Shown in pieces: positions 1-64,000 of a DNA stretch of 64,000 bases. The notes under the pieces are model-generated. The model had not been told where the DNA came from. It was given only the letters and a program-made list of their open reading frames with translations, and ran no database searches. Position 1 is the stretch's first letter; each line of letters starts with the position of its first letter. Source of the stretch: Geobacillus thermoleovorans (lineage in GTDB: Bacteria > Bacillota > Bacilli > Bacillales > Anoxybacillaceae); assembly GCF_001610955.1 (NCBI RefSeq), contig NZ_CP014335.1, forward strand, positions 2,985,001-3,049,000, given 5' to 3'. Made by a program: the position numbers and the translations under genes.

Positions 1-178
1 TATTTTTGTTGGAGCTTCCCACCACCTATTTCCTTATCGTCCTTTTTTCTTCCCCCGTTGCCAGTGAAGGACGCACGGGACTGTTGCGGCTAAAATTCCA
101 TAGTAAAATAAACACCCGAACCGATCAATAACAAAGCCGTTGCCTATCTCCTCTTTCTTTTAGCAAGTAAACAGTCTC

Positions 179-607
179 TCATTCTCCATGCCTTCCCTCA
201 TCCGAGGGTTCTTCCAGCAATAGGTCAATAATCGGGCAGTTATATAAATTGTCTTCATGAGGGCAACATTCCTTTAACTGCTGGAGCATCGCTTCGATCC
301 GCTTTAAATCGCGAATGTTGGCTTGAATCTCCTCGATCTTTTGCGTAACAAAGCGGTACATGTCTTTGCATCGATCGCGATCCCGATCGACAACGCCAAG
401 CAGTTTATCAATTTCCGCCAAGGTGAATCCGAGCCCTTGCAGCCGCTTAATAAACTGAATTCGCCTGACCGTTTCCTCCGTATACAGGCGATATCCGCCT
501 TCTGTCCGCTCCGTTTCTGGAATAAGCCCCTTCCGTTCGTAATACCGGATCGTTTCTTTATTAACATTGCATTTTTCTGCCAGCTCGCCGGTGCGGTAAT
601 GTATCAC
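179..607 (-). CDS. merR: Mercury-responsive MerR-type regulator
   Basis: A 142-residue MerR-family activator-repressor that should bind the mer operators and sense Hg(II). The winged helix-turn-helix is at residues 5-70 (YRTGELAEKCNVNKETIRYY), followed by a dimerisation helix. The three cysteines expected for Hg coordination are present: DRDRCKDM near residue 80, then the second cysteine of ECCPHED and the one in YNCPII near 115-126. The start is a GTG at 605-607, because a GAGGTGA ribosome site lies 5 bases upstream and no better start is in frame. It lies downstream of merA in the same direction, behind its own operator-promoter. A different metal is possible, but the merA context argues for mercury. 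Confidence 0.9.
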   Translation of the reverse strand: MIHYRTGELAEKCNVNKETIRYYERKGLIPETERTEGGYRLYTEETVRRIQFIKRLQGLGFTLAEIDKLLGVVDRDRDRCKDMYRFVTQKIEEIQANIRDLKRIEAMLQQLKECCPHEDNLYNCPIIDLLLEEPSDEGRHGE

Positions 608-625
608 ATAATCACCTCATCAAAA

Positions 626-657
626 AGTATAACCCCCGCACTATAGTACAGGGTCAA
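626..657 (-). promoter_or_regulatory. MerR-type promoter-operator for merR
   Basis: On the minus strand, -35 TTGACC (652-657) and -10 TATACT (626-631) are separated by 20 bp, the over-long spacer typical of MerR-controlled promoters. The spacer carries an imperfect dyad (CCCTGTAC / GTGCGGGG). Transcription would begin just ahead of the merR ribosome site at 612-618, so merR is probably autoregulated. Confidence 0.75.
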
Positions 658-811
658 GTCAATATTGAAGTTTAGCCCGCATTTCTTCCATGCTTGAGGA
701 GGCGTTCCGCCAAACGGACCGCTCCCCATTAAGCTTAGTCGCAACCGCAACAACAATCGGTTCCAACCCCTTCGTAACACTCCGCGAAACGGCGGCCCCC
801 GTTCGAAGGCT

Positions 812-2452
812 TCATCCCGCGCAGCACGACAGTTTCGAAACGTCTCGGTCAAACGTAAGCGCCGCCAGCTTCAGCCCCTCCGCCATCGTTAAATACGGGG
901 CCAACGTTCGGCGAAGGTCGTCGATCGTTAATCCGAATTGAATCGCCAACGCTGCGGCGTAAATGACCTCGCCGGCATTGTCCGCGACGATGTGGGCGCC
1001 TAGCAGCTTGCCCGTATGGGCCTCAGCGACAAGTTTAAACACCCCCGTCGTTTCCCGGTTGACGATGGCGCGCGGCACCGCCTCAAGCGGCAGGACGGAC
1101 GTTTTCACGTCATACCCGTTTTCTTTCGCCCGCTGCTCGGTCAAACCGACGGTGGCGATGGCCGGATGGGTGAACGTCACCGCCGGAACGACGGCCGTAT
1201 CCCAGCGCTTGTTCAGCCCGCCGACGGCATTGGCCGCGGCAACGGCTCCCTGATAGGCCGCGACATAGACGAACTGCGGGCCGAGCGTGACATCGCCTGC
1301 CGCATAAATCGACGGGTTCGTCGTCCGTGTGTATTCGTCGATCAAAATTTCCCCGCGCTCCCCGACTTCCACGCCGGCTGCCGGCAAGTTCAACGCCGCC
1401 GTATTCGGCGTTCTCCCGGCAGCCACGAGCAATTCGTCCGCTTCGATGACCCGGGTGCGGCCGTCTACATTCACATACACTTTTTTCGTATTCCCGTCTT
1501 GTTCGACCCGTTCAAACGAAGCGCCGGTGATGACGCGGATGCCTTGTTCCGCGAGGGCCCGCGTCACCGCTTCGGAAATTTCCGGCTCATATTCTTTCAA
1601 CAGGCGCGGGCTTCGCTGCATCAACGTCACCTCGGAGCCGAGATGATGGAACAGCTGTCCCAACTCCATCCCGATGTAGCCAGCGCCAATGACCGCGAGC
1701 CGCTTCGGCACTTTTTTCAGTTCAAGCAAGGTCGTGCTGGTCAAGTAGTCGACATCATGAAGCCCCGGAATATCCGGCACGGCCGGGGAAGCGCCTGTCG
1801 CGATCAAAAACCGTTTCGCCGACAGCGTTTGGCCGTTCACTTCAATCGTTTGGCGCCCAACAAATCGGGCTTCCCCTTGGATGAAATCGAACCCATACTC
1901 TCCGATCAAGTCCGCATATTTCGCTTGGCGAAGCTGCTCGACCAGTTCATTTTTTTGCTTCACTAACGGCGCCAAATCAACCGGACCAGCGGATGTATGC
2001 AGGCCGAGAAACGGATGATTTCGCGTCAACGCATAGATTTCTCCGGCCCGAAGCAGCGTCTTCGACGGCACGCAGCCGATATTGACGCACGTCCCCCCGA
2101 CCGTGCCGCGCTCGACCATCGCCACTTTCGCCCCGTATTTCACCGCTTCGATCGCCGAGGAAAACGCCGCCCCGCCGGAACCGATGATGATGTAGTCATA
2201 CTCTCCCTCGCCAGCGATGACAGGGCTGGCTGGCGCGGTGATCTCCTCGATATCCCCCGGCTCGTAATGGGCGTTTTTGACCGCTTGTCTCGCCATGTCA
2301 ACGTCCGTGCCCTCAGGCAGCGCGAATACCACTTCACCGCGCCGGAAGCTGACATCCATCAGCTTGGCCCCAATCGCGCTCAGCGCTGCGGCGACATGTT
2401 GTTCACAGCCGGCGCATGTCATGCCTTGGACGGTCATTCGATATGTTTTCAT
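812..2452 (-). CDS. merA: Mercuric reductase MerA
   Basis: A 546-residue FAD- and NADPH-dependent reductase that turns Hg(II) into volatile Hg(0) in the cytoplasm. Domains in order: an N-terminal heavy-metal-associated domain with GMTCAGC (residues 10-16), a dinucleotide fold ([10 protein letters not shown]), the redox-active pair in [12 protein letters not shown], a second nucleotide fold ([12 protein letters not shown]), the FAD site (YAAGDVT), and a C-terminal dimer domain ending in the Cys-Cys pair (LSCCAG) that feeds Hg to the active site. The start is the ATG at 2450-2452, with AAGGAG at 2464-2469. An upstream in-frame GTG overlaps that ribosome site and is unlikely. It follows a MerE-like transporter gene in one unit. 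Confidence 0.95.
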
Positions 2453-2523
2453 GGCAAAAAACACTCCTTATCAACAAATGTCTCTTTCCTATTTTGTTCA
2501 GATCCTCGATCACGAAACCTATA

Positions 2524-2816
2524 TCACTCGTCCTCATGATTCGTTCGGAAGGGGGCACAGCACGCCCCATGGCCGTTTCCCGTTTTCTCTGGGTCACAGC
2601 TTTCCGTTTCACCTGATCGCATTGGCTTTCGCTTTGCAACTATCATCATCAGCGAAAAGAAAAACAAAACCGTAAAAAGGCCGATGGCAAGGCTTTGGTG
2701 TCGGATCAAATACGCACCGACCGATGTTCCGGCCAACAACGGCAGAATAACCGCCAGATGACACGGGCAGCTGAGCAGTGTCAGCACGGCCCAAAACGAT
2801 TTTTGACCATTTCCAT
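2524..2816 (-). pseudogene. MerE-like mercury transporter with probable 5' frameshift
   Basis: The open frame 2524-2787 encodes a small membrane protein: VLTLLSCPCHLAVILPLLAGT then a second hydrophobic helix near residues 31-50. LTCPCHLPILA...LAGT is the signature of MerE-type mercury uptake proteins. The frame has no ribosome site and only a GTG (2787) to start from. A well-placed AAGGAGGGAG (2821-2830) and ATG (2814-2816) lie just upstream in another frame, which stops after 11 codons. One extra T in the T-run near 2792 would join the two as MEMVKNRFWAVLTLLSC. So the gene is either frameshifted, read with a slip at the run, or miscalled by one base. The C-terminus has a Cys pair (GACCAP). 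Confidence 0.65.
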
Positions 2817-2862
2817 CGTTCTCCCTCCTTGCGATGACGGGGGGTTCCCGTCTTTGCTCAAC

Positions 2863-2894
2863 ATTATAAACGATAGACTAAGGTACAGAGTCAA
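2863..2894 (-). promoter_or_regulatory. MerR-type promoter for the transporter-merA unit
   Basis: On the minus strand, -35 TTGACT (2889-2894) and -10 TATAAT (2863-2868) are 20 bp apart, matching the spacing at the merR promoter. CTGTACC in the spacer resembles the half-site seen there. It lies about 50 bp ahead of the MerE-like start and should drive transporter and merA under MerR control. Confidence 0.7.
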
Positions 2895-3167
2895 GTGGGA
2901 GAATGTTATGCGGCAAAACCATTCTCTTGATGATTGGCCAAGCAATGCCCAAAACCATAAAAAATCCCCGCCTTAACAGCGGGTCATACGGATCAATAGG
3001 CAATGGTAAGTAGCTGTGATCTCTCCGTGCGCCAAAAAGCGCTGTTCGCATTCGCGCATCATGGCTTTGAAGACAGACGGACGCTGGAGATAGCAACCAA
3101 TCATGCAGTTGGAATCAGATTGGAAGGGGGGATGGAGATTCCCTGTCCGATGATGTCGAATGAATCA

Positions 3168-3209
3168 AAAAAATACGCAACTTGTCCCGCCAAAAGACAG
3201 ACAAGTTGC
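3168..3209 (-). terminator. Rho-independent terminator after the LytM hydrolase gene
   Basis: A perfect 10-bp stem (GCAACTTGTC, 3177-3186, with GACAAGTTGC, 3200-3209) and a 13-base loop, followed on the minus strand by TATTTTTTT. It ends the ftsE-ftsX-hydrolase unit and insulates it from the mer genes. Between the mer promoter and this terminator (2895-3167) I see no convincing gene. Confidence 0.85.
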
Positions 3210-3232
3210 GCAATGCCACATACGGTTCGGAA

Positions 3233-4531
3233 TTAGAAAGGAATATAGTCAAGCGGATTGACCGCATTCGTTTTCGCCTCGTTCCAGCCGCCGCGGTGCA
3301 GTTCAAAATGAAGATGCGGACCGGTCGAATTCCCTGTATTGCCCATATAGCCGATCACTTGCCCTTTTTGAACGTGCTGCCCTTCGCCAACAAGACGCGC
3401 TTCCAAATGGGCGTACACGGTCGTATATGTTTGCCCATTCATCACATGACTGATGAAAATGACGTTGCCGTAGCTGCTAGAATAGTAGGAGCGGAACACA
3501 ATGCCGTCCGCTGCAGCGACAACCGGCACAACGGGAGCTCGCTTGCCGATGTCGACCCCCGGATGGAAGTCCGTGCCGCCAAACCGGTAGCCAAAGCCCG
3601 AGGTGATCGGTCCATTGGCCGGGCGAGTGAACGCCCCGCTCGATACAGGCGGCGTGCTGCCGCCGGATGGCGCTTCTCCTGATGACGCTCCTCCACCGTT
3701 TGGCGAAGCATATGTACGTCCTCTCTGTTTCGCTTCTTCTTCGGCCCGTTTTTGCCGTTCGAGTTCGGCAAGCTGCTCTTTCACGGCCGCTTCTTGTTTG
3801 GCGATCAGTTCTTTTTCTTCTTCGAGCGCCATCTTATGATCATGCTCTTCTTCCTCTTTTTGCTTCAAATCGGCCATCAGGCGATTTTTTTGTTCCAGCT
3901 GGCCGGCCAGCTCGGCCTGCAGCTGCTTCAATTCTTGCAAATCCGCTTGCAGCTTGTTCCGCTTCTCCGTCAATTCGCCTTCCTTTTTCTCTTTTAACGC
4001 TTTATCGGCTTCCTGCTCGCGGATGATTTGTTGGTCCGCTTCCATGATCGTCGTTACGGCGCTCATCCGGTCGATGAAGTCGCTGAAGCTTTGTGCGCCG
4101 AGCAGCACTTCCAAGTAGCTGATCGCCCCGCCGTTTTCCTGCAAGGAACGAAGCCGCTCTTTCAAAATTTCATTTCGTTTTTCAATCCGTTCTTGAATTT
4201 CGGCAATTTCTTGTTTCAATTGGTCAATGGCTTGCTCCGTTTGGTCAATATCTGCGCTGACGTTGCGGATTTTGCCGCTCGTTTCCTCAATGGCAATGTT
4301 CAGCTTTTCAATATCGTTGGCGACTTGTTTTTGCTGCGACTGAAGGGCTTCGATGTTTTTTTGCGCCTCGCTGATCTTTTCTTGCACCTCTGACCGCTTC
4401 GAGCGAAGCGCGTCGATTTCGCTTCGCTTTTGTTCGATATCACGAGTGCTGACGGCGTTCGCCGCCGGCGGCAGAACGCCAAGGCCGAGCGCCGCGGCGA
4501 CGGCGAGCGCCATCATGTTTTTCTTTTTCAT
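3233..4531 (-). CDS. Coiled-coil LytM (M23) cell-wall hydrolase, FtsEX-linked
   Basis: A 432-residue secreted protein. It has a signal peptide ending near ANAVS (residue 28), long coiled coils at about 30-260, a Gly/Ser/Pro linker, and a C-terminal M23 domain (about 305-432). Zinc ligands are in HPGVDIG and HLHFE, so this is a potentially active peptidoglycan endopeptidase. The coiled coil resembles the FtsX-contacting part of EnvC and CwlO. In B. subtilis FtsEX controls CwlO, which has an NlpC/P60 domain; here a LytM domain sits directly after ftsE-ftsX, so FtsEX probably activates this enzyme. The start has a GAGAGGGGAAAGCG leader just upstream. Confidence 0.88.
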   Translation of the reverse strand: MKKKNMMALAVAAALGLGVLPPAANAVSTRDIEQKRSEIDALRSKRSEVQEKISEAQKNIEALQSQQKQVANDIEKLNIAIEETSGKIRNVSADIDQTEQAIDQLKQEIAEIQERIEKRNEILKERLRSLQENGGAISYLEVLLGAQSFSDFIDRMSAVTTIMEADQQIIREQEADKALKEKKEGELTEKRNKLQADLQELKQLQAELAGQLEQKNRLMADLKQKEEEEHDHKMALEEEKELIAKQEAAVKEQLAELERQKRAEEEAKQRGRTYASPNGGGASSGEAPSGGSTPPVSSGAFTRPANGPITSGFGYRFGGTDFHPGVDIGKRAPVVPVVAAADGIVFRSYYSSSYGNVIFISHVMNGQTYTTVYAHLEARLVGEGQHVQKGQVIGYMGNTGNSTGPHLHFELHRGGWNEAKTNAVNPLDYIPF

Positions 4532-4560
4532 CGCTTTCCCCTCTCCCTATGAATCTTTTT

Positions 4561-5454
4561 TTACACTTTCAAAAACTTGCGCACCGACATAACGCTTCCC
4601 CAAATGCCGATGCCGGCGCCGATCGCCAAGAGCAGTGCGCTCAACTGCCACATGAACGGAGAAAATGGAAGAAGTTCAAAAAACGGCAAGGAAACCCGCT
4701 GTTCATACACTTGATACACATTGTAGTACACGATCGAAAGCGCCGCGATCGGGAAGAGAGCGCCGAGCATTCCAAGCCATAACCCTTCTAAAAAGAACGG
4801 CCAGCGGATAAACCCGTTCGTCGCGCCCACGAGCCGCATAATTTCAATTTCGCGGCGGCGGGCGAAAATCGTAATTTTGATCGTGTTGGAAATGAGAAAC
4901 ATCGCCGTAAACAACAATCCGAGAATGAGCACGAGCCCGACGTTGCGCGCCACTTTCAGCGCATCAAACAGCTTCTCGACCGTCCCTTGGCCATAGTTGA
5001 CTTTATGGACGAACGGCAATGTTTCGATTTGCTTCGCGACTTTCACCGTATCTTGCGGATGGGCCGCTTTCACGACGTATACGTCGCTCAACGGGTTGTC
5101 CTGCTCAAATAAGCGGAACGACGAACCTTCGTCCCCCATGCTTTTGATCAGCCGCTTCAGCTCTTCGTCCTTCGATGAATAGCGGACTTCCTTGACATTT
5201 GGAATGGCTTCAATTTGCCGGCGCAAGGCGTCTTTTTGCCGGCTGTCGGCCGTCAGCTCGATATGAACGCGAATTTCCACATCGTTTTCGACTTTTTTGG
5301 CAAAATGGTTGATGTTGAACATGACGGCAAAAAAGACGCCGACAAGCAACAGCGTCACCGTGACGGCGCTCGCGGACGCAAACGTCATCCAACCGTTGCG
5401 GCCAAGGCTTTTGATGCTCTCCCGGACGTGGCGCTTAAACGTATGAAGCGTCAT
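4561..5454 (-). CDS. ftsX: Cell-division ABC transporter permease FtsX
   Basis: A 297-residue membrane protein with the FtsX layout: a cytoplasmic N-terminus (FKRHVRESIKSLGRNGWMT), TM1 near 25-45, an extracellular domain, and three more helices in the last 130 residues (GLVLILGLLFTAMFLIS and two later). It does not transport; with FtsE it passes ATP-driven conformational change to a cell-wall hydrolase outside. The gene overlaps ftsE by 20 bp, implying coupled translation, and is followed by the coiled-coil LytM gene. Confidence 0.95.
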   Translation of the reverse strand: MTLHTFKRHVRESIKSLGRNGWMTFASASAVTVTLLLVGVFFAVMFNINHFAKKVENDVEIRVHIELTADSRQKDALRRQIEAIPNVKEVRYSSKDEELKRLIKSMGDEGSSFRLFEQDNPLSDVYVVKAAHPQDTVKVAKQIETLPFVHKVNYGQGTVEKLFDALKVARNVGLVLILGLLFTAMFLISNTIKITIFARRREIEIMRLVGATNGFIRWPFFLEGLWLGMLGALFPIAALSIVYYNVYQVYEQRVSLPFFELLPFSPFMWQLSALLLAIGAGIGIWGSVMSVRKFLKV

Positions 5455-6130
5455 AGCCGTATTCCCCCTTCGCCTCGTCGCGGACGATTTTCCCGTTTTC
5501 GATGGCGATGACGCGCCGCCGGGTCGCGTTGACGATCTCTTTGTTGTGGGTCGCCATCACAATCGTCGTTCCCCGGTCGTTGATTTTTTCAAACAGCTCC
5601 ACAATGCCCCATGAGGTTTCCGGGTCCAAGTTTCCTGTTGGTTCGTCGGCAATCACGATTTTCGGGGAGTTGACGATTGAGCGGGCGATGGAGACGCGCT
5701 GCTGTTCGCCCCCGGACAATTCGTTCGGATAAGAGCGGATTTTATGCTTGAGGCCGACTAGGTCGAGTACTTCCATCACTTTTTTGCGGATCACTTTCGG
5801 CGATTCTTCAATGACTTCCAAGGCAAAGGCAACGTTTTCGTAAACGTTGAGCTTCGGAAGCAGCTTGAAATCTTGGAACACAACGCCGATATGGCGGCGC
5901 AAAAGAGGGACTTTGCTGTCTTTGAGCTTGGCAAGGTTGACGCCGTTGACCATAATGGTCCCGCTCGTCGGCTTTTCCTCGCGATACATCATTTTAATAA
6001 ACGTCGACTTCCCAGCTCCGCTGGGCCCAACGACGTAGACGAATTCTCCTTGCTTGATGCGGACGTTGATGCCGTTCAGCGCCACAACGCCGTTTGGATA
6101 TGTTTTGTACACATCTTGCATTTCAATCAT
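5435..6130 (-). CDS. ftsE: Cell-division ATP-binding protein FtsE
   Basis: An ABC-type ATPase of about 231 residues. Walker A is GPSGAGKST, the signature is LSGGEQQRV, Walker B is IVIADEPTGNLD, and the switch histidine is in MATHNKE. It drives FtsX to regulate peptidoglycan hydrolysis. Three ATG codons in a row precede IEMQ. I prefer the third (6128-6130), 6 bases from AGGTG and matching the family N-terminus MIEM. The leader between its likely promoter (6446-6454) and the start is about 300 bases and strongly structured. Confidence 0.95.
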   Translation of the reverse strand: MIEMQDVYKTYPNGVVALNGINVRIKQGEFVYVVGPSGAGKSTFIKMMYREEKPTSGTIMVNGVNLAKLKDSKVPLLRRHIGVVFQDFKLLPKLNVYENVAFALEVIEESPKVIRKKVMEVLDLVGLKHKIRSYPNELSGGEQQRVSIARSIVNSPKIVIADEPTGNLDPETSWGIVELFEKINDRGTTIVMATHNKEIVNATRRRVIAIENGKIVRDEAKGEYGYDASYV

Positions 6131-6149
6131 CATCATCACCTATTTTCGA

Positions 6150-6391
6150 CTATATAGATGCAACTTGAAGCTTTAACATTTGCGGCTTCGAGCATTTGAT
6201 CGACTGTCGAGCGACCGAACAACGCTGCTTTCAGACCCATGCATGGGGCTGTGAAGCGAGCGGTTGTTCGGCCTCCCGCCACGCCTTGGCGTGACGGGGG
6301 CAAGCCACAGGCTTGCCCTCGACAGTCGAAAATGGATAAACGACTTTTCCGTCAAGCATATGTTAAACGGTCTCGTTGCATCTTTATAGCT
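6150..6391 (-). other. Nested inverted-repeat structure in the ftsE leader
   Basis: The outer arms are about 33 bp and imperfect (6150-6182 against 6358-6391; shared core CTATAnAGATGCAAC then TTTAACAT). Inside is a perfect 12-bp stem, TCGACTGTCGAG (6200-6211) with CTCGACAGTCGA (6318-6329), which closes three hairpins: CCGAACAAC/GTTGTTCGG (6215-6271), CCCGCCACGCC/GGCGTGACGGG (6275-6298, one mismatch) and GCAAGCC/GGCTTGC (6300-6316). As RNA this would fold into a four-way cloverleaf on a long stalk, just upstream of the ftsE ribosome site. It may be a regulatory leader, a small RNA or a MITE-like element. No target-site duplication is obvious. Confidence 0.8.
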
Positions 6392-6445
6392 TGCTGTCAT
6401 TTCTCGAGCTGTTTCGAATGAATATTGCAAAATTCCGCAAGGATT

Positions 6446-6454
6446 ATTATAGCA
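6446..6454 (-). promoter_or_regulatory. Likely extended -10 promoter of ftsEX
   Basis: The minus strand reads TGCTATAAT (TG at 6453-6454, TATAAT at 6446-6451), an extended -10 element; a poor TCGACA lies too close upstream to be a normal -35. It is downstream of the cccB terminator and ahead of ftsE, so the transcript would begin near 6439 and include the whole structured leader. Confidence 0.55.
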
Positions 6455-6528
6455 TGATTTTCCGCTGTCGAATTTTACATTTATATTTCAAATGGAGGAA
6501 CCCTGGGGAAACTAGGACAAAAGGTTCA

Positions 6529-6571
6529 AAAACAGAAAACACCGCCTCGTTCTTGAGCGAACAAGGCGGTG
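6529..6571 (-). terminator. Terminator after cytochrome c551 gene
   Basis: A hairpin of about 13 bp (CACCGCCT...AGGCGGTG, 6540-6571) with loop CTCAA, followed on the minus strand by TTTTCTGTTTTT. It separates cccB from ftsEX. Confidence 0.85.
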
Positions 6572-6626
6572 CACCTTTCTTGAGTGAACGATCTTTTCCT
6601 TTCAAAGAGTCAGAAACATCCGTCCA

Positions 6627-6962
6627 TTATTTTTTCGCGGCCAGCCATTCCGCCACTTTGTCGGCGTCTTCCCCTTTAATGATTCCTGCCGGCATCGCGC
6701 CGCGGCCGTTGACGATAATGTTTTTAATTTCATCTTTGGAATACTTGCTTCCAACCTTTTGCAAGTTCGGGCCGACCCCGCCCGACAAGTCTTGTCCATG
6801 ACAGGACGCACAGTTTTGTTTAAAAATTTGCTCGGCAGCCGCTGCAGTATCCCCTCCGCCGTTGCTGCCGCCGTTTTTTTCCCCGGCATTGTCCCCGCCA
6901 CCGCCGCACGCGGCAAGCGCGAGCGAAACGCCAAGGAACATCGTCGCTAATTTCCATTTCAT
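6627..6962 (-). CDS. cccB: Lipoprotein cytochrome c551
   Basis: A 111-residue small c-type cytochrome. The lipoprotein signal peptide has a lipobox ending LAACGG (Cys about residue 19), a Gly/Asn/Asp-rich linker tethers the domain, and the haem site is CASCHG with a distal Met in GAMPAG. It carries electrons on the outer face of the membrane to a terminal oxidase. Position between yvjA and ftsE matches B. subtilis cccB. A TATAAT (7002-7007) ahead of it may be its -10. Confidence 0.93.
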
Positions 6963-7023
6963 GGCGAACTCCCCCTAAAAACAAAAATTTCGTTCTCATT
7001 TATTATAACCGATTTCTTCCGTT

Positions 7024-7887
7024 TTACGTACGTTGAAATCCTTCGCCGAGCACCTCAGCGGCGTTCGCAACAATGACAAACGCTGTCGGATCAATGGTTC
7101 GGACCAATTGTTTCAATTTCGTGAACTCCGATTGTGCGACGACGCACATCAACATCGGCCGTTCATGTTCCGTGTAGCCGCCATAGGCCGGCAAGCGCGT
7201 CACTCCGCGGTCGATTTCGTGCAAAATGGCGCGGCGCACTTTTTCTTCTTCCTTTGTAATAATAAGAGCGATTTTCGAATACCCAAGCCCGACTTGGACG
7301 AGATCGATCGTTTTGCTTGTCACATACAACGCGATCAACGCATAGAGCGCCCGTTCAATATCAAACACAAACGCCGCGGTCAAAACGATCAAGCCATCGA
7401 TCAAAATGACGCACATGCCAAGCGACAGCCCGGTATATTTATGGATGATTTGCGCTGCCAAATCGGTGCCGCCGGTCGACGCCCGGCCGCGGAAGACAAC
7501 GCCGAGGCCAAGCCCGACGCCGATGCCGCCAAAGATCGCGCCAAGAAGCGGATTCGTCGTCGCCGGCTCCATCCCTTTCGTCAAATAGACGACAAGCGGC
7601 AAGAACACCGTCCCGACGAACGTTTTCACGCCAAACTGCCGGCCCAAAAGCACAACGCCAGCGATAAAGAGCGGAATGTTGAGCGCCCATTGGACGTAGG
7701 CAGGCTCAATGCCAAACAACGCGTGCATAATCGTGCTGATGCCGCTCACTCCGCCTGAGGCAATCCGGTTTGGCAGCAAAAACACGTTAAACGCCACAGC
7801 GACGATCGCCGCGCCGATAAGAACATACGCATACTCCAAAGCCGCCTCCACCGCCGGAGGCATGGTCTTCTCTCTTCGCTTCCGCAT
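7024..7887 (-). CDS. yvjA: YitT-family membrane protein (YvjA)
   Basis: 287 residues: five or six membrane helices in the first 190 (ALEYAYVLIGAAIVAVAFNVFLL and onwards), then a soluble DUF2179-type domain of about 90 residues (IITKEEEKVRRAILHEIDRGVTRL). The transported substrate, if any, is not known. The start is the ATG at 7885-7887, preceded by AGGAAGGTGGGG; an upstream in-frame start lacks a ribosome site. A TGCTATACT element at 7909-7917 could be its extended -10. It lies between cccB and prfB, as in B. subtilis. Confidence 0.88.
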   Translation of the reverse strand: MRKRREKTMPPAVEAALEYAYVLIGAAIVAVAFNVFLLPNRIASGGVSGISTIMHALFGIEPAYVQWALNIPLFIAGVVLLGRQFGVKTFVGTVFLPLVVYLTKGMEPATTNPLLGAIFGGIGVGLGLGVVFRGRASTGGTDLAAQIIHKYTGLSLGMCVILIDGLIVLTAAFVFDIERALYALIALYVTSKTIDLVQVGLGYSKIALIITKEEEKVRRAILHEIDRGVTRLPAYGGYTEHERPMLMCVVAQSEFTKLKQLVRTIDPTAFVIVANAAEVLGEGFQRT

Positions 7888-7977
7888 GCTTCCCCACCTT
7901 CCTCTGTGAGTATAGCATGCCCGTTTTGGCAAGTAAATGACAGCCGATTAACGCGATAATGGTCTGCTATGCTAAAG

Positions 7978-8005
7978 GAAAAAAGGACGATCCGATGATC
8001 GCCCT
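7978..8005 (-). repeat. Copy 1 of a 28-bp terminator repeat flanking the TA pair
   Basis: Identical over 28 bp to 8595-8622. On the minus strand it reads AGGGCGATC ATCG GATCGTCC then TTTTTT, a complete intrinsic terminator. This copy lies just after the toxin gene and ends the toxin-antitoxin transcript. Confidence 0.85.
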
Positions 8006-8023
8006 AGCCAAAAAATACAAGCC

Positions 8024-8284
8024 TCAATACACATCGCCGCGGTTGCCGATCGCCTCAATATAGATGATTCGTTCATCATGATCGATGCGAAACAACACAC
8101 GATATGTTCCGATTCGCATCCGATATAATCCATCCTGCCCCTTCAACTTTTTAATATCCCCCTGCGGCGGGATCGCAAGCAACCCTTGCAACCCAGAGGC
8201 CAACCGTTCTTGAACCTCTTTTTCTTGCCTAACGATGAATTTGACTGCGGCCCTACGGTAAATCAACTTGTAGCCCGAATTCAC
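8024..8284 (-). CDS. RelE/ParE-superfamily toxin
   Basis: About 86 residues with the RelE fold pattern: YKLIYRRAAVKFIVRQ at the N-terminus, a helical hairpin, then IKKLKGQDGLYRMRIGTYRVLFRID and IIYIEAIGNRGDVY. RelE toxins usually cleave ribosome-bound mRNA. The GTG at 8282-8284 is the best start: GGGGGAG lies 9 bases upstream and the family begins here. It overlaps the antitoxin by 32 bp, as in coupled type II pairs. ParE-like gyrase poisoning cannot be excluded. Confidence 0.85.
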   Translation of the reverse strand: MNSGYKLIYRRAAVKFIVRQEKEVQERLASGLQGLLAIPPQGDIKKLKGQDGLYRMRIGTYRVLFRIDHDERIIYIEAIGNRGDVY

Positions 8285-8513
8285 GCTTGGCTTCTCCCCC
8301 GGTGATATATCCTTCATCGCTTTGCAGCTGCTGGCGCTCTTCTTCGGTCAACACTTCTTCTTCATCCGTTTCGTCAATCCGTTCCCACATCATCTGTTCT
8401 CTTCTCGCCCGATCAAGCAAGTACGTCAAAAAATCGTACGCCGTTTGATGATCAGCCTCGTTCAGCCGATCAATCAATTCGTAAAGCAATTGTTTGCGTA
8501 CAGCCAATGCCAT
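8253..8513 (-). CDS. Antitoxin partner of the RelE-type toxin
   Basis: An 86-residue acidic protein directly upstream of the toxin. It is helical at the N-terminus (VRKQLLYELIDRLNEADHQTAYDFLTYLL), has an acidic middle (ETDEEEVLTEEERQQL), and ends in a tail that could wrap the toxin (YITGGEAKREFGLQ). No DNA-binding domain can be assigned with confidence. The start is ATG 8511-8513 after GGAGGG. Assignment rests mainly on gene order and overlap. Confidence 0.75.
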   Translation of the reverse strand: MALAVRKQLLYELIDRLNEADHQTAYDFLTYLLDRARREQMMWERIDETDEEEVLTEEERQQLQSDEGYITGGEAKREFGLQVDLP

Positions 8514-8541
8514 CGCCCTCCTTTTTCCTTCCGTTGCCTTC

Positions 8542-8570
8542 AGCGTACCACGGAAGCACAGACGCGTCAA
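8542..8570 (-). promoter_or_regulatory. Promoter of the toxin-antitoxin pair
   Basis: TTGACG (8565-8570) and TACGCT (8542-8547) on the minus strand with a 17-bp spacer, about 30 bp before the antitoxin start and just inside the terminator repeat at 8595-8622. The pair is therefore a self-contained unit. Confidence 0.55.
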
Positions 8571-8594
8571 AAGGCCAAAACATGATTTTGGGGC

Positions 8595-8622
8595 GAAAAA
8601 AGGACGATCCGATGATCGCCCT
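8595..8622 (-). repeat. Copy 2 of the 28-bp repeat: prfB terminator
   Basis: Immediately after the prfB stop. Same 28 bases as 7978-8005, with stem GGGCGATC/GATCGTCC (one G-T pair), loop ATCG and a T6 tail on the minus strand. The two copies bracket the toxin-antitoxin genes exactly. Confidence 0.85.
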
Positions 8623-9727
8623 TTACTTCAACTTCGCACGCAAATACGCGTCAATAAACACATCAATTTCCCCATCCATCACCGCTTGCACATTGCCGAC
8701 CTCGACGTTCGTCCGATGGTCTTTGACAAGCGAATACGGATGGAAGACGTACGAACGAATTTGGTTGCCCCAGCCGATTTCTTTTTGCTCGCCGCGCAGC
8801 TCAGCGAGTTCGGCTTGCTGCTCCTCGAGTTTCTTTTGGTACAATTTCGCCTTCAACATATTCATCGCTTTTTCGCGGTTTTTGATTTGCGACCGCTCTG
8901 ATTGGCACGTGACGACGATCCCGGTCGGCAAGTGGGTGATGCGCACGGCCGAGTCGGTCGTGTTGACGTGCTGCCCGCCCGCGCCGCTTGAGCGGTACGT
9001 GTCGATTTTCAGCTCTTCCGGCCGGATCTCAATTTCAATGTTATCATCCATTTCCGGCACAACCTCGCACGACACGAACGACGTATGGCGGCGGCCTGAG
9101 GCGTCAAACGGTGAGATGCGAACCAGCCGATGCACCCCTTTTTCCGCCTTTAAGTAGCCGTAGGCGTTGTGCCCTTTAATGAGTAGCGTGACGCTTTTAA
9201 TCCCGGCTTCCTCGCCCGGGAGGTAATCGAGCGTCTCGACTTTAAACCCTTTTTTCTCCGCCCAGCGCGTGTACATGCGCAAAAGCATCGACGCCCAGTC
9301 TTGCGATTCCGTGCCGCCCGCGCCCGGGTGGAGCTCCAAAATGGCGTTGTTTTGGTCGTACGGCTCGTTGAGCAACAGCTGCAGCTCGAACTCGCTGAAG
9401 TCTTTCATCAGCTTTTTCGCTTCCTCGACGAGCTCAGCTTGGAGCTCGTCATCCGGCTCTTCCTTGAGCAATTCGTACGTCACTTCCAAGTTGTCAAACC
9501 GTTCTTCAAGCGAGGAAAATTCCTCGACGAGATCTTTGAGCGCATTCGCTTCGGAAATGACCGCCTGCGCCGCCTTTTGATCATCCCAAAAGTTTGGCGC
9601 GGCCATTTGCTCTTCTAATTCGCGAATGCGCGCCTGCTTCGCTTCGAGGTCAAAGAGACCCCCTGATTTCCGCTAATCGCTTAGCCATTTTCTCAAGCTC
9701 TTGCTTGATTTCCACCAAATCGATCAT
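8623..9727 (-). CDS. prfB: Peptide chain release factor 2 with programmed +1 frameshift
   Basis: RF2 frees the finished peptide at UGA and UAA codons. The reading starts at ATG 9725-9727 behind GAGGTGAGG, gives 25 codons ([14 protein letters not shown]...) and meets an in-frame TGA at 9650-9652. The sequence AGGGGG (9659-9664), then TCT CTT TGA C, is the classic RF2 autoregulatory site: the ribosome shifts +1 at CTT and continues as [12 protein letters not shown]. The full product is about 367 residues, normal for RF2. The GGQ catalytic motif is in [10 protein letters not shown]. The upstream neighbour is secA, as in B. subtilis. Confidence 0.97.
9649..9664 (-). promoter_or_regulatory. prfB programmed +1 frameshift site
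   Basis: An internal Shine-Dalgarno-like AGGGGG (9659-9664) lies 3 bases before the slippery CTT (9653-9655) and UGA (9650-9652), followed by C. When RF2 is scarce the UGA is read slowly and the ribosome slips, so RF2 controls its own synthesis. Confidence 0.95.
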
Positions 9728-9782
9728 GTTGTCCTCACCTCATAATAAATTATAGTATGCCAACGATGAATGTCTGCCATTC

Positions 9783-9807
9783 AAAAGGGAGGCAGAGCTT
9801 CCCTTTT
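9783..9807 (-). terminator. Probable secA terminator
   Basis: AAAAGGGA (9783-9790) pairs with TCCCTTTT (9800-9807) just after secA. The T-run is short and within the stem, so this is a modest candidate. Confidence 0.5.
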
Positions 9808-9821
9808 ATATTTATAAACGG

Positions 9822-12335
9822 TCACACCGTTCTTCCGCAACAATGTTTATATTTTTTCCCGCTCCCGCACGGGCACGGGTCGTTGCGGCCGACGCGCACC
9901 GCCTTGCGGACCGGTTTTCTCTTCGGTTCTTCGCCGTCTTCTTTCGGGTGAACCGCTTCGCCTTTGGCCACCTCTTGGCGCTCAAGGTTATGGTGAATTT
10001 CCGCCTTCATAATATAGGTGGCGACTTCCTCTTCAATCGCCGCAATCATCTCCTCAAACATGGCGTAGCCTTCCATCTGATATTCGCGCAGCGGGTCGAC
10101 TTGCCCGTAGGCGCGCAAATGGATGCCTTGGCGAAGCTGCTCCATCGCGTCGATATGGTGCATCCATTTCATATCGACAGCGCGCAAGACGACGACGCGT
10201 TCAAACTCGCGCATTTGTTCAGGCGGGATTTGCGCTTCTTTCTCATCATAGCGCGCCTTCACTTTCGCCCAAATGAGCTCGATCATCTCTTCGGGCTCTT
10301 TGCCGCGCAAGTCAGCTTCCGTTACATCCCCTTCCGGAAGCAGATGGGCGTTGAGATACTCAACGAGCCCTTTCAAATTCCATTCTTCCGGAACCTCTTC
10401 TTTCGGCGTATGAGCGTTGACGACGCGCTCGATCACCGATTGGATCATCTTTTCGATAATGCCGCGCAAGTTGTCGGAATCGAGCACTTCATAGCGCTGG
10501 CGGTAAATGATTTCCCGCTGCTCGCGCAGGACATCGTCATATTGAAGCAGCTGTTTGCGGGCGTCGAAGTTGTTGCCTTCGACCCGTTTTTGCGCCGACT
10601 CGACCGCTTTCGTCACCATTTTGCTTTGGATCGGCTGCGAGTCGTCCATTCCAAGGCGGTCCATCATCGCCATTAAGCTTTCCGAGCCGAAACGGCGCAT
10701 CAATTCGTCTTCAAGCGACAAGTAAAACTGCGACACCCCAGGATCGCCTTGACGCCCGGAACGGCCGCGCAGCTGGTTGTCGATCCGCCGGCTTTCGTGA
10801 CGCTCCGTGCCGATGACCGCAAGCCCGCCAAGCTCCTTGACCCCTTCGCCAAGCTTAATGTCCGTCCCGCGCCCGGCCATGTTCGTCGCAATCGTCACCG
10901 CGCCTTTTTGCCCTGCTTGAGCGATGATTTCCGCCTCTTTCGCATGGTTTTTCGCGTTTAAGACGTTGTGCGGGATGCCGCGTTTTTTCAGCATCTCCGA
11001 CAACATCTCGGACGTTTCGATCGCCACCGTGCCGACAAGCACGGGCTGCCCTTTCGCATGGCGGGCGGCGATGTCCTCGACCACGGCGCGGAATTTCCCT
11101 TCCATCGTCCGGTAGATCAAATCCGGACGGTCTTCGCGGATGACCGGGCGGTTCGTCGGAATGACGACGACGCGCATGTTGTAAATGTTGCGGAACTCTT
11201 CCTCTTCCGTTTTCGCCGTCCCCGTCATCCCCGCCAATTTTTCGTACATGCGGAAATAGTTTTGGAACGTAATCGTGGCTAAGGTCATCGACTCGTTTTG
11301 AATCTCGAGCCCCTCTTTCGCCTCAATGGCTTGATGAAGCCCATCGCTGTAACGGCGGCCGTGCATCAAGCGCCCGGTGAACGGGTCGACGATGATCACT
11401 TTTCCGTCTTGCACGACATAGTCGACATCGCGCTGCATCGTCACGTGCGCCCGCAGCGCCAGCTGAATATGGTGGTTGAGCGTGACGTGTTTCAAATCGA
11501 ACAAGTTGTCGATGCCAAACGCGCGCTCCGCTTTGTTGATCCCTTCTTCCGTCAGCTGGACGCTTTTCGTTTTTTCATCGTATGTGTAATCGACATCTTT
11601 GCGCAACGTGCGGACAAACGCATTCGCCTGCACATACAGCTTGGTCGACTTCTGCGCCGTGCCGGAAATGATGAGCGGCGTCCGCGCTTCATCGATTAAA
11701 ATCGAGTCGACCTCGTCGATGATCGCATAATAGAGCGGCCGCTGCACAATGTGCTCTTTATAGAGCACCATGTTGTCGCGCAAATAGTCAAAGCCAAACT
11801 CGTTGTTCGTCCCGTACGTAATGTCGGCGTTGTACGCCGCCTGCTTCTCCTCGCGCGACATGCCGCTTAAGTTCAAGCCGACGGTCATGCCTAAAAACTC
11901 ATACAGTTTGCCCATTTCCGTCGCATCGCGCGTCGCCAAGTATTCGTTGACCGTCACGACATGCACGCCGCGCCCCGTCAAGGCGTTCAAATAGACGGGC
12001 ATCGTCGCCGTCAACGTTTTCCCTTCCCCGGTTTTCATCTCGGCGATGTCGCCCTCATGCAAGACGACGCCGCCCATAATTTGCACTTTATATGGGTACA
12101 AGCCAAGGACGCGCTTCGCTCCTTCGCGCACAACGGCAAACGCCTCAACAAGCAAATCATCGAGCGATTCGCCTTGTTGGTAGCGGGCTTTGAATTCCTC
12201 GGTTTTTTGCCGCAGCTGTTCATCGGACAGTCGGGCCATCTCCGGACCGAGCGCATCCACTTGATCCGCAATTTTCTCGAGCCTTGCCAACTGACGCTTG
12301 TTCGGGTCAAATACTTTTTTTAAGACTCCAAGCAT
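9822..12335 (-). CDS. secA: Preprotein translocase ATPase SecA
   Basis: The 837-residue motor that pushes secretory proteins through SecYEG. The N-terminal nucleotide-binding domain has Walker A ([10 protein letters not shown]) and [11 protein letters not shown]. The preprotein cross-linking region, the second nucleotide domain ([23 protein letters not shown]) and the helical scaffold follow. The protein ends in the zinc-binding SecB-type tail [18 protein letters not shown]. Length and order are normal for Bacillaceae SecA1. A sigma-A promoter lies about 40 bp upstream. Confidence 0.98.
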
Positions 12336-12372
12336 AGGAAACGCTCCTTATTTTTCATGGACTCACTTATTC

Positions 12373-12401
12373 ATCATATCATTTACAGGGATAGGTGACA
12401 A
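12373..12401 (-). promoter_or_regulatory. Sigma-A promoter of secA
   Basis: TTGTCA (12396-12401) and TATGAT (12373-12378) on the minus strand with a 17-bp spacer, upstream of secA and downstream of the coiled-coil gene. Confidence 0.75.
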
Positions 12402-12443
12402 CTGTTGCACAGGCTTAGAGAGGGGCATGTCCAAAAGAGGGAA

Positions 12444-13148
12444 TCACGCCTTGGACTGAAGCTGCTCAATCGCCGCTTCCGCATGGTGAAGCCGCCGGTT
12501 CAGCGCATAAATTTCAAAACTTTTCTCCTCAACTTTTTCATGAATTTTGCGAAACAATATTTGCACATCATCCACAAGCTGCGTTTCGACCCGATGAAGC
12601 GTCTCTTTCACTTCCGTCAATTCAGTTTCCACACCATCCAACCGGGTCTCCACGCCATCTAACCGCGTTTCCACGCCATCCAATCGGGTCTCTACGCCGC
12701 CCAATCGCGTTTCCACGCCGTCCAACCGGGTCTCCACACCATTCAACCGCGTTTTCACGCCGTCCAATCGGGTCTCCACGCCATTCAATCGCGTTTCCAC
12801 GCCGTCCAACCGGGTCTCTACACCATTCAACCGCGTTTCCACGCCGTCCAATCGGGTCTCTACGCCATTCAACCGCGTTTCCACGCCGTCCAACCGGGTC
12901 TCTACACCATTCAACCGCGTTTCCACGCCGTCCAACCGGGTCTCTACGCCGCCCAACCGCGTTTCCACACGGTCTAACCGCTCTTTCACCGCGCCCATTT
13001 CCTGTTCGAGGCCGACGAGGCGTCCGTTCATCTCCGTCAAACGGCCATCCATCTGCTCAAACCGTTGGCGAGTTTCTTCTTGGAACACCAAAAATCCTTT
13101 TTCCATGTTGTCCAACTTGGACAAGATTTGACGCAACAGTTCCTCCAT
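12444..13148 (-). CDS. Coiled-coil protein made of tandem heptads
   Basis: A 234-residue, probably cytoplasmic protein with no signal peptide. Residues 1-60 are helical (MEELLRQILSKLDNMEKG); 61-172 are sixteen near-identical heptads of the form VETRLDG/VETRLNG; 173-234 is another charged helix (VDDVQILFRKIHEKVEEKSFEIYALNRRLHHAE). It should form a long parallel or trimeric coiled coil, with Val and Leu at the core positions. It sits between hpf and secA, where B. subtilis has no such gene. The function is unknown; phage-tail-like or structural roles would be guesses. Confidence 0.8.
   Translation of the reverse strand: MEELLRQILSKLDNMEKGFLVFQEETRQRFEQMDGRLTEMNGRLVGLEQEMGAVKERLDRVETRLGGVETRLDGVETRLNGVETRLDGVETRLNGVETRLDGVETRLNGVETRLDGVETRLNGVETRLDGVKTRLNGVETRLDGVETRLGGVETRLDGVETRLDGVETRLDGVETELTEVKETLHRVETQLVDDVQILFRKIHEKVEEKSFEIYALNRRLHHAEAAIEQLQSKA
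12633..12968 (-). repeat. 21-bp coding tandem repeat (16 units)
   Basis: Sixteen 21-bp units encode VETRL(D/N/G)G. D and N units alternate for most of the array, giving a 42-bp higher-order period. Sequence identity between units is high at the DNA level, so unit number probably changes by slippage or unequal exchange without shifting frame. Confidence 0.9.
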
Positions 13149-13187
13149 CGCTCTCCCCCATTTTGATTTTTCTCATGCATATTATAA

Positions 13188-13215
13188 CATCCCCTGCCAA
13201 AAAAAGCAGGGGATG
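13188..13215 (-). terminator. Hairpin after hpf
   Basis: A perfect 10-bp stem CATCCCCTGC/GCAGGGGATG with an 8-base T- or A-rich loop, just after the hpf stop. On the minus strand it is followed by TTATAATATG, a weak U-tract, so termination may be partial. Confidence 0.6.
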
Positions 13216-13231
13216 CGCATAGGGAGGCTGT

Positions 13232-13783
13232 TCAATTCGCCTCGATCAATCCGTATTTTCCGTCTTTGCGGCGGTAGACGATGTTCGTCCGGTTTGTTTC
13301 CGCGTTGGTGAAAATGAAGAAGTTGTGCCCCAACAAATTCATTTGCAAAATCGCTTCTTCGCTGTCCATCGGCTTCAAGCTGAAATGTTTCGTGCGCACG
13401 ATTTCAAACTCCTCTTCATTATTCTCCGCCGCGGAAGCGCCGATCGAGACAGGGGCAGCCAGCTTCGCTTCTTTCTCGCGGTCGCGCAGCTTCCGATTGA
13501 CTTTCGTTTTATGTTTGCGGATTTGCCGCTCGAGCTTATCGGTTACTAAATCGATGGCCGCATACATATCTTCATGGCGCTCTTCAGCGCGCAGCAACAA
13601 ATGCGGAATCGGAATGGTCACCTCGATTTTCCCTTGTCCATCGTTGTATACTTTTAAATTGACGTGCACATGCACGTCTTCGGTGCCATCAAAGTAGCGT
13701 TCCAGTTTCCCGATTTTTTTCTCCACGTACTCACGCAACGCTGGAGTCACTTCGAGGTTTTCCCCGCGAACGTTATACATCAT
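13232..13783 (-). CDS. hpf: Long-form ribosome hibernation promoting factor
   Basis: 183 residues (B. subtilis YvyD/HPF). The N-terminal S30AE domain (MYNVRGENLEVTPALREYVEKKIGKLERYF) binds the 30S decoding region; after a charged linker, a C-terminal domain (KHFSLKPMDSEEAILQMNLLGHNFFIFTNAET) dimerises and pairs ribosomes into inactive 100S. The start is the first ATG after AAGGAGTGGTCAGCG. A possible stress-sigma promoter lies at 13832-13856. Confidence 0.95.
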   Translation of the reverse strand: MMYNVRGENLEVTPALREYVEKKIGKLERYFDGTEDVHVHVNLKVYNDGQGKIEVTIPIPHLLLRAEERHEDMYAAIDLVTDKLERQIRKHKTKVNRKLRDREKEAKLAAPVSIGASAAENNEEEFEIVRTKHFSLKPMDSEEAILQMNLLGHNFFIFTNAETNRTNIVYRRKDGKYGLIEAN

Positions 13784-13831
13784 CGCTGACCACTCCTTAT
13801 CTTTAAAACTGTAAATCCCTACACTTTTTTA

Positions 13832-13856
13832 TTACCCATCCAATCCATGTTTCAAT
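13832..13856 (-). promoter_or_regulatory. Possible sigma-B-type promoter of hpf
   Basis: ATTGAA (13851-13856) and GGGTAA (13832-13837) with a 13-bp spacer on the minus strand resemble the sigma-B consensus GTTTAA-N13..15-GGGTAT. B. subtilis yvyD is sigma-B and sigma-H controlled, which supports but does not prove it. Confidence 0.35.
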
Positions 13857-13957
13857 CAAAAATATTTTTGAAGATTTTGTGAAAAACATAGGAAAATATG
13901 GTAAGATAGGCATAGGTGTTTTTTCTTATGATGTGGAAGGTACGGAGTGTGTGAACG

Positions 13958-15037
13958 ATGCGAAAGGTCCATATTTCCCATGCGAAAAGCGGTGACGTGC
14001 TCGCTGTCGACTTGTTCGCCGCCAACGGCAGCGTCCTTTTGTCGCGCGGCGTGCGGCTGACAAGCGGCTACATCCGTTCTTTAGCACAAAAAGGGGTTCA
14101 ATACATTTATATTGACGACAAACAAACATATGACATCCGCCCGCGCCCGCTCATCAGCCCGACCGTGCGCCAGCAGGCGGTGAAAAAAGTGTACGAGACG
14201 ATGACGGCCTTGATTGAGCAAAAAAAGCTGCTCAGCCGTGTGTCTTCCCTCGATTTGGGAAAAGAGTACGAAAAAGTGTTCAAAGACATTTTGGATTATC
14301 TGCTAAAACAAGAAGATTTGCTCATCAACTTGTCGGATTTGGTCATTTCCAATGGATACTTTTTCCACCATTCAGTCAACGTCGCCACCATTGCGGGTGT
14401 CATCGGCATCGCCAAAGGCTACCGCCCCCAGCAGCTGCTTGACCTTGGCATCGGCGCGCTGTTGTTTGACATCGGCATGACGCAGCTTCCTGATGGGCTC
14501 TGGCGGAAAAAAGGAGTCTTGACGGAAGAGGAAAAGGAAATCGTCCGCCGCCATACGTATCTCGGCTTCGAGCTGTTGCGGCGCCAGCGCAACATTTCGC
14601 TCTTTTCCGCCCACTGCGCCTTGCAGCACCATGAGCGGTGCGACGGCAGCGGCTACCCGCGCGCCTTATCGGGCGATGAAATTCACGAATACGCCCGCAT
14701 CGTCGCCATCGCCGACGTTTTTGACGCCTTGACATCGGCGCGCTACCACCGAAGACAATACTCGCCGCACGAGGCGGCTGAATACCTATCCGCCGCCGGC
14801 GGCATTTTAGACTATGATCTGATCAAGCTGTTTCTCTCTCACATCGCCATCTACCCGGTCGCCACGACCGTCTTGCTCAACACCGGGCACGTCGGCGTCG
14901 TCTCGCAAGTGTTTCCGGGCTTCCCGCTCCGCCCCATCGTCCGCGTCATCAAAAACCCAGCAGGCGAGGAGCTGAAAAGCCCGTATGAGATTGACTTGCG
15001 GAAAGAGATGAACATCACGATCGTGAAAGCCGTCTGA
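13958..15037 (+). CDS. HD-GYP-family protein with altered metal site
   Basis: 359 residues. The N-terminal 60-70 residues resemble the DUF3391-like lead of other HD-GYP proteins; the rest is an HD-GYP domain, which normally hydrolyses cyclic di-GMP. First histidine in FFHHSVNVATIAG; the usual HDxGK is FDIGM here, so the metal-binding His and the Lys are both replaced; HTYLGFELL and HHERCDGSGYP are kept. It may be a weak or inactive enzyme that still binds ligand. GGAGTG lies 9 bases before the ATG. It stands alone on the plus strand with a terminator after it, beside flagellar genes. Confidence 0.8.
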   Translation: MRKVHISHAKSGDVLAVDLFAANGSVLLSRGVRLTSGYIRSLAQKGVQYIYIDDKQTYDIRPRPLISPTVRQQAVKKVYETMTALIEQKKLLSRVSSLDLGKEYEKVFKDILDYLLKQEDLLINLSDLVISNGYFFHHSVNVATIAGVIGIAKGYRPQQLLDLGIGALLFDIGMTQLPDGLWRKKGVLTEEEKEIVRRHTYLGFELLRRQRNISLFSAHCALQHHERCDGSGYPRALSGDEIHEYARIVAIADVFDALTSARYHRRQYSPHEAAEYLSAAGGILDYDLIKLFLSHIAIYPVATTVLLNTGHVGVVSQVFPGFPLRPIVRVIKNPAGEELKSPYEIDLRKEMNITIVKAV

Positions 15038-15041
15038 AGCG

Positions 15042-15067
15042 AAAAGGACAGCGCGTGCTGTCCTTTT
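15042..15067 (+). terminator. Terminator after the HD-GYP gene
   Basis: AAAAGGACAGC/GCTGTCCTTTT stem of 11 bp with loop GCGT and a TTCTTT tail; it can work in both directions and also faces the end of fliT. Confidence 0.85.
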
Positions 15068-15069
15068 CT

Positions 15070-15423
15070 TTATCGCCGTTTGTCGTAAAACATCCCGTCA
15101 AACGAAAGCGGCTGCTCGTACGGGTGAACGTAGCGGGCGTTCGCCTGCCGCTTCGCCCCTGTCATCCGCAAGTCGCGGCGAATTTCTTCGCACACCCGAA
15201 GCAGCCGCGCCTCAATCTCTTGATTCCAAACGATGATCTCACGGCCAAGCTCTTGTTCTTCCTCGCTGTATGGCGGCCGCAGCTTCCGAAGCAGCTCCTC
15301 ACGCTCCCGAAGCAGCCGATCGACCGCCGCAAGCCGCTCTTCACGCTCCTCGGACGGCCACGGCAGCGCCGTCGCCTCAAGCAACTCCTTCGTTGCGCGC
15401 CAAACATCGTGCACAACGCCCAT
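15070..15423 (-). CDS. fliT: FliT-like flagellar chaperone
   Basis: 117 helical, charged residues (VHDVWRATKELLEATALPW then RLAAVDRLLREREELLRKL). Assigned by position and size: FliT follows fliS and chaperones the FliD cap protein in related bacteria. The ATG at 15421-15423 overlaps the fliS stop as TAATG, so translation is coupled. Sequence alone would not identify it. Confidence 0.75.
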   Translation of the reverse strand: MGVVHDVWRATKELLEATALPWPSEEREERLAAVDRLLREREELLRKLRPPYSEEEQELGREIIVWNQEIEARLLRVCEEIRRDLRMTGAKRQANARYVHPYEQPLSFDGMFYDKRR

Positions 15424-15824
15424 TACGCCTGCCCGCCTTCCGCGTATTGGCGCTGCCGGTTCAGCTGAATCACTTGCTTCCACGTATCGCGAAACTCGAC
15501 GACATACCCTTCCACCTCGTCCAAAATCGCCGCATCGTTTTTCACATTCGCCTCGACTAGGCGGCGGTAGATGTAGTCATACATGGTCATCATCGATTTC
15601 GCGACGTCATATTCCATTTTCAGCGTCGCCATCAATTCCAAAATGATCTTTTGCGCCTTCAACAAGTTTTCATTACGCGCCGCGATATCGCCCGTCTCGA
15701 TCGCCTGGCGCGCGAGCTTGATAAACTTCAAGCAGCCGTTATACAGCATCAATGTCAACTCCCCAGGCGACGCCGTCTGCACGGCGTTCGCTTGGTAGTG
15801 TTGATACGGATTGTTCGTTGCCAT
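15423..15824 (-). CDS. fliS: Flagellin export chaperone FliS
   Basis: About 133 residues with the FliS signature NPYQHYQANAVQTASPGELTLMLYNG and a conserved C-terminal helix (IQLNRQRQYAEGGQA). FliS holds flagellin unfolded in the cytoplasm before export and in Bacillus also binds FliW partners indirectly through flagellin. The start is the ATG at 15822-15824, 8 bases from AGGAGTG; an upstream GTG lies inside the ribosome site. A second, divergent FliS is encoded at 44539-44964. Confidence 0.93.
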   Translation of the reverse strand: MATNNPYQHYQANAVQTASPGELTLMLYNGCLKFIKLARQAIETGDIAARNENLLKAQKIILELMATLKMEYDVAKSMMTMYDYIYRRLVEANVKNDAAILDEVEGYVVEFRDTWKQVIQLNRQRQYAEGGQA

Positions 15825-15949
15825 CCCGATCACTCCTCTTCCACGTCAAGTGCTGCACACGTTTCAAGACTGAGGCAAGAACGTTTTTTCAGCCAAACCG
15901 CCCCCTTAAAGAGGCGTCGCGCCTTTTCAGTTGTCTCAGCCTAAAACCT

Positions 15950-15984
15950 CCATCATCAGGAAGCGGATCGCTTTCCGATGATGG
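15950..15984 (-). terminator. Hairpin between fliD and fliS
   Basis: CCATCATC-GGAAAGCG/CGCTTCC-GATGATGG forms a stem of about 16 bp with one bulge and a short loop; the minus-strand tail AGGTTTTAGG has few Ts. It could attenuate transcription or stabilise the fliD mRNA end. Confidence 0.45.
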
Positions 15985-16025
15985 CCAAGCGCCAACGGAC
16001 GCCTGCATGCCACAGCCGCTGATCG

Positions 16026-17627
16026 TTATCTTTGCATGCCGCCAAAGGCATTCATCAAATACATGCTTTGTTGGTTGGCGCGCTGAATCGCCTCTTCCAT
16101 CGCTGTGAATTGGCGGTAGTAGCGGTCTTCAATCTGTTTCAGCCGATCTTGAAACCGGTCAATTTGGTCATTGATCTGGATTAAATCGCGCCCGATCGCA
16201 AACTGTTGGTTCGTCCAAACGGTTTTCCCCGCCTTTTGCTCGATTTTCCCGATCGTTTCCTTGATCGTATCGCGCAGGCGGCGGGCGATGCCTTTTTCCG
16301 CATCGGTCGCGCCGTCTTGGTTAAACAACTGATAGACGGCATCCGGATTTTCCTTGATTTTCTCCCGCAGCTTCGTTTCGTCAATGATCAACTTCCCACC
16401 GTCTAGGTAATTCGACGACGTCGTAATCCCGATTTGCGCGAGCTGCGAAAACCCGCTTGGGATGTTCGCCCCTTCGACTTTCGTGTACACATTCATCCGC
16501 ATTTTGCTGAGGGCGCTGGACAAAATCGAATCGCCGCGAAGCATCCCGCTCCGCGCCTTTTCTTCCCACAGCTCAATTTGCTTTTCCGTCATCGCTTCCT
16601 TTTGCTCGTCGGTAAGCGGCGGATAGTCGCGGTAGCGCTCTTCTTTCAGCTCGGCGTTGATTTTGGCGATTGTGTCGTTGTATTTGTCGACGAATGACTT
16701 GATCGAATTGAAAATGGCATCAACGTCCGTCGAGGCAGTCACGGTTACTTCGCTTGCGGTTGTTTGCTTTAATGTGTACTCATACCCGTTAATCTGAAAC
16801 ACATTCGTTGGACGTTCCGTTGGTAAACCGTTAATTGTAAACTGAGCGTTCTTTCCTTTTCTCCCCAACATGATCGTATTATTGCTCGGATCCTGTGTCG
16901 CAGCAGCAATATCACTGTCTTGAGGTAGCTTTAACACGTCAATCAAAAACCTGTCAGCTGTACCATCAATTACAATTTCAGCGCCTTCTGACGCATCGCC
17001 TGTATTTTTCGCCGTCAATGACACTCTGCCCGTTCGGCTATCGTAAAAAGCCACTACCCCGGCCTGAGAGCTATTAATTTTATTAATCAACGAGTTTAAT
17101 GAATCAACACTCGGATCAAATTGAATCGTTGTCCACTCGGTCGGCATCGTGCCATCGCTCTTAATCGCCTTAATGCGAATCTCCTTTGTCCCGCTGCTCA
17201 ACGTGTAGCCGTTATTTTTCGTGATGTTGCTATCTTGACTAAGCAGCGTTTGGGATGGATCGAAATTGGCATTGCCTACGGCAACAGCTCCATACATATA
17301 AGCATTCTCTGCCAATTGTGTCACTTTGATAGTTGATGTCAATTGGGAAGTAGAGCTAATGTTTCGAACAGAAACAGCCGCTTCATTCGAACTGATAACC
17401 GTCTGCTTCGTAAACGTCGCCTGCCGATAGATTCCATCAAAGATCGATGTATCTAACTCGCTGAGCAGCTTATTCATCTCTCGATAATCATCACGCTGCC
17501 ACTCGAGCAGCTGCTTTTTCTGCTTCAATTTATCAAGCGGCATCCGCTCCGCTTTCATCAAATCGCTGACGATTTTGTCAATGTCCATCCCGCTCGCGAG
17601 GCCGCTGATGCGCAACGTATTCGCCAT
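16026..17627 (-). CDS. fliD: Flagellar cap protein FliD
   Basis: A 533-residue filament cap (HAP2) that helps flagellin polymerise at the tip. FliD_N is at the start (ANTLRISGLASGMDIDKIVSDLMKAERMPLDKLKQKKQLLEWQRDDYREMN), FliD_C ends with coiled helices (KQIEDRYYRQFTAMEEAIQRANQQSMYLMNAFGG). GGTGGTGAG lies before the ATG. It is downstream of flaG and upstream of fliS-fliT in one unit. The middle of the gene (about 16.75-17.4 kb) is more AT-rich than its ends, consistent with exposed, variable domains. Confidence 0.95.
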   Translation of the reverse strand: MANTLRISGLASGMDIDKIVSDLMKAERMPLDKLKQKKQLLEWQRDDYREMNKLLSELDTSIFDGIYRQATFTKQTVISSNEAAVSVRNISSTSQLTSTIKVTQLAENAYMYGAVAVGNANFDPSQTLLSQDSNITKNNGYTLSSGTKEIRIKAIKSDGTMPTEWTTIQFDPSVDSLNSLINKINSSQAGVVAFYDSRTGRVSLTAKNTGDASEGAEIVIDGTADRFLIDVLKLPQDSDIAAATQDPSNNTIMLGRKGKNAQFTINGLPTERPTNVFQINGYEYTLKQTTASEVTVTASTDVDAIFNSIKSFVDKYNDTIAKINAELKEERYRDYPPLTDEQKEAMTEKQIELWEEKARSGMLRGDSILSSALSKMRMNVYTKVEGANIPSGFSQLAQIGITTSSNYLDGGKLIIDETKLREKIKENPDAVYQLFNQDGATDAEKGIARRLRDTIKETIGKIEQKAGKTVWTNQQFAIGRDLIQINDQIDRFQDRLKQIEDRYYRQFTAMEEAIQRANQQSMYLMNAFGGMQR

Positions 17628-17642
17628 TTCGACTCACCACCG

Positions 17643-17999
17643 TTAAATTTTTTTATCCACCAAAAGCCCGACAAACTCCATCATCGCCGCGTACATATCC
17701 AACAGCTTTTTCGGCGGAATTTCGCGGATCACCTCATGCGTCTTTTCATCGATTACTTGCACGTAATACTCATTCAGCTCCTTATGCAGCTCAAACCGAA
17801 CCGACGTATGGCTCGGCTGCACCAGCTCATTCAAGCCGTTGACCACTTTCTCCAATTTTTCTTCCGAAAGCGGCTGTGAAGGAGAAGAATCCTCTCCTTC
17901 TTGCGGGCGCGCCGCTGAAAGCTCGACGTCCCCCTTCGCCTGTTCACTTCGCATCGGTTCATAAGAAGGAAAAGAAGAAGACACCCGTTCAATCGTCAT
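17643..17999 (-). CDS. flaG: FlaG family protein (YvyC)
   Basis: 118 residues with the FlaG C-terminal core (LNELVQPSHTSVRFELHKELNEYYVQVIDEKTHEVIREIPPKKLLDMYAAMMEFVGLLVDKKI). FlaG proteins influence filament length; the mechanism is unclear. First gene of the flaG-fliD-fliS-fliT unit; AAAGGAGCGG precedes the ATG. A weak sigma-D-type -10 lies at 18038-18044. Confidence 0.9.
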   Translation of the reverse strand: MTIERVSSSFPSYEPMRSEQAKGDVELSAARPQEGEDSSPSQPLSEEKLEKVVNGLNELVQPSHTSVRFELHKELNEYYVQVIDEKTHEVIREIPPKKLLDMYAAMMEFVGLLVDKKI

Positions 18000-18037
18000 A
18001 CGGATCCGCTCCTTTGGTTGGACGATTTCTATTGTTT

Positions 18038-18064
18038 ATATCGGATGAAACATGGGAAGTGTGA
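18038..18064 (-). promoter_or_regulatory. Weak sigma-D-like promoter ahead of flaG
   Basis: TCCGATAT (18038-18045) on the minus strand matches the sigma-D -10 used elsewhere in this window; the -35 (TCAC at 18061-18064) is poor compared with TAAA. Position before flaG-fliD-fliS-fliT supports it. Confidence 0.5.
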
Positions 18065-18150
18065 AGGGGGGAAAGGAGAGAAATGCGGTGGGCAACGGAG
18101 AAAGAGTCCTTCTTGGAAAAATTGATGTATAATACAAGGTATCGAAAAGC

Positions 18151-18494
18151 AAAGGAGATGAGTACGTTGGGGTTGGAACATTTAGAGCAGTTTTTGAAAC
18201 AGAAGAAAGAAGAGAGGGAGCGAAAGCAAATCAGCTGAGGCATTCAAGAAGACCAATTCCCTCGAAGACAAAGACGACATCGAATACGCATGGAAAATCG
18301 TCACTCCCCCGCCAAACATCCGGTTTATTGATCTAAATGAAGATTCTTTTTCCGACGCTTTATTAGAGGTTCTTGCGCGTCGAGACGGACGGTTTTGTCG
18401 GGGGGAGGAAAATTTTGTTTTCACCAGTCTTGTAGATCTATGCGCGATAAACAACTTTACAATGCAATGCCAGCTTTCTCGCTTTAGCGGTTGA
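18151..18494 (+). pseudogene. Probable frameshifted small gene of unknown function
   Basis: AAAGGAG (18151-18157) precedes a TTG start at 18167 and a short frame LGLEHLEQFLKQKKEERERKQIS that stops at 18236-18238. The next frame, open from before 18228 to a TGA at 18492-18494, continues with coding-like residues (SAEAFKKTNSLEDKDDIEYA, then PPPNIRFIDLNEDSFSDALLEVL). A +1 shift near 18230 would join them into a protein of about 110 residues. The second frame runs 57 bases into the end of the convergent gene at 18438. A TATAAT at 18128-18133 may be its -10. I do not recognise the family. Confidence 0.5.
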
Positions 18495-18812
18495 TAACAT
18501 CGTTTTACTAGGGGAATCATGAATTTCGGCATGATATGGATTTCGTCGCGACGGACAATAAACAAGATGAGCGCCGATATCCATACAAAAACCGGCTTCA
18601 ACATAGACGACAGCCTTTACTTTTTCCACACCAAAACGGTCTTGAAACTTAGAAACGACCTCTTCCTCCGTGCGTCCACCGTCTCGGTCAACAGAAACCC
18701 CTCTCTTATCTTTGAACAAAGCAGATGATGGACGATTGTGCTCCTCATCCCATACAATGCTCGGAAAAACAGCCCTAAACAGCCTTTCTTCCCGTCCGAT
18801 CTCTGGTTTCAT
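18438..18812 (-). CDS. Unknown protein, third gene of a three-gene cassette
   Basis: About 124 residues from ATG 18810-18812 (MKPEIGREERLFRAVFPSIV). No signal peptide or membrane helix. Conserved-looking blocks: VSVDRDGGRTEEEVVSKF, a Cys/His-bearing stretch (FCMDIGAHLVYCPSRRNPYH) and AEIHDSPSKTMLS. It overlaps the preceding gene by about 38 bp and has no strong ribosome site, so it is probably translationally coupled. The Asp-Arg-Asp and His clusters could be catalytic, but I do not recognise the family. Confidence 0.65.
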   Translation of the reverse strand: MKPEIGREERLFRAVFPSIVWDEEHNRPSSALFKDKRGVSVDRDGGRTEEEVVSKFQDRFGVEKVKAVVYVEAGFCMDIGAHLVYCPSRRNPYHAEIHDSPSKTMLSTAKARKLALHCKVVYRA

Positions 18813-19371
18813 AAAAGTCAACAATGATTCGATTTATCTCCCGCACATCGTATGGGATCGATTTTTCCATTTCACGTCCATCTGCATATGACACAAAAAC
18901 ATCAATTTTGTTTTCAAAAAGTTCAAACTCCAAGTAATCTCCATTTTCTTTTTCAAACTCAAGCTGAATGCTATCTCGTGCTGTGGGGAACAGCTTCGGC
19001 TGCTTAATGATCGTGTGAATCACACTGAAGACCTTCTCAATCAATTTATCGGAAAATGAATCCGCGCCATTTCCATTCCAATCGTTCCCCAGTTCTCTGA
19101 TGGCTTGCAGTTTGGCTATGTTTTCTGCCTTTCGCACTTGGTCATAAATAAAGGGAGTCACCCGTCCAAAAGAATGCTCATTTCGCCATATCACCGTTTT
19201 CATCGGTGTTGCTGTTTCCTCAACATGGGGCAACCAAACATGTTCCTCTCCCACTGTTTCCCGAATCAATGGTTCCGAAACGGGGAAACGGGCACGGACA
19301 GCTTGGGTTTTCGGCAAACGAAAATACTCGTCGATTCCAGTAGATGAAGACTTCTCTGCGCGTAAAATCAT
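18775..19371 (-). CDS. Unknown protein, second gene of the cassette
   Basis: 198 soluble residues. The C-terminal half looks globular and conserved: LQAIRELGNDWNGNGADSFS, VFSVIHTIIKQPKLFPTARD, IQLEFEKENGDYLEFELFEN, then a coil ending in NRIIVDFYETRDRTG. The NDWNGNGA...F pattern followed by LPTPRDTIQLEYE-like strands recurs in small uncharacterised bacterial cassette proteins, but I can name no function. Its ATG overlaps the stop of the gene before by 4 bp. Confidence 0.7.
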   Translation of the reverse strand: MILRAEKSSSTGIDEYFRLPKTQAVRARFPVSEPLIRETVGEEHVWLPHVEETATPMKTVIWRNEHSFGRVTPFIYDQVRKAENIAKLQAIRELGNDWNGNGADSFSDKLIEKVFSVIHTIIKQPKLFPTARDSIQLEFEKENGDYLEFELFENKIDVFVSYADGREMEKSIPYDVREINRIIVDFYETRDRTGRKAV

Positions 19372-19715
19372 CGCTGTGTCCCCTCGTTCCGAATTTGTTC
19401 CAACATCATAATATGCTCACCCAGCCACTCGTGAAAAAGTTTCGCGGTCTCCAAATTCATCACAACCCCAGTTGACACATAGCGGATAATATTTTCTTCA
19501 TGGTCAGGGGGCCGTACATCCGTCTTTCTTGCTGGCTGTCCTGTTCCTTCAAACACGTATGTTTCCTCGTAAGGCAAGGGACGGCGTTCAAAATAAAAGT
19601 TCACAACAATCTCCCCCTGCGGAGAAATTCCGCCGTGCGCCCCATTGACGTAGACAGGATTATAGTCATCAGCAAACAAGTATTTAAAATGAACGACCTT
19701 TTCTTTGCCAGACAT
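19368..19715 (-). CDS. Unknown DUF3467-like protein, first gene of the cassette
   Basis: 115 residues from ATG 19713-19715, preceded by GGAGGTTGTATA. Pattern of strands then a helix: HFKYLFADDYNPVYVNGAHG, GEIVVNFYFERRPLP, and GVVMNLETAKLFHEWLGEHI. It resembles DUF3467-type small proteins, in which a similar 'MS...A..L...L...I' helix follows a beta sheet; this is inference from memory. Overlapping ends with the next gene (ATGA) show one transcript. Confidence 0.65.
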   Translation of the reverse strand: MSGKEKVVHFKYLFADDYNPVYVNGAHGGISPQGEIVVNFYFERRPLPYEETYVFEGTGQPARKTDVRPPDHEENIIRYVSTGVVMNLETAKLFHEWLGEHIMMLEQIRNEGTQR

Positions 19716-19748
19716 TATACAACCTCCACGCAACAGTCTTTATTTTCA

Positions 19749-19940
19749 TTATGACATGACATACGTTTTGAAATAAGCAAGATATAACCTGAGGCTAAAA
19801 TCCTTAACGATAGCTAAATCATGAAACTGTATTTTTATTTTCTCCATTTCTATAGAAATCTCCTGCCGTGATAACCAGTAAGACTCAGAAAGCTGTTTCC
19901 GCAAAATAAAAACGAGCATGAAAAGGCTGGTGAAAGACAA
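19749..19940 (-). pseudogene. Small unrecognised frame, possibly degraded
   Basis: A 63-codon frame beginning at a TTG, hydrophobic at first, then charged (LSRQEISIEMEKIKIQFHDL). No ribosome site for the TTG; a better start (ATG with GGGGAA just ahead, near 19940) is in another frame and stops after 19 codons. It may be a decayed partner of the gene at 19950. Low support. Confidence 0.25.
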
Positions 19941-19949
19941 TCATTTCCC

Positions 19950-20255
19950 CTAAACCGATGGTTCACGAGCACAAAGAAGAGCAATATGATAAGGGCATTC
20001 TCTTCCCCGAGCCCCAATAAAATATCGCTCCTCTACCTCAATTCGCTCGTTGCTGGTGTGAAAAATATACAACTCTTTTTCCGGAAACGTCCGATGTTGT
20101 TGCTTATAGCTGCTCCATGCCTCAGATACATGTTCATAACAGCCGACCACCGCCATGTCTTCAATCATGCGCTTACCATGTTGAGAGCAGGCGGAGACGG
20201 CTTCCACTAAAACAAATTGGTTCGGGTATGTTTGGCGGATTTCTGCCCACCTCAT
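19950..20255 (-). CDS. Conserved hypothetical protein
   Basis: 101 residues: MRWAEIRQTYPNQFVLVEAV, then YEHVSEAWSSYKQQHRTFPE, ELYIFHTSNERIEVEERYF. This WxEIxxxYPxxWVLL...ELYVxHTS pattern belongs to a small uncharacterised family found in many bacteria and cyanobacteria, often beside a retropepsin-like aspartyl protease. No intact protease is visible next to it. GAGGAGCG precedes the ATG. Confidence 0.75.
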   Translation of the reverse strand: MRWAEIRQTYPNQFVLVEAVSACSQHGKRMIEDMAVVGCYEHVSEAWSSYKQQHRTFPEKELYIFHTSNERIEVEERYFIGARGRECPYHIALLCAREPSV

Positions 20256-20271
20256 CGTTTTTCGCTCCTCG

Positions 20272-21453
20272 TTATTTTCGATAAAAGGAGAGCACTTTGT
20301 TTACCCCTTCAATAACCGTTCTGATATCATATTCACTCATTTTTGGAAAAAGAGGAATGGTTAACGCCGTTTCATACCATTTTTCCGCAACTGGACAAAT
20401 TCCTTTTTTATACCCTAATTTTTGATAATAAGGGTGAAAATAAACCGGGATGTAGTGAACATGCACTCCAATATTTTCTGCCCGCAACGCTTCAAATATC
20501 TCTTTACGCCCAACCCGGAAATGCTCCAATTGCAACTGAAGCACATATAAATGCCAGCTAGAGTCAACATATGGAAGTTGATAAGGAATGCGTACACCAG
20601 GAACGTTAGAAAACGCCTCATTATATATCGCAGCAATTTCTCGCCGTTTCTGCACAAATGCATCAAGCTTTGTCAACTGGCTGAGCCCAAGCGCTGCTTG
20701 CAAATCCGTCATTCGGTAATTGTAGCCGAGATCCACCATCTCATAATACCAAGGCCCTTCATCATTGTTTACATTTTCTGTTATAATCCCATGCGTACGA
20801 AAGCGTTTTAATTTATGATAATACTCCTCATCGTCAGTGACAATAATCCCTCCCTCACCAGTCGTAATATGCTTGACAGGATGAAAGCTGAACATCGTCA
20901 TATCGGCCAACGAGCCTACTTTCTTTCCTTTATAACACGAACCTAGAGAATGAGCTGCATCTTCGATGAAGACGAGACCATATTTTCTGGCGATTTCCCG
21001 AATTGGATCTAAATCGGCAGGCTGGCCTGTAAAATCAACGGCAATAATCGCCTTCGTGCGCGAAGTGATGGCCTTCTCAATCCGGCTTGGATCGATATTG
21101 TACGTTTTTTCGTCAATATCCACAAACACAGGTGTTCCGCCAACATACAGAACACAGTTGGCGCTGGCTGCGAAGGTAATCGGGGTCGTAATCACCTCAT
21201 CTCCCCGAGAGATGCCAGCGGCAAAGCAAGCGCCATGTAAAGCGGCTGTTCCATTGGCAAATGCCACTGCGTATTTTGCGCCGGCGTATCGGGCGATCGC
21301 TTCTTCAAATTGCTGAATTTTCGGCCCTTGTGTAATAAAAGGGCTTCTTAATGTCTCCACCACCGCTTCAATATCATCCTCATCAATCCATTGCTGTCCG
21401 TAAGATAAAAAAGATTCACGCACAGGAGTCCCCCCATGGATGGCTAACTTCAT
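20272..21453 (-). CDS. pseC: PseC-type sugar aminotransferase
   Basis: 393 residues, DegT/DnrJ/EryC1 family, PLP-dependent. The expected reaction is transfer of an amino group to C4 of the UDP-4-keto-6-deoxy-AltNAc made by PseB. Signatures: ITQGPKIQQFEEAIARYAGAKYAVAFANGTAALH, the PLP pocket FIEDAAHSLGS, and the Schiff-base lysine in HPVKHITTGEGG. Last gene of the glycosylation island. PglE or a perosamine-type aminotransferase is possible, but pseI, pseG, pseF and pseB in the same run support PseC. Confidence 0.88.
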   Translation of the reverse strand: MKLAIHGGTPVRESFLSYGQQWIDEDDIEAVVETLRSPFITQGPKIQQFEEAIARYAGAKYAVAFANGTAALHGACFAAGISRGDEVITTPITFAASANCVLYVGGTPVFVDIDEKTYNIDPSRIEKAITSRTKAIIAVDFTGQPADLDPIREIARKYGLVFIEDAAHSLGSCYKGKKVGSLADMTMFSFHPVKHITTGEGGIIVTDDEEYYHKLKRFRTHGIITENVNNDEGPWYYEMVDLGYNYRMTDLQAALGLSQLTKLDAFVQKRREIAAIYNEAFSNVPGVRIPYQLPYVDSSWHLYVLQLQLEHFRVGRKEIFEALRAENIGVHVHYIPVYFHPYYQKLGYKKGICPVAEKWYETALTIPLFPKMSEYDIRTVIEGVNKVLSFYRK

Positions 21454-21497
21454 GCTTCATTTCCTCCTTGACATCTCGACGAAGAAAAGCCACCCGA

Positions 21498-22445
21498 CTA
21501 CATCAGGCGGCTCGTTTTGATCCATTCTTCCGTCTTTTGAATCCCTTCTTCAAGAGACACTTTCGGTTCCCAGCCTAACAGCCGTTTGGCTTTCTCATAA
21601 TTGCATAACAACTTCTGAATCTCACTCTGTGGATGAATATGGGGAACATGCTCAATCTGCTTTTCATCGCCCACAATGAGCTTAGCTAGATCATTAATCG
21701 AAATGTCTCTGCCTAATCCAGCGTTTAAGATTTCCCCATTCACCTTATCGGAGTAACCCGCCTGAACAACGAACTGCGCACAATCATCCACATACAATAA
21801 ATCACGTGTTTGTGTACCATCGCCATAAATTTGCAATGGTTCACCCGTCAGTTTTTTCCGGATAAAGATGGCCACAACCCCACCTTCACCGTTTGTTTTT
21901 TGGTAAGGTCCGTAGGTGTTAAACGGCCGGACAACTACTACAGGCAGTTGATAGGCATAAAAATACGACAGCACCATATTTTCCGCCGCAATTTTCGCCC
22001 CAGCATACGGCGAAGCCGGCTTTGTCGGGTGAGTTTCGGCAATCCCTGTTTCATGATAGCAACGGTCATACACCATGCATGTGCTCATAAAAACCAATTT
22101 GGTTCGATGCTTCCGACATTGTTCAAGGAGATAAAACGTTCCAATCGTATCGTTGTAAAACGTTGTTCTTGGATCATCAATGGAATCTTGCACATTAATC
22201 GACGCCGCTAAATGGTAACAAAGATCATATGTATGTTCACGAAAAAGCTGTGCAAGCAAACGTTCGTCTTTGATATCCCCGACGATGAACTGCTTCAAAT
22301 TCGGATGATGGCGAAACTCGGAAATATTTTCTTCCCGCCCATTCGAAAGGTCGTCAAGAATCCAGACATCATGCCCATCGTCAAGCAGCCGTTTCGCCAC
22401 GGCGCGTCCAATAAACCCTGCACCGCCTGTTAATAGTATTCTCAT
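21498..22445 (-). CDS. NAD-dependent sugar epimerase/dehydratase (extended SDR)
   Basis: 315 residues from MRILLTGGAGFIG. Glycine-rich NAD site TGGAGFIG, acidic turn WILDDLSNG, catalytic YAGAK with STCMVYD, and a substrate loop RPFNTYGP with GDGTQTRDLLYVDD. It looks like a UDP- or GDP-sugar 4-epimerase or dehydratase. It is not the PseB dehydratase, which is at 34886. Between pseC and pseI, so it may make a branch of the nucleotide sugar or a different sugar for the glycan. Substrate cannot be told. Confidence 0.8.
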   Translation of the reverse strand: MRILLTGGAGFIGRAVAKRLLDDGHDVWILDDLSNGREENISEFRHHPNLKQFIVGDIKDERLLAQLFREHTYDLCYHLAASINVQDSIDDPRTTFYNDTIGTFYLLEQCRKHRTKLVFMSTCMVYDRCYHETGIAETHPTKPASPYAGAKIAAENMVLSYFYAYQLPVVVVRPFNTYGPYQKTNGEGGVVAIFIRKKLTGEPLQIYGDGTQTRDLLYVDDCAQFVVQAGYSDKVNGEILNAGLGRDISINDLAKLIVGDEKQIEHVPHIHPQSEIQKLLCNYEKAKRLLGWEPKVSLEEGIQKTEEWIKTSRLM

Positions 22446-22457
22446 CTCGATCACCTC

Positions 22458-23513
22458 TTACAATAATAAATCCCATGTCACCGGCGTTCCTTTTTTTACG
22501 TCACGTTTCACTGTTTTTCCAAGCAGCTGGTCGAAATATTTCGGCGGCAATCCATTGCCAGGACGAATCGCGCGGACGTTTTCCTTCGTCAACGTCTCGC
22601 CTGCCTTCATATCTCGCACAATGTATAACGATCGCCGATGTTTCAATGATGCTTTCTCCGCTTTCGTAGGGCCATATTGAACTCCACCGATGCTTTGCCA
22701 TGCCCGTTCCGTTTCGATCACTAATGCGGCCATTTCATGCGGTTCCATTGAAAATGCTGCATCCACTCCTCCTTCTGCGCGCGAAAGGGTAAAATGTTTT
22801 TCAATGACAGTGGCTCCGAGCGCAACAGCGGCGACACTGACCCCAATGCCCATCGTATGGTCGGACAACCCTACTTGACATTGAAACAGCTCTCTCATAT
22901 GCGGAATAGTGGCCAAATGTGAGTTCTCTGGCGTCGCGGGATATGTGCTTGTACATTTTAATAAAATCAGGTCGTGGCATCCCGATTCCCTTGCTGCTCT
23001 GACCGTTTCGTCCAACTCCGCCGCTGTTGCCATTCCTGTTGAAATGATCAATGGTTTCCCCGTCTCGGCAACCTTGCGGATTAAAGGCAAATCCGTGTTT
23101 TCAAACGAGGCGATTTTATAGGCTGGAACATTTAGTTCCTCTAAAAACTCAACGGCCGTTTCATCAAAAGGGGTGCTGAACGCAATAAGCCCTAATTCTT
23201 TACAGCGCTGAAAAATCGGCTCATGCCATTCCCAAGGCGTGTAAGCTTCCTGATAGAGCTTATAAAGCGAATTCCCCTGCCAAAGGTTATCGGGGTCATC
23301 AATAAAAAAATCTCCCTCGTCCATATCGAGCGTCATTGTATCCGCCGTATACGTCTGCAATTTCACCGCATCGACGCCTGCCCGCGCTGCTGCTTCCACG
23401 ATGGCTAACGCTCTCTCCAACGATTGATTATGGTTACCGGACATTTCCGCAATAATAAACGGTTTATGATTCGGCCCAATAAGACGATGGCCAATTTGAA
23501 TGTCTTTGATCAA
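22458..23513 (-). CDS. pseI: Pseudaminic acid synthase (NeuB family)
   Basis: 351 residues. The NeuB barrel (FIIAEMSGNHNQSLERALAI, DAVKLQTYTADT, ISTGMATAAELDE, LSDHTMGIGVSVAAVALGATVIEKHFTL) condenses a 6-deoxy hexosamine with phosphoenolpyruvate; the C-terminal antifreeze-like SAF domain (SLYIVRDMKAGETLTKENVRAIRPGNGLPPK) closes the site. Directly after pseG (4-bp gap) and before the SDR. Legionaminic acid synthase is the main alternative; PseC/PseG/PseB context favours pseudaminic acid. Confidence 0.9.
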   Translation of the reverse strand: MIKDIQIGHRLIGPNHKPFIIAEMSGNHNQSLERALAIVEAAARAGVDAVKLQTYTADTMTLDMDEGDFFIDDPDNLWQGNSLYKLYQEAYTPWEWHEPIFQRCKELGLIAFSTPFDETAVEFLEELNVPAYKIASFENTDLPLIRKVAETGKPLIISTGMATAAELDETVRAARESGCHDLILLKCTSTYPATPENSHLATIPHMRELFQCQVGLSDHTMGIGVSVAAVALGATVIEKHFTLSRAEGGVDAAFSMEPHEMAALVIETERAWQSIGGVQYGPTKAEKASLKHRRSLYIVRDMKAGETLTKENVRAIRPGNGLPPKYFDQLLGKTVKRDVKKGTPVTWDLLL

Positions 23514-23517
23514 TGGA

Positions 23518-24567
23518 TCATCCCTCCAATAGCGCCTCCACGACCGGATGTACGATATATTCTTTTGTACTCCCTACCAATTCGAGCGCTTTGCGGCTCA
23601 TGTGCTTCAGTTGTTCCCGTGAAGCAATCGCTCTATATACTATATCGGCATAATCAGCCGATTTTACATCTGCATGCCAACCTATATTCCAAACGGCTCC
23701 GTACGCGGCGGCGTCTTCCGTCGATCGCCTTTGGTTTTCCGCAACGATCGTCACCGCGGAAGGCAGGCCGAGAAAACAGCGTTCCCACATCGACGCGCCA
23801 CCAGCCCCAAGTGAAAAATCCGCCTTTGCCATCAGCTTGGCAAGGTAATCAATTTGACAATGGTAACGAAATCCCATTTCACGACAGAATTGTTCCACGC
23901 GAAAACGATTCAAATTGGCTTTCCCTACCACAACGTCAACTTCCACATCAAGAACATCCAACTCCTTGAAAGCATGCAGCGCTTTCTCTGTTTCATTCGT
24001 CGGATCGCTGCCGCCAAAAAACAGGAGTACCCGTTGCACTTGGCCACTACGAAGGCTTACGAATTTTTTGGCCTCATAAAATTCCGGCCGCAACAACATA
24101 TATTGAGGGCCTAACAATAGACGGCAGCCTAGCGGCACAAGTCCATTATACCGTTGCTGCGCATGTTGGTAATAGTTTTGATCCAACAAAACATCGCATT
24201 CATGAGGACGGTTCGCTAAATCATCAATCACCATCACATGGCTGACATAGGCTTTCACTTTTTCTTCCCAGCGGCGATCAAGCTCATAATGGTCGACAAT
24301 GAACCAATCTACCGACTGAAGGAATCGTCGAACCACATCAATCGTCCATTGTGCGTCCACTTCTTGTGACACAGGTCCATCATAAACAAGACGGAACACG
24401 GGAAACCCTCTGCTTTCCACCTCATCGCACAAATCCCCTGGGCCTACCCTCATCGCAAAATAAACGGCACAACCGACTTCTTTCAGCATCCTCGCCAATG
24501 CCAAACAGCGCATCACATGGCCGGTGCCGATCGCAAACGATGAGTCAACACGGAATAAAATATTCAT
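23518..24567 (-). CDS. pseG: PseG-type nucleotide-sugar hydrolase
   Basis: 349 residues, GT-B fold. N-terminal FRVDSSFAIGTGHVMRCLALARML is the PseG signature with the catalytic His; C-terminal LLFFGGSDPTNETEKAL and FSLGAGGASMWERCFLGLPS bind UDP. It should remove UDP from the 2,4-diamino sugar before PseI. Longer than many PseG proteins (about 280) but without room for a full fused PseH acetyltransferase. Confidence 0.9.
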   Translation of the reverse strand: MNILFRVDSSFAIGTGHVMRCLALARMLKEVGCAVYFAMRVGPGDLCDEVESRGFPVFRLVYDGPVSQEVDAQWTIDVVRRFLQSVDWFIVDHYELDRRWEEKVKAYVSHVMVIDDLANRPHECDVLLDQNYYQHAQQRYNGLVPLGCRLLLGPQYMLLRPEFYEAKKFVSLRSGQVQRVLLFFGGSDPTNETEKALHAFKELDVLDVEVDVVVGKANLNRFRVEQFCREMGFRYHCQIDYLAKLMAKADFSLGAGGASMWERCFLGLPSAVTIVAENQRRSTEDAAAYGAVWNIGWHADVKSADYADIVYRAIASREQLKHMSRKALELVGSTKEYIVHPVVEALLEG

Positions 24568-24594
24568 GATCCCATTCGCCTCTACCCATTCAAG

Positions 24595-24798
24595 TCATAA
24601 ATGCTTGTGATACATAACCGTTTCAATGATTTTTTCCGCTCTTGCCAGCCAAGTATGCTTTTCCATGACTTTCTTTCTTCCATTCTCAGCAATCTTCTGC
24701 AACGTTGCGTTATCATCTAAAAATGACTGTATCCTAGCATGAGGATATGGAGTAAAAGAGTACAAAAGAAGATCTTCTCCGTCCTTAAATTCACGTTC
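24595..24798 (-). pseudogene. C-terminal remnant of a glycosyltransferase
   Basis: The last 67 codons of a frame read EREFKDGEDLLLYSFTPYPH and IAENGRKKVMEKHTWLARAE, the typical end of a GT-B glycosyltransferase (family 4 or MurG-like). Everything upstream of 24798 in this frame is antisense to pseF or non-coding-like, and no start with a ribosome site exists, so only the tail survives. Confidence 0.65.
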
Positions 24799-24923
24799 CA
24801 AAAATAAAACTTGCAGCGAGATCTTGAATAAAATATCGAAGCACACCATACTGACTTTGCCCATTATAAAAGATAATCGTTTTATTTTGATGACCCATCG
24901 CTTCTCCTCCCCGAGTACACATG

Positions 24924-25649
24924 TTACACCACCGGTTTTTGCTGAACGTGGGCGTTGAGTTTGGCCACATCGGGATGAGCCAGTAAAAACTGAACGACCT
25001 CGCTCGAACGAACGAATCGATCCCCTCTGAAATGGTTCGCAATGGCCGCGCATAATTGATAGTCTTCTTCGGTATCCAATGTGATGCGCAACTGCGGTTG
25101 GCAAATGGCTTTCGGCGCTTGAACATAGGTGCGTCGGAATTCACTTGGAAATTCATAGGCATAGTATGTCACATGCTCGCGATGACGCGGTTCTTTGCCA
25201 TGATGGTATATGTATTCGAGCGCCGAAAACGACACCATTTCAACCACTAGGCCGCGCGGCAACTCTCCCTCCACGATGACAATATCCGATGGTTCTGCTT
25301 TCATAGCTCCCACAATTTGGTCTGCCAATTCATAATCAACAAACGGACAATCCGCCGTCACACGAATCACATAGTCAGGCTGATAAGGTTTTGCACATTC
25401 ATAATAGCGCGCAAGCACATCATCCTCCGATCCGCGAAAGCACGGAACGTGATGCTGTTTGCACCACGACTCAATCGCATCATCCTGCGGCAGAGTAGAC
25501 GTGGCGACAATCACATCATCCATTTCCTTTACTTGTTGGCATCGTGAAACAACATAGTCCAACACAACCGTATCCCCAAGCGGCATGAGCACTTTTCCCG
25601 GCAGCCGCGATGATCCCATGCGGGCTTGGATGATGATGAGTGTTTTCAA
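24924..25649 (-). CDS. pseF: PseF-type CMP-sugar cytidylyltransferase
   Basis: 241 residues of the SpsF/NeuA cytidylyltransferase group: IIIQARMGSSRLPGKVLMPLGD (nucleotide site), VTADCPFVDYELAD (metal-binding Asp), and LDTEEDYQLCAAI. It would activate pseudaminic acid with CTP. SpsF of the spore coat is similar in sequence; the neighbours favour PseF. Confidence 0.82.
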   Translation of the reverse strand: MKTLIIIQARMGSSRLPGKVLMPLGDTVVLDYVVSRCQQVKEMDDVIVATSTLPQDDAIESWCKQHHVPCFRGSEDDVLARYYECAKPYQPDYVIRVTADCPFVDYELADQIVGAMKAEPSDIVIVEGELPRGLVVEMVSFSALEYIYHHGKEPRHREHVTYYAYEFPSEFRRTYVQAPKAICQPQLRITLDTEEDYQLCAAIANHFRGDRFVRSSEVVQFLLAHPDVAKLNAHVQQKPVV

Positions 25650-25661
25650 CTGAATCCCCCT

Positions 25662-26627
25662 TTACAAATCGATTACGAAATCGGCGGGATACCGAATTTG
25701 TTTCTTTTCATTCGTTGAACGGATAAATGGATAATCGTTCAAGTTCACCCCTTGGGACTCAAGGAAAAACCAATAAAAACTATCCAAACCAGCTTCGATG
25801 CTTAACGTCGAAGCCCCACCGAAGCGGGGGTTGCACTCGATGAGATGAAACTGCCCCTCACGATCAATGATCACCTGCATCACTGCATGCCCGTATAACC
25901 CTAAATAGGAGGCGACAGCGGTACACATGCCCTCTAATTTTTCATTTCTGATCGTTGTAGTGATTTGCGACTCCCCATTGACCACGTAATCCCTTTTTCG
26001 CGCTACTGCTCCTTTCGTTCGCCCCATCCGCGTCATGTAGAGATCAATGCTGATCTCTGTCCCAGCGATAAAAGGTTGAAAAACAGGGGCCTCCAGCTTC
26101 TTGGCATGCCGATTTGCTTCCTCTTTCGTTAAACAAAGCCCTATGTTTCTCGCCCCCGCTCCGTAACGCTCCTTCACAACATAATCACCATCGTTCAGCT
26201 CTTCCAACGAAAGTGCTGTCGGAATGACAGGAAACCCTTGAGCAGAGAGCAGTTCATAAAACCGCAACTTGTCAAGACAAATCTCAATCGCGTTCCGTTC
26301 AGACACCATGACAAATATACCGTTCTCTTCGAATACTTGACGATAGGCAGAAAAGAACGGAAGCTCGCCATCTCTTGTCGGTATAATGAAGCGGATGCGC
26401 TTTTGGCGGCAAATCGAAATGAATTCTTCAACGGCTAGATCGTCTAACGAGGGCATCTCCCAAAATTCATCAATAAAATAGCGTCCAATGCAATTCCCGT
26501 TGCGATCAGCGCCAATGAGAGCCCCCGTCATCCCTGCTTTTCGCATCGCCCGCCGGACAGCACTGAGCAATGGGACTTTTTTCGAAATGCTTGTCACCAA
26601 GACGTTGATACGAACCACCTCTTTCAC
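25662..26627 (-). CDS. ATP-grasp ligase in the glycosylation island
   Basis: About 321 residues. N-terminal pre-ATP-grasp fold (INVLVTSISKKVPLLSAVRRAMRKAG), then the ATP-grasp core: VVKERYGAGARNIGL, PVFQPFIAGTEISIDLY, and metal ligands in FHLIECNPRFGGAS. It resembles CarB/PylC-like ligases that form an amide or carbamoyl link. Substrate unknown; it may acylate an amino group of the sugar. The start is uncertain: TTG 26628-26630 or GTG 26625-26627, about 11-14 bases after GGAGGGGG. Confidence 0.8.
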   Translation of the reverse strand: MKEVVRINVLVTSISKKVPLLSAVRRAMRKAGMTGALIGADRNGNCIGRYFIDEFWEMPSLDDLAVEEFISICRQKRIRFIIPTRDGELPFFSAYRQVFEENGIFVMVSERNAIEICLDKLRFYELLSAQGFPVIPTALSLEELNDGDYVVKERYGAGARNIGLCLTKEEANRHAKKLEAPVFQPFIAGTEISIDLYMTRMGRTKGAVARKRDYVVNGESQITTTIRNEKLEGMCTAVASYLGLYGHAVMQVIIDREGQFHLIECNPRFGGASTLSIEAGLDSFYWFFLESQGVNLNDYPFIRSTNEKKQIRYPADFVIDL

Positions 26628-26652
26628 CAAACGCGGAAAAAGCCCCCTCCAC

Positions 26653-27327
26653 CTACAAACGCCTGTCAATCAATTCGGTCAACGAATGAATCGTCATGTC
26701 CGCTTCGTATTCGTCCCCCAACATCGTTCGCATATGATCGCCGACATCTCGAATGATCCGCACCGTGCCCATCCCAAGCCTTTTCGCGGCAATAAAGTCT
26801 TTATTTGGGTTATCGCCGATGTATACGCAATCGCGAAAATCCAATCCCAAATCCTCCACCATCTTTCGATACGGCGTCTCGCTCGGCTTCCAATGTTCCC
26901 TTCCCAAATCGCCGGTGACGATGATGGCATCTACGACATGCTCGAGTTCAAGCGCTTTGATTTTCGACCATTGCATCGTCGAATCCCCATCCGTGATGAT
27001 GCCGAGCTTTTTTCCTGTCTGTCTCAAATGAGCCAGGACTTCCTTCGCATCATCATATAGCGAAATATCGGGCCGATGACTGCGATAAAGATGGACGAGG
27101 CGGGCAATATCGGCGTCAATACCTAGCTGCTTGCATACGTCATCAAACACCCGCCCGCGCCCATTTCGCCGCCATTCATCGATCAGCATTTGATGAATGC
27201 CGTCTATCCCTATGTCTGGACGCTGCTTCGCCAGCTCATTCGCCACCGTCCAAAATCCCGATCTGACGTAATCGTGTTCACAATACAGCGTGTCGTCGAG
27301 GTCGAAGATGTATCCTTTGTAGCTCAT
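26653..27327 (-). CDS. HAD-superfamily hydrolase
   Basis: 224 residues, subfamily IA. Motif I FDLDDTLYC with the nucleophile Asp, motif II LGIITDGDS, motif III Lys in REHWKPSETPYRKM, motif IV VYIGDNPNKDF. Most such enzymes are small-molecule phosphatases. It sits just ahead of the ATP-grasp gene, and the pair probably act in one branch of glycan synthesis; a sugar-phosphate is a likely but unproven substrate. Confidence 0.85.
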   Translation of the reverse strand: MSYKGYIFDLDDTLYCEHDYVRSGFWTVANELAKQRPDIGIDGIHQMLIDEWRRNGRGRVFDDVCKQLGIDADIARLVHLYRSHRPDISLYDDAKEVLAHLRQTGKKLGIITDGDSTMQWSKIKALELEHVVDAIIVTGDLGREHWKPSETPYRKMVEDLGLDFRDCVYIGDNPNKDFIAAKRLGMGTVRIIRDVGDHMRTMLGDEYEADMTIHSLTELIDRRL

Positions 27328-27385
27328 TAGTTACTCCAACGCTTGTGATAGTCTTGGAACACTTCCGAAGCCCGTAGAAAAGATT

Positions 27386-28555
27386 TTATTGCTGATTATA
27401 AGAGATTAATTTAGAACGTAATTTTCTCCATGTAAACTTCAGCGATTTCCAAGTATAAGGCGGATTCGTCTGAAGATTATAACTAGCATCTAAATAATTA
27501 GGGTAAAGTTCTAAAGCTCTTAGCAGCAAGTTCCTACCTTCCTCTACTTTTCCTCTGATTAACTTCACAGCTCCTAAATTATTTAAAGATGCCCCATCAC
27601 ACTGGTTAACGTTAAGTATCTCTGCAAATCTTTTCTCAGCCTCTATAGCGCTCTCGGTCTTCAGAAAATAAATCCCCTCTAAGAATAAGACCTGCTCATC
27701 ATTACGGTCATCATCTTTTAACTCTTGTATAATTGTATAGCCTTCCTCCCATTTGTCTAAACGAAAAAGAATGGAAACATAATCACACATATTCTGCGTG
27801 GGAGAAAGTTGCGTCCTTCTAAAGATCGCTTCTTTTATCTTCTCTAATGAATAAGACAGTAGCACTTTTTTTTCATACTCATGCATGGTAGACATACTCG
27901 CAGATAAATTATGAGAATGTCTTCGAATATCAACTAAATGTTTATTGATATGGGCGATTCCGCTATGTTCACTCATTCGCAACCATAAATCCCAATCTTC
28001 TGCATAACGATATTCAGTATTGAATCCACCTACTTTTCGAAACAACTCCCGATTCACTAAAATACCACTTGTCGCGATTGTATTCCTTAATAGCAGAAAT
28101 CCCAAAGCTTCCTCTTTTCTATATGGACGACCGTAGTTTAACTCATCTATCACATTCCCATGTTCATCAATATGACGATAGTTGGGATGAGCAAGAAAAT
28201 ACTCTGGCTGATCACATGTTCGATTCAAACGCTCCAAATGTGCTTGAAGCTCTTCAATTAATAGCGGATGAGCTATATCATCAGAATCCATAAATAGGAT
28301 CCAATCACTGTCTGCATGCTCAACCCCAATATTTCGTGCGTACGAAGGGCCTGAATTTTGTTTTAATTGAATCAACTCTATATTTTTGTTTTCCCGCATC
28401 ATTCCATTAATGACTTCTAACGTGCCATCTTGACTGCCATCATCTACAATAACGATTTTATGGAGTGGTTTTGTCTGATTTAAAAGGCTGGCAACGGTCT
28501 GTTCAATATGTAACTCTGAGTTAAAGGACGGAACAACTGCGCAGATAGTGGTCAT
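27386..28555 (-). CDS. Family 2 glycosyltransferase with C-terminal TPR-like region
   Basis: 389 residues. The GT-A domain (residues 1-220) has CAVVPSFNSELHIEQTVASLLNQ, IVIVDDGSQDGT and the metal-binding DSDD in ILFMDSDDIAH; acceptor-site EDWDLWLRMSE is typical of family 2. The last 130 residues are helical repeats (NNLGAVKLIRGKVEEGRNLLLRALELYPNYLDA), TPR-like. It begins the AT-rich part of the island. The sugar transferred is not predictable. Confidence 0.85.
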   Translation of the reverse strand: MTTICAVVPSFNSELHIEQTVASLLNQTKPLHKIVIVDDGSQDGTLEVINGMMRENKNIELIQLKQNSGPSYARNIGVEHADSDWILFMDSDDIAHPLLIEELQAHLERLNRTCDQPEYFLAHPNYRHIDEHGNVIDELNYGRPYRKEEALGFLLLRNTIATSGILVNRELFRKVGGFNTEYRYAEDWDLWLRMSEHSGIAHINKHLVDIRRHSHNLSASMSTMHEYEKKVLLSYSLEKIKEAIFRRTQLSPTQNMCDYVSILFRLDKWEEGYTIIQELKDDDRNDEQVLFLEGIYFLKTESAIEAEKRFAEILNVNQCDGASLNNLGAVKLIRGKVEEGRNLLLRALELYPNYLDASYNLQTNPPYTWKSLKFTWRKLRSKLISYNQQ

Positions 28556-28610
28556 AATTTATCACCTCATACAGAAATTTCCCTACAAAAGTACCCAACC
28601 TTGCTCCTCA

Positions 28611-29792
28611 TTATTTAAGTTCCTCTCTAAAAATATCCTTGTATAAACTATCCAACTTATATTTCTGATTTTCCCATGAATAGTATATTTTGGCCTGTTC
28701 GAAAGATTCTTTCGCAAAAGCATTGTTATTTAACTTATTAACAATATCATCAGTAATAGACGCTATGTCCTTCCCAATTGGATAAGTAACCCCTACACGA
28801 AATTTTTTGACAATCTCAGAGAAAGCAAACCCATCATATGTAAAAAAAGGAATATCAGAAAAGATAGCATCGAATAATTTATTCGGAATAGCGTATTTGT
28901 AATTTCTCAATACATTTTCTCCATAGTGATGCGGAAAATACAAGTAACCATCACAAGCATAAACATATTTAATTAAATCTATGTATTCTAATCTACCTAA
29001 ATATATAATCTTATGAGATTGTTTATGTTCTTCTTTTACATAATCATCCAATAAACCATCACCAATAATAATAAGGCGAAAGTGGTCTGGCATCATCTTA
29101 ATCATTTCAATAATCGTATCAATGCCTCGATCTGGCATAATGTTTCCGGCAAACACAAAATATTTAAACTCTTCACTGAGACCAAGCTCTTGGCGTGTTT
29201 TTTGTTTGGATTTGGTCATTATATGTGAGGAATAACGAGTATTAAAAATCACCGTCCTAGGGCAGGTGAGAGAATACTCATTGGAAAGAACATGTAACAT
29301 TTCTTCACTAACAGCTATAACCCCGTCTGCAAACCTTATATAATTCCCGCGATTTTTTCCTAATTGAACAGCAGTATTATATTTATTTATATCATCCCCA
29401 TAATTTCGCTTTTCAATATAGTCTGGAAAATACTCGTGTGAATCTGCTATCCACTTTGCCTTTTGTTCCCTAGCCATTAAATATCCAATTGGCCACGTCT
29501 CTGGGTCATGGCAATGGAAAATATCAAAGCGTTCCTCCTTCAGCAAAGCGTCTCTTAATTGAAAATGTGCTATTAAATATTTATCAATTAACACTGAGGT
29601 GCCTAACTTATAATCTAATACTCTCCTAATATGAATATTGTCTTCATAATCATACTCTCGATCGCCTTTTTCTTTTTGACAAAAGAGCGTCGCTTCATAT
29701 CCTAATTCCACCAAGGTTTTTGTCATTCTCCATATTCTAGGATCTTTATTGCTTGGATGGTCTGACAAGACTGCCACTCTCAACTTTTTCAT
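28611..29792 (-). CDS. Family 4 glycosyltransferase
   Basis: 393 residues from MKKLRVAVLSDHPSNKDPRIWRM. GT-B fold: the N-terminal acceptor domain has IFHCHDPETWPIGYL; the C-terminal donor domain has FVFAGNIMPDRGIDTIIEMIK and NKLFDAIFSDIPFFTYD. It is a cytoplasmic nucleotide-sugar transferase, probably for flagellin or surface glycan. Clearly AT-rich relative to the flanks. Confidence 0.85.
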   Translation of the reverse strand: MKKLRVAVLSDHPSNKDPRIWRMTKTLVELGYEATLFCQKEKGDREYDYEDNIHIRRVLDYKLGTSVLIDKYLIAHFQLRDALLKEERFDIFHCHDPETWPIGYLMAREQKAKWIADSHEYFPDYIEKRNYGDDINKYNTAVQLGKNRGNYIRFADGVIAVSEEMLHVLSNEYSLTCPRTVIFNTRYSSHIMTKSKQKTRQELGLSEEFKYFVFAGNIMPDRGIDTIIEMIKMMPDHFRLIIIGDGLLDDYVKEEHKQSHKIIYLGRLEYIDLIKYVYACDGYLYFPHHYGENVLRNYKYAIPNKLFDAIFSDIPFFTYDGFAFSEIVKKFRVGVTYPIGKDIASITDDIVNKLNNNAFAKESFEQAKIYYSWENQKYKLDSLYKDIFREELK

Positions 29793-29809
29793 AATTAACA
29801 CCCTTTAAC

Positions 29810-30982
29810 TCAATAATCTTTTTTTGTCGCAAAGACATTAATAGACTTCCTCGTTTCGATTTCCGATGGAAGATGCTTTAACGTGCCATTATCTTCTATC
29901 AAGTATATTTTATATCCATAGTCAATTAACAACTTCTGAAGCTCTATATCGGAAAATCCTAATCTTGATAAACAAATAGGATTAATTTCTAACATAATAT
30001 CTGGTGCTTTGGAAGATGAGAGGAGATGTTCAGCTCCCTGAAAAGCAAGCATTTCTGCTCCTTCAATATCAACTTTAATAAAATCTACTTTATCAATCGC
30101 GTTTTGTTTAACATAATCATCCAAGCAGATAGTTTCTACCTTTTCTCGGTCATAAACGTGTTCAAATTGCTGCACAATTGATTTCATTCCTCCATTCTCA
30201 TCAGAGTTAGAATACAAAGTCATATAACCATTAGCATTCGAAACAGCGACTTGATTAGCCACCACATTTGACAATTGATTCAAATAGATATTATCCACCA
30301 GTTGTCTAAAGTTTTTGCGATCCGGCTCAAAACAATGGACTATCCCACTATTTCCAACTCTTCGGGCAAACATTAAAGTATAATAACCGACATTCGCACC
30401 TAAGTCAAAAACCGTCTGGCCAAGCTGAATTTGTTGTGATAAAAATCGAGTTTCCTTTTCCTCATAATACCCGTAATTGTAAATGGTGTTTTGGATAAAC
30501 TCCCTTATGTTAAGCAACATTTTAAATTCAATATTGTCTAGCTTTACCTCATGAATAATTTGTTCCTCAGGAATATCTTCATAGTTGTAATACAGCTGTT
30601 TTCCTACTTTCCAATAAAACAATGGATCAAACTTCTCCGTATCATACAAAACGAACGCCTTAGAGCGTAATCCATTTTTCTCTAATTCCGACAAAATTTC
30701 ATTTTGAAAAGAGTGTGAGGAAACAACAATGTATTTAATATGATCAATCCAATCAAGAGCCTCTTGAAGCGAGTATACTGGGATTCCCATTATTTGATCA
30801 TATTCTTTATAAGAAGAAACAATCCCTCGGATAGAATGGAGCGAAATATTTTTTTCTCTCAGAAACCCTAACAAAGCAACAGTATGTTCTCCCGCTCCCC
30901 AAATCAATATTTGGTCTTTATCGTCCATCAAACATGTAAATAAATTCAAAATTTTTTTTTGCACCTTATATCTCCCTATCAT
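29810..30982 (-). CDS. FkbM-family methyltransferase with N-terminal Rossmann-like domain
   Basis: 390 residues from ATG 30980-30982, preceded by AAAGGGAGC. N-terminal 150 residues include a dinucleotide-like turn (ILIWGAGEHTVALLGFL); the C-terminal FkbM domain has the SAM site VFDLGANVGYYTLMFARRVG, VHCFEPDRKNF and VDFIKVDIEGAE. FkbM enzymes O-methylate sugars, so this may cap or decorate the flagellar glycan. The same frame is open for 51 more codons upstream, which looks like the end of a lost gene. Confidence 0.82.
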   Translation of the reverse strand: MIGRYKVQKKILNLFTCLMDDKDQILIWGAGEHTVALLGFLREKNISLHSIRGIVSSYKEYDQIMGIPVYSLQEALDWIDHIKYIVVSSHSFQNEILSELEKNGLRSKAFVLYDTEKFDPLFYWKVGKQLYYNYEDIPEEQIIHEVKLDNIEFKMLLNIREFIQNTIYNYGYYEEKETRFLSQQIQLGQTVFDLGANVGYYTLMFARRVGNSGIVHCFEPDRKNFRQLVDNIYLNQLSNVVANQVAVSNANGYMTLYSNSDENGGMKSIVQQFEHVYDREKVETICLDDYVKQNAIDKVDFIKVDIEGAEMLAFQGAEHLLSSSKAPDIMLEINPICLSRLGFSDIELQKLLIDYGYKIYLIEDNGTLKHLPSEIETRKSINVFATKKDY

Positions 30983-31459
30983 TTTGCTCCCTTTCCTTCC
31001 ATGTACATTTACAAGATAAAGCGAGGAAATTAACGTATCTTCTGAATGAATAACAATGCGTTGCTTAGTTGAAGTGTTTCTACATTCAGCCACTCTCTCC
31101 CACGTGACATCAAAGTCGATTTGTATGGAGAGCAAACAGAATCAAGCAATATTACACCTTATATAGTCTCTCGCATGAATAGAAAAATCATCACTGTTAG
31201 ACGGATTAAAGGTTCATTACCAAAAGATGTACTTGATTTTTAAAGGGAAACATGATAGTAATGTTGTCCAAAATAACTAGAATAAGTGCTGTTTTGGCTT
31301 CCATTATCATGATCATCTTTTTTGTCAGGTACACTTTGTAATGACGATCCGGATTAAATCACATTTGGAAGTCGCATCCCTTTTAGGGCAGGTATAGTCT
31401 TTGATACATTTCATTTTTTACAAAATATACAAAATAAAATTATACACCAAATGAAGGAC
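30983..31459 (-). other. Rearrangement scar without an intact gene
   Basis: About 480 AT-rich bases between two island genes. The first 150 (30983-31135) are open in frame with the FkbM gene and read IQIDFDVTWERVAEC... without a ribosome site, like a truncated C-terminus. The rest holds only a tiny plus-strand frame (31252-31341) and no terminator. It probably marks a deletion or an old insertion. Confidence 0.5.
31252..31341 (+). CDS. Possible 29-residue membrane peptide
   Basis: AAAGGGAAAC precedes ATG at 31252-31254. The frame encodes MIVMLSKITRIS then a hydrophobic helix (VLASIIMIIFFV) and ends RYTL. It stops as TAATG, overlapping a second 18-codon frame. Opposite in direction to all neighbours. 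It could be a small membrane protein, a type I toxin-like peptide or chance. Confidence 0.3.
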   Translation: MIVMLSKITRISAVLASIIMIIFFVRYTL

Positions 31460-32500
31460 CTAACAATATTTTCTATATATATCTATGAGCCTTGGCAAAA
31501 CAACCTTCTCTAAGTCGTGGTACTCCTCTACATATTTTCTTCCTTGTTCGCCTGCATAAATCATTTTTTCTTTATCATCTACTAATTGGTCAATAACCTC
31601 TTCAAGATTATCTATCGTCGCGGATATAATAGGTAGATCATGAGGATAACCTTTTTTAACAAAATCGTTGATATAAGTAATGACTGGCTTTTTTAGCGCC
31701 ATTGCTTCAATCGATAACATTCCGTAAGTCCCGTATAATAGATGATCAATAATAATATCTCCTTTGGCTAGCTCTTTGAGAAAATCATTATGATTTTGAT
31801 TCTCGATTAAAATAAATTCGATATCGTTTCTCTTCAAACATACTTTCTTTATAGTATCAACAATATAGTCTGTTCCTTTAAATGTTCGATTTGTCGGAGC
31901 ATGCATAATTTTCAATCTTCTCTTTCGCGTTGAAGTAATTGGTTCATAATCATAATTTTCAATACTATATTTATCCAATCCCAAATCTATTGGTAAAGGT
32001 AGTATTTCTACGTAATCATAGAAGGGTTGCACATATTCGGCCAGTTCTAAATCTTGTACAATTGATACAGGAATCCATTCAGCGCAATTTTTTATGTATT
32101 TAACTACCTCATCCTCATTCACCAAAAAATCTTTATACATCAATCTCGCATACGGATTAAATTTCTCCAATACACTAGGTCGCCTTACATCAGTTCCATT
32201 GTGGTGCATAAATAATTTTTTTCCTTTAGAAGACAAATAAGTCAAATCTTTCTGGTCATATAAAAATGTGTGGGCAAAAAAGAAATGAAAAATATCGTAG
32301 TGATCTTTATGTTCTTCGAATATTTTTTGACGAATTGCTATTTTTTCATGTTTAGTAAATTTATTAATATCAAAGTCAATATCAGCTTTTTCAAAGTAAT
32401 GTTTTAAAAATGAGACAGACTTAGTATCGTATCCCTTTTCTCTAAAAGCTTTTGCAAAGGTGGTATTTAATCCGCAAATAGATATTAGTCCATAAAACAT
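31460..32500 (-). CDS. Family 4-type glycosyltransferase
   Basis: 346 residues from MFYGLISICGLNTTFAKAFREKGYD (ATG at 32498-32500, GGTGAG upstream). GT-B features: KKLFMHHNGTDVRRPSVLEKF in the acceptor domain, IMHAPTNRTFKGTDYIVDTIK and LLYGTYGMLSIEAMALKKPVITY in the donor domain. AT-rich. Directly after the Maf gene in transcription, so likely part of flagellin glycan assembly. Confidence 0.82.
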   Translation of the reverse strand: MFYGLISICGLNTTFAKAFREKGYDTKSVSFLKHYFEKADIDFDINKFTKHEKIAIRQKIFEEHKDHYDIFHFFFAHTFLYDQKDLTYLSSKGKKLFMHHNGTDVRRPSVLEKFNPYARLMYKDFLVNEDEVVKYIKNCAEWIPVSIVQDLELAEYVQPFYDYVEILPLPIDLGLDKYSIENYDYEPITSTRKRRLKIMHAPTNRTFKGTDYIVDTIKKVCLKRNDIEFILIENQNHNDFLKELAKGDIIIDHLLYGTYGMLSIEAMALKKPVITYINDFVKKGYPHDLPIISATIDNLEEVIDQLVDDKEKMIYAGEQGRKYVEEYHDLEKVVLPRLIDIYRKYC

Positions 32501-32584
32501 TTTCAGGCTCACCCTATCCCATCCTCCCATCAACATTCTATGTGCAAGAATATTCGTTTTTCACTTCCTAAGAATCAGGTATTT

Positions 32585-34852
32585 TTAACCCCTGACTTCT
32601 ATTCGCTGAAAAATAAAAGCTTCATCATCAACCAGCTTCATCTCAACATCGTGTATCTCTTCTTTTAAACCAGATATTTGAAATAAAACCTGTTCAAATT
32701 GCGGAGAAAATCGCCCTCCTACTCCTCTATCCTTAGCGGAAAACTTTCTTTTATAGCCACCAATCATCATTTGCAATTGATCCGAGCAATCCGCATGCCT
32801 CCCCCCAATCACCCGAATCGCCGTTCCTTTAAACTTGAATTGAATCGCCGCATTCGGTTCGTTCGTTTCGTAATACGCGCCGATCACATCAGATTCCATT
32901 GAAGGTTGTTTTTGAATTTTGATTTCTTTTTTGCGCCATTGGCCGCTATAGTGAAATTCACTAGACGTGCTTTCGAGTCTCTTCCAGCCATCGTCCTTCT
33001 GTTTCAGGGCGGGGTGCAGATAGGTTTGCACCAACGGCGCCATTTCGTTATAGACTTGCTGGCATAGATGCAAATAGCTGCGGAACGACCGGACCACTTT
33101 GTCCGCCTTCACAATCGGATCTTGCTCTTCTCGGATTTTGTGCGCTTCTTTTTGCAACATTTCCGTATAGACGCGAACAACAGGCCGTATGTACACGTCA
33201 AAAAAGTCGTTTTGGGTCAAGCGGCGAAACCGTTCATCGAAGCGGGCGAATAATTTGAGCAATTTGTCTTCTTTTTTTCGAATAGCAGCCTGCTCCAACT
33301 CGTGAAACATTGCTTCGAGCTCATGGTATCTCTTGATGAAATCGGTCATCGCGCGCTTCATGTTCCCGATTTTGTCTTCCATCCCTTGCGTCGGGTTGCG
33401 TTCTTGGCCGGCATGCCAGTTTTCATTCACGACTTTCTTCGTCAACCGGTTTTGGATGACGGCCTCCAGCGGAAGAAATGGCGCGCCAGAAATATCCGCA
33501 CCGCCTTTTGTTGTGTTGATGACTTCGATCTGAGCATACTTCTGGATATAGTGCTCCATCAACAGCCGCATTTGGTTGAGCGATTCATTCGTCGTGACAA
33601 GGCGGCCGTATACGTCCTTCACTTGCATGAGGCCGCGCCGCTCATGTTCGAGCACTTCAGCGGTCTGCTTTTCTCCCCGTTTGATTTCTTTCGCATAATA
33701 GTAATTGTCGCGAAAGGCGAAATTTTGCCCGACAAGAATGACCGGATTCGCCTCCAACTTCGCCAATATTTGCAACGTAATAATGGCGATCGAAAACGCA
33801 TCGTCTATCACTTCGCTACGGTCAAGGCTGTCAAGATAGTATGGCGTTACGGTATCTTGGGATGTGACGGCGTAAAACTTTGGTCCCTTGTATTTTTGAA
33901 TCGTTTCGTATCCGACGCTCGTCCCATAAATCATCGGCACGTTGGCGTCGATCCCTTTGTCAATCATGTCCCAAAACACAGCGAAATTATGAGCCTGTGG
34001 ATCATACGTGCAAACAGCGTCGGGCAGGATGCCGTTCGCCACTAGCGCTCGATTCGCCGATCCGACAGCAAAAATGTAGGCTAGCCCATTTTCCTTTATG
34101 TAGCGAAGATTGTCATATTCCTCTTGCAGCGACGGCCCAGCCGCAACGAGCAAGACCGGTTTGGAACGAAAATGTTCTTTTCGGCTGAAAATGCTCGGCG
34201 ATCTCAACGTTGTCGGCAAATTCATCACACTGTTCAATGTCCAACGTTTTCCAAATGCAAATTCTGTCGCCAAATTGATGCGCTTCGACTGCATCAAATC
34301 ACGAAACTGTCGGACAAATTGTTGAAATGGATCGGCGAAAATACGCTCATAGCTCGGCAACGTAATGAGCAACACATTCGTCTCGAGCGCGTTCGCAAAC
34401 TCGGCAAAAAACTGCCTGCGCGAAGCCTCGTCCGTTTCCACATAAAGATAGCGAAGCCGCTGAATCGGCCATTCTGTCATCCGTTTGTATGATAGAAAGC
34501 GAAAAAAGATCCATGGATTCGGTTCATAAATCGTGAACGCCTTATATGGAAACATAGATAAGATTTTTTCTACATGGTATCCGAGCCCGATGCCGTAAAA
34601 GAAAAGATGGTCGTGTTGTTCGATTTTGTCTTTGAGCTGTTGGACGAGGCGCTCGGCTTCTTGCTCCGGGTTGTATTTGCTGTGCAAATACAGAGGGCGT
34701 CCATCCACATGAACTTGAATCGTCGGCAGACCAGCATGGGACGGGATGATTTCATATTGCGGCCAAACTTGCTCATGCTGGATTTGATTCCATAGCTGCC
34801 AAATGGATGGATAGTGGCTTTGCAAAAATCGTTGATTCTCTGCCAACAACAT
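32585..34852 (-). CDS. maf: Maf-type flagellin glycosyltransferase (DUF115)
   Basis: 755 residues from MLLAENQRFLQ; AGGAG lies 9 bases upstream, while an earlier ATG overlaps it. The central DUF115/MAF_flag10 domain has PVLLVAAGPSLQEEYDNL, PDAVCTYDPQAHN, and VILVGQNFAFRDNYYYAKE; the C-terminus adds a helical region and a beta domain (GAYYETNEPNAAIQFKFKGTAIRV). Maf enzymes transfer CMP-activated nonulosonic acid (pseudaminic or legionaminic) to Ser/Thr of flagellin in the cytoplasm. It lies beside pseB and one gene from hag, fitting transfer to Hag. Confidence 0.9.
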   Translation of the reverse strand: MLLAENQRFLQSHYPSIWQLWNQIQHEQVWPQYEIIPSHAGLPTIQVHVDGRPLYLHSKYNPEQEAERLVQQLKDKIEQHDHLFFYGIGLGYHVEKILSMFPYKAFTIYEPNPWIFFRFLSYKRMTEWPIQRLRYLYVETDEASRRQFFAEFANALETNVLLITLPSYERIFADPFQQFVRQFRDLMQSKRINLATEFAFGKRWTLNSVMNLPTTLRSPSIFSRKEHFRSKPVLLVAAGPSLQEEYDNLRYIKENGLAYIFAVGSANRALVANGILPDAVCTYDPQAHNFAVFWDMIDKGIDANVPMIYGTSVGYETIQKYKGPKFYAVTSQDTVTPYYLDSLDRSEVIDDAFSIAIITLQILAKLEANPVILVGQNFAFRDNYYYAKEIKRGEKQTAEVLEHERRGLMQVKDVYGRLVTTNESLNQMRLLMEHYIQKYAQIEVINTTKGGADISGAPFLPLEAVIQNRLTKKVVNENWHAGQERNPTQGMEDKIGNMKRAMTDFIKRYHELEAMFHELEQAAIRKKEDKLLKLFARFDERFRRLTQNDFFDVYIRPVVRVYTEMLQKEAHKIREEQDPIVKADKVVRSFRSYLHLCQQVYNEMAPLVQTYLHPALKQKDDGWKRLESTSSEFHYSGQWRKKEIKIQKQPSMESDVIGAYYETNEPNAAIQFKFKGTAIRVIGGRHADCSDQLQMMIGGYKRKFSAKDRGVGGRFSPQFEQVLFQISGLKEEIHDVEMKLVDDEAFIFQRIEVRG

Positions 34853-34885
34853 GATGCTCATCTCCTAATCACTCACGGTTTTCCC

Positions 34886-35890
34886 CTATATTAAGCCTTC
34901 TGCCAAAATCCAACGGCGCAATGTTTCTTTATCAATCATCTCGCCTTGAAACGGATTTTGACACGGGCGGATGTTCCATTCTTTCGGATAGGCATGCGGC
35001 TTCCAGCCGAAAGGAGGCCCGATCACATACATGTCTTCCGTCTCCCATGCCGCATGCGCTTCGTCTTCTGTCATGAGCTCTTCGTACATTTTTTCCCCTG
35101 GACGCAAGCCAATTTCTTTGATTTTAATCGTTTCGGTAATGTGATATTTTTTTGAGACTTCCTCAATCATCACCTCAACTAAATCCCTTAGCGCCACCAC
35201 CGGCATTTTCAGCACGAACACTTCTCCGCCCACGGCCAGTTCGTTGGCTTTTAAGATGAGAGAAATGGCTTGCGACGGCGTCATCATGTAACGAAGCATG
35301 TCCATATGGGTGACGGTCACTTCCCGATCCTCTAAAATTTGTTTTTTAAACAACGGAATGACCGAACCACGCGAACCCATGACATTGCCAAAACGCACCG
35401 CGGAGAAAATCGTTTGTTTCGGCCCTTTTTGATATTCGGTCGCCGCGATTAATCGTTCCGCCGCCAGTTTTGTTGCGCCGTACGTGTTCGTTGGCGAAAT
35501 GGCCTTATCCGTGCTTGTAAATAACACTTTTTTCACTCCGGCTTTCAAAGCGGCTTGAATGACATTTTGCGTGCCAATAATGTTCGTTTTCACCGCTTCA
35601 AACGGATTGTATTCACAAGCCGGAACATGCTTCATGGCGGCAAGATGAAAGACGTAGTCAATGTCTTCCATCGCCCGCAGCACACGCGCTTCGTCGCGGA
35701 CATCGCCAATTAAATAACGAAGCACCTTTGAATGTTTAAATTGCTGCGCCAGTTCAAACTGTTTATGCTCATCGCGGCTAAAAATGCGAATGACGTTCGG
35801 TTCATGCTGCAACAGTGTTTTGGTGAGATGTTGTCCAATCGTTCCCGTACCGCCAATAATCAAGATTTTTTTTCCTCTGTAGATGCTCAA
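34886..35890 (-). CDS. pseB: UDP-GlcNAc 4,6-dehydratase (inverting), PseB
   Basis: 334 residues. NAD(P) site ILIIGGTGTIGQHL, RIFSRDEHKQFELAQQF, FHLAAMKHVPACEYNPFEAVKTN, the TDKA-type catalytic SSTDKAISPTNTYGATK, and RFGNVMGSRGSVIPLF are the marks of PseB/FlaA1 dehydratases. It makes UDP-2-acetamido-2,6-dideoxy-arabino-hexos-4-ulose, first step to pseudaminic acid. The start is a TTG (35888-35890) and its ribosome site is weak (AAAGG 11 bases away). Confidence 0.92.
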   Translation of the reverse strand: MSIYRGKKILIIGGTGTIGQHLTKTLLQHEPNVIRIFSRDEHKQFELAQQFKHSKVLRYLIGDVRDEARVLRAMEDIDYVFHLAAMKHVPACEYNPFEAVKTNIIGTQNVIQAALKAGVKKVLFTSTDKAISPTNTYGATKLAAERLIAATEYQKGPKQTIFSAVRFGNVMGSRGSVIPLFKKQILEDREVTVTHMDMLRYMMTPSQAISLILKANELAVGGEVFVLKMPVVALRDLVEVMIEEVSKKYHITETIKIKEIGLRPGEKMYEELMTEDEAHAAWETEDMYVIGPPFGWKPHAYPKEWNIRPCQNPFQGEMIDKETLRRWILAEGLI

Positions 35891-35918
35891 CTCTGTTCAC
35901 TGCCTTTGCTGTCTGCGT

Positions 35919-36503
35919 TTAGTTCACGACATTGACTTTTACGTGCTCCATAATGTCTTTCCATAACGGCTTGACTTCATATTGGATCAAGTCGGCGATC
36001 AAAATCGTGTCTCCTGCTTCTACAGCTTGAAGCAATTGCCGCAATTGTTCCGCCAACGTTTCCCGGATGTGGACGAGCGTCTGACGATCCATCTGATCGT
36101 ACGAATGTTCGGCGAGCCAATAAAGGGCTTGATCGATCCATTGGATTCCTTCCAGCATTTGCTCAAATCGGATCCATGTATGTTCGGAAGGGGTTTGATA
36201 AAATTCATCGATGATACGCTCAATCTCTGGCAGGGCACGTGTCAAATACGAATGCATTGTCTGGAAAACATCCCGTATATATTCTTCGATCGTCACCGCC
36301 ACAACGTCAATCGTACGGATGGAATCGATTCTCTCTTCGATATAAGCCTCCATCTCGTCGTACACTTCGACGCCATCGATAACGAGATGGCTCAATTGCC
36401 GATCCGCCTCGGCAACCATGGAAAAGATTTTTTGCAACATCGCTTCAAGCTCTGATCGATCATTGCGATATTCAAACGTTTGTCCGAAAATGTTGAGCTG
36501 CAT
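35919..36503 (-). CDS. Unknown helical protein beside hag
   Basis: About 194 residues from MQLNIFGQTFEYRNDRSELEAML (ATG at 36501-36503, AGGAG upstream). Acidic, all-helical, no signal or membrane segment (IERIIDEFYQTPSEHTWIRFEQMLEGIQWID). It is first in the island after the hag terminator. It may be an adaptor for flagellin or Maf, which is inference from position only. I do not recognise the family. Confidence 0.65.
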   Translation of the reverse strand: MQLNIFGQTFEYRNDRSELEAMLQKIFSMVAEADRQLSHLVIDGVEVYDEMEAYIEERIDSIRTIDVVAVTIEEYIRDVFQTMHSYLTRALPEIERIIDEFYQTPSEHTWIRFEQMLEGIQWIDQALYWLAEHSYDQMDRQTLVHIRETLAEQLRQLLQAVEAGDTILIADLIQYEVKPLWKDIMEHVKVNVVN

Positions 36504-36629
36504 GTCTCGCACTCTCCTAAACGAGATTGTTTCGTGATCATTCGACATCCTCTACTATTATTATCGGTTTCATTTTGTCGATGTGAAGCGAATCAAACAG
36601 AAAAATCATTCCAGCGCTTCCCCTAATTG

Positions 36630-36666
36630 AAAAGGCCCCTCTCGATTACACGAGAAGAGGCCTTTC
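36630..36666 (-). terminator. hag terminator
   Basis: AAAGGCCTCTTCTCG/CGAGAGGGGCCTTTT stem of about 15 bp with loop TGTAAT and a T-rich tail on the minus strand, right after the flagellin stop. Confidence 0.85.
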
Positions 36667-36675
36667 GCTTTTCCT

Positions 36676-37656
36676 TTATCGCAACAGCTGAAGCACGCTC
36701 TGCGGCTGTTGGTTCGCTTGGGCCAGCATCGATTGGGCCGCTTGGGTGAGAATGTTTTGTTTCGTAAATTCCATCATTTCTTTCGCCATATCGACGTCGC
36801 GGATGCGTGATTCCGCCGCTGTCAAGTTTTCCGCCGACGTATCCAAGTTGTTGATCGTATGCTCTAAACGGTTTTGATAAGAACCGAGGCGGGCGCGCTC
36901 CGTCGAAACCGTGTTGATCGCGATGTCGATTTTCGAAATCGCCGCCGTTGCGCCGCTGAAAGACATGATATCTAAAGCATATTCAGGAGTGCCTGCACTG
37001 CTGACATCTGTCAATTGGTTCGCCGTTCCTCCAGCAAATTTAGCATTTGCAATGCCTCCAGACAATACGGAGGATACCGATGTACCGTTTGCCGTAGTAG
37101 CTGCACCGATAGTGTTGGCAGATGCACCAGATGCGCCAGCCAATCCAAGCGCTTGGGCGCGCATGTCGAAAATTTTAATTTCAAACGATTGATTTGTATT
37201 CGCCCCAATTTGCAGTTTAATCGGGCTCGCGCCGCTCACATTGCCGTTCAACAATTTTTGCGTGTTGAATTCCGTCGTATTGCCGATCCGGTTGATTTCA
37301 GACGTCAGTTGGTTAAATTCTTTTTGCAATTGCTCGCGGTCTGCTTGCGTATTGGTGCTGTTGGCCGCTTGCGTCGCCAGTTCGCGCATCCGTTGCAGGA
37401 TGGAGTGTACTTCATTTAACGCTCCTTCTGCCGTTTGGATGAGCGAAATGCCGTCTTGAGCGTTGCGGCTCGCTTGCTCCAACCCGCGAATTTGGCCGCG
37501 CATTTTTTCCGAAATCGCTAGACCTGCGGCGTCATCGCCGGCGCGATTGATGCGGAGGCCAGACGAAAGTTTTTCAATCGATTTGGATGCGTTCGTCGTA
37601 TTGGTCGTCAACTGCCGATACGTATTCAACGCCGCGATATTGTGGTTGATTCTCAT
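36676..37656 (-). CDS. hag: Major flagellin
   Basis: 326 residues from MRINHNIAALNTYRQL, behind AAGGAGG at 37665-37671. N-terminal D0/D1 (LSSGLRINRAGDDAAGLAISEKMRGQIRGL, IQTAEGALNEVHSILQRMRELA) and C-terminal D1/D0 (AENLTAAESRIRDVDMAKEMMEFTKQNILTQAAQSMLAQANQ) are intact. The middle is Ala/Ser/Thr/Gly-rich (GASANTIGAATTANGTSVSSVL), suited to O-glycosylation by the adjacent Maf system. A sigma-D promoter and a CsrA-type hairpin lie upstream. Confidence 0.96.
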   Translation of the reverse strand: MRINHNIAALNTYRQLTTNTTNASKSIEKLSSGLRINRAGDDAAGLAISEKMRGQIRGLEQASRNAQDGISLIQTAEGALNEVHSILQRMRELATQAANSTNTQADREQLQKEFNQLTSEINRIGNTTEFNTQKLLNGNVSGASPIKLQIGANTNQSFEIKIFDMRAQALGLAGASGASANTIGAATTANGTSVSSVLSGGIANAKFAGGTANQLTDVSSAGTPEYALDIMSFSGATAAISKIDIAINTVSTERARLGSYQNRLEHTINNLDTSAENLTAAESRIRDVDMAKEMMEFTKQNILTQAAQSMLAQANQQPQSVLQLLR

Positions 37657-37682
37657 GTTCTCTTCCTCCTTGAAATGATTTT

Positions 37683-37700
37683 TTCCACGTCCTTGTGGAA
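37683..37700 (-). promoter_or_regulatory. CsrA-type hairpin in the hag leader
   Basis: TTCCAC-AAGGAC-GTGGAA: a 6-bp stem showing GGA in the loop, about 27 bases before the start codon. The ribosome site (AAGGAGG, 37665-37671) offers a second GGA. In B. subtilis CsrA binds two such sites in the hag leader. A further stem GCGAAAG/CTTTCGC (37713-37734) is upstream. Confidence 0.75.
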
Positions 37701-37755
37701 CGGCGGGCTGGGGCGAAAGTCGGCCGCCTTTCGCCACAAGCCGCGCTCACTTTTT

Positions 37756-37781
37756 ATATCGGCGCGTTTTTTGGAAGTTTA
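37756..37781 (-). promoter_or_regulatory. Sigma-D promoter of hag
   Basis: TAAA (37778-37781) and GCCGATAT (37756-37763), 14 bp apart, on the minus strand; an exact sigma-D -10. The leader is about 90 bases. Confidence 0.88.
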
Positions 37782-37813
37782 ATAGGGAAATTTAAATTTT
37801 TTGTCGATGGGGA

Positions 37814-37838
37814 CAAAAAAAGCGCCGCTTGGGCGCCT
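37814..37838 (-). terminator. Terminator after csrA
   Basis: AGGCGCC/GGCGCTT stem with loop CAAGC, then TTTTTT on the minus strand, just after csrA and ahead of the hag promoter. Confidence 0.75.
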
Positions 37839-37845
37839 GATTCGT

Positions 37846-38085
37846 TTACGGGATGTTCCATTGTTTCAGTTTAGCGGTCAGTTCGGCGAGCGACGTTTCG
37901 GACGCTTGGGAGGCGGCGTTGTTTTCCGCTTGGATGGCAAGATACACTTCTTTGCGGTGGATATCGATGTGTTTTGGCGCGTTGATGCCGAGTTTCACTT
38001 GGTCGCCTTGGATGGCGAGGACGGTGATTTCGATGTCATCGCCGATTTGGATCGCTTCTTTGATTTTGCGCGTTAAGACAAGCAT
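37846..38085 (-). CDS. csrA: Translational regulator CsrA
   Basis: 79 residues: [34 protein letters not shown]... is the conserved CsrA beta fold with Leu4/Arg6 and the [16 protein letters not shown] binding edge. It blocks hag translation unless FliW binds it. AAAGGAGG precedes the ATG; 13 bases after fliW. Confidence 0.96.
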
Positions 38086-38098
38086 CGGGCCGCCTCCT

Positions 38099-38533
38099 TT
38101 ACGTCGCCACTTTTTCCGGGAAGAGGCGATGTTTCGTTTTGTACGGTGTGTTCGTCAAAATGACTTGCTTGCCAAACCGCTTGCGGGCGTTGATGACAAC
38201 GGGCGCCTGCAAGTTCGCCGTCGTCTCGTGAAACGGGTCGGCGACGGTGAGGATGACATACACGGCGACGTCGCGTTCGCTTTCGATGTTAAGTTGTTCG
38301 ACCGTCGCTTCATCCAGTTCAAATTCGTACGATGGAAAGTACGAAAACGGCTCAATCAGCACAAACCCGAGCGCAGGGATCTCGACCGACTGCAAGATGA
38401 CAAACGGCGTGTCGGCGAGCGGAAGAAGGACGAACCGCTTTTCGTCGGCGAATCCGGGCAAGCCATGTGGGAAATGGATAATGTCTTCTTCCTTCACCGC
38501 CACGGTTCCGTGGTATTTCGTGTCGATATTCAT
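38099..38533 (-). CDS. fliW: Flagellar assembly factor FliW
   Basis: 144 residues from [21 protein letters not shown]. Conserved [19 protein letters not shown] and [27 protein letters not shown]. FliW binds either flagellin or CsrA and thereby couples hag translation to secretion. The ATG has AGGAGGAACG upstream. Overlaps nothing; next to csrA as in B. subtilis. Confidence 0.95.
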
Positions 38534-38553
38534 GAATCGTTCCTCCTGTTTTC

Positions 38554-39108
38554 TCAAATGACGACGTCAATGTGAAGCGACGGGCGCTGGACGAGGGCGA
38601 TCTTGACCGTTCCTTGCTGGTAGCGGATGATCGGCGCATGCGCCTTCACATCAATGCGCGGCGCGTGGGTGTTCCAGTCGATCGCCAGCCGTCCTGGTTC
38701 ATAGTCGACCTTGACGCTAAACGGCGGCGGGACGAGGGCGATGTTGAACTCGAGCGGCGGGTCTTCACTGTTTACAACGGCTTGGTCGGCGAGCGGGTTG
38801 CCGCCGTCCTCGATGCGCATCAGTTCATCGCCTTGGACCGCAGCGCGCTCGATGAAATCGAGCACCGCTTGCCGCCCGTCAGCGGCCGCATCCCGAATGA
38901 GCCGAAACACGTGCTTGTTGTTCACCGCCGCCCACGCCTCGGTCTGGTCGATCGTCAGGCGGGCGGGGATGGAAGCGATGCGCATGTCGGCGGACGGCTG
39001 CTCGATCGCCATGTCGGCATGGGGCTGGGCAATCTCGAGCCGCGCGGGTTCGCTTGAGATCGCCAGCTTGGCGTACGTCGCTTCCATCCTAAGCTGCGGA
39101 ATGCGCAT
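38554..39108 (-). CDS. yviE: YviE-like protein (DUF6470)
   Basis: 184 residues from MRIPQLRMEATYAKLAI. Repeated short strands of the form A.L.I.Q..A.M (LEIAQPHADMAIEQPSADMRI) suggest a beta structure. Found between flgL and fliW in Bacillus flagellar regions; function not known. AAAGGGGGAAGGGC precedes the ATG. A terminator at the flgL end suggests it has its own promoter. Confidence 0.85.
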   Translation of the reverse strand: MRIPQLRMEATYAKLAISSEPARLEIAQPHADMAIEQPSADMRIASIPARLTIDQTEAWAAVNNKHVFRLIRDAAADGRQAVLDFIERAAVQGDELMRIEDGGNPLADQAVVNSEDPPLEFNIALVPPPFSVKVDYEPGRLAIDWNTHAPRIDVKAHAPIIRYQQGTVKIALVQRPSLHIDVVI

Positions 39109-39165
39109 GCCCTTCCCCCTTTCAATGGTTGGGATGGATACCAAAACAGCGCGGGACTGTTCGGT

Positions 39166-39190
39166 GAAAAAAGCCAGCAGGAAGCTGGCT
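39166..39190 (-). terminator. Terminator overlapping the flgL stop
   Basis: AGCCAGC/GCTGGCT with loop TTCCT and TTTTTTC on the minus strand; the stem begins at the last base of the flgL stop codon. Confidence 0.75.
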
Positions 39191-40083
39191 TAGCGCAAAA
39201 AGTCAACCAGCGTCGGCTGAATGACGCGCGCGCCGACGGCCAAAGCGGCTCGGTGGACGCTTTCTTGCGTTTTCAAGTCGGTGATGACTTTTTCAAGATC
39301 AACGTCTTCGTTGTCCGACAACATTTTTTCCGCGATCACCTGCTGGCTGTCGATGCGGTCTTCCATCAGCTCGATCCGGTTCATGCGCGCGCCGAGTTCG
39401 GCGCGGACGCCGAGCAAATTTGTCAAATGGCTGTCGAGTTTGTCTAAATAGCCCGTTAAATCATTACCGGTCGTACTCGGATTTTCGAGGGAAGCGGCCA
39501 AGTTTTGCAAGTCGGAAAACAATCCGCTGCCCGCCCCGAACGCTGTGCTCGGCGGAATGTTGACCGGAATGTAAATGCCTTTGGCGAGCTCAATGTTCAG
39601 CTGTTGGCTGTTCGTCGACACGGAAATCGTGCCGTCCGGGTTCACAGTAACAGGTGGCTCCGTCGTTTTCGCGCCGTTAAAGATGTATTTGTCGCCGACT
39701 TTCGTATTGGCGATCGTGACCAAATGTTCGGTGAGCTGGCGCACTTCTTTGGCGATCGACTGGCGCTGCGTTTCTTCGTATGTGTCGTTGCTCGCCTGCA
39801 CGACGAGCTCGCGGATGCGCTGCAGCGCCTGCGTCGCCTTGTCAAGCGCCGAATCAGAGTTTTCGACCCAGTTGTACGCTTCCGAGAAATTGCGTTTGAA
39901 CTGCTCGACTTCGGCTAAATTCGAACGGTAGGCGATTCCTTTCATCGCCACAACAGGATCGTCGGACGGGCGGGTGATTTTTTTCCCCGTCGAAAGCTGG
40001 GTTTGATATTGATCTAACTTTTCGTAGCTGCGGGTGATTTGTTTCAACATATTATTCGCCAACATGCTTTGCGTAATACGCAT
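39190..40083 (-). CDS. flgL: Flagellar hook-filament junction protein FlgL
   Basis: 297 residues from MRITQSMLANNMLKQITRSYEKLDQYQTQLSTGKKI. Flagellin-like N- and C-terminal helices (DNEDVDLEKVITDLKTQESVHRAALAVGARVIQPTLVDFL). HAP3: second junction ring between hook and filament. Follows flgK by 10 bp. Confidence 0.95.
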   Translation of the reverse strand: MRITQSMLANNMLKQITRSYEKLDQYQTQLSTGKKITRPSDDPVVAMKGIAYRSNLAEVEQFKRNFSEAYNWVENSDSALDKATQALQRIRELVVQASNDTYEETQRQSIAKEVRQLTEHLVTIANTKVGDKYIFNGAKTTEPPVTVNPDGTISVSTNSQQLNIELAKGIYIPVNIPPSTAFGAGSGLFSDLQNLAASLENPSTTGNDLTGYLDKLDSHLTNLLGVRAELGARMNRIELMEDRIDSQQVIAEKMLSDNEDVDLEKVITDLKTQESVHRAALAVGARVIQPTLVDFLR

Positions 40084-40093
40084 CACCGTTCAC

Positions 40094-41689
40094 CTACCTT
40101 CCAACGACGCCCATGCCGTTGATGAGTTTATCGAGCATCTCGTCAATCACCGTAATTTGACGCGCCGCGGCGTTGTAGGCGTGCTGGAATTTGATCATGT
40201 TCATCATCTCTTCATCCAGCGACACGGAGCTGACCGACTGCCGTTTTTCCTCCACCGACTGGCGCAGAATTTCACTATTGCTTTTCATCCGGTTCGCCTG
40301 CTCACCGTCGACGCCAAGCTGTCCGATCCAGCCTTGGTAGTTCGTTTCGACCGTGCCTGAGGAAAGCGGCAAATTCAGGGAGGCCAAGTTGACGGAGATG
40401 CCGTCTTGCAGCGAAACGGTCGCATTGGACAGAAGCAGGCTGCGGACGTTGGCGAGGTTGATGGCGTTGTTGCCATTCCCTGTTTCCCCGCTTTTCGTTG
40501 ACGCCGCGATGTTCGCCAAATCGTCGATGTCGGCGGCGAGTTTGATCGTGTTCGCCGCGCCGCTCACCGCGCCGATCCCGCCAAAAAACGGGTGATTCGT
40601 GCTCCCGTTTAGCCCGTAGCCTTGTTGATGAACGTCGTTGAACACCTTGCCGAACGTGTAGGCGAGCTTGTCCAAATTCGCCAGCATGTCTGGGTACAGC
40701 CCTTTGACGATCGGCTGGCCGCTGGCGTCGGTTCCTGTTTGATAGCCGTATCCTTCGATCAGCCCGCGCAATTTGCCGTTCGGAAGAGAGAAAAAGGAAA
40801 CGGTCGTCCCGCTGACATCGAGCGTATTGATGCCTAGATCGGGAGGCATCTCCTTCACCCCGTCGCCGTCGACATCGCTGCCATCGGAAAACGACACGAC
40901 AGACGCCGTTCGGCCTTGAACGAGATACACTTTCGCGCTCCCGTTCATCACGTAAACATCGTACGTTCCTTCCGCCATGGGCAAGGCGTTTCCGCCAGTT
41001 GGATGCTTTTCCACACCGATCTCCATATATTGCGACAGCTGGTCGATCAACCGATCGCGCTCATCGTACAAGTCGTTGGGCAAATAGCCGTTCGGCTCGA
41101 TTTCGGCGATCCGTTCATTCAATGCGCTGATTTGGTTGAGAAGGGAATTGATTTCCGTCACCGTCGTACCGATTTGCGTGCCAAGATCCGTGCGGATTTG
41201 CGCCAAGGAATTTGACAAGTAATGGAACGTCTCGACGACCGCTAACCCGCGCTGGCGAACGACGGAGCGCGCTCCTTCGTTCTCCGGGTGGGTGCTCAAA
41301 TCTTGAAGCGCCTGCCAAAACTGGTCCATCGTTTTCGCTAGTCCGCTGTCGGACGGCTCATTCATAATGTCTTCCATCTTCGACACCGCATCCGCGCGCG
41401 CTTCCCAATAGCCGAGTTTGCTGTTTTCGCCGCGGTATTGGATGTCGAGGAAATATTCACGCACCCGTTCGACCGACGACGCTTCCACCCCTGTCCCCAT
41501 TTGCCCTGGGATGTTCGGGCGGTTGAGCCCGGGCGTCGGAAACGGCGGCGTCGCCTTGAGTTGGACGCGTTGCCGTGTATACCCTTCCGTATTGGCGTTG
41601 GCGATGTTATGTCCTGTCGTATACAACGCCGCTTGCTGGGCCATCATGGCGCGCCGAGCGGCTTCTAATCCGTGGAATGTCGAGAGCAT
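40094..41689 (-). CDS. flgK: Flagellar hook-associated protein FlgK
   Basis: 531 residues. N-terminal STFHGLEAARRAMMAQQAALYTTGHNIANANTEGYTRQRV is the axial-protein motif; C-terminal SLDEEMMNMIKFQHAYNAAARQITVIDEMLDKLINGMGVVGR is the paired helix. HAP1, first junction ring. GGGGGAGAACG precedes the ATG. Confidence 0.96.
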   Translation of the reverse strand: MLSTFHGLEAARRAMMAQQAALYTTGHNIANANTEGYTRQRVQLKATPPFPTPGLNRPNIPGQMGTGVEASSVERVREYFLDIQYRGENSKLGYWEARADAVSKMEDIMNEPSDSGLAKTMDQFWQALQDLSTHPENEGARSVVRQRGLAVVETFHYLSNSLAQIRTDLGTQIGTTVTEINSLLNQISALNERIAEIEPNGYLPNDLYDERDRLIDQLSQYMEIGVEKHPTGGNALPMAEGTYDVYVMNGSAKVYLVQGRTASVVSFSDGSDVDGDGVKEMPPDLGINTLDVSGTTVSFFSLPNGKLRGLIEGYGYQTGTDASGQPIVKGLYPDMLANLDKLAYTFGKVFNDVHQQGYGLNGSTNHPFFGGIGAVSGAANTIKLAADIDDLANIAASTKSGETGNGNNAINLANVRSLLLSNATVSLQDGISVNLASLNLPLSSGTVETNYQGWIGQLGVDGEQANRMKSNSEILRQSVEEKRQSVSSVSLDEEMMNMIKFQHAYNAAARQITVIDEMLDKLINGMGVVGR

Positions 41690-41700
41690 CGTTCTCCCCC

Positions 41701-42168
41701 TTACGCTTTCGATTCAAACAGCGGGCGGTCTGGCGATGGCGCGTACCCTTGCGTGCGGCTGTAAGTGGACGGCGTTGGGGTGAACGTCTCGATCATGGCG
41801 GTGACAAACTGGAGCGACTGCTCAATGAGCTGGCGGTTCAACTCATTCGCTTCCGCCACCGCGTTCACCGCCTGTTTCAGCCGCTCACGGCATTCACGCA
41901 ATTCCTCGCGCTCCTTGCCTTTCGCCATCGCCTCGCATTGGGCGATTGTCACCGTTTCATCGCCGAGCACCTCTTTCAGCCAGCGCCGCCGCCGTTCTTC
42001 GAGTTGACGGATGGCCAAAATATGCTTTTGTTCATCCGTAAGCAAAGCCGACAGCGCCTCGATATCGTTTTTTTTCAACGCTTCCGTTTTCCGCCGCGAA
42101 AGCGCCAGCAAGCTTTCATGCAGCTCGATATGCGCCCGCAAAAGATGGATGAGTGCCGCAAACGTCAT
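41701..42168 (-). CDS. flgN: FlgN-type flagellar chaperone
   Basis: About 155 residues, helical (LIHLLRAHIELHESLLALSRRKTEALKKNDIEALSALL, LEERRRRWLKEVLGDE). Matches the FlgN/YvyG family that guards FlgK and FlgL before export. Between flgM and flgK. The start is the ATG after a GTG that overlaps it. Confidence 0.88.
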   Translation of the reverse strand: MTFAALIHLLRAHIELHESLLALSRRKTEALKKNDIEALSALLTDEQKHILAIRQLEERRRRWLKEVLGDETVTIAQCEAMAKGKEREELRECRERLKQAVNAVAEANELNRQLIEQSLQFVTAMIETFTPTPSTYSRTQGYAPSPDRPLFESKA

Positions 42169-42183
42169 CACGATCCGCTTCCT

Positions 42184-42450
42184 TTATCGATGGTTTCGAT
42201 AATACTCGATCATCCGCTTGGCGACCGCCCGCGGGTCGACTTGGTATGTGCCGTTTTCAATTTGTTGGCGCAGCTCATCCAATTTCGCCTGCCGCGCCTG
42301 TTCCCAGCTTGCCGCTTCTTGCAGCTCTTTCGCTTCTTTCGAAATTTCTACTTGATCTCTAGGCGCCTTCTCCGTCGCCAGCCGCTCCGTTTTGGCGAGC
42401 TGACGCTGGTACGGGTTGACGCCCATCGGTCCAATATGGTGGATTTTCAT
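42184..42450 (-). CDS. flgM: Anti-sigma-D factor FlgM
   Basis: 88 residues from MKIHHIGPMGVNPYQRQLAK; C-terminal VDPRAVAKRMIEYYRNHR is the sigma-binding helix. Holds sigma-D inactive until hook completion. GAGGTGA lies 5 bases before the ATG at 42448-42450; an earlier GTG overlaps that site. A sigma-D promoter is about 50 bp upstream, giving feedback. Confidence 0.93.
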   Translation of the reverse strand: MKIHHIGPMGVNPYQRQLAKTERLATEKAPRDQVEISKEAKELQEAASWEQARQAKLDELRQQIENGTYQVDPRAVAKRMIEYYRNHR

Positions 42451-42498
42451 CACATTCACCTCGCTTGACCGGCGCTTGTTTGCATTTGGCTATTGTTT

Positions 42499-42525
42499 AT
42501 ATCGGAACGTTGACGGAAATGTTTA
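42499..42525 (-). promoter_or_regulatory. Sigma-D promoter of flgM
   Basis: TAAA (42522-42525), 15-bp spacer, TCCGATAT (42499-42506) on the minus strand. It overlaps the last codons of yvyF, so flgM-flgN-flgK-flgL can be read separately from yvyF. Confidence 0.88.
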
Positions 42526-42933
42526 GCGTTCTTGATAGTCTTGGGTGTAATAAGTGGCATGGCGGGGACGATCTTCTTTTTCCTTTTTCCCCTCCGCCCG
42601 GCGCAAGTCGGCTTGCAGCTGGCCAAGGCACTTGGCGCACAGCCGCCCTTCACGGATCATCGCTCCGCACGAGTCGCAAGGGTAGCCGAGATTTGGAAAA
42701 TGGACGAGCTGCAGCCGCCCCGCGCGAATCCATTTGATGATCAGCTTCTCCTCCACCCCTGTCGCCTCAACAACTTGCGCCATCGTCGCCGTGCGGTTTT
42801 CCCGTTTGCGCAAAAACGCGTAGACACGCTCAAACTGCCGCTCTTCCTCTTGGTGGCACGATTCGCATACATCACGCGTCGATAATTTGACAAACAACCG
42901 CCCGCACTTCGAGCAATTGGATAGTTCCGCCAT
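42523..42933 (-). CDS. yvyF: Flagellar operon zinc-ribbon protein YvyF
   Basis: 136 residues. Zinc knuckles at both ends (CSKCGRLFVKLSTRDVCESC; CDSCGAMIREGRLCAKC) flank a winged-helix-like middle (ATMAQVVEATGVEEKLIIKWIRAGRLQL). The family is always found with flgM; a regulatory role is suspected. Upstream 42934-43139 holds no gene that I can see. Confidence 0.88.
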   Translation of the reverse strand: MAELSNCSKCGRLFVKLSTRDVCESCHQEEERQFERVYAFLRKRENRTATMAQVVEATGVEEKLIIKWIRAGRLQLVHFPNLGYPCDSCGAMIREGRLCAKCLGQLQADLRRAEGKKEKEDRPRHATYYTQDYQER

Positions 42934-43139
42934 CGTGGATCCCTCCCGATCATTGCCTATGAAGCCGCCGTATAAAAACTTATTAGGTTGAATAATGGCG
43001 CCCGCCTGGTGGTCACCAACTCGTCGCCAACACCGCCCCTCCTGTCAGTGACGCGTCCCTGCATGCGGCGCCGTTGAACATATTCCACAGCCGCAAGCAG
43101 ATCGATAATCTGTCAATATTGATGACCAACGCAACATTG

Positions 43140-43171
43140 CGGAATCGATCTTGTACTCTTAAACGATTCCG
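43140..43171 (-). terminator. Hairpin after yaaR-like gene
   Basis: CGGAATCG/CGATTCCG, 8-bp perfect stem with a 16-base loop, beginning at the base after the stop codon. No T-run follows, so it may be only an mRNA 3' structure. Confidence 0.35.
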
Positions 43172-43609
43172 TCATGTGTAAATATTAATGATCAGCCCTT
43201 GAATCTCGCCGACAAGCCGCAAAATCTCGAGTCCACGCTGTTCTTTTTGCAGCACTTCATTCGTCAGTTCAACGAGCTTTTGATCGACTTCCTTCACGAG
43301 CTTATAAATGCGCGCCCGCCCGCCGCGGCTGAAGCCGCGCTGTTCTTCCAGCTGCAGACCGTTTTTCACCGCATCGTCCAAAAACGACTTGACGAGCTGC
43401 TTATATTTGCGCAAATCCTCAACCGTCCGCGACTCGGCAAGCTTTTTCCCTTGCTCCTCGATTTGCCGGACTTGTTCGTTGATCCGCTCCCATACGACGT
43501 TGTGGCGCGTTTTCGCCATGACTTCGGTGAAGGACACCGATTCCATCGGGACGTCATCCTTGCGGCTCACGTTCGCCAGCCCAGCGCGCGTTACTTTTTG
43601 CACTTCCAT
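43172..43609 (-). CDS. YaaR-family protein (DUF327)
   Basis: 145 residues from MEVQKVTRAGL. SFTEVMAKTRHNVVWERINEQVRQIEEQGKKLAESRTVEDLRKYKQLVKSFL and ARIYKLVKEVDQKLVELTNEVL are the DUF327 pattern, a helical protein of unknown role (B. subtilis YaaR). Here it ends a secondary flagellar gene cluster, hinting at a flagellar link. GAGGTGATGACG precedes the ATG. Confidence 0.88.
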   Translation of the reverse strand: MEVQKVTRAGLANVSRKDDVPMESVSFTEVMAKTRHNVVWERINEQVRQIEEQGKKLAESRTVEDLRKYKQLVKSFLDDAVKNGLQLEEQRGFSRGGRARIYKLVKEVDQKLVELTNEVLQKEQRGLEILRLVGEIQGLIINIYT

Positions 43610-43651
43610 CGTCATCACCTCTCGCTACCCCCATTATCGCACAATCATAGC

Positions 43652-43679
43652 AAAAGGGCGAGGCGTTTATGCCCCGCCC
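43652..43679 (-). terminator. Terminator after the second flagellin gene
   Basis: GGGCGGGGC/GCCTCGCCC, 9-bp stem with one G-T pair and loop ATAAAC, then TTTTGCT on the minus strand. Confidence 0.75.
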
Positions 43680-43692
43680 AACGCGGATTCAA

Positions 43693-44520
43693 TTAACTTT
43701 TCAACAGCTGCAAAATCCCTTGCGGCAGCTGATTCGACTGCGCGAGCATCGCCTGCGCCGCCTGCGTCAAAATGTTGTTTTTCGTAAACTCGGCCATCTC
43801 CATCGCCATATCCGTATCGCGGATGCGGGATTCGGCGGCGGTCAAGTTTTCGTTCGCGGTTGTCAAGTTGTTAATGGTATGCTCGAGGCGGTTTTGGTAA
43901 GCCCCCATCTTAGAACGGGATTTGGATACGGAGATGATGGCATTATCCAATGTTGTGATCGCATTCTGGGCATCAGTAATCGTTTTAATATTTAAATTGC
44001 TAATGTCTGTAGCATCCTCGCCAAGAGAGTTTTTCAATTGCTGTTTCCAAGATAATGTCAACGTTTGCCCATTGTTGGCTCCAAGTTGGATATCGATATT
44101 TTGATCAGTAGCAAGAATATTCATTTTGTTAAATTGCGTATCTTGCCCAATACGGTCAATTTCTTCAATCAACTGCTGAAACTCGCTGTCAAGCGCTTCG
44201 CGATCCGTATCTTGGTTCGTCCCATTCGCCGCCTGCACAGCCAGCTCGCGCATCCGTTGCAGGATGCTGTGGACTTCGTTTAACGCCCCTTCCGCCGTTT
44301 GAATGAGCGAAATCGCATCGAGCGCGTTCCGTTCCGCCATCTGCAGGCCGCGAATTTGCGAGCGCATTTTTTCCGAAATGGCAAGCCCCGCCGCGTCGTC
44401 AGCCGCACGGTTAATGCGCAAGCCGGAGGAGAGGCGCTCCAAGTTTTTCGAAATGCTCGATTGATTGGCCGCCAAATTGCGGTAGGCGTTGAGCGCCTGA
44501 ATGTTATGGTTGATTCGCAT
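43693..44520 (-). CDS. Second flagellin
   Basis: 275 residues. Begins MRINHNIQALNAYRNLAANQS and ends LTAAESRIRDTDMAMEMAEFTKNNILTQAAQAMLAQSNQLPQGILQLLKS, both intact polymerisation regions. The variable middle is shorter than in Hag (326) and lacks the Ser/Thr/Ala-rich stretch, so it may be less glycosylated or a minor filament protein. It follows its own fliS gene by 18 bp and shares its sigma-D promoter. Confidence 0.93.
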   Translation of the reverse strand: MRINHNIQALNAYRNLAANQSSISKNLERLSSGLRINRAADDAAGLAISEKMRSQIRGLQMAERNALDAISLIQTAEGALNEVHSILQRMRELAVQAANGTNQDTDREALDSEFQQLIEEIDRIGQDTQFNKMNILATDQNIDIQLGANNGQTLTLSWKQQLKNSLGEDATDISNLNIKTITDAQNAITTLDNAIISVSKSRSKMGAYQNRLEHTINNLTTANENLTAAESRIRDTDMAMEMAEFTKNNILTQAAQAMLAQSNQLPQGILQLLKS

Positions 44521-44538
44521 CGAAACCGACTCCTTTGC

Positions 44539-44964
44539 TTAAGATTGCTCATAGGCGATGAACTGCTCATACTCTGCTGTTTTGGGCTTTCGCACCGTTT
44601 GCGCGGGGGAGGCGCCGCTCTTCAGCGCCTCGTTCCACGCGGTGGCGATCGTAGTCGTTAATTGCCACACTTCCTGAACAATCTTCACGTCTTTTTTCAT
44701 ATTCGCCTCGATGAGGCGCTCAGCCATATAGTTGTAGAGCGCATCCAACTGATGGGCGATGATGCCCGCGTCATAGCGCAATCCAACGCCGAGGCGGCGA
44801 AGGATGTCGTTTCCTTTTTGCAGCTGTTTGTTCGCTTTCCAATAGTCTTTTTGTTCAAGGGCCGTGATGGCCTCTTCCAAACATTCCATCAATCCTTCAT
44901 ATAACAATGCCGTCAGCTGTTGCGAGTTTTTTTGGTAAATCCATTCTTCTGTAAAAAAATCCAC
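44539..44964 (-). CDS. Second FliS-like chaperone
   Basis: 141 residues: IYQKNSQQLTALLYEGLMECLEEAITALEQKDYWKANKQLQKGNDILRRLGVGL follows the FliS helical pattern but is diverged at the N-terminus, which lacks the NPYxxYQxN motif. A dedicated chaperone for the adjacent second flagellin is the likely role. The start is a GTG (44962-44964) after GGGGG. Confidence 0.85.
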   Translation of the reverse strand: MDFFTEEWIYQKNSQQLTALLYEGLMECLEEAITALEQKDYWKANKQLQKGNDILRRLGVGLRYDAGIIAHQLDALYNYMAERLIEANMKKDVKIVQEVWQLTTTIATAWNEALKSGASPAQTVRKPKTAEYEQFIAYEQS

Positions 44965-44984
44965 TATGTATTACCCCCATTTTT

Positions 44985-45012
44985 ATATCGGTCGTTATTT
45001 CAGGCATGTTTA
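44985..45012 (-). promoter_or_regulatory. Sigma-D promoter of the second fliS-flagellin pair
   Basis: TAAA (45009-45012), 17 bases, CCGATAT (44985-44991) on the minus strand; the extended CTAAACAT is shared with the promoters at 42499 and 47485. The spacing is one or two bases longer than at hag. Confidence 0.72.
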
Positions 45013-45306
45013 GTGATTTTTTTCAAATTCCTGAATTAAAATGAGTATTTCAGCGATGACCGCATACAATTGCGGCGGGATGCGGTCGCCAAGATCAAGC
45101 TGAAGCAAGTTTTGCACGAGCAATGGATCCTCTTGAATCGGGATGTGATGCTGTTTCGCCAGTTCAATGATTTTCTGCGCCACATGTCCGCTTCCTTGGG
45201 CGACGACAGTCGGCGACTGGCCCGACGATTCGTCATACCGGATGACGGCCGCCGTCGGACCAGTCATTTGCTTTCGTTTTTTTTGATTGAAATATTGCGC
45301 CATCAT
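45010..45306 (-). CDS. ylqH: FlhB C-terminal-domain-like protein (YlqH)
   Basis: About 98 residues equal to the cytoplasmic tail of FlhB (AAVIRYDESSGQSPTVVAQGSGHVAQKIIELAKQHHIPIQEDPLLVQNLLQLDLGDRIPPQLYAVIAEIL). The self-cleaving NPTH of FlhB is replaced by GPTA, so it cannot autocleave. FlhB2-type proteins may tune export specificity. Overlaps ylqG by 4 bp. Confidence 0.88.
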   Translation of the reverse strand: MMAQYFNQKKRKQMTGPTAAVIRYDESSGQSPTVVAQGSGHVAQKIIELAKQHHIPIQEDPLLVQNLLQLDLGDRIPPQLYAVIAEILILIQEFEKNH

Positions 45307-47447
45307 ATCGTGAAATCGTACCCTCTTTCCGTAAACGGTCCGTACAGGCGAACGGATGGCACCCGTTTTTCTTCTTCCTGCCGCTTCGTTTCATTCGTCA
45401 GCTTTGTGATGTTGACCATTTTGACGTGGTAGCCGATCTCCTCCAATCGCTTTTTCGCCATATCGATGAACGGCGCGGCTTTTTGGGCAAAGTCATCGCG
45501 GTCGTTGCGAAGGGTGACGGACAAGCTTCGCTCATTGGCTTGAAGCAAAATGCCGAGGTCTCCCAGTTTTTTCGTCTCCAGCAAGAAATACAGCTGACAG
45601 TTTTCCCAATCGATTCGCTCGCCATCTTGGCGGGCGTTGACATAGACGTTGACGTTCCGCACTTCATTTTGCCATCGCAACGGCAAGGAGAAGAACAGGC
45701 TTTGCATGCCCACTCCTGCGTCCCAGCGGTTCAACAGCTGTTGGCCAGTCAAATTGGCCAGCGCTTGCACCGACTGGCGCGCGATGGGTTCATTTTCGCT
45801 TTGCACAAGCTGCAAGAGCGCCGCCTTCATATTTTGCAGTGTTCCTTCCTCGTCCGCACCTTTTTGCACGAACGATTCAGCCGCCTCATACTCGTGGGTA
45901 AAACCAAACCGTCGGAATGCTTCAAACAGTTGCCGTGCTGATGGGCCGTCAACGAACGGCTGCGTCGCTTCGTTTATGTGCCGGAGAAATGCTTTGGACG
46001 CATCTTCCTGCGGTTCGCCCAACCCAACCACAAAATGCTTCACTTTTGCTTCGGAAAGTTTCAGTTCCATATTCGCAAGGGTCTCTTTTACCCCATTGAC
46101 CAATTTTCGAGCGCCTTGCTCATCCCCTTGACGAAGCCGCTTTTTCGCTTCAGCCAGCTGGGAGCTCGCCTTCATCAGCTGCTTTTCCGTCGCCATGTCC
46201 GTAAACAGCATCAAATCACTTTTTAAAATGACGTTGTCCAACTGCTTAATTGCGCTTTCCAAGTACTGTTTTGCCTGCAAGCGGGCGGCTTGTCCTCTTT
46301 GTTCCGCCCAGTGCAGCACCGTCTCCAAATGGCGCATCACATTGCGCTTCACAATCTGAAAGTCACGGGACGCCTGTGCCATTTTGGCTGTGACCGTTTG
46401 CACGAGAAAGTCTTTCGTTTGCATCGGCACACTCACTTGCATCCATGTTCCATTAAGCGGAACATGGTCCAATGATCCCGAAGAAAGGGTTTGTTCCATG
46501 TCACTCAACATATCGAATAACGATTTCCGGGCAGCAAGCTCTCTTCCGTTTTCCATCAACTGGCGCACTTCTGTCAATGCTTCGTTGAACGCCTGCCTCC
46601 AGGCAGGATGAATCTGAACTCCTTCTCCAATCTCCTTTTGAATCAAGTCAAGCACTTGTTCAAGATGCGGCTCTTTTTTCAGTTGCTCGATGGCATGAAG
46701 AACCTTGTCGCGCAATAAATTGATCGCTTGCATCATCTCTGTGCCGTTTGCCTTTTGATGCGGTTCGGACAAAAGAGCTGTTAATCGTTGCAGCAATTGT
46801 TGAACGAATTCTTGTGGAGAACCAACAAGGGACATAGAAGTTGACGCACTGTCGTCCAATTTTCCTTCCATGGAAACGCGGACTTTCTTTTGTTCATTCA
46901 CCTTAAGCTCCTCTACCATATCTACGAGCCTCTCTCCGAGCGGCTTCCCATGCAGCGCCTCATGGACGGCCGCAAGATGAACGTTCGTCAGTTCTAAATG
47001 CTTATTGATGACCGCGCGGACGGTATCGAGTTTTTGCTCTACGGTGCCTGGAGCTTCGGCGAAAAACGTTCGCAAGGTGGAAACGATCTCTTTCGTGAGC
47101 GGCTGCCCGTGTTTTTGCAGCCAAGCGTCGACCTGCCTTAGCTCGGTCGATAACGGTTCAGAGGCAGAAAAACGAACCGCTTGTTCATTCGCCTCTTGTG
47201 GCGGGCGGGGAACGATTCGCGCCACAGGGACTCCCGCTTGTTCACCGACGACCTTGATCGTCACACGCCCTTCCTGTGGCCACTCTCCTTCTGTCCGAAC
47301 CCGTACATCCGTTCCTTTGAGATGGACGACCGCTTCGTCACCTTTTTTCTCCTTGACCACCGCGTCATACGTTTCACCTTTTTGCAACACAACTGGCTGG
47401 TCAGGCGCGATCATCGCTTGCTTCACAAAAATGTTACGAACTTCCAT
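45303..47447 (-). CDS. ylqG: YlqG-like / FliK-related protein
   Basis: 714 residues, soluble, helical in the middle. N-terminal KGETYDAVVKEKKGDEAVVHLKGTDVRV is a small beta domain; the last 150 residues (WQNEVRNVNVYVNARQDGER, LYFLLETKKLGDLGILLQANERSLSVTLRNDRD) resemble the C-terminal domain of FliK hook-length proteins. It precedes the FlhB2 gene, echoing the FliK-FlhB partnership. Ribosome site weak. Confidence 0.75.
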   Translation of the reverse strand: MEVRNIFVKQAMIAPDQPVVLQKGETYDAVVKEKKGDEAVVHLKGTDVRVRTEGEWPQEGRVTIKVVGEQAGVPVARIVPRPPQEANEQAVRFSASEPLSTELRQVDAWLQKHGQPLTKEIVSTLRTFFAEAPGTVEQKLDTVRAVINKHLELTNVHLAAVHEALHGKPLGERLVDMVEELKVNEQKKVRVSMEGKLDDSASTSMSLVGSPQEFVQQLLQRLTALLSEPHQKANGTEMMQAINLLRDKVLHAIEQLKKEPHLEQVLDLIQKEIGEGVQIHPAWRQAFNEALTEVRQLMENGRELAARKSLFDMLSDMEQTLSSGSLDHVPLNGTWMQVSVPMQTKDFLVQTVTAKMAQASRDFQIVKRNVMRHLETVLHWAEQRGQAARLQAKQYLESAIKQLDNVILKSDLMLFTDMATEKQLMKASSQLAEAKKRLRQGDEQGARKLVNGVKETLANMELKLSEAKVKHFVVGLGEPQEDASKAFLRHINEATQPFVDGPSARQLFEAFRRFGFTHEYEAAESFVQKGADEEGTLQNMKAALLQLVQSENEPIARQSVQALANLTGQQLLNRWDAGVGMQSLFFSLPLRWQNEVRNVNVYVNARQDGERIDWENCQLYFLLETKKLGDLGILLQANERSLSVTLRNDRDDFAQKAAPFIDMAKKRLEEIGYHVKMVNITKLTNETKRQEEEKRVPSVRLYGPFTERGYDFTI

Positions 47448-47484
47448 CTCTGTTCACTCTCCGCTCGATCGGTTACCACTGTTT

Positions 47485-47512
47485 ATATCGGCATCCCTCA
47501 GGCAAATGTTTA
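47485..47512 (-). promoter_or_regulatory. Sigma-D promoter of ylqG-ylqH
   Basis: TAAA (47509-47512), 16 bases, GCCGATAT (47485-47492) on the minus strand, between comFC and ylqG. It places the secondary flagellar cluster in the sigma-D regulon. Confidence 0.85.
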
Positions 47513-47518
47513 GCCCAC

Positions 47519-48211
47519 TCACGCCCTCACTAGCGTCAACGCCCCCACCTCTGCCGCCCCCGCTTCAAGCAAAACAAGGGCCGCGTGGCGGACGGTGATG
47601 CCCGTCGTGTAAATGTCATCGATGAGAACGATTCGTTTTCCGTCAATCGGCGGATGTCCGGAGAGAAAAAACGGGTTGTCGGTCTCGAGCCGCTCACGGC
47701 GCGATTTTTTCGATTGTTTTTCGGAATGCTTGCGAGAAAGCCAAGGGAAACACGGAAACGGAAGCAGGCGGGCGAGCGCTTCCGCTTGGTTGAAGCCGCG
47801 CTCATACAGCCGTTCGGGGCTCAGCGGGATTGGGACGATGTGCCAATCGCGGCCGAAATGTCGGCGAAACGCTTGGGAAAACGGACGGCGGAATGCCTCG
47901 ACGATGACATAGTCGCCGCGGAATTTCCATAAGGCGACGACGTCTTTCATCCAGTCGTTGTATATATACACAGATCGGTTTTTCACGAGCACCCTCCCCC
48001 ATTGTTCATCTTCCTGCCACCGGAGACAGTCGGCGCACAGCGATGGCTTGGCTTCCTCGAGCGGGCGGCCGCACATCTCGCAAAGGCGGCCGTCAATGAG
48101 TTTGAACGACCCGCGGCAGCGTGGGCAAAGGACGTCAAGGTCTTCGAGGAAAAGAAGCTGGCGCCAGCTCGCGATCGGGTTGTACGGAGAATGGCAAAGG
48201 AGGCAGTTCAT
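47519..48211 (-). CDS. comFC: ComFC, phosphoribosyltransferase-like competence protein
   Basis: 230 residues. Zinc motifs CLLCHSPY, CPRCRG, CEMCGRP and CADCLRW at the N-terminus; then a PRTase fold with HIVPIPLSPERLYERGFNQAEALARLL and the PRPP loop VLIDDIYTTGITV. Needed for DNA uptake at the membrane in competence. ATG overlaps comFA stop by 4 bp. comFB, usually between, is absent. Confidence 0.93.
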   Translation of the reverse strand: MNCLLCHSPYNPIASWRQLLFLEDLDVLCPRCRGSFKLIDGRLCEMCGRPLEEAKPSLCADCLRWQEDEQWGRVLVKNRSVYIYNDWMKDVVALWKFRGDYVIVEAFRRPFSQAFRRHFGRDWHIVPIPLSPERLYERGFNQAEALARLLPFPCFPWLSRKHSEKQSKKSRRERLETDNPFFLSGHPPIDGKRIVLIDDIYTTGITVRHAALVLLEAGAAEVGALTLVRA

Positions 48212-49599
48212 CGATGCAGCAACCCCCTTTTCTTTGCTGTCTCATTCATGCGTACAATGTGGCGGCGCGCCCGCACCATCTCATTCGTTTTTCCGTGATG
48301 GAAAAAGCGGACATCGCCATCCGGAAATACGGCGTGGCGGCCCACGCGGCCGGCGATTTGCACGAGAGCGCTTTCCGTGAAGATGCGGTCTTCGGCGCCG
48401 AGAACGGCGACATCGATGTTCGGCACCGTCACTCCCCGTTCAAGGATCGTCGTTGTGACGAGCAGCGGCACGCGCCCATCGCGAAATGCCTGAACGTGCT
48501 CGGCTCTGTCTGGGGCTTCGGCATGAACGCCGACGATGCGGGGATCGACGCGCTGCAAGAGGCGGGTGACAGCTTCAAGCTCATCGATATGGGGAACGAA
48601 CAAAAACGCTTGTTTTCCCTGCGCCAAACGATGGAGAACCCACGCAAGGACGTTTTCGGGCAAGCGGCCGCGCTCTAACCGTTTGCGCCAATTGCCGCAC
48701 CATTCGAACACGGGGACGGGAAGCGGACGGCCGTGGTAGCGGGCGGGGATGACGACAGCTTTCCGTTTGCCTCTTGTGATGTCAAGCTGCCAAGCACGCG
48801 ATGGGGTGGCGGTTAAATAAATGAGGCTCGACTGTTCTTTCCGCGCTTGACTGACGGCGTATTGGAGCATCGGCTCAACAGAATATGGAAAGGCATCGAC
48901 TTCATCCACGATCATAACGTCAAAGACGCGGTAAGCCCGCAGCAACTGGTGGGTGGTTGAGAGGACCAAGGAAGCGATCCGCCCGCGCTCTTCGCTTCCG
49001 CCGTGCCAAACAGCGAGCGGAACGCACGGGAACGCTTGGCGAAAGCGGGGAGCAAGCTCGCGGACAACATCGGTCCGTGGCGTGGCGAGGCCAACGCGCC
49101 AGCCCTTCTCGAGCGCGGCGGCGATGGCGGGAAACAAAATCTCGGTTTTCCCTGCGCCGCATACGGCCCAAACGAGCAGTTCGCTTCGATCGAGCACGGC
49201 CTGTTTGACAGCCATAGCGGCATCCTCCTGAGCGGCGGACAGCGTCCCATCCCAAACAAGCGGCGCCTCGTGCCGCTCGGACGGAAGCGGCATCGTCACG
49301 TGCACAAGGTGAGTGCAGGAGCTGATGCGCCCCATCACGAGACACTTGCGGCAATACGCGCAATCCGATCCGCAGCGGGCGCATGGAAACGATGCAAAAA
49401 GACGCGCATCTTCATTCCCGCAGCGCACACAGCGCCAGCCGCTTGATGTTTTGATGAGGCCGGGATGTTCGTGAACCCAACCGGCTTGCACCGCGGCTTT
49501 GATTTCTTCATCAGAAAACGGCAGTTGTTCGCGTGGGAGGCGCTGGCCGTTCAACCATGAAACGAGGTGTGGAACACAAGATGGTTGTTGGATGCACAA
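48208..49599 (-). CDS. comFA: ComFA, competence DNA helicase/translocase
   Basis: 463 residues, DEAD-like. A four-cysteine zinc domain (CVRCGNED, CARCGSDCAYCRKC) precedes Walker A (WAVCGAGKTEIL) and Walker B DEVD; motif VI is VQIAGRVGRHA. It drives single-stranded DNA across the membrane. The start is a TTG (49597-49599), 9 bases from AAGGAG. Confidence 0.93.
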   Translation of the reverse strand: MCIQQPSCVPHLVSWLNGQRLPREQLPFSDEEIKAAVQAGWVHEHPGLIKTSSGWRCVRCGNEDARLFASFPCARCGSDCAYCRKCLVMGRISSCTHLVHVTMPLPSERHEAPLVWDGTLSAAQEDAAMAVKQAVLDRSELLVWAVCGAGKTEILFPAIAAALEKGWRVGLATPRTDVVRELAPRFRQAFPCVPLAVWHGGSEERGRIASLVLSTTHQLLRAYRVFDVMIVDEVDAFPYSVEPMLQYAVSQARKEQSSLIYLTATPSRAWQLDITRGKRKAVVIPARYHGRPLPVPVFEWCGNWRKRLERGRLPENVLAWVLHRLAQGKQAFLFVPHIDELEAVTRLLQRVDPRIVGVHAEAPDRAEHVQAFRDGRVPLLVTTTILERGVTVPNIDVAVLGAEDRIFTESALVQIAGRVGRHAVFPDGDVRFFHHGKTNEMVRARRHIVRMNETAKKRGLLHR

Positions 49600-50458
49600 G
49601 AAGCATCACTCCTTTTGAACGTATGAAAAGCACGTTCCCCAGCTGAGAGGCAAGAAGAGCAGATGACGCGGCAAAAACCCTCTCTCCCCAAGTTGAGAGG
49701 CTTGAAGCGCATAAAGGTACAGGAAGAGCGATCGACGGCGTTCTTTTTCGTAAAAAGTTAGAAAGATGGTGAAAAATGGGCGTCATGCGCAAAACAGCAA
49801 CATTCCGCTAGAAAAGAAAGTGGAGATGAAAAGGCCTTTCCAAATGGAATAAGGATGTGGTTTGACCGTCTTTTTCACGACATATCGGCCTTCGAAAGAA
49901 ATGGATGCGGCGAAACATGACGACAGCGAAGATTCACAGGAGAGTCATGGAGCCGATCAATAACGTGTTTCGACAACATTCCCAGGGAAATAGCGACAAA
50001 TTTTTCAGGAAAGGAAAACGGTTCGACAAGTTTGGCCAGCCCCACATCTCCGCCCGTTTCATAAAGTGGAGAGAGGAGAAGAAGACGATGCAGCTGACGA
50101 ATTTGACATTCCCCACACCTAAAGGGAATAGGTTTTCTCGCTCTTATGTTTGTCACAGATGAATTCGTCAACTGCGGGCAGTTATGGAGAATACCGCCGA
50201 AGGAGAATGGCAAGCGCATTGAAGTTGGATGAGGAAATCGATAAAAACATTATATGAAATAGCATCCACTATGAATAGCATCAACATGGCCCAAAACTCA
50301 TTCGGATCATTTCGTCCCATGAACGCCAAACGGGAAGACGGAAACATCTTGATCGACCATACAGCGGAAACGAGAATCCGCCGCCGTGCAAGGCGGAGCG
50401 CACCGTTCCGCCTTGCGCTTGGCTGTAGAGCCTCGAGACGGCGCTTTGCGGCCTCGGC
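49600..50458. other. 860-base region without a recognisable gene
   Basis: Between comFA and degV. It holds two 22-23-bp direct repeats (49636-49657 and 49685-49707; core TCCCCA..TGAGAGGC) just upstream of comFA, and a 10-bp hairpin GCAAGGCGGA/TCCGCCTTGC (50388-50416) after degV. Short frames on both strands show no recognisable family. Possibly the comFA control region plus decayed DNA. Confidence 0.5.
49636..49707. repeat. Direct repeat pair upstream of comFA
   Basis: Two copies, 49636-49657 and 49685-49707, share TCCCCA, TGAGAGGC and TTGAAG/AAGAAG-type ends with one indel, 49 bp from start to start. They sit 40-110 bases before the comFA start and may be regulator-binding sites. Confidence 0.45.
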
Positions 50459-51304
50459 TTAAGGCTGATACCACGTCAACCCGAGCGCGCCTTCGCCGAC
50501 GTGCGTGGCGATGACGGGGCCAAAATAGCTGATCGAAAATTCGACGTGCGGATAGCGGGCGGACAGCTCATCGCGCCAGCGGTGCGCTTCATCGGGCTGG
50601 TTGGCGTGGATGATGGCGGCTTTGAGCGGCACACCCTTTTCCGCATCTTCGGCGAACAGCTCTTCGATGCGGTGGATCGCTTTTTTGCGCGTGCGGATTT
50701 TTTCAAACGGCACGATCACTTTGTTTTCAAAGCGAAGAAGCGGCTTGATTTGCAAGAGGCCGCCGATGAACGCCTGCGCCCCGGTCAGCCGTCCGCCCCG
50801 CTGCAGATGGGCCAAGTCATCGACCATAAAGTAGGCGCGCAGCGTTTGTTTCATTTCATCCAAGCGAGCGATGATATCCTCAGGAGACCTCCCCGCCTGC
50901 GCCATTTCCGCCGCTTCGATCGCATAAAACCCTTGTGCCATGCAGCTGATTTCCGAGTCGTATGCGTAAACACGCAATCCGTCCACCATCGTCCCTGCCG
51001 TGACCGCCCCTTGGTACGTGCCGCTGATGCCGCTTGAGAGGTGGATGCTGACGACCGCCTCGTATCCTTCCTCGCGAATGGCGGTGAACAAGTCAACAAA
51101 CTCACCGACCGACGGTTGGGACGTCGTCGGCAACGTCGGATGCTGCTTGATTTTGGCAAAAAATTCATCGGCCGTCATATCAATCTCTTCGCGGTACGTC
51201 TCATTCCCGAAAATGACGCTGAGCGGAATCAGGCGAATGCCCAACCTCTCGCGCACCTCTTTCGGCAAGTAGGCCGTGCTGTCGGTGACAATTGCCGTTT
51301 TCAC
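50459..51304 (-). CDS. degV: DegV-family fatty-acid-binding protein
   Basis: About 281 residues starting VKTAIVTDSTAYLPKEV. TVTDST-type N-terminus, TSQPSVGEFVDLF and SIHLSSGISGTYQGA are the lipid-binding DegV motifs; the C-terminus has YFGPVIATHVGEGALGLTWY. DegV (FakB-like) proteins bind a fatty acid for phosphorylation by FakA. The GTG at 51302-51304 is preferred; an ATG at 51313 lies against its GGAAGGA. Confidence 0.9.
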   Translation of the reverse strand: MKTAIVTDSTAYLPKEVRERLGIRLIPLSVIFGNETYREEIDMTADEFFAKIKQHPTLPTTSQPSVGEFVDLFTAIREEGYEAVVSIHLSSGISGTYQGAVTAGTMVDGLRVYAYDSEISCMAQGFYAIEAAEMAQAGRSPEDIIARLDEMKQTLRAYFMVDDLAHLQRGGRLTGAQAFIGGLLQIKPLLRFENKVIVPFEKIRTRKKAIHRIEELFAEDAEKGVPLKAAIIHANQPDEAHRWRDELSARYPHVEFSISYFGPVIATHVGEGALGLTWYQP

Positions 51305-51559
51305 GAACGCCATTCCTTCCTGATTTCAAATTTTCTTCCATTATACCAAAAAGACAAACCGCCCACCACTACGAATCCAAATGGGGGATAGCGCACCGCA
51401 AGGACCTAAACAAAGCCGCTTGCCGCCAACTACAAAACAGCTTGTCCTCACCACGGACACACCAACAACGAAGCATCGCTGCCTCGATCCCCTCAACACC
51501 AGCCGCCAGACGCCCATCCAATCCGCTGACAATAGGCGGAAACGAAGGGGGCATTGCCA

Positions 51560-52234
51560 TTAGCGCACTTCCACCCAGCCGTTTTTGATCGCAACCACAA
51601 CGGCTTGCGTCCGGTCGTTGACGTTTAACTTTTGCAGGATGCTGCTGACATGGTTTTTCACCGTTTTTTCGCTAATGTAAAGCGCCTCGCCGATGGCGCG
51701 GTTGCTTTTGCCGTCAGCCAACAGCTGCAGCACTTCGCACTCGCGCCGCGTCAGCAAATGAAGCGGGCGGCGCACCTCCTGCTTAACCACTGCGCCGCCT
51801 TTTTCCGTCGTCAATCGGCGGTATTCGCGAATCAAGTTGTGCGTCACTTTCGGATGCAAGTACGAACCGCCTTCCGCGACGATTCTCACCGCCTCAATGA
51901 GTGTATCGGCGTCCATCTCCTTCAACAAATACCCGGTCGCTCCCGTCTGCAAGGCGCGCATGACATAGTTTTCATCGTCATGAATCGACAGCACGACGAC
52001 TTTCGTATCAGGGTAAGCTTCAATCAGCTGTTTCGTCGCCTCAACGCCGTTGATGTCCGGCATGTTAATGTCCATCAGCACCAAATCGGGTCGGTATGTT
52101 TCGACGATTGAAAGCGCTTCGCTTCCGTCGCTTCCTTCCGCCACGACTTCAAAATCGCCCTCAAATTCCAAAATGCGCTTGATGCCCTCGCGAAACAGCT
52201 GGTGATCGTCGATAATCGCGATGCGTGTTTTCAT
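51560..52234 (-). CDS. degU: Response regulator DegU
   Basis: 224 residues. Receiver domain with phospho-Asp in [11 protein letters not shown] (residue about 56) and the acidic pair IIDDHQLF; C-terminal LuxR-type helix-turn-helix ([43 protein letters not shown]). Controls secreted enzymes, competence and motility. ATG overlaps degS by 4 bp. 51314-51559, ahead of degV, holds no gene I recognise. Confidence 0.97.
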
Positions 52235-53412
52235 CGTTTCCTTTCCTCCTTGTTCGTTTTGTCAGTCGAACGGTCGAGCGGAACGCGAATGAACACGGTC
52301 GTTCCGCTGCCAATCTTTGAGCGGATGTCGAGCGTGCCGCCGAGCAGCTCCACCCGCTCCCGCATTCCAATCAAGCCGAACGCATTTTCTTTTTTGACCG
52401 ATGGATCAAATCCTTTGCCATCGTCTTTGACACTGACAAGCAGATGGTGGCACGTCACTTCCATTTTGACGTCGATATGGCGCGCTTCGGCATGCTTCAA
52501 GGCGTTTTGCACCGATTCTTGGACAAGCCGAAACACGGCCGCCTCCATCCGCGACGGCAGCCGAATTTCTTCGCCGATATGTACAAAGGAAATGTGGACT
52601 CCCTTGTTATATTCTTCGGTCGTTTGCAAGTATTTTTTTAGCGTCGGAACCAATCCTAAATCATCAAGCGCCATCGGCCGCAAATCGTAAATGATGCGGC
52701 GCACTTCGGACAAAGCCGAACGCACCATTTTGCGAAAATCACGAATCTCGGCGATCGCCGCCTCTGTCCCTCGCTCTTTGATCACCTTTTCGACCAAATC
52801 AGACCGAAGAAGGACGTGAGCGAGCAGCTGCGCCGGGCCGTCATGGATTTCCCGCGACAGCCGCCGCCGCTCTTCTTCCTGGGCTTCGATGATTTTCAGC
52901 CCAAATTCCTGCTTTTGCTTCGCTCCTTCAATAAGCTCGCCGACCTGGCGGAAATCGCTGTTTAAGTAGTGGAGCACGACCGTAATTTGTCCAACTAAAT
53001 AATCGGCGCGTTCGATAATTTGCGCAAGGCTCGCCAATCTCCGCTCGAGCTCGTCGCGGCGCAGCCGCAGCTGTTTCTCCCGCTCGCGCACCATCGTCAG
53101 CTTCATATGCAACTCATGCGCCGCTTCATACGCCTCGCGAATATCTTGCTCCGAGTGGGTGGAAAAGTTTTGACTCACTTCCGACAGGCGGCGGCGCGCC
53201 TGACGCGCCTTCATTTCCAGCTGATCCGCTTCTTCGATCGCCTGCACGGTCAGCTGCTTCACCTCCTCGAGTTCGCGAAGCAAATGGTCGTGCTCTTGAC
53301 GCGACTGCTCCCCGATGCGGAAAATTTCGTCTTTGCTGTGTTGAACGGTGTCGATCATTTTTTCGACAATCCGATCTAATTGCTTCACGTCCCACTGTTT
53401 TGCCTCAGCCAT
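52231..53412 (-). CDS. degS: Sensor histidine kinase DegS
   Basis: 393 residues, cytoplasmic, no membrane helix. Long N-terminal coiled-coil sensor region (DegS_N), the HisKA_3 phospho-acceptor in [22 protein letters not shown], and the HATPase with VKDDGKGFD and [14 protein letters not shown]. Phosphorylates DegU. GGAGGTTGGCAA precedes the ATG. Confidence 0.97.
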
Positions 53413-53631
53413 TTGCCAACCTCCAACAGCGCTGCCAAGCGGTGCGCATGGGCGCCAGCAAAATTTGTTTGAAGGAAAAAAGTTGTCGATTTATAATAAT
53501 AAAAGCATGCCCTATCTATTGCTCTTTTATTTTCAGTTTACCATAATTAGAGTAGAGCGCTAGCCATTCATGCAAAAAAATGAACAAAATTAAACCGTTT
53601 TCGCGTTTTTTGTATGTTGAGGTGTTTTGCT

Positions 53632-54273
53632 TTGTTGCAAACATATTACACGGTCAAAGGATACGGCGAACGCGAGATCGTGATCGAAAAATCACGGTTC
53701 ATCTGCTATATCAATCGCGCTGAAACCGAGGAAGAGGCCGTCGCCTTTATTCAACAAATCAAGAAGAAGCATTGGGATGCCACCCACAACTGCTCCGCCT
53801 ATTTGATCGGCGAGCATGACCAAATCCAAAAAGCGAACGATGACGGCGAGCCGAGCGGCACCGCAGGGGTGCCCATGCTTGAGGTGCTGAAGAAAAAAGG
53901 GGTGAAAGACACCGTCGCCGTTGTCACCCGCTACTTTGGCGGCATCAAGCTCGGCGCGGGCGGGTTGGTGCGCGCTTACAGCCGCGCCGTCTCCGAGGGG
54001 CTGAACGCCGCCGGCATCGTCGAGCGTCGGCTCATGCGCGTCATGCATGTTACGATCGACTACCCGTGGCTTGGGAAGGTGGAAAATGAGCTGCGCTCTT
54101 CCGTATATACTATTAAAAATATCCAATATGCCGACCGCGTCACGTTTGATGTTCTCGTTCCCGAGGACGGCCAGTCTTCGTTCGGCGAGTGGATGACCGA
54201 ACTGACAAACGGAAGGGCGGACATTCAGGCGGGAGCGATGGAGTATGCCGAACGGTTGCTTCCGTCTTCCTAA
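53632..54273 (+). CDS. yvyE: YvyE / IMPACT-family (YigZ) protein
   Basis: About 213 residues. YTVKGYGEREIVIEKSRFI, AYLIGEHDQIQKANDDGEPSGTAGVPMLEVL and VVTRYFGGIKLGAGGLVRAY are the UPF0029 core; a C-terminal RF2-like domain follows (VTIDYPWLGKVENEL). Role in translation quality control is suspected. The start is a TTG at 53632 or 53635, after GAGGTG. Divergent from degS, with a shared 220-bp region; next on the strand is the LCP gene. Confidence 0.9.
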   Translation: MLQTYYTVKGYGEREIVIEKSRFICYINRAETEEEAVAFIQQIKKKHWDATHNCSAYLIGEHDQIQKANDDGEPSGTAGVPMLEVLKKKGVKDTVAVVTRYFGGIKLGAGGLVRAYSRAVSEGLNAAGIVERRLMRVMHVTIDYPWLGKVENELRSSVYTIKNIQYADRVTFDVLVPEDGQSSFGEWMTELTNGRADIQAGAMEYAERLLPSS

Positions 54274-54305
54274 AACGACACCGTAAAGGAAAGAAGGGTT
54301 AAACG

Positions 54306-55313
54306 ATGAATCATACAAGAAAAACGGTGAAAAAGCGAAAGAAAAAAAAGCGGCTCCGCCGATTATTTTTGCTCGTGTTTCTTCTTTTGCTCGGGGGTGT
54401 CGGCGCCTTTGGCTACAATATTTACTCCGAGACGAAACAGGCGTCAAGCAAAATTTATCAAGCGCTTGATCCATCAGGCAAGCCGGCAAGAAACATTGAG
54501 ATGCGCAAAGACCCATTTACCGTTCTGTTAGTCGGAGTGGAAAACCAGTACCACGACGAGGAGGGGCGGTCTGATGTCGTCATGCTTTTGACCGTCAATC
54601 CGAAGACGAACAAAGTGTATTTGTTGAGCATTCCGCGCGACACGCGCGTTTACATCCCGAGCGAAGGGCGGAAAGACAAAATCACCCATTCTTACAGTCA
54701 TGGCGGCATTCAATCGACAATTGCAGCCGTCAATGAGCTGATCGATGTACCGATTGACTATTACGTGACAACCGATTTTGACGGGTTCCAGAAAATTGTC
54801 GATTCCTTAGGCGGCGTCACGGTGGATGTTCCGTTCACATTCAAAGCCCAACTGACCGGCTCCCTCAAATGGCATACGTTCCATAAAGGCAAACAAGAGT
54901 TGAACGGCAATGAAGCGCTCGCCTATGTGCGCATGAGAAAATCGGACCCCCGCGGCGATTTTGGCCGAAACGAGCGGCAAAAACAAGTCATTCGCGCCAT
55001 TATTGACAAAAGCACGTCCATCACCTCGCTGCCGAAGCTGGATGACGTCATCGCCGATTTAGGGGATCACGTGCGGACGAACATCCCTCCGTCCGATTTG
55101 TTGTCGTTCATCTATGTCTATCAAAAAATGAAAAACGCGGATGTAGAAAATTTGCATTTGAAAGGATACGACGAAACGATCAACGGCGTGTACTACTACA
55201 TCCCCGACGAGCAATCGGTCAGCTCAATCAATGAAACGCTGCGGCAAGCGCTCGAGACGTCCAACGCCTCCCTCACGCGCAGCGATTCACCATCCACACA
55301 AAGCCAAAATTAA
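54306..55313 (+). CDS. tagU: LytR-CpsA-Psr wall-polymer ligase
   Basis: 335 residues. A basic cytoplasmic tail (KKRKKKKRLRR), one membrane helix (LFLLVFLLLLGGVGAFGYNIY) and an outside LCP domain: TVLLVGVEN, GRSDVVMLLTVN, YLLSIPRDTRVYIP, and RMRKSDPRGDFGRNERQKQVI. LCP enzymes attach teichoic acid or other glycopolymer to peptidoglycan. Position after yvyE matches B. subtilis tagU (lytR). Confidence 0.92.
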   Translation: MNHTRKTVKKRKKKKRLRRLFLLVFLLLLGGVGAFGYNIYSETKQASSKIYQALDPSGKPARNIEMRKDPFTVLLVGVENQYHDEEGRSDVVMLLTVNPKTNKVYLLSIPRDTRVYIPSEGRKDKITHSYSHGGIQSTIAAVNELIDVPIDYYVTTDFDGFQKIVDSLGGVTVDVPFTFKAQLTGSLKWHTFHKGKQELNGNEALAYVRMRKSDPRGDFGRNERQKQVIRAIIDKSTSITSLPKLDDVIADLGDHVRTNIPPSDLLSFIYVYQKMKNADVENLHLKGYDETINGVYYYIPDEQSVSSINETLRQALETSNASLTRSDSPSTQSQN

Positions 55314-55324
55314 CGATCACAAAG

Positions 55325-55359
55325 AAGGTGCTCCCAAAAGCAATGGGGCGCCTTTTTCC
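55325..55359 (+). terminator. Terminator after the LCP gene
   Basis: AAGGTGC-CCC/GGG-GCGCCTT stem with one mismatch, loop AAAAGCAAT, then TTTTTCC. Confidence 0.7.
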
Positions 55360-55481
55360 ATTTACAGCGTATATCATGCCGCAATGATGATGAAAGAACA
55401 CAACTTTTCATGTCCTCTGCTTTTTTTCTCTCTTTTTCAACAAAACTTTTCATTTTTTCTCATAATAGGACTGAATTCGGG

Positions 55482-55510
55482 TTGGATAAAACGGCAAAAT
55501 TCGCTATGAT
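55482..55510 (+). promoter_or_regulatory. Sigma-A promoter of the amidase gene
   Basis: TTGGAT (55482-55487), 17-bp spacer, TATGAT (55505-55510), about 45 bases before the TTG start. Confidence 0.7.
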
Positions 55511-55554
55511 AGTATAGAAAACGCAAACTTGAGAAAAAAGGGGGGATCGAATCC

Positions 55555-58002
55555 TTGAAAAAAACGCTTCTTTCCGTCTTGTTGGCGACTTGCCCGCTGT
55601 GGCCGTCGGCCGCCTTGGCCGCCGATGGAAGTCCGTCCTCATCCTCACCGACACTCATGGTCGCTGAGCATAACGCTTTGCTGAGGAGAGGAGCGACGGA
55701 TTCCTATCAAATCGTCGAATCCATTTCCGCTGGCCAACAAGTAAAGGTCATCGACAAGTTCCAAAACGCTGCTGGCGAAACGTGGTATCGCATCGAATAT
55801 AAGGGCATCACGGGCTGGGCGCGGGCAGACGACTTTTCTGAAGCGCATGTCTCTTCCGCCTTCCCTAACGTGATGTTCGCCAAGCAAGACTCGTTGCTGA
55901 GAAGAGGGGCAACCGATTCATATCGGTCCGTTGGTTCGATTCCCGCTGGCCAACAAGTGAAAGTCATAGACGAGTTTCAAAATGCCTATGGTGAAACGTG
56001 GTACCGCATCGAGTACGGAGGCGTCACCGGCTGGACGCGTGCGGACAGCTTTTCCAACCAACCGCCTTCCATGCTCGTCGGAAAGCGTGCGGTGATCGCC
56101 GCCAACGACATCGCGATGCGCAAGGGGGCATCCCCTTACTATCCGGTCGTCAAAACACTGTCTAACGGCGATGTCGTCTCCATCATTGCCGAGTTCACCA
56201 ATTCGCTCGGGGAACAGTATGTGCGTGCGGAGTGGGCGGGAGTCAAAGGATGGGTGAAAACGGAACAGATCTACATACCCAAACAGCTTCCGACACTTTT
56301 GCCGACATTCATGAACGTTGTGCAGTCCTCCCCGGTTCGCCGCGGGGCGAGCGTCCATTACCGCGCCGTCGCCACAGTGTCACGCGGTCAATCTGTCAAA
56401 GTGATCGATTTGTTCGTCACAAATGGTCAGGAACTTTGGTGCCGCGTTGATCTCGGACATGTCCGGGGATGGGTGTCGGAAAAAGTGTTGACGATGTCAT
56501 CAACCATGTCGGTTCCAAGCGGTGTCTCGGATACGTCCAGCGTCTCAGGCCAGCCGCTGACGGTCAGCGTTTCGGTCGCCAATGTGCGGCAAGCTCCATC
56601 TTTAAAAGCAAAAGTCGTCACCCAACTGAAAAAAGGAACCAAACTGAACAGCCTGTCAAGCGCCAAAGATGCGTCGGGAGCGCTTTGGTACAAAGTGTCC
56701 CTCAATGGAAAAACGCTCGGCTGGGTGCACGAGACGGTCGTAACCAAATCCTACCTTTCCCCACCAGCCAGCCAGGGGATGCAAAAGCAGGTGACAACCG
56801 CTAATGCGGCGCTGTTTGCCGAACCTTCGTTGAGCGCCGCCGTCATCGAGCGGATTGCGAAAAACCGAACGGTCACGGTTTTGAAGACGACAGAAGCATC
56901 TCCGTTCGACTGGGTGCAAGTCACCTCTGCATCGGGGAAAACGGGATGGATGCCGGTGTTTGAAGTAAAAGCCCCATCCTACGTATACGTCAAACAGGCG
57001 GGCACTCCGCTGCGCCGAGGTGCATCTTCGAACTATCAATCGTTGAAGGCGTTGGCAGCGAATGAGCGGCTTGCTGTCCTTTACGAATATCATGGATGGC
57101 TGAATGTCGAAACATCCAATGGCGTCCGCGGATGGGTGGAGGAATCAAGCACCTCTACCGTCGCCTTAAATAGTCTCGTTGAACCGACGTTTTCGACCAT
57201 CAACGAAGATGCCTATTTGACGTGGAAAAAAACTTCTAATTTCCGCGTCTCCTATTCGTTGTTGCCGGGCAATCGTCTGAAAATCACCGGCTCGTTTTCC
57301 TACGCTGAAGTCCCGTCGACCGACATTCCAGGCATACAAACGGTGGAGTGGAACGGCAGCAGCCTGCTCATCACCTTTGAACCGGGGTACACGTTCACCC
57401 TTCGCCATTACAGCGACCGATTGGCGCTGAAAATTCTCGAGACCGGACTCAAGGGCAAAAAAATCATCATTGACGCAGGGCATGGGGCGCACGACACCGG
57501 GGCGATCGGCCCTGGCGGCACGCGGGAAAAAGATATTACTCTCGACACCGCCTTATTGCTAAAAGAAGAATTGGAGCGGGCCGGAGCGATCGTGAAATTG
57601 ACGCGAAGCACCGACATCTTTTTGGAGCTGTCTGAACGGACATGGATCGCCAACAGTTCCGACTACGACGCCTTTATCAGCATTCACGCCGACTCGTACT
57701 CGCGGACATCTCGCGGAACGACAACGTACTACAACGTATCGAGCAACTTCAATGGGCCAAAAAGCGAGCAGTTGGCCGCCATCGTGCAAAAACATCTTGT
57801 CCAACAGCTCGGAACATATGACCGCGGCCATAAAACGCAAGACTTTTACGTCAACCGGAAAAACGAGCTGCCGAGCATTCTCGTTGAGCTCGCCTTCATC
57901 TCCAATCCAAATGAAGAGGCGCTGCTCAAAACGAAAGCGTTCCGCCAAAAAGCGGCCGTCGGCATTCGCGAAGGACTGGAAGAGTATTTCAGCCAATTCT
58001 AG
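55555..58002 (+). CDS. Multi-SH3 N-acetylmuramoyl-L-alanine amidase
   Basis: 815 residues, secreted (signal to about ALA, residue 22). Seven bacterial SH3 repeats at about 30-545; the first two, each with LLRRGATDSY and GETWYRIEY, are near copies. Then an AMIN-like beta domain (545-635) and an Amidase_3 domain (636-815): zinc ligands in IDAGHGAHD, REKDI and ISIHADSY, and catalytic Glu in ILVELAFISN. It cleaves the bond between muramic acid and the peptide stem. Longer than B. subtilis LytC (496). TTG start with GGGGGGATCG before it. Confidence 0.93.
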   Translation: MKKTLLSVLLATCPLWPSAALAADGSPSSSSPTLMVAEHNALLRRGATDSYQIVESISAGQQVKVIDKFQNAAGETWYRIEYKGITGWARADDFSEAHVSSAFPNVMFAKQDSLLRRGATDSYRSVGSIPAGQQVKVIDEFQNAYGETWYRIEYGGVTGWTRADSFSNQPPSMLVGKRAVIAANDIAMRKGASPYYPVVKTLSNGDVVSIIAEFTNSLGEQYVRAEWAGVKGWVKTEQIYIPKQLPTLLPTFMNVVQSSPVRRGASVHYRAVATVSRGQSVKVIDLFVTNGQELWCRVDLGHVRGWVSEKVLTMSSTMSVPSGVSDTSSVSGQPLTVSVSVANVRQAPSLKAKVVTQLKKGTKLNSLSSAKDASGALWYKVSLNGKTLGWVHETVVTKSYLSPPASQGMQKQVTTANAALFAEPSLSAAVIERIAKNRTVTVLKTTEASPFDWVQVTSASGKTGWMPVFEVKAPSYVYVKQAGTPLRRGASSNYQSLKALAANERLAVLYEYHGWLNVETSNGVRGWVEESSTSTVALNSLVEPTFSTINEDAYLTWKKTSNFRVSYSLLPGNRLKITGSFSYAEVPSTDIPGIQTVEWNGSSLLITFEPGYTFTLRHYSDRLALKILETGLKGKKIIIDAGHGAHDTGAIGPGGTREKDITLDTALLLKEELERAGAIVKLTRSTDIFLELSERTWIANSSDYDAFISIHADSYSRTSRGTTTYYNVSSNFNGPKSEQLAAIVQKHLVQQLGTYDRGHKTQDFYVNRKNELPSILVELAFISNPNEEALLKTKAFRQKAAVGIREGLEEYFSQF

Positions 58003-58015
58003 TTTGTTCGCGTTC

Positions 58016-58185
58016 GGAGAATAATAGCATGAGAAGGCCGGTAATGCAACGGATTGCAAAGCTTTACGACGGAGTTCGTCAAACTGAGAAACATGGCAGC
58101 ATCGCGTTTTCATTCCTTGCGATTCCTCATGAACCGAGCGAATCCGTTGTTTTTCACCGGCCTTTTAGGAAAGCTATTATTCTCC
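58016..58185. repeat. 170-bp long imperfect palindrome
   Basis: The arms match in three blocks: GGAGAATAATAGC (58016-58028) with GCTATTATTCTCC (58173-58185); AAGGCCGGT (58034-58042) with ACCGGCCTT (58156-58164); CAACGGATT (58047-58055) with AATCCGTTG (58141-58149). All three are perfect. The roughly 85-base centre has no strong pairing that I see. It fills most of the gap between the amidase gene and the SH3 gene and could be a MITE-like relic, an mRNA processing structure or a regulatory leader. No T-run follows. Confidence 0.8.
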
Positions 58186-58219
58186 TTTCTTTCCATATCC
58201 AAAAACGGGGGAGATGAAC

Positions 58220-58897
58220 ATGATGAAACGAAAAGCCAAATGGGCCGTTGCTGCCAGCCTGGCGTTCGGAATGACGGCAGGCGCCCTCTTGTTTACGCCA
58301 TCGGCGATGAAAGCATCGGAAGAAGTCGTGTTAGCGAGCGTCGACTGGGTGACTTCCCAGCTCAACCCGATGAAAAACGACATTGCCAACCTGAAAGCAC
58401 AACTGGCCGCCCAGCAACAACAAATTCAACAACTTCAACAACAACTTGCCAGCAAACCCGCTTCGCCTTCTTTGCCTTCTGTCGTCTATGTAGTGAAAAA
58501 CAATGCGGCCGTCCGCAGCGGAGCGTCAACGAGCTACCGCGTCATCACTTATAAACAGGCAGGGGCTTCACTGCAAGTGGTCGGGGCGCACCTTACTTCC
58601 CAAGGATTGTGGTACAACATCATCCTCTCCTCATCGTTGAAAGGTTGGATTTATTCCGGCGATGTCTCGACATCCGCCGTCAGCAGCGACAGCACCAAGC
58701 ACGTCATCGCCACGGCCGCGGTCAATATTCGAAAAGGAGCGACGACTTCTTATCCGATTATTGCGACCGTTCCAAAAGGGACAGAGATGGTCTATATTCA
58801 GCCGTTTACCAACAGCAAAGGGGAGAAATGGTACAACGTGCAACTGTCTGATGGGCGTCGGGGTTGGATGGCCGCTGAATTTGGTGAGGTGAAGTAG
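58220..58897 (+). CDS. Secreted SH3-domain protein
   Basis: About 225 residues from MMKRKAKW. Signal peptide to about MKAS, a Gln-rich coiled coil (LKAQLAAQQQQIQQLQQQLA), then two bacterial SH3 domains (AAVRSGASTSYRVITYKQAG; AVNIRKGATTSYPIIATVPKG). No catalytic domain. It probably binds cell wall next to the amidase. GGGGGAG precedes. Three bases before the next gene. Confidence 0.85.
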   Translation: MMKRKAKWAVAASLAFGMTAGALLFTPSAMKASEEVVLASVDWVTSQLNPMKNDIANLKAQLAAQQQQIQQLQQQLASKPASPSLPSVVYVVKNNAAVRSGASTSYRVITYKQAGASLQVVGAHLTSQGLWYNIILSSSLKGWIYSGDVSTSAVSSDSTKHVIATAAVNIRKGATTSYPIIATVPKGTEMVYIQPFTNSKGEKWYNVQLSDGRRGWMAAEFGEVK

Positions 58898-58900
58898 ACG

Positions 58901-60235
58901 GTGAAAAAATTGGCGTGGTTGGCCGTCGGCCTGTTTTTGCTCATCGTCTCTCCTTCCGCGTCGAACGCCGCTGGGGTGAAAACGTACAACAATCCCGTGC
59001 AAGTCCTTTTATATAAAGGGACATCGGTGACAGTCGCCGTCGAAGGAAACTATCAAATCGTCAATAAAGAGACGTTGACGATCACCCCGCTGCCAAGCGG
59101 GACAAATCTGACATTTCAGTCTTCCTCTTCGACCGTGTTTGTCACGTACAATGGAAAGACGGATTTTTCAAGCACCGGATTTACCATTCAAGAAACGATC
59201 GGCGCTGCGCCGTTGTCGCTTGTGAAAGTGAATCAAACCCGTTATCGCGGCAGCGTCGACATTCGCCGGCAAAGCAACGTCTTGTATGCTGTCAATATTT
59301 TAGATATGGAAGATTATTTAAAAGGAGTCGTGCCGAGCGAGATGCCCGCCTCTTGGCCGCTCGAAGCGCTGAAGGCGCAAGCCATTGCGGCCCGAAACTA
59401 TGCCTATAAACATAAAACAAGTTTGACGACCAATCCAAACACACAGACGTATAAAGGATATGATGGAGAATCTCCACGATCGAACGCGGCAGTGGATGCA
59501 ACAAGAGGATTGTATCTGAAATATAATGGCAGTATCATTGAAACGTATTACCACTCGACAAGCGGCGGCAGAACCGCCAATGTAAGCGACGTCTGGAACT
59601 CGTCGCAAACCGCCTACCCATATTTGGCGAGCGTCGATGACCCGTATGAATCATCGCCGTACAGCCGATGGTCATTCATCTTCTCCCCAGCTGTGCTGCT
59701 GCGTTCGTTCGGGTTCACCGATCCATCGGTTGTTTTATACGACGTCTCGATCGCCAAAACCGGCGCGAACGGAGAAGTGGGTGCCGTCACGATTGAAACC
59801 TCGGCAGGCGAAAAAACGGTGAAAGGCAATGAAACGACCATCCGCAAACTGTTCCCGCTAGACGGCAATCAATTTTACGGCATCTTGCCGTCCAACTGGT
59901 TTGACATTCAAGTGCAAAAAAGCGGTCCATCCGTGTCGATTCAAACGGCCAGCGGCAACATCGCCGCCTCTTCCTTGTCATCTTACTCCGTCCAAACAGG
60001 GAACGGAACGGTTTCGCTCGCCGGCGTCGAAGGAATCAAGGTGCAAACAACGGATGGCATCGTGCCGCTTTCCGCCTCGCCGTCAGGGGTTAGCTCGATC
60101 ACTGTCACTGGAAAAGGATGGGGGCACCGGATCGGCATGAGCCAATACGGAGCAAAAGCATTTGCCGAGCGTGGATGGACGGCGGAGCAAATTTTAGAGC
60201 ATTACTTCCGCGGGGCGGAAGTCTCGTTCGAGTGA
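58901..60235 (+). CDS. SpoIID/LytB-domain wall protein
   Basis: 444 residues, signal peptide (KKLAWLAVGLFLLIVSPSASNAAG). SpoIID core: NILDMEDYLKGVVPSEMPASWPLEALKAQAIAARNYAYKH, YYHSTSGGRTANVSDVW and GKGWGHRIGMSQYGAKAFAERGWTAEQILEHYF. SpoIID cleaves glycan strands lacking stem peptides; LytB stimulates LytC amidase. Following the amidase and SH3 protein, it is likely an LytB-like partner. GTG start at 58901-58903. Confidence 0.9.
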   Translation: MKKLAWLAVGLFLLIVSPSASNAAGVKTYNNPVQVLLYKGTSVTVAVEGNYQIVNKETLTITPLPSGTNLTFQSSSSTVFVTYNGKTDFSSTGFTIQETIGAAPLSLVKVNQTRYRGSVDIRRQSNVLYAVNILDMEDYLKGVVPSEMPASWPLEALKAQAIAARNYAYKHKTSLTTNPNTQTYKGYDGESPRSNAAVDATRGLYLKYNGSIIETYYHSTSGGRTANVSDVWNSSQTAYPYLASVDDPYESSPYSRWSFIFSPAVLLRSFGFTDPSVVLYDVSIAKTGANGEVGAVTIETSAGEKTVKGNETTIRKLFPLDGNQFYGILPSNWFDIQVQKSGPSVSIQTASGNIAASSLSSYSVQTGNGTVSLAGVEGIKVQTTDGIVPLSASPSGVSSITVTGKGWGHRIGMSQYGAKAFAERGWTAEQILEHYFRGAEVSFE

Positions 60236-60339
60236 AAGCATGACGATTGTGAAGGAAAACATCACTCGCATTCCAACACTCCCGACGCGGTCGGAAAATA
60301 TCTTTCCAAATGGAAACATAGCCGCTTTTCACATAAAGG

Positions 60340-60381
60340 AAAGGGCATCCTGCTTATGAGCGGGACACCCTTTTCTTTTTT
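60340..60381 (+). terminator. Terminator between convergent wall and glycosyltransferase genes
   Basis: AAAGGG-TCCTGCT/AGCGGGA-CCCTTT stem of about 14 bp with a 2-base internal loop and loop TATG, then TTTTCTTTTTT. It can also stop minus-strand reading. Confidence 0.85.
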
Positions 60382-61636
60382 ATTGTTCCGTCGGCCAAAC
60401 GGATTCGCGTTTTGTTTCATCGCCAAGGGCGTGAAGCAAATCGTCGACAATGCGAATCCATGAGTATTGCTCCACCGCCAACTTGCGCCCATTTTCCGCC
60501 ATCTTTTCGTATTCCTCGCTCGGAAGGCAAAGCAACTCGAGAACCGCTGCAGCGATCTGTTCAGGATTTTCTGGAGGAGCGATTTTCCCGCAATGATATG
60601 TTTCTAAAATCTCAGCGCTCTCCCCTTCGCCGCAATACAGCACCGGGGTTCCGGTGGCGATCGCCGGGAAAATTTTCGACGGCCTTGCCCCTTTAAACAA
60701 ATCGATGTTGCGCAGCGAAACGATGCTGTAATCGGTGATGGAGAAAATCTCCGGCATCTTCTCAACCGGAACGGATCCGTAAAACGTCACATTGTCAAGG
60801 CCGAGCTCTTCTTTTAACGCCATCAGCTTTTCTCGCTCTTGGCCGTCGCCGACAAACAGGAAATGCGCCCGTTCATCTTTTGCTTTGACGATGGCCGCCG
60901 CCCGCAGCACCGAATCGAGCCCTTGGGCGTATCCCATCGTTCCGGCGTACGTAAACACCACTTTTCCTTCGAGCCCTAATTCCGCAAGCAGCTTCTTGTT
61001 TTTCGGCAGCGGGCGAAACACATCCGTGTTGACGCCGTTCGGCAATAAAAAGACATCCTCGGGCGCCTTCCCTTGCTCAATCATATAATCGCGAATGCCT
61101 TCCGTCGCGGCGGCGATTTTCCACGCCTTCCGGTATAAAAACAGCTCGAGCCATCTCGCCATTCGGATGAACAGCCGATTTTTCAAAATGCCGAGCTCAA
61201 CGGCCGATTCCGGCCAAATGTCGGCGACGTTGAAAACAAACTTCGCCCGTTTCAACTTCGCGCCCACGTACCCGGTGATCCCTAAAAACAACGGCGGGGA
61301 ATTGCAAATGATCACATCCGTCGGCTTCGCTTTCACAAGCAGCGAATAAAACGAGCTGAACGTAAACGAAAAATACGAAGCGAGCCGTTTCCAAAAGCTC
61401 CCCTTTGGCGACGGATAAATCCATGTCCGATGAACGGGAATGCCGTCCCATTGTTCGAACAAATAAAACAGGCCGCGGTATGGCTTGGGGATGACGCCGT
61501 GCGGGTGATGCGGGAACGCCGTGAGCACTTCCACTTGATGCCCCCGTTTGATCAGCTCCTTGCTCACCTCATACACACGAATTTGCGGTGCGCCTGTTTC
61601 CGGCGGGAAGTGTTGGCATAGGTAAATGATCCTCAT
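60380..61636 (-). CDS. Family 4 glycosyltransferase (WbuB-like)
   Basis: 418 residues from MRIIYLCQHFPPETGAPQIRVYEVSKEL. N-terminal GT-B domain with FNVADIWPESAVELGIL; C-terminal VFTYAGTMGYAQGLDSVLRAA and PVLYCGEGESAEIL for donor binding. WbuB/L-fucosamine transferases share this form. Likely surface polysaccharide. ATG overlaps the small gene before it by 4 bp. Confidence 0.88.
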   Translation of the reverse strand: MRIIYLCQHFPPETGAPQIRVYEVSKELIKRGHQVEVLTAFPHHPHGVIPKPYRGLFYLFEQWDGIPVHRTWIYPSPKGSFWKRLASYFSFTFSSFYSLLVKAKPTDVIICNSPPLFLGITGYVGAKLKRAKFVFNVADIWPESAVELGILKNRLFIRMARWLELFLYRKAWKIAAATEGIRDYMIEQGKAPEDVFLLPNGVNTDVFRPLPKNKKLLAELGLEGKVVFTYAGTMGYAQGLDSVLRAAAIVKAKDERAHFLFVGDGQEREKLMALKEELGLDNVTFYGSVPVEKMPEIFSITDYSIVSLRNIDLFKGARPSKIFPAIATGTPVLYCGEGESAEILETYHCGKIAPPENPEQIAAAVLELLCLPSEEYEKMAENGRKLAVEQYSWIRIVDDLLHALGDETKRESVWPTEQ

Positions 61637-61899
61637 GGCCCGCTCCACACCACTTTCCCAAAAAATCGCAAACGAACGTTCCATTTCGAGCGCCAAGAGG
61701 CGAGCGCAAACGAGGCGTGGAAAAGGGGAAACGCCCCCCTGACATCGTCCCGCTGTCCTTGGATGTATAATCGTTGCCGCGAACCGACGGTCATCATGAG
61801 CTTGCCAACGGAAAGCCGCCGGCTTCGCGACTTAGCCTCCGCTTTCGGCAACAAACGAGCACCAACCGCGGCGGCTGATATGACGGCTTTGTTCCTCAT
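61633..61899 (-). CDS. Small basic protein, possibly a truncated acyltransferase
   Basis: 88 residues. ATGA overlaps at both ends (61896-61899 and 61633-61636) with glycosyltransferase genes argue that it is read. Arg/Lys-rich, then SWRSKWNVRLRFFGKVVWSGP, which looks like the opening of a left-handed-helix O-acetyltransferase; nothing follows. It may be the stump of a larger gene removed by deletion. Confidence 0.45.
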   Translation of the reverse strand: MRNKAVISAAAVGARLLPKAEAKSRSRRLSVGKLMMTVGSRQRLYIQGQRDDVRGAFPLFHASFALASWRSKWNVRLRFFGKVVWSGP

Positions 61900-62978
61900 C
61901 GACTCCCTCCACCGCCTTTCAACGTTTGCTCATACAATCGGATCATGCGCATCGCATTTTCCGTCCAATCGTAATGTTCATGGACATGGTTGACACCGTT
62001 TTCCCCCATTCGTTGCCGCAGCCTCTCATCAAGCAGCAGCCGTTCGAACGCCTCCGCCAGCTTTTCCGGACTGTTTTTCGGCACGATCAACCCCGTTGTT
62101 CCCTCACGGACGACTTCCGGCAGCCCGCCGACGTTGGAGACGACAACGGGAACGCCGCACGCCATCGCCTCGACGGCGGCAACGCCAAAACTTTCGCTGT
62201 CTTCAGTCGAAGGCACGGCGAAAATATCCATTTGATTGATATACAGCGGCACTTGTTCGTTCGGAACTTTGCCGGCAAACGTCGTCACGGATTGGATGCC
62301 GAGGCGGGCGCACAGCTCCTCATATTCACTCCGCTGCGGCCCGTCGCCGACGATCAACAGCTCCGTTTGCGGATGCCGCTCGTGCACAATGGCAAACGCC
62401 CGAATCAAATCGGCGATCCCGTACTTGTCGGAAAGAGCTTTCACCGTGCCGATCGTCACGGTCCGTTTCGGCTGTTTCGGCAACGGTTTGAAGCGGGCGA
62501 CATCAACACCAAACGGCGTCACTTCGATCGGTTTGTCCGTATACTTTCCGGTTTCTTTCGCCATCACACGGCTTGTCGAACAAATGACATCCGCACGCTG
62601 GAATGTATATTCAAGCATCCGTCGGTTCCAACGATTGGCATTCGGAAACTGATACACGTCGCGCCCCCAGACGGAGACGTAAAACGGATGATACCCCGCA
62701 AGCGCCCCGATCAACCCGTAGCTGGAGGCATAATGGGCGTGCAAAATATCTGGTCGAAACGAAGCGAGCAGCCGCTTTAATGAAAAGACAGTGGAAAAAT
62801 ACGACAACTTCCCCGGCAGCCATTTCGGCAGCACGACTGTCTCGACTTCTTTCGCTTGCTCCGGCCCGTAATGGTCTTTAAACGTCACGACTTTCACATC
62901 GATGCCTTGCGTTTGGTAAAAGCGGGCCCACTTATGCGTATGGATCGATTTGCTTGGAGCCAATAAGGCGACTTTCAT
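61896..62978 (-). CDS. Family 4 glycosyltransferase
   Basis: 360 residues from MKVALLAPSKSIHTHKWARFYQTQG. HAHYASSYGLIGAL in the acceptor domain; IGTVKALSDKYGIADLIRAF, EDSESFGVAAVEAMACGVPVVVSNVGGLPEVV in the donor domain with the two Glu of EX7E. ATG overlaps the previous stop (62975-62978). Part of a surface-glycan unit. Confidence 0.9.
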   Translation of the reverse strand: MKVALLAPSKSIHTHKWARFYQTQGIDVKVVTFKDHYGPEQAKEVETVVLPKWLPGKLSYFSTVFSLKRLLASFRPDILHAHYASSYGLIGALAGYHPFYVSVWGRDVYQFPNANRWNRRMLEYTFQRADVICSTSRVMAKETGKYTDKPIEVTPFGVDVARFKPLPKQPKRTVTIGTVKALSDKYGIADLIRAFAIVHERHPQTELLIVGDGPQRSEYEELCARLGIQSVTTFAGKVPNEQVPLYINQMDIFAVPSTEDSESFGVAAVEAMACGVPVVVSNVGGLPEVVREGTTGLIVPKNSPEKLAEAFERLLLDERLRQRMGENGVNHVHEHYDWTENAMRMIRLYEQTLKGGGGSR

Positions 62979-64000
62979 CGGAGGCCCCCCACCAACGTTT
63001 CTTTCACCTTTTCCACTCTCGCTTCCCACGAATGTTTCGCCATAAACGTCTGCTCAATGCGCAAGCGGCACTCCTCGAGCATGTCCGCCATCTTGGCGAT
63101 CGCTTCTGCCATCGACGACGGGTTGTCGTCGCAAATGACGCCGTACCCATCCGCTTCAATCAACCGCTTTTGCGCTGAGCAAGCGGTGGCGACAATCGGC
63201 AGGCCGCTCGACAGATAGTCAACCAGCTTGACGGGAACGGAAAAATCATTGTACTCGCTCCGCCGCCGCGGGATGAAGGCGAAATCCATCTCCGCATACA
63301 AACGGTCGAGCGCTTCGCCGCTGACGTGCTCGACGCGCACTTGCAAGGCGGCAAGCTCTTCTTTCACCGCAAGCGGCTGCCGCTCGTACTCGTCTTTTCG
63401 GCAGACGACGGTGAGCGAAACAAGCGGCTTGCGGCGGTTTGCCAAGCGAATCGCCTCGAGCAGGAGCAAAAGCCCATAGTCGGCATTGTTGATGCCGCCA
63501 ACATAAATGGCATTCAGCGGCTGTTTCGCCGTCCCGAACCGCTGAAACGGCTTTTGCTTCCCACCCGGCGGCAAATCGACCATCGGGCGGCGGATCGCGA
63601 CATATGTTCCCATTTCGAGGCTCGGCAAAAAGATGACATCGCAGTACCGCTCGTAAAACCGTTCTTCCCAACGGTACATCATTTGCATGGCCGCTTTTTT
63701 CCAACCGCGGAGCGGATACAAATCAGGAAACTTCCAATAGACGTCGCGGTAAAAGACGCCGATCGGAACGTTGCGGGCTTTCAAGTAGCGGAGAACGTCC
63801 CGGTCGACGAACGGACGTTGCGGCCGGTGTCCTGGGTCAGTGAGCCAAAGCGGAATCGTCTGGTTTTCCATATAGCAAAACCAGACATCATCGAGCTTGC
63901 CTTGGCTGCGGAGCTCTTGAAATTGCTTCTCCCGCTCGGCTGACGTGCCGGCGATCAGAAGAACGTCCACTCCCTCTTTCGCTCCCCAGCGCAAAAACGC
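62975..64000 (-). CDS. Glycosyltransferase, 5' end outside the window
   Basis: At least 340 residues; the frame is open to the window edge, so the start is unknown. AIYVGGINNADYGLLLLLEAIRLANRRKP and FSVPVKLVDYLSSGLPIVATACSAQKRLIEADGYGV are donor-domain features of GT-B (family 4-like) enzymes. It begins the run of three transferases. Confidence 0.85.
   Translation of the reverse strand, partial: AFLRWGAKEGVDVLLIAGTSAEREKQFQELRSQGKLDDVWFCYMENQTIPLWLTDPGHRPQRPFVDRDVLRYLKARNVPIGVFYRDVYWKFPDLYPLRGWKKAAMQMMYRWEERFYERYCDVIFLPSLEMGTYVAIRRPMVDLPPGGKQKPFQRFGTAKQPLNAIYVGGINNADYGLLLLLEAIRLANRRKPLVSLTVVCRKDEYERQPLAVKEELAALQVRVEHVSGEALDRLYAEMDFAFIPRRRSEYNDFSVPVKLVDYLSSGLPIVATACSAQKRLIEADGYGVICDDNPSSMAEAIAKMADMLEECRLRIEQTFMAKHSWEARVEKVKETLVGGLR

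Follow-up and report, generated by a model that had tools for sequence, protein, structure and literature searches.

The repeat in the ftsE leader of Geobacillus thermoleovorans is best explained, with a probability of roughly 0.83, as a 234-bp non-coding, TA-flanked MITE that would be moved in trans by an IS630-family transposase, with a cloverleaf interior kept as a DNA structure and with cores and ends reassorted. The dispersed copies, the target sites, the similarity of the ends, the core shared with other elements and the flips of hairpin loops were all observed directly. The window is the whole stretch of DNA that was analysed, 64,000 nucleotides in length.

Structure and position of the repeat

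The repeat occupies positions 6151-6388 on the minus strand of the window and consists of 34-nt arms around a 12-bp stem, which encloses three hairpins (Table 1). The nested, cloverleaf-like inverted repeat proposed in the preliminary description was thus recovered with its arms, its perfect 12-bp stem and its inner hairpins. The outer arms (6150-6183 and 6356-6389, 34 nt) show a complementarity of 79%, and the perfect 12-bp stem pairs 6200-6211 with 6318-6329. Because the extended -10 is at 6446-6454 and the ribosome site at 6137-6141, the repeat lies between the promoter and the ribosome site of ftsE, as had been described from the sequence. The 5'-side terminal repeat (6356..6386) together with its TA reads TATAAAGATGCAA, with one change relative to the family motif TATATAGATGCAA. 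In hairpin C, the tip CCCATGCATGGG becomes AAATGCATTT in other genera, which is a paired change. Slightly larger stretches fold more stably than dinucleotide shuffles by about 10 standard deviations on either strand (z = -10.3 and -10.0), and none of the shuffles folded equally well in two runs (0/100 and 0/200).

Table 1. Features of the ftsE-leader element and its surroundings, in window positions.
Feature	Positions	Strand	Basis or remark
Whole class I element, including TA at both ends	6151..6388	-	End motifs 6151-6163 and 6376-6388; empty sites in relatives
Element proper, without the TAs	6153-6386		234 bp (238 bp with TAs)
TA, putative target-site duplication	6151..6152	.	Other insertion sites; empty ftsE relatives do not read TA here
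TA, putative target-site duplication, other side	6387..6388	.	Other insertion sites; empty ftsE relatives do not read TA here
Terminal inverted repeat, 3' end in ftsE sense, TATAGATGCAACTTGAAGCTTTAAC...	6153..6183	+	Arm search, family alignment; consensus 24/31 against IS630-a right end
Terminal inverted repeat, 5' end in ftsE sense	6356..6386	-	Arm search, end motif, family alignment
Closing stem P1, 5' arm	6318..6329	-	Inverted-repeat search, fold, covariation (helix 4)
Closing stem P1, 3' arm	6200..6211	-	Inverted-repeat search, fold, covariation
Hairpin A, GGCAAGCC-TGT-GGCTTGCC	6299..6317	-	Fold; loop in both orientations across family
Hairpin B, tip CACGC-CAAG-GCGTG	6275..6298	-	Fold; loop in both orientations across family
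Hairpin C, long stem, tip CCCATGCATGGG	6213..6273	-	Fold, covariation (helices 7-9)
ftsE ribosome site AGGTG	6137..6141	-	Sequence; 9 nt from element end; conserved in relatives
Extended -10 TGCTATAAT, putative ftsE promoter	6446..6454	-	Sequence; kept with and without element

Copies and distribution

The preliminary description had proposed a BLAST search for copies elsewhere in the genome as a means of telling a MITE from a leader RNA, and the many copies found favour a MITE. The ftsE-leader region gave 81 matches in its own genome, and in 19 of these the match extends over 200 or more of the 271 bases; full copies are about 240 bp long. A covariance model of the core (134 nt, built from 28 copies) placed it at no fewer than 30 distinct sites in the same genome (62 matches on both strands, E ≤ 0.01; the weakest site has E = 0.003, and the remaining matches are opposite-strand hits to the same sites), which is a lower bound because 150 of 1467 candidates were scored. 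The end motif TATATAGATGCAA, with at most one mismatch, occurred 46 times, compared with once for a reversed control. Among the 67 copies with both neighbouring genes called, none lies inside a called ORF, although in some cases a called ORF runs into an end of the copy, by 81 bases at most. The family is therefore short, non-coding by the ORF list and present in many dispersed copies. As to strand, the at least 30 core sites in the window's genome divide into 24 with a minus-strand and 6 with a plus-strand copy; in other genomes the strands appear mixed among the matches listed.

BLAST matches were found in 24 of 61 genomes, comprising every one of the 14 genus genomes, 10 of the 23 from the rest of the family and none of 24 from the other families of the order; when 299 genomes of the order were searched with the class I model, 282 gave no match. 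A phage origin was rejected: neither class I nor class II matched the phage collection, and two matches on viral contigs have both ends and resemble ordinary class I copies. Three of the at least 80 records from a pattern scan (Pedosphaera, HTCC2207 and E14 MAGs) were excluded, because visual inspection showed that the remainder of the core was missing. No prior description of the class I repeat was found among the listed titles and abstract openings of the open-licence PMC literature, and the word Geobacillus does not appear in the main text of PMC2267715 or PMC3733652. The chromosome of G. kaustophilus HTA426 carries four IS630 copies, and the consulted sections of that source mention neither MITE nor miniature (PMC8024623).

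Insertion at ftsE and at other sites

At ftsE the repeat is present in three of the 14 genus genomes, namely the window's genome, one relative with the same copy and another with a left-truncated copy. The ftsE leader is empty in 10 of 13 genus relatives and in all five other family members read, and a second comparison agreed. The element would have landed between the ftsE promoter and the ribosome site in a common ancestor of the window's genome and two relatives, and is probably a tolerated passenger there that lengthens the leader. When eight sites were compared in five relatives, a clean empty site was found at six, of which four read TA and two CA. Insertion at TA with TA duplication is what these sites mostly record; against the MITE reading, the empty relatives at the ftsE site itself do not read TA.

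The preliminary description had offered, as its alternative to a MITE, a riboswitch-like leader or processed small RNA, and synteny rejects an ftsE-specific regulator, since the site is unoccupied in 10 of the 13 genus relatives. A cis-acting leader RNA or processed sRNA regulating ftsEX would fit the location between promoter and ribosome site, the very stable fold and the covariation above shuffles described below, but the same empty leaders (10/13 and 5/5), the dispersed copies adjoining other genes in all orientations, the loops that flip in place and the lack of an Rfam match leave it hardly any chance. The repeat is thus not conserved upstream of orthologous genes, nor are its loops conserved, those of hairpins A and B being found in both orientations. 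As had been stated, no Rfam family reached its gathering score in the window; three weak matches around the repeat (E ≤ 5) are far below the cut-off, and no described RNA family covers the core, two matches from a separate search lying outside it. An intrinsic terminator was likewise rejected, as no T-run follows P1 on its 3' side on either strand.

Terminal repeats and the IS630 family

The MITE alternative gained from the ends as well, which resemble those of IS630 elements, in addition to the scattered copies and mostly TA targets. IS630-family elements of about 1.2 kb with ends TATATACATGC were identified, one of them in the window's genome (L216). The transposase is in two frames, which score 98.1 and 155.9 bits against NF033545 (cut-off 100), with a DDE_3 domain. 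Of 31 positions compared, 24 are identical between the end consensus of the repeat family and the right end of IS630-a, or 18 of 25 without TATATA; the latter score is reached at two positions in the window (both strands), of which one, with a score of 24, should be the element itself. Terminal repeats are therefore common to the repeat and an insertion sequence of the same genome, in the sense that they are similar and not identical, and the activity of the two-frame transposase is putative. No insertion sequence with exactly the ends of the element was present among 28 transposase loci scanned (of 111 matches). An IS630-family transposase would move the element in trans by recognising its ends.

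Pairing, covariation and loop flips

The stems covary, with 93.3% of cells paired and a covariation score of 0.113, versus 0.078 in shuffles. In the core stems, G-U pairs occupy 124 cells and A-C pairs 97 (30 versus 28 pair columns), while the outer arms have 104 and 49 cells (14 versus 12 columns). Tip-anchored G-U/A-C counts were 16/3 for class I hairpin C, 18/2 for class II hairpin B and 13/17 for class I hairpin A. Across the 67 copies, the loop of hairpin A reads ACA in 17 and TGT in 11, and that of hairpin B reads CAAG in 17 and CTTG in 8, or TAAG and CTTA in 4 each. Other loops occur in one orientation, such as CTTC in hairpin B (12/0) and CATTCATG in hairpin C (9/0), and the loops of hairpin C are mostly in one orientation. 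The orthologous copies L003 and L124 differ at seven positions, three of which are a loop flip, and L003 and L130 differ at seven, two of which are the other loop. No flip was seen in the orthologous pairs L013/L119 (3 differences) and L003/L131 (19 differences). Additionally, two class II copies show clean loss of whole hairpins.

Because loops flip between orthologues, hairpins can be missing and A-C is nearly as common as G-U in the core, we read the cloverleaf fold as kept at the DNA level, with selection as RNA less likely. Against this, the stem pairing and covariation would also fit RNA selection, and the G-U excess in the outer arms and some hairpins, the loops known in one orientation and the orthologous pairs that show no flip point the same way. 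Template switching or recombination at hairpins, in the course of replication, may repair the palindromes and invert their loops. We infer mobilisation in trans, template switching, the passenger status of the ftsE copy and DNA as the level of fold maintenance. The preliminary description had relied on covariation to discriminate between RNA and MITE, which failed, since covariation is present although the element is, on our reading, a MITE; the loop flips suggest that covariation can arise at the DNA level.

It is rather unlikely that the element is a DNA-level MITE whose cloverleaf is also selected as RNA in every co-transcribed copy, perhaps as an mRNA stabiliser or as an RNase III site, the latter having been proposed for NEMIS in Neisseria (PMC2229807, sections consulted). 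The long, nearly perfect stems and the G-U counts above A-C in the outer arms and some hairpins speak for such selection, as do the 49 of 67 copies that lie between codirectional genes, but these run 30 along and 19 against the flanking genes (orthologous copies included), the core stems overall show little G-U excess, and the loops flip. A bias in gene orientation was not convincing, and the result of a cruder ORF caller (15 of 20 copies followed at their 3' end by a gene that points away from them) was set aside, as that caller miscalled the gene beside ftsE.

The core between other transposon ends

A homologous three-hairpin core is also found between GGCTCTTTTCT ends with 8-bp duplications, between CAGGCGTGTTGATTA ends with duplications of about 9 bp and between a second IS630-type end. 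At least three other end types thus carry a homologous core, and therefore cores and ends have been reassorted. In one genome (G166), class I and class II are 71% identical (z = 12.3) and agree in their P1 letters, TTTTCGACTGTC; an identity of 80% was obtained for class III against class IV (z = 16.4 and 19.5). The likeness between Geobacillus class I and class III is lower (z = 4.5 to 5.0), and Natronobacillus cores are weakly alike to class I and III (z = 2.8 to 4.7), both from single-nucleotide shuffles that do not preserve palindromes. These low values and the type of shuffle behind them would suit convergence, by which any stable hairpin array looks alike to a covariance model. We consider convergence improbable, as the strong class I/II and class III/IV identities, the common P1 letters and the 282 of 299 genomes without a class I match argue against it.

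Two candidate parents of the other classes were not supported. They are ISL3 for class II, whose end was absent from all 10 PF01610 loci retrieved, and ISLre2 for class III, whose ends do not match at the 16 UPF0236 (ISLre2) loci checked. A motif similar to the class III end is present at two of these loci (L385 and L393), and L385 resembles a fragment of class III next to an ISLre2 element, with the matching right end absent.

The occurrence of the core in related bacteria between other transposon ends suggests that it may be a portable DNA module. Tentatively, and with somewhat less than even odds, selection could act on the folded state of such a module, for instance on a single-stranded cloverleaf to which a host or transposition factor binds; the module would have moved between at least four end sets served by at least three transposition mechanisms (judged by the TA, 8-bp and 9-bp duplications) and in this way reached several families of the order.

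Implications and comparison with known systems

What lies between the two transposase sites of a MITE is usually considered filler. Here, a structured interior stays while the ends are exchanged, which suggests that it is the interior that persists, and a set of elements with changing ends provides concrete material for asking why. Furthermore, covariation in leaders is often taken as proof of functional RNA and here it occurs in a transposon, which calls for caution in RNA discovery; when leader covariation is judged, orthologous copies should be inspected for inverted loops as a warning sign.

According to the portions of the sources consulted, RUP of Streptococcus pneumoniae, with IS630-Spn1, is like class I a non-coding dispersed repeat with IS630-like inverted-repeat ends and a TA target (PMC2229807, PMC3049150), and the Geobacillus MITE would operate in the manner of RUP. 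Compared by description, RUP is 107 bp and AT-rich, whereas the Geobacillus element is 234 bp with a three-hairpin core in a different host, and homologous cores occur with other ends. The element does not belong to RUP, being 238 bp with its TAs and found in Geobacillus and relatives, while RUP is about 107 bp and found in S. pneumoniae and close relatives. The bcr1-bcr18 elements of the Bacillus cereus group are similarly dispersed intergenic repeats of Bacillaceae, some MITE-like, some structure-conserved and many transcribed in UTRs; the likeness is by description, not sequence, and a core common to different ends is not mentioned in the sections consulted (PMC3446304). BOX of S. pneumoniae is, in the consulted part of its source, also an interspersed repeat that is modular and strongly structured and for which an IS helper has been proposed (PMC3049150), but in BOX the number of internal modules varies, whereas in the Geobacillus element the plan of the core is fixed and the ends vary. 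Finally, compensatory changes and loop inversions in the hairpins of RNA genes have likewise been explained by template switching during replication; in the consulted part of that study loop inversions are rare in rRNA (PMC8794818), whereas hairpins A and B of the element show them frequently.
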